Part shown: piece by piece, positions 1 to 32,536 of the stretch
How the letters are laid out: each line of letters starts with the position of its first letter
Numbering within the stretch: the stretch's first letter is position 1
Virus record (IMG/VR): IMGVR_UViG_3300025292_000011
Location: 1-32,536 of that record
From: a virus
DNA: 32,536 nucleotides
Reading direction: 5' to 3' (one strand)
The notes under the pieces: generated by a model
The model's database searches: none
What the model was told of the DNA's origin: nothing
What the model saw: only the letters and a program-made list of their open reading frames with translations
Position numbers and translations under genes: made by a program

Positions 1-715
1 TCAATATAACTTAGAGGTAGACCTTAAACATACTTATACAGGAGTGATTCCGTCATTCGCAAAAAACGACACTAATGAAATAATTATCAAGGTTTTAGAT
101 AATGGTAAATATTTTAATCTTGATACGGTAGAAGCTGTGGTGGTTACATATAAGAATGTTTCAGGTAAATTAGTACAAGAAAATTGCAAAATTATAAATT
201 TAAATAATCAAAAAGCCATTTTAATTGAATTTGCCAATTTGGACATACATCTAGGTTTTTCTAAATTGACTATCACTTTGTCGGAAAGTAATTATCAAGT
301 TACTTTACCTGAAATCAAGGTAGTCGTAAGGGAAGTAATTAAGGTATCAATTAAACACTGGACAGATTTCATTGCTAAGATTGAAAGTGAAAATCCTGTA
401 GAAATCAAGAAAGACTTTAATATTAAATCAATCCCTTTACAATTACTTACTAAAGTAAATTGCGAAACAACTAATAAAGAAATCGATTCCATTTTAACTA
501 CAATTAAAAGTATTGAGCTTATGGAGGTTTACGATACTAGCGATGAAGGTAAAGAATTACGTCGTATTGAAAAAGTATTAGAGGATAGAATTACTACAGA
601 TGTGAATGATGGAAATTATAAATCATTAGAAAATAGCGTTCGACTACTACAAAGGGTTAAAAGTAGTTATCGAATAGTTGTTACATCAGGAGTTGTTGGC
701 GGAAGAATTAAGTAA
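1..715 (+). CDS. BppU-like N-terminal domain baseplate/tail protein, 5' end missing
   Basis: The reading frame is open to the left edge (codons from base 2 read QYNLEVDLKHTYTGVIPSFA), so the GTG at 44 is internal and the gene starts outside the window. The visible N-terminal part has the pattern of BppU-type baseplate domains: a short beta-strand opening, then 'FAKNDTNEIIIKVLDNGKYF' and 'LDTVEAVVVTYKNVSG'. It resembles the start of the minus-strand protein at 26514-27671 (YLLDVDLKFIYSSRTPVFRRGDT). The last 120 residues are helical and charged, without a collar or fibre motif. The domain normally attaches fibres to a siphophage baseplate. Its place here, on the + strand next to small genes and the nucleotide module and away from the tail operon, is unusual. 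Domain assignment is by pattern only. Confidence 0.6.
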   Translation, partial: QYNLEVDLKHTYTGVIPSFAKNDTNEIIIKVLDNGKYFNLDTVEAVVVTYKNVSGKLVQENCKIINLNNQKAILIEFANLDIHLGFSKLTITLSESNYQVTLPEIKVVVREVIKVSIKHWTDFIAKIESENPVEIKKDFNIKSIPLQLLTKVNCETTNKEIDSILTTIKSIELMEVYDTSDEGKELRRIEKVLEDRITTDVNDGNYKSLENSVRLLQRVKSSYRIVVTSGVVGGRIK

Positions 716-757
716 TAACTATATTTTACAAAATAAATCAAAAAGGAAAGTGATTGA

Positions 758-1006
758 ATGAAATACAATAAGAAGATAAATATATTTTGGATGATTGTTT
801 TAGGAATAAGTATTATAGCTACTCCTATTGAGTTATATGCTGTATTTATTCAAGGTAAAGAAATTCCAAATGATACGTTCTTTATATATGGATTAGCGTT
901 CTTTTTCTTCGCATTAGGATTATTCTTTGGAGAATTAGAAAAGTATTTTCGCAATAAGAAATTACGTTTACAAAAAGAAATTAAAGTTTTAGAGAATGAG
1001 GAGTGA
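758..1006 (+). CDS. Small membrane protein with two predicted transmembrane helices
   Basis: This is an 82-residue protein preceded by a good ribosome binding site (AAAGGAAAGTG). It has a basic start (MKYNKKIN), a hydrophobic helix at about residues 9-31, a short polar loop, a second very Phe-rich helix at about 42-60 and a charged tail ending KEIKVLENEE. The family is not recognised. Two helices and a charged tail would fit a holin-like or lysogenic-conversion membrane protein, but nothing specific shows that. Its stop overlaps the ribosome binding site of the next gene, so the two are probably co-translated. Confidence 0.6.
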   Translation: MKYNKKINIFWMIVLGISIIATPIELYAVFIQGKEIPNDTFFIYGLAFFFFALGLFFGELEKYFRNKKLRLQKEIKVLENEE

Positions 1007-1010
1007 TTTC

Positions 1011-1442
1011 ATGGCAATAATGAATATTTTAACTGCTGATAATTTATCTTATGTAGAAGTGGAGATTAGAAATGTTTCAGTAAAACGCTACAAATATAAT
1101 GAAAATATCATTAAAGAGCTATATGAGAGATTTAAATATGATATGCCTCGCAAGATTATCTTCGGAAGTGAAAATCCAATCACTAAAGAATTCAAGAAGT
1201 TACTCTACGATAACGGATATGAATTAGACGAGGATGGGAAAGTTTTAGAAATCAAAGACGAGGGAGTATGTTACAACTCACTAGAACACACAATTGAAGC
1301 TGAACGTGACATCTATACACTAACCGTATCTGGAGGTCATGATCAATATAAGTTAACCGAAATTTTACTAGCTAATGGATATGTTATTTCAAGTAAAATA
1401 GTTAAAAACAAAGTTGATATTTCGATTTACGGTAAACAATAA
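1011..1442 (+). CDS. Hypothetical protein, 143 residues
   Basis: The start is taken at ATG 1011 (MAIMNILTADNLSYVE) because AGGAGTGAT lies just upstream, inside the end of the preceding gene; an in-frame ATG at 996 would precede that site. The protein is soluble, acidic-to-neutral, with alternating strands and helices, including 'PRKIIFGSENPITKEFKKLLYDNGY' in the middle and a C-terminal half 'LTVSGGHDQYKLTEILLANGY'. No family is recognised. It ends four bases before a clear sigma-A-like promoter, so it closes this short operon. Confidence 0.6.
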   Translation: MAIMNILTADNLSYVEVEIRNVSVKRYKYNENIIKELYERFKYDMPRKIIFGSENPITKEFKKLLYDNGYELDEDGKVLEIKDEGVCYNSLEHTIEAERDIYTLTVSGGHDQYKLTEILLANGYVISSKIVKNKVDISIYGKQ

Positions 1443-1446
1443 TAGA

Positions 1447-1475
1447 TTGACAGATTTAACATGTTGAATTATTAT
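1447..1475 (+). promoter_or_regulatory. Sigma-A-type promoter
   Basis: TTGACA (1447-1452), 17-base spacer, TATTAT (1470-1475), in the gap before the 3D-domain gene. The -35 is perfect and the -10 matches 5 of 6. Transcription would start near 1482, just before the AAAGGAGGGAG site at 1491-1501. Confidence 0.6.
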
Positions 1476-1513
1476 TTAACTAATTACATAAAAGGAGGGA
1501 GTTTATTCTGCAA

Positions 1514-1660
1514 ATGAAGCGCACAATCAAATGTTGTCATCGAGCTTCAAATGAGAAACAACTTGTGGAGAATAAGCGAATAAATGAAACGATTCAAAAA
1601 GTCTGTGACAGTACCAACCATTATTATTTGCACGTTAAGTTGGGGGTGGTTTGCAAGTAA
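1514..1660 (+). CDS. Possible small ORF overlapping the start of the 3D-domain gene
   Basis: A 48-codon frame starts at ATG 1514 (MKRTIKCCHRASNEKQ) and ends at 1660, overlapping the first 77 bases of the next gene in another frame. It lies about 12 bases behind the strongest ribosome binding site in this leader (AAAGGAGGGAG, 1491-1501), whereas the 3D gene has only a weak, distant GGAG. It may be a leader peptide coupling translation into the next gene, or chance. The predicted peptide has four cysteines and no recognised family. Confidence 0.3.
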   Translation: MKRTIKCCHRASNEKQLVENKRINETIQKVCDSTNHYYLHVKLGVVCK

Positions 1661-2270
1661 AGCTTTAGAAACCAAAGAAGAACCATCTAGTACCGTAAGT
1701 ATAACTAAGAGTATAAATGATATTGAGAAGCTATCAATTGCATATCAATTAGAATCATCTAAAAAAGCTTTTTATGCCGAGTACGAACGATTAAAAGAAG
1801 AGGAGAGAAAAAGGTTAGCAGAGATAGAACGTCAACGCTTAGAAAGATTAGAGAAAGAGCGATTAGCTAAGATTGAGGAACAGAAACGATTAGAAGAAAA
1901 GAAGAAACAACAAGTAGTAAGTAGAGGTAGTAGTGATGCTGTAGGGGGATGGAGAAATGCCGAGCTAACTCATTTTTCAGCATTTTGCAAGGAAGGTTGT
2001 AATGGTACGTCAGCATCTGGTGTCTACATCGGTAATTCTGAATACTATAAAGGCTATAGAGTAGTGGCTTCTTACAAAGGAATTCCACTGTACACTTTAT
2101 TAGAAGTAGAATATCCAAGCGGTGAAAAATTCAAAGCAGTAGTATTAGACAGAGGTGGAGCTATTAATCACGCAGGAATATTAGATGTTTTAGTGTCTAG
2201 TGATAACAAGGGTAATAAGTTAGGTAGACAAAACGGAAGATATAGAATCATAGGTTCATTAAATAAGTAA
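1584..2270 (+). CDS. Membrane-anchored coiled-coil protein with C-terminal 3D (RlpA-like) domain
   Basis: The 228-residue protein starts MKRFKKSVTVPTIIICTL, a basic end followed by one hydrophobic segment (about 8-26) acting as signal anchor. A highly charged coiled coil follows (about 55-115, rich in RLEKERLAKIEEQ-type heptads). The C-terminal 110 residues look like a 3D domain, the double-psi barrel of YocH/YuiC-type wall proteins: 'GIPLYTLLEVEY', 'VVLDRGGAI' and 'GILDVLV'. Two of the three family aspartates are visible (DRGGAI and LDVL); the first, usually in VDP before the IPLGT-like strand, is Ser/Tyr here. It is probably surface-exposed and acts on or binds peptidoglycan. For a phage this suggests lysis help or a wall change in lysogens. 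The native ribosome binding site is poor. Confidence 0.7.
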   Translation: MKRFKKSVTVPTIIICTLSWGWFASKALETKEEPSSTVSITKSINDIEKLSIAYQLESSKKAFYAEYERLKEEERKRLAEIERQRLERLEKERLAKIEEQKRLEEKKKQQVVSRGSSDAVGGWRNAELTHFSAFCKEGCNGTSASGVYIGNSEYYKGYRVVASYKGIPLYTLLEVEYPSGEKFKAVVLDRGGAINHAGILDVLVSSDNKGNKLGRQNGRYRIIGSLNK

Positions 2271-2280
2271 ATACATAATT

Positions 2281-2318
2281 ATTTGAGTGGAGATTGCTTA
2301 TTTTTTCTCTACTCAAAT
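2281..2318 (+). other. RNA hairpin in intergenic leader, no U-tract
   Basis: ATTTGAGTGGAGA (2281-2293) pairs with TCTCTACTCAAAT (2306-2318), 13 pairs with one G-U, loop of 12. No T-run follows on either strand, so it is not a standard terminator; it ends 6 bases before the ribosome binding site of the next gene (AAAGAGGTGA) and may stabilise or regulate that message. Confidence 0.55.
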
Positions 2319-2339
2319 CAAACAAAGAGGTGAATACTA

Positions 2340-2723
2340 TTGTTTAAATTTCAAACTAGGATTAAATTTGTGAAGACTATTGATAAAATTAAATTGAAAA
2401 TACGTGATTTACTACATAAAAAGCCATTCTACAGACATTTATATAAGCGTATACAGTATGAATTTATCTACAATAACAAGTCGTGTATCCGATACTATAT
2501 AGATGCTAATACGTTGCGTGATGAATCATTTAAAGTTGAATTACAGCTGTATCATAAAGCATACGGTACTGAATATATAGGACATGAGTTACCTAAATCA
2601 TTTATATTCACTTATAATTATATAAAGTATAAACTAAAAAAGTATAGTGACATTGAAACCGTACCTCGTATAGATGATTATGGCTTATACTTTGAAATTA
2701 GATATAAAGACGGTCAATATTAA
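2340..2723 (+). CDS. Hypothetical basic protein, 127 residues
   Basis: TTG start with AGAGGTGA 7 bases upstream. The protein is strongly basic and aromatic (MFKFQTRIKFVKTIDK, then PFYRHLYKRIQYEFIYNNK), with many Tyr residues and no membrane segment or cysteine cluster. It lies between the 2281 hairpin and the promoter at 2752, so it is the last gene of its unit. The high Lys/Arg/Tyr content would fit nucleic-acid binding, but no motif confirms this and no family is recognised. Confidence 0.5.
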   Translation: MFKFQTRIKFVKTIDKIKLKIRDLLHKKPFYRHLYKRIQYEFIYNNKSCIRYYIDANTLRDESFKVELQLYHKAYGTEYIGHELPKSFIFTYNYIKYKLKKYSDIETVPRIDDYGLYFEIRYKDGQY

Positions 2724-2751
2724 AAATTAATAAAATAATTACATAAAACAC

Positions 2752-2779
2752 TTGTTTTATTAAAACGTGGTGCTATAAT
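2752..2779 (+). promoter_or_regulatory. Sigma-A-type promoter with extended -10
   Basis: TTGTTT (2752-2757), 16-base spacer, TATAAT (2774-2779) preceded by TG (TGCTATAAT). This is the best -10 in the + half and probably starts the transcription unit that includes the nucleotide-metabolism genes. Confidence 0.65.
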
Positions 2780-2811
2780 AATTATAAGAAATACAAAAGG
2801 AGATGAGAGAA

Positions 2812-2937
2812 ATGAAGATAAGCGATTCAGTATTAGAGTATTTAGGATTAAAATTTGTTAATGAAGACATACTAGAGAACGAAAGAATTACCTTTATGCA
2901 ATACTTACGAAGAGAGCTAGGTGATCACAATGGATGA
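2812..2937 (+). CDS. Small protein, 41 residues
   Basis: ATG 2812 follows an excellent ribosome binding site (AAAGGAGATGAG) directly downstream of the 2752 promoter. The peptide reads MKISDSVLEYLGLKFVNEDI, then a charged helix ending RRELGDHNG. It overlaps the next gene by 8 bases, typical of coupled phage genes. Function unknown. Confidence 0.6.
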   Translation: MKISDSVLEYLGLKFVNEDILENERITFMQYLRRELGDHNG

Positions 2938-3319
2938 CATCAAGCAGTTTGAAAAAGATTTAACCTTCGTTAGAAATTTCTTAAATAAGCTTCCAGAAGA
3001 GGTAAATAGATTATCTAAGTTGATCGGGTGTAAAGATAGGGAACAAGAAGATTTGTTACATCATATCGAATTTGTAAAGTTACCTGCTAATCAAGGTTAT
3101 ACAGCTTATAAACGATTACATATTGTGAGGAATGAACGTAGAGAAGCAAAGGAGTTATTTGAAGTTGTCAAAACAGCTAGAGATTTAACTAAAGACAATT
3201 TATCTGTAGCATCATTAAGTACAGCGTTAGGCTCTGTTAGAAAAATAATCAACAACAAAACAACTAAGAAATATACTCCAAGAGAATTAACCGATTTGAA
3301 CTACATAAGTAATAGATAA
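2930..3319 (+). CDS. Hypothetical helical protein, 129 residues
   Basis: The start is taken at ATG 2930 (MDDIKQFEKDL) because AGGTGAT lies 5 bases upstream; a GTG at 2921 would destroy that site. The protein is almost wholly helical and charged ('FLNKLPEEVNRLSKLIGC', 'RLHIVRNERREAKELFEVVK'), without membrane segments. It is the second gene behind the 2752 promoter and precedes the P-loop kinase. The family is not recognised. Confidence 0.6.
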   Translation: MDDIKQFEKDLTFVRNFLNKLPEEVNRLSKLIGCKDREQEDLLHHIEFVKLPANQGYTAYKRLHIVRNERREAKELFEVVKTARDLTKDNLSVASLSTALGSVRKIINNKTTKKYTPRELTDLNYISNR

Positions 3320-3348
3320 TAAAATACATAGAGAATGATGGTGATTAA

Positions 3349-3843
3349 TTGAATTATATTGTAGTTGGTACAGACTGTAGTGGAAAGACTAGCTTAGTTG
3401 ATATGTTAGCTGACATTACAGAATTTAAAATTATTAAAGGATCAAGTTTTCAGCATTCGCAATGCACTCAAGATGAACTGTTTGAAAAGTTTATTGAGTT
3501 TACTAAGATGGATAAAGTTGTCTTTGATAGATTCCATATTTGCAATGAGGTTTACGCTCCAATGTATGATGACTTTGCGATATTGACAGATGAACAGCGT
3601 AGAGTAATTGAACGATTAATGAAGGATAAAGCAACAGTAATTTACCTGTATGCAGACGATGAAGTATTAGAGCAACGATTTAATTCTCGGGGAGATGATT
3701 ACGTTACACTAGATAAGCTGAAATATGCTAAACGTAAATACGAAGAGGCATTACATAATGTTGAACATTTAGAAGTGGTCAAGTTTGATACTGGTAAGAT
3801 GACAATTAAGGAAATTGTAGAACAGATTTTACTCAATTATTAA
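3349..3843 (+). CDS. P-loop deoxynucleoside monophosphate kinase-like protein
   Basis: TTG start (ribosome binding site GATGGTGAT), 164 residues. Residues 5-14 hold a Walker A loop (VGTDCSGKTSL pattern, like the GxDGxGKTT of thymidylate kinases). A 'VVFDRFHICNEVY' segment matches the DR(Y/F) motif of the thymidylate/deoxynucleotide kinase fold, and a lid-like stretch 'ADDEVLEQRFNSRGDDYV' carries Arg residues. The protein should transfer phosphate from ATP to a deoxynucleoside monophosphate in the cytoplasm, upstream of dNTP formation. It is shorter than cellular thymidylate kinases (about 210) but in the range of phage dNMP kinases. It heads the nrd cluster, which supports the role; the exact substrate cannot be read from the sequence. 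Confidence 0.75.
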   Translation: MNYIVVGTDCSGKTSLVDMLADITEFKIIKGSSFQHSQCTQDELFEKFIEFTKMDKVVFDRFHICNEVYAPMYDDFAILTDEQRRVIERLMKDKATVIYLYADDEVLEQRFNSRGDDYVTLDKLKYAKRKYEEALHNVEHLEVVKFDTGKMTIKEIVEQILLNY

Positions 3844-3874
3844 TAAAATAAATACATATAGAAAGAGGTATTAT

Positions 3875-4099
3875 ATGATTCTTTATACGAAAACTGTGTG
3901 CCCCAAATGCATGTTAATTAAATCGACATTGGATGCTACAGGTTTAGAGTGTGATGTTGTAAATATTGATGAAAATGAAGAAGCTAAAGATTTAATTGTA
4001 AGTAAAGGTTTCATGTCGGTTCCTATTATCGAAGTTGACGGTGAATTTCATGGAGAAATACATCAAATTCAAGCTAAGATTTATGAATTAGCAAATTGA
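3875..4099 (+). CDS. nrdH: Glutaredoxin-like redox protein NrdH
   Basis: A 74-residue thioredoxin-fold protein with the active-site CPKC at residues 9-12 after 'MILYTKTV' and the cis-Pro motif 'FMSVPIIEVDG' at about 49-59. The small size and position directly before nrdI-nrdE-nrdF identify it as the NrdH-type electron donor that re-reduces the class Ib reductase C-terminal cysteines. Classical NrdH has CMQC or CVQC; CPKC is closer to other small glutaredoxins. ATG start with AAAGAGG upstream; its stop overlaps the TTG start of nrdI. Confidence 0.8.
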   Translation: MILYTKTVCPKCMLIKSTLDATGLECDVVNIDENEEAKDLIVSKGFMSVPIIEVDGEFHGEIHQIQAKIYELAN

Positions 4100-4455
4100 T
4101 AGTTTTTGCTAGTAGAACTGGCAATGTAAGATATATAGTTAACAAGTTAAATTTACCGTCTATTGAAATTAACGATGAATTAACTATAACAATTCCATAT
4201 TTTATATTTACATATACAGATGGGTTAGGTGATGTTCCTAAAGTAATTGAACATTTCCTACAAAGAAATCATACTTTGTGCAGAGGTGTTATTGCTAGTG
4301 GAAACACGAACTTTGGAATCAATAACTTCTGTGGAAGCGCAGACAAGATTAGTAAAAAGTATAATATTCCAATAATCCACAAGGTAGAGTTAAGAGGGTT
4401 TAATCATGATTATCTGAAGATTATTGATGAATATAATAAGTTAATAGAAGGGTGA
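4096..4455 (+). CDS. nrdI: NrdI flavodoxin, class Ib ribonucleotide reductase activator
   Basis: The 119-residue protein begins 'IVFASRTGNVRYIV', the FMN phosphate-binding loop of NrdI (usually SxTGN). 'YTDGLGDVPKVIEHFL' and 'GVIASGNTNFGINNFCGSAD' are the later flavin-contacting segments. NrdI supplies the oxidant that assembles the dimanganese-tyrosyl radical cofactor of NrdF. The TTG start overlaps the nrdH stop as TTGA, and its own TGA overlaps the start region of nrdE, so nrdHIE appear translationally coupled. Confidence 0.88.
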   Translation: MIVFASRTGNVRYIVNKLNLPSIEINDELTITIPYFIFTYTDGLGDVPKVIEHFLQRNHTLCRGVIASGNTNFGINNFCGSADKISKKYNIPIIHKVELRGFNHDYLKIIDEYNKLIEG

Positions 4456-4460
4456 CTGCT

Positions 4461-6578
4461 TTGAAAGAATACTTAAAATTAAATAATGAGATTTTGAATA
4501 CATATAAGTCGACAGGTAAAATTGATCGTGAAAAAGATACACTTGCCACAACTAAGTATTTCTTAGAAGAAGTAAATGTGAAGATGCGATACTTCATTGA
4601 CCTAGAAGAGAAAATTAAGTATCTAGTTAATGAAGATTATTATGAAAAAGATTTCTTAGCCATGTATAATTTTAAATTCATTAAAAAGATTTTCAAAATT
4701 GCATATAGCTACAATTTCAGATTCCCATCTTTCATGAGTGCTAGTAAATTTTATGATTCCTATGCATTAAAAAGTCGAGACGGTAATGAAATTTTAGAAA
4801 AGTACGAGGATAGAATCTCTATTATTGCATTATACCTTGCTCAAGGCGATACGGTATTAGCTGAAAAAGCAGTACATGCTATCATGGACGCATATCAACC
4901 TGCAACACCAACAGCATTGAACAGTGGTAAGAAAGCACGTGGCGAATTAGTAAGCTGTTTTAAATTATTAATGTCTGATGACATGAACAATATCACATAC
5001 AACATTAGCAATGCATTACAACTATCAAAGCGAGGTGGTGGAGTTGGAATAAGTATTACTGACTTACGACCAATTGGCGACCCAATCAAAGGGATTCTAA
5101 ATAGAGCGAGTGGGGTTATGCCTGTATGCAAGTTGCTAGAGAATTCTTTTAGTTACGCAAATCAGCTAGGCTCAAGAAATGGATCAGGGGTAGTGTGGTT
5201 AAATATTTTTCATGGTGATATTGAGAATTTCATTTCATCTAAAAAACCTAATGCCGATGAGAAGATTAGGTTGACTACATTATCAACAGGAGTTATTATT
5301 CCATCGATATTTTTTGAATTAATGAAAAAAGATAAGGATATTGTATTATTCTCACCATATGACATTAAGAAGGAGTATGGATTAGATATGTCTGAAATTT
5401 CAATTACAGACATATATTATCAACTACTAGACAATCCTAATATACGCAAGCTCAAACGCATTAACGCTCGTAAACTTTATACTGAAATTAAGAAATCACA
5501 ATTTGAATCAGGATACCCATTTGAAATGTACGACGATAACGTGAATAAAGTGCATCCGTTAAAAGGTATTGGACGAGTGCGTATGACAAATCTTTGTAAC
5601 GAAGTCCTTCAATTGCAGAGTCCAAGTATTATTAAAGACGGAAACATCGACAATGAATTTGGATTAGATGTATCTTGTAATTTAGGCTCTATTGATATTC
5701 ATACTTCAACAAAAGTAAATGACTTTGAAGAGCTAATTGATACGTCTACTAGATTATTAAATCAAGTTTCGTTAATGACTAATATGAAAGTTGTTCCTTC
5801 TGTAGAAAAAGGTAATAATTTGATGAACTCTATTGGGTTAGGGATAATGAATTTACATGGACACTTAATGGTAAATGATATTGAGTATGGTTCTCCTGAA
5901 TCCATTGAATTTATTGACAGATACATGGAGGCTTTAAATTATTTCTCACTTAAAACGTCTAATGTCTTAGCTTTTGAGATCGGAGAAACATTCTTTGGAT
6001 ATGAAAAGTCAGACTATGCGACAGGTGAATACTTTAATAATTACATTTCAAAAGTAGATATTGAACCGTCTGAAAAAGTAAAAAAGGCATTGGGCAATAC
6101 TCCTATTATTACATCAGGAATGTGGAAAAATTTAAAGGATAGTGTTAAAAAGTATGGTGTTTTTAACAGCTACCGCATGTGCATTGCCCCTACTGGTTCT
6201 ATAAGCTATGTCAGAAGTTCTACGGCATCCATTTCGCCAATAACAGAAATAGTTGAAACTCGTGATTACGGTGATAGTCGTACAATTTATCCAATGCCAT
6301 TCTTAACTAACGATAATAAAGATAAATATGTTGACGCTTATAATATTAATCCGTTTAAGATGATTGATTTATATGCCACTGCTCAGAAACATATTGATCA
6401 AGGAATATCCATGACATTATATGTAACAGATGATTGGACAACAGAGAGACTAGCTAAGGTATACGCTTATGCACATCAAAAAGGAATAAAGACTGTCTAT
6501 TATGTGAGACAGCGATTAAATACTCTTGACGGTGTAGTTGAAAAAGCGATGTCTGAATGTGAGTCGTGCTCTATATAA
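4461..6578 (+). CDS. nrdE: Class Ib ribonucleotide reductase large subunit NrdE
   Basis: About 705 residues, full length for NrdE, reducing ribonucleoside diphosphates to deoxy forms. Visible landmarks: the first redox Cys in 'GELVSCFKLLMSDD'; the radical-site triad in 'TNLCNEVLQL' (Asn, Cys, Glu); the second redox Cys in 'DVSCNLGSID'; a Pro/Thr-rich substrate loop 'IAPTGSISYV'; and the C-terminal CESC pair that receives electrons from NrdH. There is no ATP-cone. The start is taken as TTG 4461, with AAGGGTGA 5-6 bases upstream, though GTG 4452 also fits. Unlike SPbeta bnrdE, no intron or intein interrupts the gene. Confidence 0.93.
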   Translation: MKEYLKLNNEILNTYKSTGKIDREKDTLATTKYFLEEVNVKMRYFIDLEEKIKYLVNEDYYEKDFLAMYNFKFIKKIFKIAYSYNFRFPSFMSASKFYDSYALKSRDGNEILEKYEDRISIIALYLAQGDTVLAEKAVHAIMDAYQPATPTALNSGKKARGELVSCFKLLMSDDMNNITYNISNALQLSKRGGGVGISITDLRPIGDPIKGILNRASGVMPVCKLLENSFSYANQLGSRNGSGVVWLNIFHGDIENFISSKKPNADEKIRLTTLSTGVIIPSIFFELMKKDKDIVLFSPYDIKKEYGLDMSEISITDIYYQLLDNPNIRKLKRINARKLYTEIKKSQFESGYPFEMYDDNVNKVHPLKGIGRVRMTNLCNEVLQLQSPSIIKDGNIDNEFGLDVSCNLGSIDIHTSTKVNDFEELIDTSTRLLNQVSLMTNMKVVPSVEKGNNLMNSIGLGIMNLHGHLMVNDIEYGSPESIEFIDRYMEALNYFSLKTSNVLAFEIGETFFGYEKSDYATGEYFNNYISKVDIEPSEKVKKALGNTPIITSGMWKNLKDSVKKYGVFNSYRMCIAPTGSISYVRSSTASISPITEIVETRDYGDSRTIYPMPFLTNDNKDKYVDAYNINPFKMIDLYATAQKHIDQGISMTLYVTDDWTTERLAKVYAYAHQKGIKTVYYVRQRLNTLDGVVEKAMSECESCSI

Positions 6579-6597
6579 GAAAGGAAGGTAGTTATTT

Positions 6598-7575
6598 TTG
6601 AAGAAAACATACTCCGCAGTAAATTGGAATAAACCTACAAGTCAATTAGCTCCTGTTTTCTGGGAACAGCAGTGGAAGATGATATGGCAACCAGAAGAAG
6701 TATCGGTCAGCAAAGATATTAAGCAGTGGAAGGAATTTGAGCATCAGGATACGTATAAAAAAGTATTTGGCGGTTTAACTCTTCTTGATACTTTGCAAAC
6801 AAATATTGGAATGAATGAAATTTCAAAATATAATCCTGATTTACAAGAGAAAGCAGTCTTAACTATGTTTGGAGCATTTGAAGCCATTCATGCTAAATCA
6901 TATTCTTATATTTTCACAACGCTGTGTAATAATGATGAAATTGATGAAGTTTTTGATTGGGTTAAAGATAACGAATATTTGCAATATAAAGCTAATGTAA
7001 TCGGAGAAATATATTCTTCTATTAAAGAAGGTGACGATGAATCATTATATAAGGCAATGTTTGCTTCAGTAATGCTCGAATCATTCTTATTCTATAGCGG
7101 ATTCTTCTATCCATTGTATTTAGGTGGTCAAGGTACGTTACGAAATAGTGCAGAGGTCATTTCACTTATTTTACGTGATGAATCAATTCATGGAGTAGCT
7201 ATTGGTTACTTTGCACAAAATATTTTTAATAAGTTTGATGTAGAAAAGCAGAATGAGTTAAAGGTGTGGGGATACGAATTATTATTAGACTTGTATGAAA
7301 ATGAAGTAAAGTATACAGATGATATTTATGCCGAAACAGGATTATCTCCAGATGTTAAAGTATATGTTCGATACAATGCAAATAAGGCTTTGATGAATTT
7401 AGGATTAGATACTATGTTTCCAGAAGAAGAAGTGAATCCGATTGTGATGAACGGTATTCGCAATGAAGGTACTACATATGATTTTTTTAGCCAGAAAGGG
7501 TCTAGTTATTTTTCAGCAAAAGTAGAGCCAATATCTGATACTACATTTAATTTTGATAATATTTATGATAAATAA
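6598..7575 (+). CDS. nrdF: Class Ib ribonucleotide reductase small subunit NrdF
   Basis: The 325-residue radical-bearing subunit partners with NrdE. Metal ligands are visible in order: Asp in 'LTLLDTLQTN', Glu and His in 'FEAIHAKSYSY', Glu in 'LESFLFYSGF', and Glu and His in 'RDESIHGVAIGYF'. It starts with TTG behind AAAGGAAGG, 19 bases after nrdE. The gene is uninterrupted. The C-terminal tail (about 290-325), which docks on NrdE, ends 'FNFDNIYDK'. Confidence 0.93.
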   Translation: MKKTYSAVNWNKPTSQLAPVFWEQQWKMIWQPEEVSVSKDIKQWKEFEHQDTYKKVFGGLTLLDTLQTNIGMNEISKYNPDLQEKAVLTMFGAFEAIHAKSYSYIFTTLCNNDEIDEVFDWVKDNEYLQYKANVIGEIYSSIKEGDDESLYKAMFASVMLESFLFYSGFFYPLYLGGQGTLRNSAEVISLILRDESIHGVAIGYFAQNIFNKFDVEKQNELKVWGYELLLDLYENEVKYTDDIYAETGLSPDVKVYVRYNANKALMNLGLDTMFPEEEVNPIVMNGIRNEGTTYDFFSQKGSSYFSAKVEPISDTTFNFDNIYDK

Positions 7576-7597
7576 TCAATAAAGGGGATATTACATT

Positions 7598-8098
7598 ATG
7601 AATTCCAATGACACATTATATTTTGCAAAGGTTAAAGAGGAAGCTATTGTTCCAACTAAACGAAAAGAAGATGGATGCTATGATATCTATGTACTCTTTA
7701 ATGAAGATGAAGTAACAATTAAACCTCATGAGATTGTAGGTTTTGATACAGGTATTGCAACAGCAGTAAGTTACAAATATCGATTAGATTTCCAACGTGA
7801 AAGAGGATCAACAGGCTCAATCGGATTAGTTCCTCGTTGTGGTCAAGTGGATAGTGGTTATCGTGGAGAAGTATTCTTGAAGTTACAAAATACAACTGAT
7901 AAAAATATTGTTATTTCTAAATTAGTTACAGACAAAGTGGAAACTGAAACAGAAGTTAAATATCCAATTACTAAAGCAGTATGTCAAATGGCAGTTGAAA
8001 TTGTACCTGAAGTAACCGAAGAAGTCATTTCATATGAGGATTTATTAAAAATTCCATCTGAACGTGGTACAGGCGCTTTAGGTAGTAGTGGTAAGTAA
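7598..8098 (+). CDS. dut: dUTP diphosphatase (trimeric dUTPase)
   Basis: A 166-residue protein with the five dUTPase motifs: 'DGCYDIYV' (motif 1, D instead of the usual A/D pattern), 'RGSTGSIGL' (motif 2, usually RSS), 'GQVDSGYRGEV' (motif 3, very clear, with the catalytic Asp), 'AVCQMAVEIV' (motif 4) and the C-terminal 'RGTGALGSSGK' (motif 5, usually RGxxGFGSTG). Motifs 2 and 5 are slightly divergent. It hydrolyses dUTP to dUMP, preventing uracil in DNA and feeding the downstream thymidylate synthase. Good ribosome binding site (AAAGGGGAT); a terminator-like hairpin follows. Confidence 0.88.
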   Translation: MNSNDTLYFAKVKEEAIVPTKRKEDGCYDIYVLFNEDEVTIKPHEIVGFDTGIATAVSYKYRLDFQRERGSTGSIGLVPRCGQVDSGYRGEVFLKLQNTTDKNIVISKLVTDKVETETEVKYPITKAVCQMAVEIVPEVTEEVISYEDLLKIPSERGTGALGSSGK

Positions 8099-8121
8099 CG
8101 AATAATTGATATAATTAACAG

Positions 8122-8160
8122 AATAGTGGTATGAATAACAAATTTATATCACTATTTTTC
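8122..8160 (+). terminator. Rho-independent terminator after dut
   Basis: AATAGTGGTAT (8122-8132) pairs with ATATCACTATT (8146-8156), 11 pairs with one G-U, followed by TTTC. AT-rich, so moderate strength. Confidence 0.5.
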
Positions 8161-8226
8161 AATAAATCATGGATATTATTGAAAGTTAATAATGGGTAGT
8201 GACCGTCACCAGAGGAGAAATTAATT

Positions 8227-8370
8227 ATGACTGTTGAATGTAAAGATAATGTAATTGTAGGGTACGATGCTGAAGGAAATGAGACATTTAAAATTGATAA
8301 TGATAACAATACTTGGTTTAAAGGTTACATAGTTGGAGTAGATTTAGCGAATGAAAAGGAGACTAACTAA
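8227..8370 (+). CDS. Small acidic protein, 47 residues
   Basis: ATG 8227 follows AGAGGAGAAATT. The peptide reads MTVECKDNVIVGYDAEGNET, then 'DNDNNTWFKGYIVGVDLANE', and stops at 8370, one base before the next start. It is compact, probably all-beta, with no recognised family. Its 3' end contains the AAAAGGAG ribosome binding site of the next gene, so the two are coupled. Confidence 0.6.
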   Translation: MTVECKDNVIVGYDAEGNETFKIDNDNNTWFKGYIVGVDLANEKETN

Positions 8371-8371
8371 T

Positions 8372-8722
8372 ATGATGAAATCACGCAAACAACGTAAATT
8401 AGAAGCTAAACAAAATAATGAGGTATTCGTTCCACAATATAACGGTACAGGAGTATTATCATTTGAAGATTTTTATGGAGTGGGTAATGAACGATTTAAC
8501 AATAAGTTTATACAGTTTCTAAAGCCTTCAGAAACACCACATGAATTTACGGAATGTATTCCAATTGAAGAAGTAGAAAACGTATCTGAGGATTTAGTAA
8601 CTAATAAAGAAGAGAAGATTGAAGTAGTGGAAGTAGAGTTAGTTAAAGAAACGCCTAAAAGTAAGAAAGCTAAAAAGGAAAGTAAGTTTAAAAACAAGTT
8701 AAAGAAGCTATTTAATAAATAA
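8372..8722 (+). CDS. Hypothetical charged protein, 116 residues
   Basis: The start is taken at ATG 8372 (MMKSRKQRKLEAKQ), with AGGAG about 10 bases upstream; ATG 8351 would sit before the ribosome binding site. Both ends are very basic (final residues SKFKNKLKKLFNK) and the centre is acidic ('EEVENVSEDLVTNKEEKIEV'). There is no membrane segment. Such a basic-acidic-basic layout suggests a flexible nucleic-acid or membrane-surface binder, but no family is recognised. Confidence 0.55.
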   Translation: MMKSRKQRKLEAKQNNEVFVPQYNGTGVLSFEDFYGVGNERFNNKFIQFLKPSETPHEFTECIPIEEVENVSEDLVTNKEEKIEVVEVELVKETPKSKKAKKESKFKNKLKKLFNK

Positions 8723-8739
8723 AATACATAATTACATAC
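8720..8739 (+). repeat. Representative gene-end motif TAAAATACATAA (double copy)
   Basis: Here the stop codon TAA itself begins TAAAATACATAATTACATA. Similar motifs lie at the 3' end of, or just before, many genes in the window, always on the coding strand: + strand near 1481, 2268, 2731, 3317, 3841, 10076 and 10812; minus strand near 16180, 16490, 21475, 22480, 27690 and 28160. Confidence 0.5.
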
Positions 8740-8769
8740 GAGAGTGGATTATTTCTGCTCTCATTTTTA
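8740..8769 (+). terminator. Weak terminator-like hairpin before thyA
   Basis: GAGAG (8740-8744) pairs with CTCTC (8758-8762), followed by ATTTTTATT. The short stem makes it weak; partial readthrough is likely. Confidence 0.35.
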
Positions 8770-8788
8770 TTCATAAGGAGAGATTAGG

Positions 8789-9652
8789 TTGACCGAATTA
8801 AATAAAGCAGAAAAGTATCTGATTGAAAACTTAACTAGATTGGCTAATGAAGGTTGTATGGACGATAATCCTAGACCTAAATGGAAAGACGGAACTCCTG
8901 CATATAGCGCATTTATCAGTCCAGTATTTGAAACTTATGATATTTCAAAAGGTGAGACTCCTATTACAGAATTACGTCCAATAGCAATTAAAAGTGGTAT
9001 CGGAGAGATTGAATGGATTTATAAGGATCAAAGTAATGATCTGAAGCTACTACGTGACAATTACAATATCCAATGGTGGAATGAATTTGATATCGGAGAC
9101 GATTCAATAGGTATTAGATATGGGGCAACCGTAAAGAAACATGATTTAATGAATAATTTATTAGACGGTTTAATGAATAACAAGTTTGGTCGTAGACATA
9201 TCTTATCCATGTGGCAGAATGAGGATTTTAAGGAATCTGATGGCTTGAACCCATGTTGCTACAGCACTATGTTTACTGTAAGAAAAGTAAAAGAGGATTT
9301 CTACTTAGATATGACATTAACGTCTCGTAGCAGTGATTACCTAACAGCAGGACACATAAATAGGATGCAATATTTAGCGTTTCAAATGATGATAGCTAAA
9401 CACACTTCAATGAAGGTTGGTAAGTTTAATATGCTAACTCAAAACCTTCATATCTATGACAAACACTCTGATAACGCTATAGAAATGTTGAAGCGAGTAG
9501 AAGAATTAAAATCTAGAGAAGTTCAGTCTCAACCTAATTTAATTCTAAATGTCCCTGATGGTACTAATTTTTATGACATTTCAGAAAAGGATTTTGAGTT
9601 GATTGACTATAACCCAATCTTACCACAACTTAAATTTGAATTAGCAGTGTAA
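8789..9652 (+). CDS. thyA: ThyA-type thymidylate synthase (divergent, phi3T ThyP-like)
   Basis: The 287-residue protein aligns by eye with the phi3T/B. subtilis ThyA branch. 'KWKDGTPAYSAF' is the N-terminal phosphate-loop region. 'EIEWIYKDQSNDLKLL' matches the ELLWIWQLKSNDV segment, keeping the Glu. 'FGRRHILSMW' carries the Arg pair, 'GLNPCCYSTMF' the nucleophilic Cys, 'SRSSDYLTAGHIN' the RSxD and dUMP-discriminating Asn, and 'NLHIYDKHSDN' the His-x-Tyr. The family's GD-x-H-x-Y has QN in place of GD, so a normally conserved Asp is Asn. It should convert dUMP to dTMP, linking dUTPase to DHFR. TTG start with AAGGAGAGATTAGG. Altered specificity cannot be excluded. Confidence 0.8.
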   Translation: MTELNKAEKYLIENLTRLANEGCMDDNPRPKWKDGTPAYSAFISPVFETYDISKGETPITELRPIAIKSGIGEIEWIYKDQSNDLKLLRDNYNIQWWNEFDIGDDSIGIRYGATVKKHDLMNNLLDGLMNNKFGRRHILSMWQNEDFKESDGLNPCCYSTMFTVRKVKEDFYLDMTLTSRSSDYLTAGHINRMQYLAFQMMIAKHTSMKVGKFNMLTQNLHIYDKHSDNAIEMLKRVEELKSREVQSQPNLILNVPDGTNFYDISEKDFELIDYNPILPQLKFELAV

Positions 9653-9681
9653 TCATATGTATAAAAAGGAAGGAGTGCCAA

Positions 9682-9987
9682 TTGATAATTAACGAATGGA
9701 TAGTTAACACTTATATATGGACAGTTGTAGTATCAGTTTTATTACTAATGATAATAATACCAACGAGTATTTATTTTAAAAATTATTCTATTTCAAAAAT
9801 AAATATATACATAGGTATAGGAGTATTGGTTTTTGCAGTATTAGCATCTTCATTATCAACAAAAGAAAAACATATCTACTACAATTACAAAAACTACAGC
9901 GAAGTAGAACAATTAGAATCTGATGGATGGGAAGTAGTTACTGTATATAGCAACAAGAAAATCATTCATGCCAAGAAAGATAAATAG
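9682..9987 (+). CDS. Small membrane protein with two transmembrane helices
   Basis: A 101-residue protein starting with TTG behind AAGGAAGGAGTG. Helices are predicted at about 8-29 (WTVVVSVLLLMIIIPTSIYF) and 40-57; the C-terminal 40 residues are polar, ending 'EVEQLESDGWEVVTVYSNKK'. That last part resembles the small beta-hairpin tails of DUF4177-like proteins (LNxxGxEGWEVV pattern), a tentative match. It is probably in the host membrane. Function unknown. Confidence 0.6.
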   Translation: MIINEWIVNTYIWTVVVSVLLLMIIIPTSIYFKNYSISKINIYIGIGVLVFAVLASSLSTKEKHIYYNYKNYSEVEQLESDGWEVVTVYSNKKIIHAKKDK

Positions 9988-10022
9988 AGAGCGAATGCTA
10001 GTAGATGGCACTCACTCTCTAT
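9984..10022 (+). other. Long hairpin overlapping the stop codon
   Basis: ATAGAGAGCGAATGC (9984-9998) pairs with GCACTCACTCTCTAT (10008-10022) over 15 positions with two mismatches. No T-run follows, so it is not a clear terminator. Its 3' arm shares two bases with the next fold at 10021-10075. Confidence 0.5.
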
Positions 10023-10075
10023 GTGACTAATTGTGGAATCAGGAAAATTCGGTTTAAGTCACATCTTGATTCTAC
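10021..10075 (+). other. Interleaved stems (pseudoknot-like RNA element) upstream of DHFR
   Basis: ATGTGACT (10021-10028) pairs perfectly with AGTCACAT (10057-10064), and GTGGAATCA (10033-10041) pairs with TGATTCTAC (10067-10075, one G-U). The two stems interleave, so they either form an H-type pseudoknot or exclude each other. The 21-nt repeat 10036-10056 lies between them. It is about 43 bases before the DHFR start and could be a regulatory leader or a DNA-binding site. Confidence 0.4.
10036..10056 (+). repeat. 21-nt intergenic repeat, copy 1
   Basis: Starts GAATCAGGAAAATTCGG and ends TTTA. An identical 21-base copy lies on the minus strand at 21434-21454. Both are intergenic, downstream of a gene and beside a hairpin. 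GAAT...ATTC inside it is a short inverted repeat, as in a repressor half-site pair. Confidence 0.75.
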
Positions 10076-10117
10076 TATAAATACATGAAAAGCGTCAATA
10101 TCTATTGGAGGATAGAA

Positions 10118-10621
10118 ATGTCAATTAATATTATTACAGCAATTAATAAAAATAATGCAATTGGAATGAACAATCAGCTCTTATATAAGATTAAAAAAGA
10201 TTTACAACGCTTTAAATCGCTCACACGAGGTAATCATTGTTTGATGGGTAAGAATACTTTTGAATCGTTGCCTAATCCATTACCTAAACGTACAAACGTA
10301 GTCTTAACATCTGATAAAAATTACATAGTACCTAATGGAGTAATTGTGGAATCATCATTCGAGAAGATTCTTAATCATTATTTACATACGGGAATGCAGG
10401 ACAAGGATTTATTTATTTGCGGTGGATCAAAGTTATATGAACAAGTATTACCTTATACGGATAAAGTTTTTATCACACTGATACACGATGATAAAAAAGG
10501 CGATACTCATTTTCCATATGAACAAGTTAAGCAACAATTTAAAGAAATACATAGGGAAGAACATGCGGAAAATGGGTTGAAGTTTGAATTTATCAATTAT
10601 GTGAGAAAGGAGAATGTTTGA
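10118..10621 (+). CDS. folA: Dihydrofolate reductase
   Basis: The start is taken at ATG 10118 (MSINIITAINKN) because GGAGG lies 6 bases upstream. The 167-residue protein has 'NAIGMNNQLLYKIKKDLQRF' (the IGxxNxLPW...D region, keeping the active-site Asp but with Leu-Tyr for the usual Pro-Trp), 'CLMGKNTFESL' (MGRxTxES), 'LPKRTNVVLTS' and 'ICGGSKLYEQVLPYTDKVFIT' (the NADPH-binding GG and xLYxxxLP). It regenerates tetrahydrofolate consumed by thymidylate synthase. It overlaps the next small gene as TGATG. Confidence 0.88.
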   Translation: MSINIITAINKNNAIGMNNQLLYKIKKDLQRFKSLTRGNHCLMGKNTFESLPNPLPKRTNVVLTSDKNYIVPNGVIVESSFEKILNHYLHTGMQDKDLFICGGSKLYEQVLPYTDKVFITLIHDDKKGDTHFPYEQVKQQFKEIHREEHAENGLKFEFINYVRKENV

Positions 10622-10755
10622 TGGGTAAGATTAGGAATAACGTAAAATTATATAAGATTGAAACAAATGAAAAAGAGAATATTAATACATATAAAGCTAA
10701 TATTGAAAACCTAATTATCGCTATGCTGTTTGATTACATTAAAAATAAACAATAA
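10621..10755 (+). CDS. Small protein, 44 residues, overlapping DHFR
   Basis: The ATG at 10621 shares its A with the DHFR stop (TGATG), a classic coupled start, and AGAAAGGAG lies just upstream within DHFR. The peptide (MGKIRNNVKLYKIETNEKEN, ending 'LIIAMLFDYIKNKQ') is basic with a hydrophobic C-terminal helix. It precedes the integrase, so it is a candidate for a recombination directionality factor by position and size only; no homology is recognised. Confidence 0.5.
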   Translation: MGKIRNNVKLYKIETNEKENINTYKANIENLIIAMLFDYIKNKQ

Positions 10756-10762
10756 TTTCAAC

Positions 10763-10799
10763 AAGCAGGATGATATATTTCTATCGTCTTGCTTTTATC
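10763..10799 (+). terminator. Rho-independent terminator before the integrase
   Basis: AAGCAGGATGATA (10763-10775) pairs with TATCGTCTTGCTT (10782-10794), 13 pairs including two G-U wobbles, followed by TTATCT. It separates the nucleotide operon from the integrase. Confidence 0.6.
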
Positions 10800-10817
10800 T
10801 ATGTGTGATTATAAAAT
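10789..10817 (+). promoter_or_regulatory. Possible promoter for the integrase
   Basis: TTGCTT (10789-10794), 17-base spacer, TAAAAT (10812-10817). The -35 overlaps the terminator stem. Matches are 4/6 and 5/6, so it is a modest candidate. Confidence 0.4.
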
Positions 10818-10863
10818 ATATACATAGCGTTATAAAAGGTATACGAAAATAATGGAGGTTATC

Positions 10864-13317
10864 ATGGTGATGGATGAAAATTTATTCTCAAAAGAAAACA
10901 AATATAAAAAAATGCAGAGGTCAAATGTTATAGTAGATGAATTTGGTGAACGTCAAATACTAATTGGTGTATTAGAACGAGTATCCACTGACACTCAAGC
11001 TGTAGATGGCGATTCTCTTGAGATGCAACGTGAAATGGCTCAAGATTATGCTAATTCTATAGGAGGAATCATTTATAAATTTTATACAGAGGAAGGCGTA
11101 TCTGCTTCGAAAGTTAGATTAGAAAAGCGTGAAAAAGTACAACAATTGATTCAAGATATTAAAGATAATAAGGTAAATTACGTAATAGCTTATAAGCGTG
11201 ATCGTATGTTTCGTAACACACAAGAATACATGTGGTTTATTCAATTCTTAGCAGACAATAACTGTGAAATTTATTTAACTGCTCGTGGAGAACAACAAAT
11301 AGATTTATCTGCATTTAAAACAGCAGGAGCTAGTAAAATGATGGAAGTTGTAATGTCTATGGTTGCAGAAATGGAGTCAGCGACAACATCTGCTCGTGTG
11401 TCAGATACCATGATATCTAAAGCGCAAAAAGGTGAGTTTACAGGAGGAAGTGTACCAATAGGGTATAAACTAGAAAACGGAAAATACGTACCAATAAAAG
11501 GTGCAAAAAGTATTTTTGAAAAAATAGAAGATTTATATCTACAAGGGTATGGAATGATGACCATTGCAAAATGGTTAAATGGAGCAGAAATAAAAAACTT
11601 ACCGACATTAACCTTACCGATACCGAAGCCTATTTCTTATTCTTCTACGGAATTATGGAATCATAGGAACATTAACACAATACTATTTAATCCTGTTTAT
11701 ACTGGACATTTGCAATACCAAAGTAAAAAAAATATCGATTTAGATAGGATTATAGAAAAAAGCGATATGATTATTCCTTTACGTACAGAGGAAAGACAAC
11801 GGGATATTAATTTATTACAAGCAAAAAAGAAAAAGGGAGTTAGACCTCCAAGAGCATACAACACCACTTTCTTATTGTCTGGATTATTATTTTGTGACGA
11901 ATGTGGAGAAAAATTTTTAACAAGTACAACTCAAGACAAAGAGGGTAAAAGACGTTCTTATTATGTATGCAAAAATAAAAGGTCTAATTATAAAAATACT
12001 CATTGCAATAATCATGGATACAGAAAGGAAGTTATTGAAGATTTAATATTGAAGGCGGCGAAAGATAAAATTGCCGAATTTTTAAGTCCAAATGTATATG
12101 AAAAATTAAAAGCTAAAATTGAACTCGATAAATTAACTTATAGCAAACAATCTGATAATGTAGAAAAAAGAATTGAGGCGTTACAAGAAGAATTAAACAA
12201 TTATACTGAATTAGTGGGTCAATTAAAAGACGATTTTGAATTGCAAAAAGTATATCTACAAAAACAAAAGCAAATATTAATTGAACTTAATGATATGAAA
12301 GAGGCTTACGCAGTTTTGGCAGAAAAATCAGAAGGTGAAAGTAAAGACTTTAATTTAGAAGACTTTATGAGATTGGCAACTAATTTCGGTGATGTGGTAG
12401 AGAATGCTCCTGTAGGAATACAGAAACAGTTGTTAGAAGACTTATTCACTGATATATATGTTAACAAAGAAGGCAATGTATCCCTTAAAATACGAGCAGG
12501 ATTAGCGGATAACAGTAACATATTAGACGACGCTGACTCTAATGATGATTCTGAAGCTAGTATAAGTTTTAGTACAGGACGCTCGCCAGTGGTTGTGAAA
12601 GGTAGACAACAACGCATAAATGAGTTCGAAATAGAGTTCAATTATTTTGATTTTGTCTATGAAATCACTAGTATGTTATATAAAAATTTAGAGGATTACT
12701 TATCATCTTTCGATAAAAACATTCTAATTGAAAATGCTCATGCGATTGATTTAATTACTCTACCCGATTATAAGAATCGGGCATATAAAGATGATTTTAT
12801 TATTAGAAAAGCAATAAACGCTCAATATTTAATTACTCACTATGGGTTGAATTATTATTCATTAACTAAATATAGGGAAAAAACAGGATTAAGTTTAAAA
12901 ACGATAAAATCCATGATAGATACATCGGGTGGCTCATTCGAAGAGTATTTAGAATATTTACTAGACATTTATCCAAATATGATTGTCGATGAAGAACTAT
13001 TAGGGGTATGTATTAATATTTCAAATGAACGTGATAAGATATATGATGAAGCGTTATTTAAAGGTAAAATAAGATGCAAGTGCGGAAAGTTATATGTAAG
13101 AAAGAAATCTATTCACACCTCAAGATATGTCTGCCCTAACAAGAAAAATTGTCGAACTATAGGAATCAAGGAACTAGAACTAATTGAGAAAATAAAAGTG
13201 GACACTGGTTATATTATAAAATCATACAAAGATGTTGAAAATTTAATTGAAGGTATACAGGTGTATAACGAAAGAAAAAAATATAAAGTATTCTATAATG
13301 ACAGTAACACTAACTAA
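10864..13317 (+). CDS. Large serine recombinase (phage integrase), unusually long
   Basis: The start is ATG 10864, with GGAGG 5 bases upstream (ATG 10852 precedes the site), giving 817 residues. Catalytic Ser is about residue 41 in 'LERVSTDTQ'; 'YKRDRMFRN' holds catalytic Arg. The recombinase domain runs to about 330. A first zinc ribbon (CDEC...C...C, about 342-380) is followed by a coiled coil (about 400-490). 'LEDLFTDIYVNKEGNVSLKI' at about 525 is the usual end of this family. An atypical 280-residue extension follows, with a second ribbon (CKCG...CPNKKNC, about 737-760). The frame stops at 13317, but the +1 frame continues with a recombinase-like tail to 13405. It is not an SprA orthologue by eye. 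It should integrate the phage at a specific att site. Confidence 0.9.
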   Translation: MVMDENLFSKENKYKKMQRSNVIVDEFGERQILIGVLERVSTDTQAVDGDSLEMQREMAQDYANSIGGIIYKFYTEEGVSASKVRLEKREKVQQLIQDIKDNKVNYVIAYKRDRMFRNTQEYMWFIQFLADNNCEIYLTARGEQQIDLSAFKTAGASKMMEVVMSMVAEMESATTSARVSDTMISKAQKGEFTGGSVPIGYKLENGKYVPIKGAKSIFEKIEDLYLQGYGMMTIAKWLNGAEIKNLPTLTLPIPKPISYSSTELWNHRNINTILFNPVYTGHLQYQSKKNIDLDRIIEKSDMIIPLRTEERQRDINLLQAKKKKGVRPPRAYNTTFLLSGLLFCDECGEKFLTSTTQDKEGKRRSYYVCKNKRSNYKNTHCNNHGYRKEVIEDLILKAAKDKIAEFLSPNVYEKLKAKIELDKLTYSKQSDNVEKRIEALQEELNNYTELVGQLKDDFELQKVYLQKQKQILIELNDMKEAYAVLAEKSEGESKDFNLEDFMRLATNFGDVVENAPVGIQKQLLEDLFTDIYVNKEGNVSLKIRAGLADNSNILDDADSNDDSEASISFSTGRSPVVVKGRQQRINEFEIEFNYFDFVYEITSMLYKNLEDYLSSFDKNILIENAHAIDLITLPDYKNRAYKDDFIIRKAINAQYLITHYGLNYYSLTKYREKTGLSLKTIKSMIDTSGGSFEEYLEYLLDIYPNMIVDEELLGVCINISNERDKIYDEALFKGKIRCKCGKLYVRKKSIHTSRYVCPNKKNCRTIGIKELELIEKIKVDTGYIIKSYKDVENLIEGIQVYNERKKYKVFYNDSNTN

Positions 13318-13405
13318 TGAGATATTATTACAATTAAAAGAAAAAATAATCGACAAGATTGAAATTTATGAAGATGCTACATTTAAAATAATATACAACA
13401 CATAA
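13298..13405 (+). pseudogene. Frame-shifted recombinase C-terminal tail
   Basis: In the +1 frame relative to the integrase, 35 codons from ATG 13298 read MTVTLTNEILLQLKEK, then IIDKIEIYEDATFKIIYNT, which matches the conserved C-terminal strand motif of large serine recombinases. The frame is open upstream across an A7 tract at 13275-13281. There is no ribosome binding site of its own. It is probably the true end of the integrase after a one-base indel, or is made by slippage on the A7 tract. Confidence 0.5.
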
Positions 13406-13415
13406 CACTTTATAT

Positions 13416-13463
13416 TCTCCTTTACCTATGCGAAAATTAATGTATAGAAAGGGAGATTTTTTT
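13416..13463 (+). promoter_or_regulatory. Possible SD-sequestering or terminator hairpin before the radical SAM gene
   Basis: TCTCCTTT (13416-13423) can pair with AAAGGGAGA (13448-13456, one bulged G), which contains the ribosome binding site of the next gene. T7 follows directly. It may end integrase transcripts or mask translation. The loop is long (24 bases), so the fold is uncertain. Confidence 0.3.
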
Positions 13464-14567
13464 ATGCAAACATTAATAAAGCCTTACGATGAATGGGAAA
13501 GTTACCACGATATTGAAAGGTATGGGAAATTAACTTTATCAAACATTGAATTTACAACTACAAATCTTTGTAATATGCGTTGTGCCCATTGTGCAGTTGG
13601 TTACGCTTTACAAACAAAAGAAGATGAAGCTATTCCTAGTGAAGAAATAATCAAACACCTAGATGCTGTAGAAACACTCCGTACAATGAGTTTTACAGGT
13701 GGCGAACCGTTATTAACTAAACGTGGAATTAAAAATAACTTATTGCCACTTCTTAAATATGCTAAAAGCAGAGGCATTAAAACTCAAATTAATTCTAATC
13801 TAACTTTACCTATGGATCATTATGAATTAGTCGCTCCTTATTTAGACGTTATGCACATTTCTCATAACTGGTGTGATGAAAAGGAATTTGTTGAGACTGG
13901 ATTTGCTATGATGGATAGAAAGCCGCCTTTAGAAAAAAGAGCAGAGTTATACAGAAATATTCTAGATAATGCTAGAGAGCTTTCTAAAGGTGGAATGTTC
14001 GTATCAGCCGAAACTATGCTTAATCGTAATACAGTTCCTTATCTAAAGAAGATTCATAATGAAGTAGCTAATGAAATGCTTTGTAAAAGGCACGAAATTC
14101 ATCCTATGTATTCTAGTGACTACGCTGAAAGTTTAGAAACTATTGGATTGGACGAATATAGGGATGTAGTCAGTAACATTCTAGATTTTAGAAATGAAGA
14201 TATTTGGATATTATTTGGTACATTACCGTTTTACGCTTGTAGTTCTGACAAACGTGATTTAGCTTTATTAGATAGAATTAATAAGACTCCTAATACAACT
14301 ATCAGAAATGACGTGGATGGACGATCACGAATGAATTTAAATATTTTCACAGGGGATATTTCAGTATCGGACTTCACTGATGATGGAGCATCACTAGGTA
14401 ATATTCAAACAAGCACATTATTAAACATTTATGATAAATGGTTGAATACTAATATTTCTAACAGTATTAATTGTCATTGTCCTGCTGTTAAATGCTTAGG
14501 TTCTAATGTCATCGTTAAAAATATGTACTATCCAAATAAAACATTTGTGAGTGGTTCAGTGAGATAA
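13464..14567 (+). CDS. yfkAB: Radical SAM / CxCxxxxC protein, YfkAB-like
   Basis: The start is ATG 13464 (MQTLIKPYDEWESYHDIE), behind AAAGGGAGA; 367 residues, full length for YfkAB. The 4Fe-4S motif CNMRCAHC is at residues 36-43, 'TGGEP' at 78-82, 'YLDVMHISHNW' and 'GFAMMDRKP' in the middle, 'LFGTLPFYACS' and 'DGRSRMNLNIF' later, and the C-terminal CHCPAVKC (337-344) is the family-defining CxCxxxxC. All strongly match Bacillales YfkAB, a chromosomal protein of unknown substrate. It lies between the phage integrase and the tail module, as though it were cargo or the attachment-site gene. Base composition resembles its phage neighbours. A strong terminator follows. Confidence 0.9.
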   Translation: MQTLIKPYDEWESYHDIERYGKLTLSNIEFTTTNLCNMRCAHCAVGYALQTKEDEAIPSEEIIKHLDAVETLRTMSFTGGEPLLTKRGIKNNLLPLLKYAKSRGIKTQINSNLTLPMDHYELVAPYLDVMHISHNWCDEKEFVETGFAMMDRKPPLEKRAELYRNILDNARELSKGGMFVSAETMLNRNTVPYLKKIHNEVANEMLCKRHEIHPMYSSDYAESLETIGLDEYRDVVSNILDFRNEDIWILFGTLPFYACSSDKRDLALLDRINKTPNTTIRNDVDGRSRMNLNIFTGDISVSDFTDDGASLGNIQTSTLLNIYDKWLNTNISNSINCHCPAVKCLGSNVIVKNMYYPNKTFVSGSVR

Positions 14568-14570
14568 AAG

Positions 14571-14634
14571 AAATCCACTAGTTATTCGATTTTCCGTTTT
14601 AGGGATTTTTGAGTAATTAGTGGATTTATTTTTG
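14571..14634. terminator. Strong bidirectional terminator
   Basis: AAATCCACTAGTTATTC (14571-14587) pairs with GAGTAATTAGTGGATTT (14611-14627), 17 pairs with two G-U. ATTTTTG follows on +, and TTTCTTTTATC on minus. It serves the convergent radical SAM and endonuclease genes. Confidence 0.8.
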
Positions 14635-14700
14635 CTGTATTGTATATTTAATTTATTTAAAATACTTTAAAAGAATTTACCTGTATATACTTTTAGATTA

Positions 14701-16158
14701 TTATACATTCTCACTCAATGATTTATGATACGCAATACTCCTAATTCTAGATTCTCTTGGCGTATAATTACACATTCCTATTTCACTTCCTATTTTTAAA
14801 TAGTTCGTTACAGATGTCCATCCTAGATCAACTTTCTCAACTATTTCTTTTACTGTCAATCCATCGTTCCACATTTCAGCGTATGTTTTAATTGTAGATT
14901 TAAATGATTTAATTTTTATATCAGACCAATCAACTTTACTTAAGTCAAACAACTCTGCCATCCTACTATTTAATATACTATTTCTTATATACTTAAAATC
15001 TGAACGTTTACATTCTATTATTATATACTCCTTTATATTATTCTTCATTGCAGTTTCATATTTTAACCTATCATTTTCTTGCTCTTCTTTAAGTGTGCGA
15101 GCTTCTTTTCTTTTTGACTGTTCGTAATGTTGACTTCCATGCATCTCTATAATTATGTCATAATGAGGTAAATAAAAATCATAACGCTTATTATTAGACC
15201 ATTCAAAAGACAATTCATAATGATAAGACTCCACTATATGACTTAGTATTAAACTCATTATTTTCTCAGGTAAACTTCTTCCATCAGAGCAATTGGAGCA
15301 TGGTAATCTTCTATTTGATATGTTGTTTATTGATTTATTTTTTATAGTACTGCCACAATCAGCACATCTCCAGTCAACTTTCTTATTGCTACTTTGCATA
15401 TATTTATATCCATCTTCAGGATCAGCGAGCATAGAGGCAAGTTTCGGATTAGTTGTCCATATATCATTGAACCCCTTTAACAACTTATGACTACTACAAT
15501 ACGGACAACCAGATTTATTAGTTCTTGTTCTGTGACAAATTTGAGCATCCCACTCATGTCCACATTTACCCAGCCACCATACTTTTTGATTATTCTTTAC
15601 AGTTACACCATGAGGAGTTAAATCGCCATTTTTTGTGGGATGCCATTGTGAAGCTAAGTCTTGTCTTTTTGAAGCGAGAGAGTTTGTATGATTAATCAGC
15701 TTGCCAGAACAATAAGGACATCCTGATTTATTTGCAGATAACTTACTGTTCGCTGACGAAAAGTATTCGCTACTACATTCTAAACAAACCCACCATACTT
15801 TTTTACTATAATTGCAAGCTACCATATGCGGAGTTAATTCTCCATTTTTAGTAGGATGCCATTCTTTTGCTAGAGAAGGATTTAAAGTTGCCAACGAATT
15901 TGTGTGATTAATACGTTTCCCTGAGCAGAAAGGACAATTCTGATTTATTTTAGCTCGGTTATATATACTCAAATCGTATTCGCTATTACATTTAAGACAA
16001 GTCCACCATACCTTCTTAGTATTATTGTAATGAGTTTTGTAAATATCAATTCCAATATCTTTATTTTTCTCAAAATTCCATTCATCAAATAACTCTGGTC
16101 TTACTTTCAACATGGCATTCTCATTTAATCTGATCGAATTATCTAATGTCATCATCAA
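14701..16158 (-). CDS. Freestanding homing endonuclease: zinc-ribbon repeats plus Vsr/EDxHD-type nuclease
   Basis: The 485-residue protein has four tandem zinc-ribbon repeats over about residues 20-290 (CLKC...CPFC, CLEC...CPYC, CGHEW...CPYC, CADC...CSNC). Repeats 2 and 3 share 'KEWHPTKNG(E/D)LTPH'-like text, as in DUF4379-type ribbons. Residues about 293-395 form a Vsr-like nuclease: Glu in 'LPEKI', Asp in 'RYDFYLP', 'IIEMHGSQHYEQ', then 'ENDRLKYE', fitting the E-D-xH-D order of I-Bth0305I-type homing enzymes. A C-terminal helix-turn-helix ('LTVKEIVEKVDLGWTSVTNYLK') would add DNA binding. The start is TTG 16158 or ATG 16155 behind AAAAGGAG. Such genes mobilise themselves by cutting empty sites. 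Confidence 0.75.
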   Translation of the reverse strand: MMMTLDNSIRLNENAMLKVRPELFDEWNFEKNKDIGIDIYKTHYNNTKKVWWTCLKCNSEYDLSIYNRAKINQNCPFCSGKRINHTNSLATLNPSLAKEWHPTKNGELTPHMVACNYSKKVWWVCLECSSEYFSSANSKLSANKSGCPYCSGKLINHTNSLASKRQDLASQWHPTKNGDLTPHGVTVKNNQKVWWLGKCGHEWDAQICHRTRTNKSGCPYCSSHKLLKGFNDIWTTNPKLASMLADPEDGYKYMQSSNKKVDWRCADCGSTIKNKSINNISNRRLPCSNCSDGRSLPEKIMSLILSHIVESYHYELSFEWSNNKRYDFYLPHYDIIIEMHGSQHYEQSKRKEARTLKEEQENDRLKYETAMKNNIKEYIIIECKRSDFKYIRNSILNSRMAELFDLSKVDWSDIKIKSFKSTIKTYAEMWNDGLTVKEIVEKVDLGWTSVTNYLKIGSEIGMCNYTPRESRIRSIAYHKSLSENV

Positions 16159-16262
16159 TAAATACTCCTTTTTTAATTTATGTATTTATTTTATTATATT
16201 GAATTTAATATAATTAAGCCACCTTTTTTAGAAGATGTAGAGTATAATTTAATCGTAAAAGT

Positions 16263-16306
16263 AAAAAAGCCCTCAGCCATTCAATTAAGAATAAGGGGGA
16301 GGGCTT
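16263..16306 (-). terminator. Terminator of the leftmost minus-strand transcription unit
   Basis: AAGCCCTC (16267-16274 on +) pairs with GAGGGCTT (16299-16306); read on the minus strand the stem is followed by six T. It ends late transcription before the endonuclease gene. Confidence 0.7.
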
Positions 16307-16498
16307 ATACATAATCTTTAATTAATTTTTATTGTGTATTTGTTTAAATTATTTCTTTTGAAAGTACTTTTTATTATTACCTGTATTAACCCATAGTAGG
16401 GGAGTGGTTAAGTATTTATTTGTTATTTATACTATTATTCTCTTAGTTAACTCATATAGTTACTACGTAACTTTGAATAATATTCTGATTTTATGTAT
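16307..16498 (-). other. AT-rich 3' untranslated region of the fibre operon
   Basis: This is part of a 340-base gene-free stretch (16159-16498). No convincing ORF is seen. It holds the gene-end motif beside the stop, the AATAATATTC element (see 16472) and a TTAACC/GGTTAA inverted repeat around an AGGGGA word near 16398. The rest is the terminator at 16263 and, at 16159-16262, the leader of the endonuclease gene. Confidence 0.4.
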
Positions 16499-16505
16499 TT
16501 ACGTG
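16472..16505 (-). repeat. 3' end element, copy 1 (TACATAAAA..AGAATATTATT)
   Basis: On the minus strand the stop codon runs into TAAATACATAAAATCAG, then AATATTATT. The region after the 22484 gene has the same text with about 7 differences over 34 bases. Confidence 0.5.
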
Positions 16506-17863
16506 TCTAATACATTTGCAAAAAATGTGCCAGATTTTTTTATATTTATCGTAATCGTCTTTTTAGATTGGTCATAAGCAACACTATAGTCAGAAGTGTT
16601 CGCCAGTTTGTTTGTTCCCATAAGTTCTGCCGTTATTAATGTATCGTCTATTGTAGAGTTATTTGGTATATAGTATTGATGCTTTAAAAAGTTGCTATCA
16701 CCTGCTAATAATCTATATTGCTCCCACGTCATAGCCGTGTATTCTGTAACTGTCATAGCGTTAGACATATCATTAGCTACATTTACCCATATTCCATTTT
16801 TAAAAGCATGATAAGTAACTCCATCATCTACACTTAGCGCTAATCTAGAACCTCCTGTAGCAGTCCATTGGAATGTACATGATACAACACCTGTTAGTTG
16901 AATACTGTTTTTAGCTGTTAAGATTTGAGGATACGGTGTGGCATTTAAAGTTCCAGTCTCACTTGAATCTTCCTCATCCGCCCACCGTATCGGATACCAT
17001 GTCAATCCATAGAGAGCTTCAAATTCTGATATTTGTGAAGCTGTAATACTCTCCATACCATGGGTAATAATCTGCTCTCTTGTTGGGTTACTTCCTAGAG
17101 AAACCCATTGAGAATTACTGTAGTAGTAATATTCCTGTCCATTTCTTAGTAGCATTTTACTTATAGTTAATTTAGTTATATCGAATTTAGATATTCTTCT
17201 ATCATAGTAATTCGCAAAGTACAGCGTATTCTTGTACAACCCTACTCCTGCTAAATTGTTTGCTACATATGAATATAGTGAACTGAAAGTAAGATTGCCA
17301 TAGCCGTTTGAAATGTCTGAGGAAATGAATATGTCTCTTGTTGAATATTGAGTCACTATGATGTAAGACGCTCCCCTAGACTTATATATTGTGGCGCTAG
17401 CTCCTGTTCCTTGCATTGGCATTGTATAGGTGTTAAGAATAGCTCCATCTGAGAAGCGACATATAACTAAGTTGTTTGCAACAGTTCCATATCTAGAATA
17501 AACCATAATATCTCTTTCCAAATCAATATCGAAAGTAGCGCCTCTATCTGTGTTGTAGGTTGTATCATTTCGAATAGATAGAACACTTCCATTGGTTTTA
17601 TCTACGCTTACCAATCTATTTGCAGAGTTACATACGTATAAATTATTCCCATCTGTACCTATAGAACCATAGGAGTTGGGAGTGACTCCTGTAACCGTAA
17701 AACTTCTAAGCAATTCAAAGATACTTGCACTGTAAACTTCTATTCTATAAGGACTACTACTATAGGTTGCGATAAACACTTCGTCGCCAATAACAGTGAG
17801 TCCCCATGGAGTGTAGTTCAGTGTTTTTAGAGTTATTAATTCACTAATTTTTTCTATTTGCAT
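16499..17863 (-). CDS. Putative receptor-binding/fibre protein with beta-propeller-like N-terminus
   Basis: A 454-residue protein. The first 240 residues repeat a 'DG-N-LYVCNSANRLVSVDKTNG' style of blade (GDEVFIATYSSS, GNNLYVCNSA, KNTLYFANYYDRRISKFD), as in YncE/NHL-type propellers. The second half carries phage fibre modules: 'NGQEYYYYSNSQWVSLG', 'PTREQIITHGMESITASQ', and the 'LALSVDDGVTYHAFKNGIWV' unit common in Gram-positive tail proteins, then 'YTAMTWEQYRLL'. It probably binds a cell-surface target at the tail tip. It is the last gene of the minus-strand unit. ATG start with AAGAAGGTG. Confidence 0.6.
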   Translation of the reverse strand: MQIEKISELITLKTLNYTPWGLTVIGDEVFIATYSSSPYRIEVYSASIFELLRSFTVTGVTPNSYGSIGTDGNNLYVCNSANRLVSVDKTNGSVLSIRNDTTYNTDRGATFDIDLERDIMVYSRYGTVANNLVICRFSDGAILNTYTMPMQGTGASATIYKSRGASYIIVTQYSTRDIFISSDISNGYGNLTFSSLYSYVANNLAGVGLYKNTLYFANYYDRRISKFDITKLTISKMLLRNGQEYYYYSNSQWVSLGSNPTREQIITHGMESITASQISEFEALYGLTWYPIRWADEEDSSETGTLNATPYPQILTAKNSIQLTGVVSCTFQWTATGGSRLALSVDDGVTYHAFKNGIWVNVANDMSNAMTVTEYTAMTWEQYRLLAGDSNFLKHQYYIPNNSTIDDTLITAELMGTNKLANTSDYSVAYDQSKKTITINIKKSGTFFANVLDT

Positions 17864-17885
17864 TTTCTAATAACACCTTCTTTAT

Positions 17886-19367
17886 TTAATTAAACTCAAA
17901 ACCTTCCACACTAGTAAAATCACTTCTATTGAAGACTAGTTTTTTCATAACCCCTTCTCCATTCCAGTCACTGACTGTTTCTAATCTTTCTGTGTATCTT
18001 TTCTGTAGGCTAGCTACTCCATTGAAATCGACAAACTTATTGGGTAGAAAATCAGTTACATCTCCATTATTAAATTTGACATCGTATTTAACCACTCCTG
18101 TAGCTCCTGGAACATATTCAAATAAAGTTGCACAAATATCCTCTAATTTTAATGGTTGTTTTAATACTATATCTAAGTTATATGGTGCTATAGCATTTAA
18201 TTTATCTAGACGTTTAATACCTCCACTTACAGATATATTAGGTATTGATGCTATTTTTTGAATTATCTCATCACCATTATTATTTGTGCTCGTAGAAATC
18301 CCTTTATTAGTAATAACATTAGCTAGTCCCGCCCACCACTGTTTAAACTTTTGCAGTGATACATCAATAGTATCTGTAGAAGATAAAGGTGAGCCGACAG
18401 TTTGAGTTAATCCTTTTAATAGACTATCGGCAAATCGAAAAACCTCTAAGATAGCAGAATTAGTGTCAGTAGCAACCATTTTTCCAGAAACATCTACAAA
18501 TGGCGTTTCACTAGCATTTTGCTTTTCATATCTAGTTTTAGGTAATATTCCAGATGTACCGTTTGCTATATCGATAATAGAAACCCCTGAAGTTGCATGT
18601 GAATAATCCCAATTAGAGCCATAGTAGAAGTAGTAGTCACTCATATTACCATCAGATACAATTGCATATTCTCCTGCTTGTGGATTCGGTGCGTTTTGTA
18701 AATCTACAAAGGTAGGAAACACGCCTCTGAAACTTGATACTCCACTTAAATTATTGATTTGCTGTTGTATATTACTTGTAGTTCCTTGTAGGAAATTTAA
18801 CTCATTAATACTAACAATAAGTCCAGTTAATCCTTCTACGGTTAATTTACCATTTATGTTTTTAAGTGTTAGTCCGTCAATTAACTCTGACAGATAGGTA
18901 GCTACACTAGATGCATCCATTGCTACTTTATCATCTGTAGATACTATATTGTCGATATCTAATTGTAAATCGGATAGTCTTTGGGTATGACTAGCTAATT
19001 CATTTGTATTAGAGTCAATTTGTGATCGTTGAGAAGGGGATACAAGTACCTTGCTAGGTGACTCTACAATATCGTCAGCGTTAATTTTGATATTCCCACT
19101 CAGCAATTCATATGTATTATTTCTATATGTATATAGTTTATTTTCATTTGTTAAATACAACTTGCCTTCTAGAGAGGGATTCTTGGATTGCAAATCATTT
19201 AAATTCAAATATTCACTCATTACATCACTAATTTTACTCAAAGGTAAACCATTGCCGACTGACTTATATAATTCGTTGTTATCATCGACAAAATAGATAG
19301 TTGAATCGTCTGTACCAACAGAAGGTAAGTTAGCTTTATTACCTTTAAGAAATCTTACGTTTGTCAT
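17886..19367 (-). CDS. Tail fibre / receptor-binding protein
   Basis: A 493-residue protein. The N-terminus 'TIYFVDDNNELYKSVGNGLPL' and 'EGKLYLTNENKLYTYRNNTYELL' are the short strand units of tail-fibre shafts. A helical linker (about 105-150) precedes 'SSFRGVFPTFVDLQNAPNPQ' with 'GEYAIVSDGNMSDYYFYYGS', a carbohydrate-binding-like module frequent in Bacillales phage fibres. 'ITNKGISTSTNNNGDEIIQ' resembles 'ITDKGVPTSADATGDQMAA' in the 578-residue fibre at 24055, so the two fibre sets share a module. ATG start with AAGGAGG. It probably mediates host recognition. Confidence 0.7.
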   Translation of the reverse strand: MTNVRFLKGNKANLPSVGTDDSTIYFVDDNNELYKSVGNGLPLSKISDVMSEYLNLNDLQSKNPSLEGKLYLTNENKLYTYRNNTYELLSGNIKINADDIVESPSKVLVSPSQRSQIDSNTNELASHTQRLSDLQLDIDNIVSTDDKVAMDASSVATYLSELIDGLTLKNINGKLTVEGLTGLIVSINELNFLQGTTSNIQQQINNLSGVSSFRGVFPTFVDLQNAPNPQAGEYAIVSDGNMSDYYFYYGSNWDYSHATSGVSIIDIANGTSGILPKTRYEKQNASETPFVDVSGKMVATDTNSAILEVFRFADSLLKGLTQTVGSPLSSTDTIDVSLQKFKQWWAGLANVITNKGISTSTNNNGDEIIQKIASIPNISVSGGIKRLDKLNAIAPYNLDIVLKQPLKLEDICATLFEYVPGATGVVKYDVKFNNGDVTDFLPNKFVDFNGVASLQKRYTERLETVSDWNGEGVMKKLVFNRSDFTSVEGFEFN

Positions 19368-19385
19368 TTTATAACCTCCTTAATA

Positions 19386-19673
19386 CTAAAAATCTTCCCA
19401 TTTCACAGAACCTGAACCACCTGAAGGTAAGCTTCCATCCACATTAACTACCATTCCTTGAGCATTTAATTTAGCAACTCCATTTACAACTCCAATTTGA
19501 GATGAATCAACCTTTGATAATAGAGCTGTTTTATTAATTTCAATTTGTTCTTTTTCAGTTTTACTAATGAATTGTTTATCATCATTTGTAGCAATGTCGG
19601 TAGGGGATAGTGGTAAATTAACATTACCACCACTGTTTTCATCACCCCATGAATCCTTACCGAAGAATCCCAT
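19386..19673 (-). CDS. Small tail-fibre-associated protein, 95 residues
   Basis: The text 'DKQFISKTEKEQIEINKTAL' and 'IGVVNGVAKLNAQGMVVNVD' is the linker found in Gram-positive phage fibre and BppU proteins (compare KGAPNGVATLNSDSK at 26514). It ends with a Gly/Ser-rich tail and 'KWEDF'. It looks like a fibre connector expressed as a separate protein. ATG start behind GAAAGGAGG. It sits just ahead of the 493-residue fibre. Confidence 0.55.
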   Translation of the reverse strand: MGFFGKDSWGDENSGGNVNLPLSPTDIATNDDKQFISKTEKEQIEINKTALLSKVDSSQIGVVNGVAKLNAQGMVVNVDGSLPSGGSGSVKWEDF

Positions 19674-19694
19674 TATGAAATTCCTCCTTTCAAT

Positions 19695-19982
19695 TTAAAT
19701 ACCTGCATAATAAAAATATGGAATTCCACTCTCTTTAAAAGTCAATGAGCTAATATGTAGATTATCTATTTGCAATTCCATTCCAGAAGGCAGATTTAGA
19801 TAAGATGGTTGGTCACTGTCGCCATTAATTATAATGTTACATTCAGCAAATACTTTTAGAGACAATTGCTTCCAAGCAAAAGCAGTTTGCGAAGTAAATT
19901 CTTTAATGACGATATTTTCATTGGCTACAGAATTAACCTTTCCATTTGAAGATATTAGTTTTATAAGGTTCAATCTAGGCAA
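19695..19982 (-). CDS. Hypothetical small beta-rich protein, 95 residues
   Basis: TTG start behind TTTAAGGAGTGATT. The sequence (MPRLNLIKLISSNGKVNSVA, ending 'SSLTFKESGIPYFYYAGI') is predicted all-beta with no membrane segment. It is the first gene after the lysis-cassette terminator and precedes three fibre genes, so a minor tail or fibre role is likely. The family is not recognised. Confidence 0.5.
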   Translation of the reverse strand: MPRLNLIKLISSNGKVNSVANENIVIKEFTSQTAFAWKQLSLKVFAECNIIINGDSDQPSYLNLPSGMELQIDNLHISSLTFKESGIPYFYYAGI

Positions 19983-19997
19983 CTGTAATCACTCCTT

Positions 19998-20032
19998 AAA
20001 TTAAAACTCCTCCAACAATTAAGTCGGAGGAG
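19998..20032 (-). terminator. Terminator after the endolysin
   Basis: CTCCTCC (20007-20013 on +) pairs with GGAGGAG (20026-20032); on the minus strand TTTTAATTT follows. It separates the lysis cassette from the second fibre set. Confidence 0.6.
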
Positions 20033-20048
20033 AGTATTGTATATTTTA

Positions 20049-20750
20049 TTACTTTATGCATTTGTCATAAAAACGTTTTAGTATGGTCATTTGTTGTTCA
20101 CGAGTAATTTCATTTTGAGGATTTTCACCGTTAGTTAATTCTTCTTTAGTAGCCCATTCCCATGCAACTTTATGTGTATCAAGAACTTTCCTTGATGGTG
20201 TGATAGGTTGTTTAGTTTGAATTTGAGCTTCTAATTCCTTAATTTTTGCAGACAATTCATTGTATTGATTCACTGTTAACTCCTCCGTATTAGTTTTTAT
20301 TAATTGGACTTTCACACTACTACTAATAGGAACAATAATCGTACCTTCTAACTTACATCCATTAGGTGCTTTCCAAGTAGTAGGTATTTCAAAATGAGGT
20401 TTATCCATATTATTAGTCCAAGTTCCTCCCCATACAATTCCTAACTTTTTCGCAATTGTCCCAACTTTATTTAGCGTGTTATTGTCGTATAAAGATTTAG
20501 GAGGTGAGATTGCGATATCCCATGCTCGTCTTGGTTTATGATTGCTTTCTAGTGTCCATGTAACAATTTGTCCTGCTCTTGTACGACCTTGTGCATAGAG
20601 ATAATTTTGACGTTCCTGTGATCGGTATGTTTCTGTGATAAAAATATCAATGATACCTTGTTTATAACATTCTTGAAACAATAATTGACAAGCTAATTTC
20701 GCATTAGGAGTTAGTTCATTAATGTCTCGACAAGTTGTAGTTACTGACAT
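20049..20750 (-). CDS. Endolysin, M15 (VanY/CwlK-type) L-alanyl-D-glutamate peptidase
   Basis: A 233-residue protein. The peptidase domain (about 1-125) has 'ITETYRSQERQNYLYAQGRT', the zinc motif region 'SNHKPRRAWDIAI' (family SxHxxGxAxD, with Arg in the Gly place) and 'WGGTWTNNMDKPHFEI' giving the last His. It cleaves the peptide stem of peptidoglycan at lysis. A polar helix links to a C-terminal segment 'HKVAWEWATKEELTNGENPQ' with 'ITREQQMTILKRFY', the SLH-like wall-targeting tail common in Bacillales lysins. SPbeta uses an amidase (BlyA) here, so the enzyme has been swapped. It overlaps the holin stop as TAATG. Confidence 0.85.
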   Translation of the reverse strand: MSVTTTCRDINELTPNAKLACQLLFQECYKQGIIDIFITETYRSQERQNYLYAQGRTRAGQIVTWTLESNHKPRRAWDIAISPPKSLYDNNTLNKVGTIAKKLGIVWGGTWTNNMDKPHFEIPTTWKAPNGCKLEGTIIVPISSSVKVQLIKTNTEELTVNQYNELSAKIKELEAQIQTKQPITPSRKVLDTHKVAWEWATKEELTNGENPQNEITREQQMTILKRFYDKCIK

Positions 20751-21031
20751 TAAACATCATCTCTTTTCGGTTTAATATAATGTAAGGCTCGCTTAGAGTC
20801 TCCGAAGTTAACTGTTGTAGGATCTAAAATTGCATTATATGTACTTACTCCAATTAAAGCTAGTACATAAGGATTAGAAACTGCATCAATAACTAACTCA
20901 TACACACTTTGCCAACTTGTCAAATCTACCCCTGTAATTCCGTAATATGCGAATAGGGGAGTAACTACCGATAAACATAATGTGATCCAAAACTGAGGGT
21001 TATTTTTTCGTACTTTCCAATTTATACGCAT
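20750..21031 (-). CDS. bhlB: Holin, phi-LC3 family (BhlB-like)
   Basis: A 93-residue protein starting 'MRINWKVRKNNPQFWITL', the hallmark of the phi-LC3 family (INWKVRxKNPxFW). Two helices are predicted (about 14-30 and 57-72) with 'LTSWQSVYELVIDAVSNP' between them and the closing 'DPTTVNFGDSKRAL', also typical (DPTTxGxxDSxxAL). It forms lesions in the host membrane so the endolysin can reach the wall. ATG start with GGAGATG. Confidence 0.92.
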   Translation of the reverse strand: MRINWKVRKNNPQFWITLCLSVVTPLFAYYGITGVDLTSWQSVYELVIDAVSNPYVLALIGVSTYNAILDPTTVNFGDSKRALHYIKPKRDDV

Positions 21032-21033
21032 AA

Positions 21034-21372
21034 TTAAGCATCTCCATTCTTAAAACTATTCTTCTCAATATTGTCTACTCGAATTTCTAGCTTATTTAAA
21101 CTCGTATTAATACCTTCAATTGCGACTGCTGTACGTTCTTGCGCTTGGTCTGAACGAGCCAAATGCTCCATTAGCTTATTCTCACGCTCTCTAGATTCGG
21201 TTTCCCGTTCTTTAGATTCTGTACGATACTCGTCATGCAAGACAATTAACCTGTCCTCTTGCTTGTCATTTTTTTCATAAACCTTTTTTAAAATAAATCC
21301 AACTAGCAGGATGCAACATATAGCCCAAACTGCTTGTGACGTTGCAATATCACTTAAAAATTTAGCATCCAT
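21034..21372 (-). CDS. bhlA: BhlA/UviB-type holin-like protein, extended
   Basis: A 112-residue protein with one N-terminal helix (about 10-29, AVWAICCILLVGFILKKVY) and the conserved 'YEKNDKQEDRL' that follows it in BhlA/UviB proteins. It is longer than the usual 70 residues because of a charged repeat 'ESKERETESRERENKLMEHL' and a final coiled coil. In SPbeta BhlA and BhlB act together at lysis; the same pair and order are seen here. ATG behind AAAGAGG. Confidence 0.85.
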   Translation of the reverse strand: MDAKFLSDIATSQAVWAICCILLVGFILKKVYEKNDKQEDRLIVLHDEYRTESKERETESRERENKLMEHLARSDQAQERTAVAIEGINTSLNKLEIRVDNIEKNSFKNGDA

Positions 21373-21390
21373 ATTATTTTCCTCTTTCTT

Positions 21391-21434
21391 ATAAAAATAA
21401 GAAAAGAGTAGGGGAGATGCCTCACACCTACTCT
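21391..21434 (-). terminator. Terminator before the holin genes
   Basis: AGAGTAGG (21405-21412 on +) pairs with CCTACTCT (21427-21434); on the minus strand the T-rich run TTTTCTTATTTTTAT follows. It abuts the 21-nt repeat copy 2. Confidence 0.65.
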
Positions 21435-21454
21435 AAACCGAATTTTCCTGATTC
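21434..21454 (-). repeat. 21-nt intergenic repeat, copy 2
   Basis: Read on the minus strand it starts GAATCAGGAAAATTCGG and ends TTTA, identical to 10036-10056 on +. It lies between the 21484 gene and the terminator hairpin, sharing its last base with the stem. Confidence 0.75.
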
Positions 21455-21483
21455 GTCTTTTTTAATATATGTATTTTATTGAA

Positions 21484-21975
21484 TTAAAGAATTACTTCAC
21501 GAGTGCCACTGAAATTGTCTGGTTTGGATTTTAATTTATCAACAATTTCTTTTACTCTTGTTTCAATTAACTTTCCATACTCTGTAGCAATAAATTCAGC
21601 ATCTTCACCATATTGGGTAACTGCGAATGAACGTGAAATAGGGAAATCAGATAAAATGTACTTATATTTTGTTCCTTCATTTACAAGTAAAACATCACGA
21701 TTCACTTTAGTAATAACTTCTTTAGTAACTGTTTCCATAATAGTATTTCCTTCACCATCTACTTGTTCATTACCGTCATCATCTAATTTCGGTTGCTCGA
21801 CTTCGACTGTGCTTTTTACATCTTCCGTAACAGATTTAGTGATTTCGGCAGAAACATCTACTCGTTGTTCCCCATAGTCGCTGAACAATTCAGTATCTTC
21901 TGGTCGAACGTCTTTCACATCTACCGTCGTTGTGTAAATATTCTCTTTTAAGTTCGTGTCGATTACTAATTTCAT
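21484..21975 (-). CDS. Hypothetical acidic protein, 163 residues
   Basis: Starts MKLVIDTNLKENIYTTTV, beta-rich, then an acidic centre 'EVEQPKLDDDGNEQVDGEGN' that is a predicted loop, then 'ISRSFAVTQYGEDAEFIATE' and a helical C-terminus. There is no signal peptide or membrane segment. It lies between the fibre genes and the lysis cassette and has a good ribosome binding site (AAAAGAGG). Probably a minor virion or assembly protein; the family is not recognised. Confidence 0.55.
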   Translation of the reverse strand: MKLVIDTNLKENIYTTTVDVKDVRPEDTELFSDYGEQRVDVSAEITKSVTEDVKSTVEVEQPKLDDDGNEQVDGEGNTIMETVTKEVITKVNRDVLLVNEGTKYKYILSDFPISRSFAVTQYGEDAEFIATEYGKLIETRVKEIVDKLKSKPDNFSGTREVIL

Positions 21976-22025
21976 AAATAAATTCCTCTTTTCTAATTTT
22001 TGTTTTGTATTTTTGTTATTAACTA

Positions 22026-22319
22026 TTATTTACTACATGAATTACCTTGTGCTCCGTCATCCATCATGATTTCTTTTGCCATTCTCTGCAATACCCTAAT
22101 AAGCTCCAATAATTCATCTTGGTCATAACATTTTGTAATTACATTACTTAGTCGCTCATCATGAATATTGATTTCAACATAACGTTCAATTTCCGTCTGA
22201 CTATTGATTTCAACTTTTTTAACGATAGGAATGATTTCTTGATAAATGTCTTTATCAATTGGTATCTTAGCTGACTTAATTCTTTCGTTATAGTTAAGGT
22301 AATCTACTTGAACTGTCAT
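22026..22319 (-). CDS. Hypothetical protein, 97 residues
   Basis: The start is taken at ATG 22319 (MTVQVDYLNYNERI), behind GAAAGGATGTG; the in-frame upstream ATG lies before that site. The first half is beta-rich ('VEINSQTEIERYVEINIHDE') and the second helical ('DELLELIRVLQRMAKEIMMD'). It ends with 'GNSCSK', containing its second Cys. It is the second of three small genes between fibres and lysis. The family is not recognised. Confidence 0.5.
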   Translation of the reverse strand: MTVQVDYLNYNERIKSAKIPIDKDIYQEIIPIVKKVEINSQTEIERYVEINIHDERLSNVITKCYDQDELLELIRVLQRMAKEIMMDDGAQGNSCSK

Positions 22320-22456
22320 CGTTTCACATCCTTTCAAATGAAATAATCCTTACCTCAAATAAGAAGTAGAGAAGGGGAGTGAGTATTAATTTTTATACAT
22401 AATTAACGTATAAAGTAGTTATAATATACAATATATAGCATATTTATTACATATAT

Positions 22457-22490
22457 TTTCAATAATATTCTTGTTTTATGTAATTATTTA
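22457..22490 (-). repeat. 3' end element, copy 2 (TACATAAAA..AGAATATTATT)
   Basis: Minus strand: the stop codon runs into TAATTACATAAAACAAG, then AATATTATT. It matches copy 1 at 16472-16505 in a coding-strand orientation, at the same place relative to the stop. Confidence 0.5.
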
Positions 22491-22699
22491 TTTTGCGATT
22501 GATTTGTGATAGAATTAATCATATCTTCTTCTGTTGCTACGAACGGCAATTCATCAGCCATGAATCGGAAATTTCGCTCTTCTTCATTAACTAATGCAAC
22601 AATACGTCGTGCATAATAATGTTCTTCAATTGAGCGAGTAGGTAATCCAATTGTTGGATTTTTAAATTGTAAGTGTGATGATTTTAAAATAATATTCAT
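22484..22699 (-). CDS. Hypothetical protein, 71 residues
   Basis: Starts MNIILKSSHLQFKNPTIG and continues 'SIEEHYYARRIVALVNEEER', a charged helical protein. ATG follows AAGGAGGATATT, which lies inside the end of the preceding fibre gene (stop at 22702), so the two are coupled. It might act as a fibre chaperone by position alone; no family is recognised. Confidence 0.5.
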   Translation of the reverse strand: MNIILKSSHLQFKNPTIGLPTRSIEEHYYARRIVALVNEEERNFRFMADELPFVATEEDMINSITNQSQNK

Positions 22700-22701
22700 T
22701 A

Positions 22702-24024
22702 TTAAATATCCTCCTTAAATTCTACTGATTCTGAAAACTCTTCTACTTCATACATATATGTCTCGCCTGTCCAAGATTCTCCATTTTCTTTTACAGTACC
22801 TTTCATATACCAATCTTGTACACTGTCATCATTTCGTGTTCCAATTACTAACGCCTTATACTCTCCTGCTTTTTCACATGTGACAAATAATTTATTGTCA
22901 ATTACTTCTCCGTAAGCTCTGCCAAAATGTTTATTTGGGTTAACCCATACATCTACATTCGTATTAAGATATTTGAAATAATCTGATAGCTCAATTTCTA
23001 CAGTTTCACCGTCTTTACTAGCAGTAATTGAATAGCGATAGAGCGTGTCTCCTGCTGTAGGGGATTCTACGCACCCATATCTTAATCTGTGAGTGTCTTT
23101 TTTCTCTGGGTGAGGGTAGGGAATTTCAAAAGTTTTTGTTCCTTGAACGGCAAAGTTTCCCGGAACTGTCCAATCCCTAGTGCCGTCAGCAGAAGCATAT
23201 GTTACGCCAAGTGTACCTACTCCGAAATTCACCGCCTTAGCTCCCATACCTAGAGCAAACCCACCATTAGTTCCTTCTGCCCCATTACCTAAAGCAAAAG
23301 AAGAGTGCCCATTGGTGCTCGTAGCCTTTGAACTATTGCCGAGCGCTGTGCTTCTTGAATTAGCTACAGTATTTAGACCTAATGCCGATGAACCTGCATC
23401 TAAGGCATTAGCATTAAATCCTAAAGCAGTTGCTCCATTAGCGACTGCTTTAGCGTCATAACCTAGAGCTAAAGCAGGGGCAGTAATTATATTGTAAACA
23501 GATGATAAAGCATTTGCAGTGGGGGCTAGAGTAGTAGAGTTACTTTGATAAGAGTCTATTAAATCTACTCCACCGAGTTTTTCCCAAGTAGTCCAAGTTG
23601 CATTAGGATATTGAGTACGTCTTACTAATAGATTTTTACCTCCCAACTCGTTGCTGTAAGGAGTGTAAATTTGAGCGCTTCCACCTGACATGTGTGCGTG
23701 AGTAGTCGTTACAGTGCCATAATTAGGGAAACCATTTTGCTCATTACGCACAAACATTACTGATACACCAATCGGATAATCACTTATTGGGTCTGTTATG
23801 TTTCTTACATATTCACCTAAATAGTTAACTTGTCCCGTTGTTGTATTATGCGGATTGTTCTTGTTTTGAATGTGTCCATTTACCTTTTCATCTATGACTT
23901 TTCCTTGATTGGCAGAAAGGGGTTTATTCGTGTCTGTTGAAGTAGTATTATTAATTACATCAGTTGATGCCAAAGCATTAAAATTTAAATTTTCTCTTGA
24001 AACCTGATTACCTTTATAAGTCAT
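22702..24024 (-). CDS. Tail fibre with pyocin-knob-like region and YadA-type head repeats
   Basis: The start is taken at ATG 24024 (MTYKGNQVSREN), with TGAGGTG upstream; 440 residues. 'TNKPLSANQGKVIDEKV' is the trimer motif also in the next fibre. 'YPIGVSVMFVRNEQNGFPNY' with 'QIYTPYSNELGGKNLLVRRT' is a knob-like domain. Residues about 180-275 are head repeats of the YadA kind (A-ALG-NANA, SSALG, STALG, SSFALGNGAEG). 'FEIPYPHPEKKDTHRLRYGC' with 'VESPTAGDTLYRY' opens a C-terminal domain known from other phage fibres. It probably forms a trimeric adhesin-like fibre tip. Confidence 0.75.
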   Translation of the reverse strand: MTYKGNQVSRENLNFNALASTDVINNTTSTDTNKPLSANQGKVIDEKVNGHIQNKNNPHNTTTGQVNYLGEYVRNITDPISDYPIGVSVMFVRNEQNGFPNYGTVTTTHAHMSGGSAQIYTPYSNELGGKNLLVRRTQYPNATWTTWEKLGGVDLIDSYQSNSTTLAPTANALSSVYNIITAPALALGYDAKAVANGATALGFNANALDAGSSALGLNTVANSRSTALGNSSKATSTNGHSSFALGNGAEGTNGGFALGMGAKAVNFGVGTLGVTYASADGTRDWTVPGNFAVQGTKTFEIPYPHPEKKDTHRLRYGCVESPTAGDTLYRYSITASKDGETVEIELSDYFKYLNTNVDVWVNPNKHFGRAYGEVIDNKLFVTCEKAGEYKALVIGTRNDDSVQDWYMKGTVKENGESWTGETYMYEVEEFSESVEFKEDI

Positions 24025-24054
24025 ATTTTTCACCTCATTTTAAATATTTATCGC

Positions 24055-25791
24055 TTATGATGTAGCATACAAATCCACGTACATTTCTCCGCCACCAACA
24101 TCCTGATTATTAATCAAAACAGAATCTATATTCCATGTTCCATTGTTGAGATTTGTTATAATTATATTATCTGTATATAACCCTCCTACTGGATAGCTTC
24201 TTATTTTTATTCCATTCATGATTATTGTTCCGGGTGTGGAATGGAAAACGAATTTTGGCTCAAACGGAACTATTGTGTTTATGTGATGAGTACCATTCGC
24301 TATTACTGGACGTATTGTATTCTTTTGAAAATGACTTGTCTTACCAGTTGATATTGCTCTAATGTTGGCGGCCATTTGGTCTCCTGTTGCATCTGCACTT
24401 GTTGGAACACCCTTATCGGTAATAGCAGATGCTATTTTGGCGTTTTTATCACCGAACAAGGTAAAAAGCTTATCATAGTCCACATCATTTAATATACGTC
24501 TCCATTCACCCCAAGCAATAGAAGTTCCTTGTCCAATACCGGTTCTAACTTGCATATGACTATTGGTACTTCTAATAGTTTGATTGATTACATCTGCTGA
24601 AACTGTAACCGTTAATGAACTCCAATATGACTCTGCGCTACCACCGTTAATAACAGTTCCACCTAAAGAATATATACCCGGAGTTACATAGGTATTCAGG
24701 TCTGCTCCTTCAACTCGATTCATAACATGTTTAAAGTCCATTGACCATGAAGACCAAGATACTTCGCTAACTGAGGTTCTATAAAACACCCCGTCATCAT
24801 GATAGGCTACTTGTTTTACTTCTCCGCCTGACCTGTCATCCCATGCAATAATTGTTTGCACTGCTGAATATTGAGAAAGATTACGGGCTTGAGGCAACCC
24901 TAACTTAACATTAGATTTAAATTCATAAAGTGTTCTCTTCTTGTTATTCTCCCAGTACCATCTAGGAATCTGAACTTCATCTCTAGAATCTATCACTTCA
25001 TTTTTACCGAGAATTTTCTTCCAAGTTTCTTTCTGTCCCAGAGTAAAATGCACATCGCCATCGTTTTTATGATTGTTTACCACTACCGCTAAGTCGTTGG
25101 TATTATCATGCAATATCTTACCCTGTTTAGCTGAAAGTGATTTCGTAGCGTCTGTGGAATTCAAACTATCAATAATTTGTATTCCGCCATTATTTAATAC
25201 ATCCCATACTTCTTGGGCGAATTTATCAAGAGTGATAGAGTCACTTGTGATTAAAGTTCCGCTAATAGTAGTTGTTAAATCTGGGATGCTTTTAAAAACT
25301 ACCACAACTACATTATTATTTGCTTGTACCACAATAGGGTTGTCTGGTATTGTGAATGTAGTTCTTGAGATTGTATACGATTCAGGATTTAGATATACGC
25401 CATTATGAAAGGCAATAACAGAATCTTTAACTGGGTCATAAGCTCTCGTTGGAAGAGTCCATTCTTTTTGATTGTCTGCTGTAGTTTCTAATGGGAATGC
25501 TTTGGCTTCAGTTGTACCACCTTTGTTTCCTGCATTTGCAATCTGTTCTATCATTTCTCGTAGAGTTTTACCCATATTAGCTGATAAAGCCTCTGTCGTA
25601 CTGGTCGATACTAATGAGTTCTCTACTACCGTTTCACCTTGTAATAGCTGATTTCCTTCTTCTGTGCCCACCCATACTTTATGGGCAGTTTTATCTCGTT
25701 TATAACTATAAGCAGGTTCACCTTTTTTTAAGAGGGGAATCTCATCTTCATAGCCTTGGAATAATTGTATTTCTCTTCCTTTTGTTGACAT
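24055..25791 (-). CDS. Tail fibre with pyocin-knob-like domain
   Basis: A 578-residue protein. The N-terminus 'REIQLFQGYEDEIPLLKKGE' is the baseplate-attachment segment common to Gram-positive phage fibres (LxxG...P.LxxGE.a). 'LSANMGKTL' and 'LSAKQGKILHD' are trimerisation linkers. 'GADLNTYVTPGIYSLGG' with 'MQVRTGIGQGTSIAWGEWRR' forms a knob domain. 'ITDKGVPTSADATGDQMAA' is shared with the 17886 fibre, and the C-terminus is a beta-sandwich ('PRVIAN'-like start). ATG start behind AAAGGAGG. It is probably the main receptor-binding fibre. Confidence 0.75.
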   Translation of the reverse strand: MSTKGREIQLFQGYEDEIPLLKKGEPAYSYKRDKTAHKVWVGTEEGNQLLQGETVVENSLVSTSTTEALSANMGKTLREMIEQIANAGNKGGTTEAKAFPLETTADNQKEWTLPTRAYDPVKDSVIAFHNGVYLNPESYTISRTTFTIPDNPIVVQANNNVVVVVFKSIPDLTTTISGTLITSDSITLDKFAQEVWDVLNNGGIQIIDSLNSTDATKSLSAKQGKILHDNTNDLAVVVNNHKNDGDVHFTLGQKETWKKILGKNEVIDSRDEVQIPRWYWENNKKRTLYEFKSNVKLGLPQARNLSQYSAVQTIIAWDDRSGGEVKQVAYHDDGVFYRTSVSEVSWSSWSMDFKHVMNRVEGADLNTYVTPGIYSLGGTVINGGSAESYWSSLTVTVSADVINQTIRSTNSHMQVRTGIGQGTSIAWGEWRRILNDVDYDKLFTLFGDKNAKIASAITDKGVPTSADATGDQMAANIRAISTGKTSHFQKNTIRPVIANGTHHINTIVPFEPKFVFHSTPGTIIMNGIKIRSYPVGGLYTDNIIITNLNNGTWNIDSVLINNQDVGGGEMYVDLYATS

Positions 25792-25804
25792 TCAACTACC
25801 TCCT

Positions 25805-26497
25805 TTAAAAATCTCCGCCATAGTAGCTGTAGTTAGAAGGTTTCCTTGGTATATCAAAAAATCCTCCATGAAGACTATTTAATCTGTACCATACTTCATC
25901 TTCTGTATCATAGTATTCTAGTTCTCTATCTTTATTTAGACGAGTTCCATGTCCTTGATACTCTAGACCAATATGCTCTACTATGTCATTTTGCATATAA
26001 TTGATATTTATCCTTGCGTCATTATCTAGAGGGATTAAACCATGAGGGACACCTATTTCATCTCTTTTTACAGAGGAAAGGTATCTTTCGTAGATATCAT
26101 TTATTTGTTTTGTAATACTTATAGCAGTATTTAAATCACTTGTTATTTCTGTTCTTACAAAAATTTTATATTTTTTCAGTCTTATGTTATTCCCATCTAT
26201 GGTAACCGTGGGTCTGACAGAATAATCCATTCTAGCGGTTAACAGATTGTTAGGGAATATTAATTTTATGTATTTTACTCCGTTAATTATCTCTATTGTG
26301 GAAGATGAAATCATATAAACGCTATCATCTGAACCTGTAAGAGCTAATCTCATACTAGAGAATCTGCCCATATCAATATCGTATCTATTTTCATATAATC
26401 TTACAAAAATATGAGCAGGGGTATTACCACTATAAAATAGCAAATCAGTTGTTTTAAAAATATCTCCTATATCTATTGGAACTTTATAATCTTGCAA
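25805..26497 (-). CDS. Baseplate/minor tail protein, BppU-related
   Basis: The start is taken at TTG 26497 (MQDYKVPIDIGDIFK) because CGGAGG lies just upstream; the frame's ATG at 26542 lies inside the upstream gene. The 230-residue protein begins with a beta domain ('YENRYDIDMGRFSSMRLALT'), followed by the linker 'EIGVPHGLIPLDNDARINI', the 'GVA.LN' collar motif also seen in the BppU-like gene before it. It ends Tyr/Ser-rich. It probably sits between baseplate and fibre. Confidence 0.6.
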   Translation of the reverse strand: MQDYKVPIDIGDIFKTTDLLFYSGNTPAHIFVRLYENRYDIDMGRFSSMRLALTGSDDSVYMISSSTIEIINGVKYIKLIFPNNLLTARMDYSVRPTVTIDGNNIRLKKYKIFVRTEITSDLNTAISITKQINDIYERYLSSVKRDEIGVPHGLIPLDNDARININYMQNDIVEHIGLEYQGHGTRLNKDRELEYYDTEDEVWYRLNSLHGGFFDIPRKPSNYSYYGGDF

Positions 26498-26513
26498 AAT
26501 AAAAACCTCCGAT

Positions 26514-27671
26514 CTATTCAAAATCTGTCGGGAGAACAACAAAGTTTTGAATATAATCCAATCCTGTCATTGTTTGATAATAAGCAGTATAATATCCTGC
26601 TGTTGTTACTTTTATAGAGTTACTAGGTAAAGGAATCCCGTTAGTGTGGAAGTATTCTAACTGATGTGTTCCTTCTGCAATTTTTCTAATTTGGAACTCT
26701 GTGTCAGATAAGAATGACACAACGCCTTCTTCTATATAAATCTCAACATCAGGTGGTTTAATTTGTCCCTTATCTACAACTATTTTCTTCAAGTATTCGT
26801 TGCCTTGTTCATCTTTATAAAATATAGTAAACATGCCTGTTCTATCTACTTTAAATGAATTATTTACAACTGAAATACCATCAGTCATAAAGTAAGAAAT
26901 ATTCTTATTTCCAAATTGCCGTTTTATGTCGCTTGGAGAGCCTTCTCCTGTGAAATGAAGAGAAACAATACTTTCGGATGCGATAGTGTCTAGTATTAAT
27001 CTTTGCACATCTGTGGCTGAATAAGTTGGCATTCCTACATATTGATATTTACCATCAGGAGTTTCATACTGTCCCATACCTTCATTATTAATACGCCATT
27101 TGTGAGCGCCTGTTAAATAAACCGTTTGTTTAAGGTGTCTTTCAATAGAAAGAGGGATTTGAGATTCTGTTAGTTTACTGTCCGAGTTTAAAGTTGCGAC
27201 ACCATTGGGAGCGCCTTTTTCTGATTGCTTAACAGTATCAGTAACATTTCTTTCTAATTCATTTATTTTGTTTTGCAAGTCTTGAATAAGCTCAAATATT
27301 GTAGTATCGCTATCATTTAAACTATCGAAAAATCTTACTTTAAAAGGTTGAACTGAAACTTGACCATTCCCGTCAGTTATTGTGAGGATAAGATTATAAA
27401 TTCCAACTTCGATCATATGGATAGCTTCAAAAACAAATACAACAATTTTACCTGTGTCCGTGTCTTCAAATTTACATAAGCTCCGCAAGGTTAGTCCACT
27501 TGGCATAATAATAGTCATTTCTGCTTCAGACATATTGTCTAAATTATAAATAACACTGTTATCATGAACTCTGAGTTTTAATATAGAAGTATCTCCACGT
27601 CTAAATACAGGAGTCCTAGATGAATAAATAAATTTCAAATCGACATCTAATAAATATTCATTTTTAAACAA
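26514..27671 (-). CDS. BppU-like baseplate upper protein
   Basis: TTG start behind AAAGGTGAT, 385 residues. N-terminal BppU domain (about 1-115): 'YLLDVDLKFIYSSRTPVFRR', 'GDTSILKLRVHDN', 'GIYNLILTITDGNGQ'. A short coiled coil ('DLQNKINELERNVTDTVKQS') leads to 'KGAPNGVATLNSDSKLTESQ', the connector motif, and then to two Ig-like beta domains ('FKVDRTGMFTIFYKDEQGNE', 'IKVTTAGYYTAYYQTMTG'). It links fibres to the siphophage baseplate. The partial + gene at 1-715 shares the N-terminal domain. Confidence 0.75.
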   Translation of the reverse strand: MFKNEYLLDVDLKFIYSSRTPVFRRGDTSILKLRVHDNSVIYNLDNMSEAEMTIIMPSGLTLRSLCKFEDTDTGKIVVFVFEAIHMIEVGIYNLILTITDGNGQVSVQPFKVRFFDSLNDSDTTIFELIQDLQNKINELERNVTDTVKQSEKGAPNGVATLNSDSKLTESQIPLSIERHLKQTVYLTGAHKWRINNEGMGQYETPDGKYQYVGMPTYSATDVQRLILDTIASESIVSLHFTGEGSPSDIKRQFGNKNISYFMTDGISVVNNSFKVDRTGMFTIFYKDEQGNEYLKKIVVDKGQIKPPDVEIYIEEGVVSFLSDTEFQIRKIAEGTHQLEYFHTNGIPLPSNSIKVTTAGYYTAYYQTMTGLDYIQNFVVLPTDFE

Positions 27672-27683
27672 TGTTTATCACCT

Positions 27684-28139
27684 TTATGTATTTATTTTAT
27701 TATTGAAGTGCTCGATAACTTCTTCAAACATTTCACACCATTCGTCATAAGCATCTGCATAATCACCAGAAAGGGTGAAGTCGCCATCGAGCAGTATTTT
27801 AGAAACAATCATGAGCATATCTTTATTAGATTCGTTACATTCAATTGAGAATTCTTCACACATTAATTCATTGATATTCTCATTGATAATTATTGAGTTT
27901 TCTTCTGATATATCTAATTCACCTGTTGAAATATCTCTAAAGACATGTTTACCTTTTTCATCAAACTTAGCATATTCATCAATTAACGCTTGCTTTTCAG
28001 GTTTAACAATTTTATCGTTATGCTCGACGAGAATATTTTTAAATCTAGTACGCATACGTGATTCTTTAGCTTTCAACTCTAAAGAGTGTAAGAGTTGAAT
28101 CAATATTGATAAATGACCATTCTTAAACTTAATATTCAT
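27684..28139 (-). CDS. DUF1617-like phage protein
   Basis: A 151-residue protein that starts 'MNIKFKNGHLSILIQLLHSL' and continues 'LKAKESRMRTRFKNIL', then 'KPEKQALIDEYAKFDEKGKH', the pattern of DUF1617 proteins found between Tal and fibre genes in Bacillus phages (lengths near 150). The C-terminus is acidic. It is probably a tail or baseplate assembly protein; its exact role is unknown. ATG start behind AAGGAGATAAT; the stop lies in the gene-end motif. Confidence 0.65.
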   Translation of the reverse strand: MNIKFKNGHLSILIQLLHSLELKAKESRMRTRFKNILVEHNDKIVKPEKQALIDEYAKFDEKGKHVFRDISTGELDISEENSIIINENINELMCEEFSIECNESNKDMLMIVSKILLDGDFTLSGDYADAYDEWCEMFEEVIEHFNNKINT

Positions 28140-28172
28140 TTATATATTATCTCCTTATCTCCATTATGTATT

Positions 28173-31004
28173 TTATAAACCAATTACTGTAGCATTAGTT
28201 AAATCTAAAATTCCATTTACGACTAATTTAGTATCAATTTCTACACCTTCTTGAGAACCAATCCTCATTACATCTTGTTGATGTTGAATGTACCCACCTG
28301 AACTACCACCAAAATTAATACGTTTAGATTCAGCATTACCGTAATGTTTACCTATATTTAATTCCTTACCTATAAATAAATCTTCATTTATATCTATGTT
28401 CACGCTACTAATATGTCCTGCTGTAATTCTACCTAAATTAGCAGAAATAGCACTTAATTCATTAACATCTAACATATCAACTGTAATACGTAAGGCATTA
28501 ATTTGATCAGCGTCAATAATAATAGCTCTCATAGTTTCTGCACTCAATGAGCCTGTTACTAAACCATTAAAAGTACCTCCGACAGCTTGTAAATTACCAG
28601 TAAATACGCCATCGACACCGTTGAGAGTACCTGCAAAAGTTCCACCAAGGTTATCTACAGTTCCACTAACTCTATCTAAAGTACCTGTAGCAGATTCTAA
28701 GCGACCACTAAACCAAGCATTACCGTTATTATTTATTTGGAATGTAACTTGACCAGATGCGTTATAGCCTTTAATACCATCACCGTCAATTACTACGCCT
28801 TTATTAGTGGAAGGGGAAGTCTTAATAGTTAAGTCTCCAATAATCTCAACTTGACCTGTATTAGCGTCTATATTAAAAGTGCGAACTCCATTGTTATTAA
28901 AGGTTCTTATTCCGTTACCATCAAATTGAACTCCTCGATACTGATTTTCAGTTGTTCTGATATCTATTGCTCCATCGTAAATTCTCAGACCATATTTATA
29001 TATAGACGGATTATCGGGAGAAGGGTAGCGACCTAAATGTACTCGTGGTTTTTCATTTAAATCATAAACGGTCATTAGTGCATTCTGAATGGTCACGACA
29101 CCATCGACATCTTCGATATGTAATTTGTTTCCTAAAATAATTTTACCAAATAATTTTTCTGCAAATACACCATTTTTATTTATTGCAACTGATGCACTTC
29201 TGCCACCATCTGGAGAAATAAACATTACACCATTTTGGATCATTAAAATTGCTTGTGGGTCTAACATGTCAATGGATATTAATCCACGATGATTGAGTAT
29301 TGTTGAATCATTTAACCCACTTTGAATTAATTGAACGCTTGCATCTAAATTTCCATTTATATAATCAGCTAAGGCATTGTTGGCTTCTCGACCTTCATCC
29401 CATTTCCATTTATCGATATTTACTGTTGTAGAAGTATTTGATGCTAAATTTAGTTTTGAAATTAAGTCACTATAATCATCATTCTCTCTTGTTGTATTAG
29501 CTACACTAATTGAGACATCGCCTGACTCATAATTAAATGATATTTCTGTGATTTTTGCACTAACGTCAACGTTCATATCTTTAGATTTAAGAGATAGAAT
29601 ATCGCCAATTGCTAACTTATCTTTATTAAAGTTATGTTCTACGTTAGTCAAAAAGTTTTCAAGAGATAAATTAAGGTTAATAGGGGGTTGCCTTACATCA
29701 TCAAATACAGAATAAGCTTCTTCTAATAAGTCTTCGTCATCAGTAATTGAATCGTTATAGTGTTCACGTTCAATAATATACTCATTCCACTCATCAACTT
29801 GGATTAGTGTAAAATTGTTTTCTACTTTAACGGATTCTCTAAGTTGTTTAATTTGATTCTCAATACTTGTTAACTGACCATTTAAATTATCTATTTGTGA
29901 TTTCTTAGTTGCTATATTTGCTTCAACTGCATTTAACTGTCCATTAATATTTTGCCAATCTGGACGAGAGGGGGCTTCGTCAGTATATGTATAATTAATC
30001 ACATCAATTTGATTCTCTAAGTCATTTTGTTTAACCGTTAATACACTTAGTTCTTGTTCTTGTTGTTGAATTTCATCACGTTTAGTAGTTGCTTGAGAAG
30101 TTAATGAATCGAATTGACCTTGTATTGATTTTAATTTATCTTGATATTTAGTTAATGCGATACATAATTTATCACTCATATAACCATTAGACGATTTAAG
30201 CACATTGTAATTAGCATCGCATTCAAATGGATACATGAAGAATGAAAAGTCCTCAATGAAGTTTGAACCAGTAGGGGAGAGTCGTCTAAATTCTAATCCG
30301 TCCTGACCATACACCTTTAAGCGAGTAACCATATTTTCAGGATCAATATTTAAATCAAAACTCTCTAAATATCTTCCTTCTTTTAACTTCAAACCTTTAT
30401 TTTTACCTATATTCTTAGGATGATGGAATGAAATTTTACGTTGAACTGTATCAAATTTAATTGCCGCATTAAACTTTTCTGCTAAATCAAAAATACATTG
30501 TAATACGTTTGCAGAAGATACTTCGAATGAACGATACTTTAAATCGAAATCAGCATCTACATAATCTAATTTCCAAAATGTTTGAGCGAGCATATCGTTA
30601 GCTAGGTATGATAAGTTTTTTGATGTTTCCTCATAGTCACGAATCAATTTTCCTGCCAACATTATTCCTAAACTATAAGCTTGATATGTAATGCTTTCAA
30701 ATCCATCGTTAGCCATTTGTTTATTTATTTTAAGAATGATGAAATATTCAATTTGATTATCCTTTTTCATACGAATTAGATAGCGTTCTCTCATCTTATT
30801 GACTAATGGATTCTGTACAATTTTATGATTGCGTTCAATTAGTACAGGGATTGATAATGATAACTCATTAATAGCACTAAATTTAATTACCAAACTTTCA
30901 TCAAAGCTATCTTTAATCTTATGTATTGCTGTACGGTCAGGCTTACATAGCCATAGTTCAGGCTTAGTTTTTACATGCTGTACATTAAAATAAGAATACG
31001 ACAA
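28173..31004 (-). CDS. Tail-associated lysin/tail endopeptidase-type protein (Tal, YomG-like)
   Basis: TTG start behind GGTGG, 943 residues, similar in size to SPbeta YomG. The N-terminal 260 residues look like the gp27-like prophage tail domain ('LVIKFSAINELSLSIPV', 'RYLIRMKKDNQIEYFIIL', 'VVSSANVLQCIFDLAEKFNA'-like text). A coiled coil spans about 285-405 ('QLNAVEANIATKKSQIDNLN'). 'FLTNVEHNFNKDKLAIGDIL' starts the shaft-side domain. The C-terminus has short repeats of the 'GTFAGTLNGVDGVFTGNLQA' kind. It forms the trimeric tail tip below Dit; no clear catalytic motif is visible. Confidence 0.8.
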   Translation of the reverse strand: MSYSYFNVQHVKTKPELWLCKPDRTAIHKIKDSFDESLVIKFSAINELSLSIPVLIERNHKIVQNPLVNKMRERYLIRMKKDNQIEYFIILKINKQMANDGFESITYQAYSLGIMLAGKLIRDYEETSKNLSYLANDMLAQTFWKLDYVDADFDLKYRSFEVSSANVLQCIFDLAEKFNAAIKFDTVQRKISFHHPKNIGKNKGLKLKEGRYLESFDLNIDPENMVTRLKVYGQDGLEFRRLSPTGSNFIEDFSFFMYPFECDANYNVLKSSNGYMSDKLCIALTKYQDKLKSIQGQFDSLTSQATTKRDEIQQQEQELSVLTVKQNDLENQIDVINYTYTDEAPSRPDWQNINGQLNAVEANIATKKSQIDNLNGQLTSIENQIKQLRESVKVENNFTLIQVDEWNEYIIEREHYNDSITDDEDLLEEAYSVFDDVRQPPINLNLSLENFLTNVEHNFNKDKLAIGDILSLKSKDMNVDVSAKITEISFNYESGDVSISVANTTRENDDYSDLISKLNLASNTSTTVNIDKWKWDEGREANNALADYINGNLDASVQLIQSGLNDSTILNHRGLISIDMLDPQAILMIQNGVMFISPDGGRSASVAINKNGVFAEKLFGKIILGNKLHIEDVDGVVTIQNALMTVYDLNEKPRVHLGRYPSPDNPSIYKYGLRIYDGAIDIRTTENQYRGVQFDGNGIRTFNNNGVRTFNIDANTGQVEIIGDLTIKTSPSTNKGVVIDGDGIKGYNASGQVTFQINNNGNAWFSGRLESATGTLDRVSGTVDNLGGTFAGTLNGVDGVFTGNLQAVGGTFNGLVTGSLSAETMRAIIIDADQINALRITVDMLDVNELSAISANLGRITAGHISSVNIDINEDLFIGKELNIGKHYGNAESKRINFGGSSGGYIQHQQDVMRIGSQEGVEIDTKLVVNGILDLTNATVIGL

Positions 31005-31008
31005 TTAT

Positions 31009-31803
31009 TTACCACCCACTTTTATATACATATTGATAAGTCATTTCTAACTCAAAATTCCCTGTAAATATTACTTTTGTAGAGTTTTCACCATTGTATT
31101 TATAACCAATTCCGAACTCTAACCAGTCATCGTTATGATTATCGAAAAGGTATCTACCATTCGGTTCGTAAATTGTTTTGATATCCTCATTGGCGCAATC
31201 TACATCAATAATTTCACCGTCTAATAAATCGTTTAATTGAAAGTCGTTAACTAAACTTCCTTCTAAATAAGTTTTAATATTTATATTTCCGTTACCAATT
31301 TTCTTGATTTTCAGATATGGTCTAAAAGTGTCATCACCTTCATTGGATATTTGAGTTTCATAAGTACCTTCTATAGTTTTCTTAAATGTGAAAGGTTGAG
31401 AATACATAAAAGGGGAATTACATCTTATATTAAAAGTAACATGACCATCTAAACACCCATTGTGTAATAAATCAGATGAACCTTCTATCATTGCATACAT
31501 AATTCTGTCTGGATTTGAATCTAACCATAAAGGCTTATAATATTCTTGATCAAACCATCTAACTATTTCACGTAAGTTATCTCTGTCACCCCATTCCTTT
31601 ATAAAAAAAGACATAGGAAAAGAGAGTGGTTCTTCTGCCACTCTCTTAGGATAAGGACTATTTCTACCTGCCACAGCTTTCTCTATAATTTTTCTAGTGG
31701 GGAGGAAGTTTTCTTTATATAATCCACCATCAGGATTCACCATCCTAACACCCATATCTTCACTTGATATCCCGTCATAGGTAAAAAGTGTAGATTCAAG
31801 CAT
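31009..31803 (-). CDS. Distal tail protein Dit (YomH-like)
   Basis: A 264-residue siphovirus Dit. 'FTYDGISSEDMGVRMVNPDG', 'KAVAGRNSPYPKRVAEEPLS', 'FPMSFFIKEWGDRDNLREIV' and 'RWFDQEYYKPLWLDSNPDR' are the usual N-terminal domain features, and 'VTFNIRCNSPFMYSQPF' links to the galectin-like C-terminal domain. It forms the hexameric hub at the tail end on which Tal and the BppU/fibre apparatus assemble. The stop lies in the start region of Tal (GGGTGGTAA used as its ribosome binding site). ATG behind AAAGGATAATG. Confidence 0.88.
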   Translation of the reverse strand: MLESTLFTYDGISSEDMGVRMVNPDGGLYKENFLPTRKIIEKAVAGRNSPYPKRVAEEPLSFPMSFFIKEWGDRDNLREIVRWFDQEYYKPLWLDSNPDRIMYAMIEGSSDLLHNGCLDGHVTFNIRCNSPFMYSQPFTFKKTIEGTYETQISNEGDDTFRPYLKIKKIGNGNINIKTYLEGSLVNDFQLNDLLDGEIIDVDCANEDIKTIYEPNGRYLFDNHNDDWLEFGIGYKYNGENSTKVIFTGNFELEMTYQYVYKSGW

Positions 31804-31809
31804 ATAACA

Positions 31810-32536
31810 TTATCCTTTCTTTGTTCTAATTTCATTCATGATATCTGTTGCAAATTGCCTTGCACCAGATTTAGAAGTATTGTTTATGTCACCAGTAAAG
31901 TTAATTTCATATGTATCGCCACCATTAGAATTAGAAATATTATTCATCAGACTAGTAGGCTTCATCATTGTTTTTAGTACAGGAGTAAAGAATTGCATTG
32001 CACGTTGCATTACATTAGACATATCAAGTAAATTCTTAGTATCAAGAGGGGAGTTGATTAATTCATTAGGATGAACAATCATTTCCTTACCACCTTTACC
32101 ATCAATACCGTTACCACTCCAACTAGTCATACCTCCACTTAATGCAGAAGCACGAGATTTAAGAGAACTAGACCAACGTTTAAGCACATTCTGCATTTCT
32201 GTACTATCAAAAACAGTATAATTACTTGATGCAACATTACTTAATCTAATTTGATCCTCTTTGCTTAATTTAGCTAATTCAGTATTAAAGTGAGAGTTAA
32301 CATCAATAGTAGCACCTTGTGCTCGTGCTTCTCTTGCAAACGCATGGGCTTTGTCACGGATATTATTTGCACGTACAGTATCATACTGATTAGCTAATAC
32401 ATCTGTCATATATTTAGCCATGATTACTTTTAAATCTGCATCAGAAACTAATTTACCTTGAGGAGATTGATTTCCTGAACCATTGCCACTTGAACTGCTT
32501 GAATTAGGTGTATTTAAACTTGCACTAGGGTCGAAT
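31810..32536 (-). CDS. Tape measure protein (YomI-like), C-terminal part, runs off the window
   Basis: The frame is open through the right edge (upstream codons read DPSASLNTPNSSSSGNGSGN), so ATG 32421 is internal and the gene continues beyond 32536. The visible C-terminus has 'GGKEMIVHPNELINSPLDTK', matching the GGxE.VIP-type tape measure tail, and ends 'GDTYEINFTGDINNTSKSGA' then 'MNEIRTKKG', a normal end for these proteins. In SPbeta the equivalent (YomI/CwlP) also carries wall-lytic domains; these would lie outside the window. Confidence 0.7.
   Translation of the reverse strand, partial: FDPSASLNTPNSSSSSGNGSGNQSPQGKLVSDADLKVIMAKYMTDVLANQYDTVRANNIRDKAHAFAREARAQGATIDVNSHFNTELAKLSKEDQIRLSNVASSNYTVFDSTEMQNVLKRWSSSLKSRASALSGGMTSWSGNGIDGKGGKEMIVHPNELINSPLDTKNLLDMSNVMQRAMQFFTPVLKTMMKPTSLMNNISNSNGGDTYEINFTGDINNTSKSGARQFATDIMNEIRTKKG

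Follow-up and report, generated by a model that had tools for sequence, protein, structure and literature searches.

A probable temperate phage of Lysinibacillus-like bacteria carries a diverged yfkAB gene, and its relatives integrate in host yfkAB through serine integrases

The window (the whole IMG/VR virus record IMGVR_UViG_3300025292_000011, 32,536 bp) contains one yfkAB gene, which is complete and phage-borne (13464-14567, plus strand, 367 aa, translation without internal stop). The protein matches TIGR04478 (rSAM_YfkAB) with 543.2 bits against a curated cut-off of 250 (E 3e-163, residues 7-362, profile positions 6-359 of 363) and the Pfam families YfkB (221.8 bits) and Radical_SAM (46.3 bits). 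The CxxxCxxC radical-SAM motif lies at residue 36 (CNMRCAHC) and a C-terminal CxCxxxxC motif at residue 337 (CHCPAVKC), which confirms the full-length gene with both iron-sulfur motifs described in an earlier note on this DNA. The fold search returned only generic radical-SAM relatives (peptide-modifying enzymes, viperin and NifB). A viperin-type function was rejected (NF038283, 41 bits against a cut-off of 180; the PADLOC match covers only the radical-SAM core). The phage copies form a clade apart from the native yfkAB genes (support 100/100), and support for the monophyly of the group labelled PH was moderate (89/83). They are under strong purifying selection, with pairwise dN/dS of 0.02-0.08 (n=4; rough values, as several dS are near or above 1) and of 0.055-0.081 between the window gene and the three others, and judged from its sequence the phage copy looks functional.

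To the left of yfkAB are genes for ribonucleotide reductase (RNR), thymidylate synthase and dihydrofolate reductase (DHFR), followed by a large serine integrase of 821 aa (10852-13317, plus strand, start possibly at 10870). Between 4452 and 10621, NrdE and NrdF (class Ib ribonucleotide reductase) form with thymidylate synthase and dihydrofolate reductase a phage nucleotide-synthesis module. The right neighbour, directly past yfkAB and convergent with it, is an HNH/homing-endonuclease-like gene (14701-16158, minus strand) with three DUF4379 zinc-finger repeats, past which lie an endolysin and then tail-type genes. Pfam and PHROG matches thus agree with the earlier reading of a serine integrase on the left and a homing-type endonuclease and tail genes on the right. 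No tRNA, Rfam element or host gene next to yfkAB was found in the window. Among annotated phages, the closest tail protein belongs to Lysinibacillus phage LC76P1 (56% over 99%), and the one tail protein compared is at most 33% identical to those of the Bacillus phages listed. Of the first 8 kb of the window, compared at DNA level with an SPbeta-type record, the RNR genes alone matched (66% over 10% of the query). We read the window as a segment of a large temperate phage that infects Lysinibacillus-like bacteria.

A relative from IMG/VR (G001, 121,875 bp) has the same order as the window, namely DHFR, serine integrase, yfkAB and convergent phage genes, and its exact end repeat of 127 bp indicates a closed circular molecule of 121,748 bp. 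This order supports the single phage with a carried copy that the earlier note had favoured. Besides the window and G001, clear YfkAB matches in the IMG/VR scans were limited to a 6-kb fragment (L003) and a host-gene piece (G263). G001 (L028) also has an extra HNH-type ORF between its RNR genes (5997-6542), absent in the window, that looks like a homing endonuclease. In relatives, an actin/ParM-like gene with a small partner is found immediately beyond yfkAB or beyond the place where yfkAB is missing (L002, 2016-3174; L004, 11254-12388; L070, G135 C22:277131-278475), perhaps with a plasmid-like maintenance function.

Upstream of yfkAB, a terminator-like hairpin with a T-run (13414-13463, plus strand; fold -14.8 kcal/mol, z -3.6) is the same in G001 and in a prophage of Lysinibacillus sp. 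BPa_S21 (G002). An extended -10-like element, TGCGAAAAT (13429), lies on its loop side, and its 3' arm is the ribosome-binding site AGAAAGGGAG (13446). The element upstream of yfkAB is common to phage and most host yfkAB genes; of the conserved hairpin, most native genes share the -10-like element only. A riboswitch was rejected on this ground and on the lack of an Rfam match. The hairpin may act as promoter and terminator, and phage yfkAB would then be transcribable separately from the integrase. Directly before it lies what appears to be the fossil C-terminal tail of another integrase (13312-13405, plus strand), out of frame with the present one, whose end (IDKIEIYEDATFKIIYNT, then a stop) resembles that of the G001 integrase (IDHIEIYEDTTFKIIYSN, then a stop). 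DNA homology between the window and G001 falls between 12473 and 13347 and resumes at 13347. Together, the fossil tail and the homology gap suggest that integrase parts are swapped while yfkAB stays.

With the phage protein as query, YfkAB was detected in 196 of 261 genomes of one family, mostly with one match each and with several in a few. In G002, the host yfkAB is split near residue 214 by a prophage of ~134 kb whose own intact yfkAB is 87% identical to the window copy; the host halves are 56-60% identical to the phage copy. The junctions share GGTACATCGGATG, the codons H-P-M-Y, and the integrase of this prophage (506 aa) is of another type than that of the window. In G035, a prophage of ~157 kb with the integrase type of the window splits the host yfkAB near residue 80, at the radical-SAM GGEP motif. 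Both lysogens keep an intact phage yfkAB, ~58% identical to the broken host gene and antiparallel to it. Two integrase types therefore strike two places in yfkAB, each beside a spare copy. Integration at host yfkAB with supply of a replacement, one of the options in the earlier note, is thus directly seen in these two relatives. At high identity, the window-type integrase occurred only in G035 among the 261 genomes of the family, and a search of viral contigs for the G002 type returned only distant relatives.

A related prophage of ~134 kb is present in G135 (L069/L070, C22:145899-281324), inserted in yfkAB at the HPMY site, and its integrase is followed by a 105-aa zinc-ribbon fragment resembling the integrase extension. 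No spare yfkAB was detected in this prophage; lysogeny is therefore possible without one. In G055 (L071, C1:3116411-3119373), the host yfkAB has an in-frame insertion of ~19 residues exactly at the HPMY attachment site, beside a lone G002-type integrase gene (532 aa) without prophage, which is possibly an integration scar.

The G035 lysogen also has its integrase in two pieces. The N part (window residues 10-583) abuts the N part of the host yfkAB at one prophage end, and the C part (window residues 578-817) abuts the C part of the host gene 157 kb off, with the shared core GGAGAAC at the junctions; this places the phage attachment site (attP) within the integrase ORF. After integration, the integrase frame reads on into the antisense strand of yfkAB, where it meets a stop after ~35 codons. 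The empty site is represented by an intact gene (G053). In an 80-bp stretch around the crossover, this gene and the attB reconstructed for G035 agree at 77 positions. The IMG/VR record G263, whose number suggests an isolate genome, contains attL, an assembly gap (an N gap at the site) and then attP, across which the integrase frame is open; this points to excised DNA in that same sample. Its junction falls at the same integrase position and the same GGEP codons as in G035. The circular record G001 keeps an unbroken integrase frame over this site. Its end repeat ends precisely at GGAGAAC, which is where a branching of the assembly graph at the crossover would place its limit. The G035 integrase is thus a suicidal integrase, that is, one whose gene is split between the prophage ends, and G263 supports this.

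Each of these attP sites is centred on a dyad, with 15/25 positions paired in G035, 15/25 in G263 and 14/25 in G001; dyads as good occurred in 12, 13 and 29 of 20,000 shuffles, respectively. From the dyad centre, GA is the likely overlap dinucleotide. The carried yfkAB differs from the phage's own attP in the core Glu codon in all three phages, which, in this tiny sample (n=3), is consistent with avoidance of self-integration.

The window integrase has, in the order expected of a large serine integrase, a catalytic Resolvase domain, a Recombinase domain and a Zn-ribbon (Pfam), then a coiled coil and a C-terminal extension with a weak second Zn-ribbon; PHROG 95 (integrase) matches residues 43-552. 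Its identity to the N parts of the integrases in G001, G035 and G264 is 54-61%, and that of its extension to the extensions in G001 and G035 is only ~30%. Alignment to the attP of G035, G263 and G001 places a predicted attP inside the ORF at 12559-12608 (strand not assigned), with the core GCTCGCC at 12581-12587 and the dyad centre at 12583/12584, near codon 578. The corresponding attB is predicted to have GGCGAGC in the yfkAB codons for GGEP. Its dyad is weaker than in the relatives (12/25 half-site positions paired; 155/20,000 shuffles as good). The attachment cores that the earlier note expected on either side of yfkAB (13.3-13.5 and 14.57-14.7 kb) do not fit this picture, the junctions of the relatives being elsewhere and the predicted attP being inside the integrase gene. 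As the canonical integrase match ends at residue 552, before the attP codons, a prophage would keep the recombinase core and lose the extension with the second zinc ribbon. In the structure model (mean pLDDT 54), the segment encoded by attP falls in a very-low-confidence stretch. The searches gave no lysogen of the window phage itself; by analogy with its relatives the window integrase would likewise be split on integration. Its ORF is intact, so that the record would represent the unintegrated form if the model below holds.

Several genomes appear to record what is left after such prophages. In G045 and G044, a phage-type yfkAB, integrase remnants and decayed native fragments are present in the native locus near a HAD hydrolase gene; G045 also has a relict attR in which the host gene is kept from residue ~77 on, beside an integrase remnant, and G003 has a phage-type yfkAB with an integrase tail. 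We compared the common yfkAB neighbourhood in the genomes G151-G165. The native gene has one orientation relative to its neighbours in G151, G152, G153, G154, G158, G162, G163 and G164, and the same slot holds a phage-type yfkAB, inverted, in six species (G155, G156, G157, G160, G161 and G165). As the phage and host copies are antiparallel in G002 and G035, this inversion is what a prophage relict would leave, and since the six species form one clade it reflects one event. These arrangements point to permanent replacement of the bacterial yfkAB by the phage copy as a possible outcome.

We therefore consider it probable that, in relatives of the window phage, a serine integrase directs insertion into the host yfkAB and a complete yfkAB of diverged sequence is carried beside the integrase gene, so that the lysogen keeps YfkAB, the integrase is truncated and the carried copy may become the sole yfkAB. 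Integration would break the host gene, as in the relatives, where the host gene is broken and the phage copy intact. The phage copy, seemingly with its own promoter, would keep YfkAB available in the lysogen through its expression and complementation. In the integrase type of the window, attP would lie between the canonical recombinase fold and the C-terminal extension, and integration would truncate the enzyme, as observed in G035 and, at assembly level, in G263, and as predicted by alignment for the window. Once the prophage decays, the sole remaining yfkAB may be the phage copy, in inverted orientation at the native locus; the arrangements are those found in the genomes above, and their order in time is the presumed part.

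It is rather unlikely that yfkAB is instead an ordinary accessory gene by the integrase, with no replacement role and a match between cargo and target that stems from imprecise excision. Imprecise excision is generally known to pick up adjacent host genes, and the G135 prophage does without a spare copy. Against this reading, the phage copy is only ~58% identical to the broken host copy and in another clade, is under strong constraint, is kept across two integrase types and stays when the native gene decays. Still less probable, and in our view improbable, is that the split integrase of G035 is an accident of aberrant recombination or misassembly and not the normal route for this integrase type. 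Both prophage ends were seen in a single whole-genome lysogen only, and the G263 scaffold has its N gap at the site; against this stand the coincidence of the G035 and G263 junctions in integrase position and GGEP codons, the relict attR in G045, the circular G001 assembly cut exactly at the core and the dyad at the site in each attP.

The earlier note had also allowed for a single host yfkAB flanked by two prophage ends, a reading that only the convergent gene layout would favour. The same order in the complete circular phage G001 excludes this option, in the lysogens the phage copy and the broken host copy are two distinct genes, and the window shows no host genes next to its yfkAB; we give this option almost no weight. 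The preferred reading thus remains a phage with host yfkAB as target and a carried replacement. More tentatively, and with somewhat less than even confidence, we propose that cutting the integrase gene at a linker gives one integrase form, with the second-zinc-ribbon extension, in the free phage and another, lacking it, in the prophage, as a switch of recombination direction or stability that is coupled to a spare gene copy able to displace the host gene later.

These observations suggest that the cost to a host whose gene is broken by a phage can be offset by a whole diverged replacement that the phage carries, and not by a restored gene end alone. They also give a traceable series from active lysogen through decaying lysogen to inverted relict, at the end of which the phage gene is the host's only copy, and the split integrase offers a natural truncation experiment on the role of the serine integrase C-terminal part. 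Searches of the open-licence literature, which are weak evidence of absence, gave no earlier report of a bacterial serine integrase that is split in this way, or of a phage that brings along the complete gene into which it inserts.

A 2021 review describes suicidal integrases as exclusively archaeal tyrosine enzymes (PMC8371274), a published claim of restriction to Archaea that the split serine integrase contradicts. The archaeal SSV-type elements covered there (SSV1, pTN3 and pT26-2) are alike in having attP inside the integrase gene and in yielding N and C parts on integration, but theirs are tyrosine recombinases with the catalytic domain on the C part (PMC8371274), whereas here a serine integrase keeps the catalytic domain and recombinase core on the N part. 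The window integrase, with its serine recombinase domains, is not of the tyrosine type that defines the SSV group. SSV-type elements are not known to bring a copy of the gene into which they insert. SPbeta of Bacillus subtilis is likewise a large temperate phage of Bacillales whose serine integrase, SprA, directs insertion into a host gene, spsM; excision during sporulation restores spsM, and SPbeta is not known to carry a spare copy. Lysinibacillus phage LC76P1 is similar in its tail protein but differs in that its record contains no YfkAB match.

In Staphylococcus aureus, phiSA169 and other Sa5-type phages insert in the host yfkAB and are described as disrupting it (PMC7329321, PMC11852059); the host tolerates this, so yfkAB is not essential in S. 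aureus. These phages differ from those described here in host and in integrase class, as their records have yfkAB beside a xerC-type integrase. YfkAB matches in Staphylococcus phages were not counted as further carried copies, since phiSA169-type phages insert in the host gene, and yfkAB in these records looks like the host's own gene where it borders the prophage. Some phages and islands compensate for the damage they cause by restoring the end of the gene they enter, for example icd or tRNA genes. Such elements bring a short end that fuses with the host part, whereas the phages described here carry a whole diverged gene, apart from the crossover.
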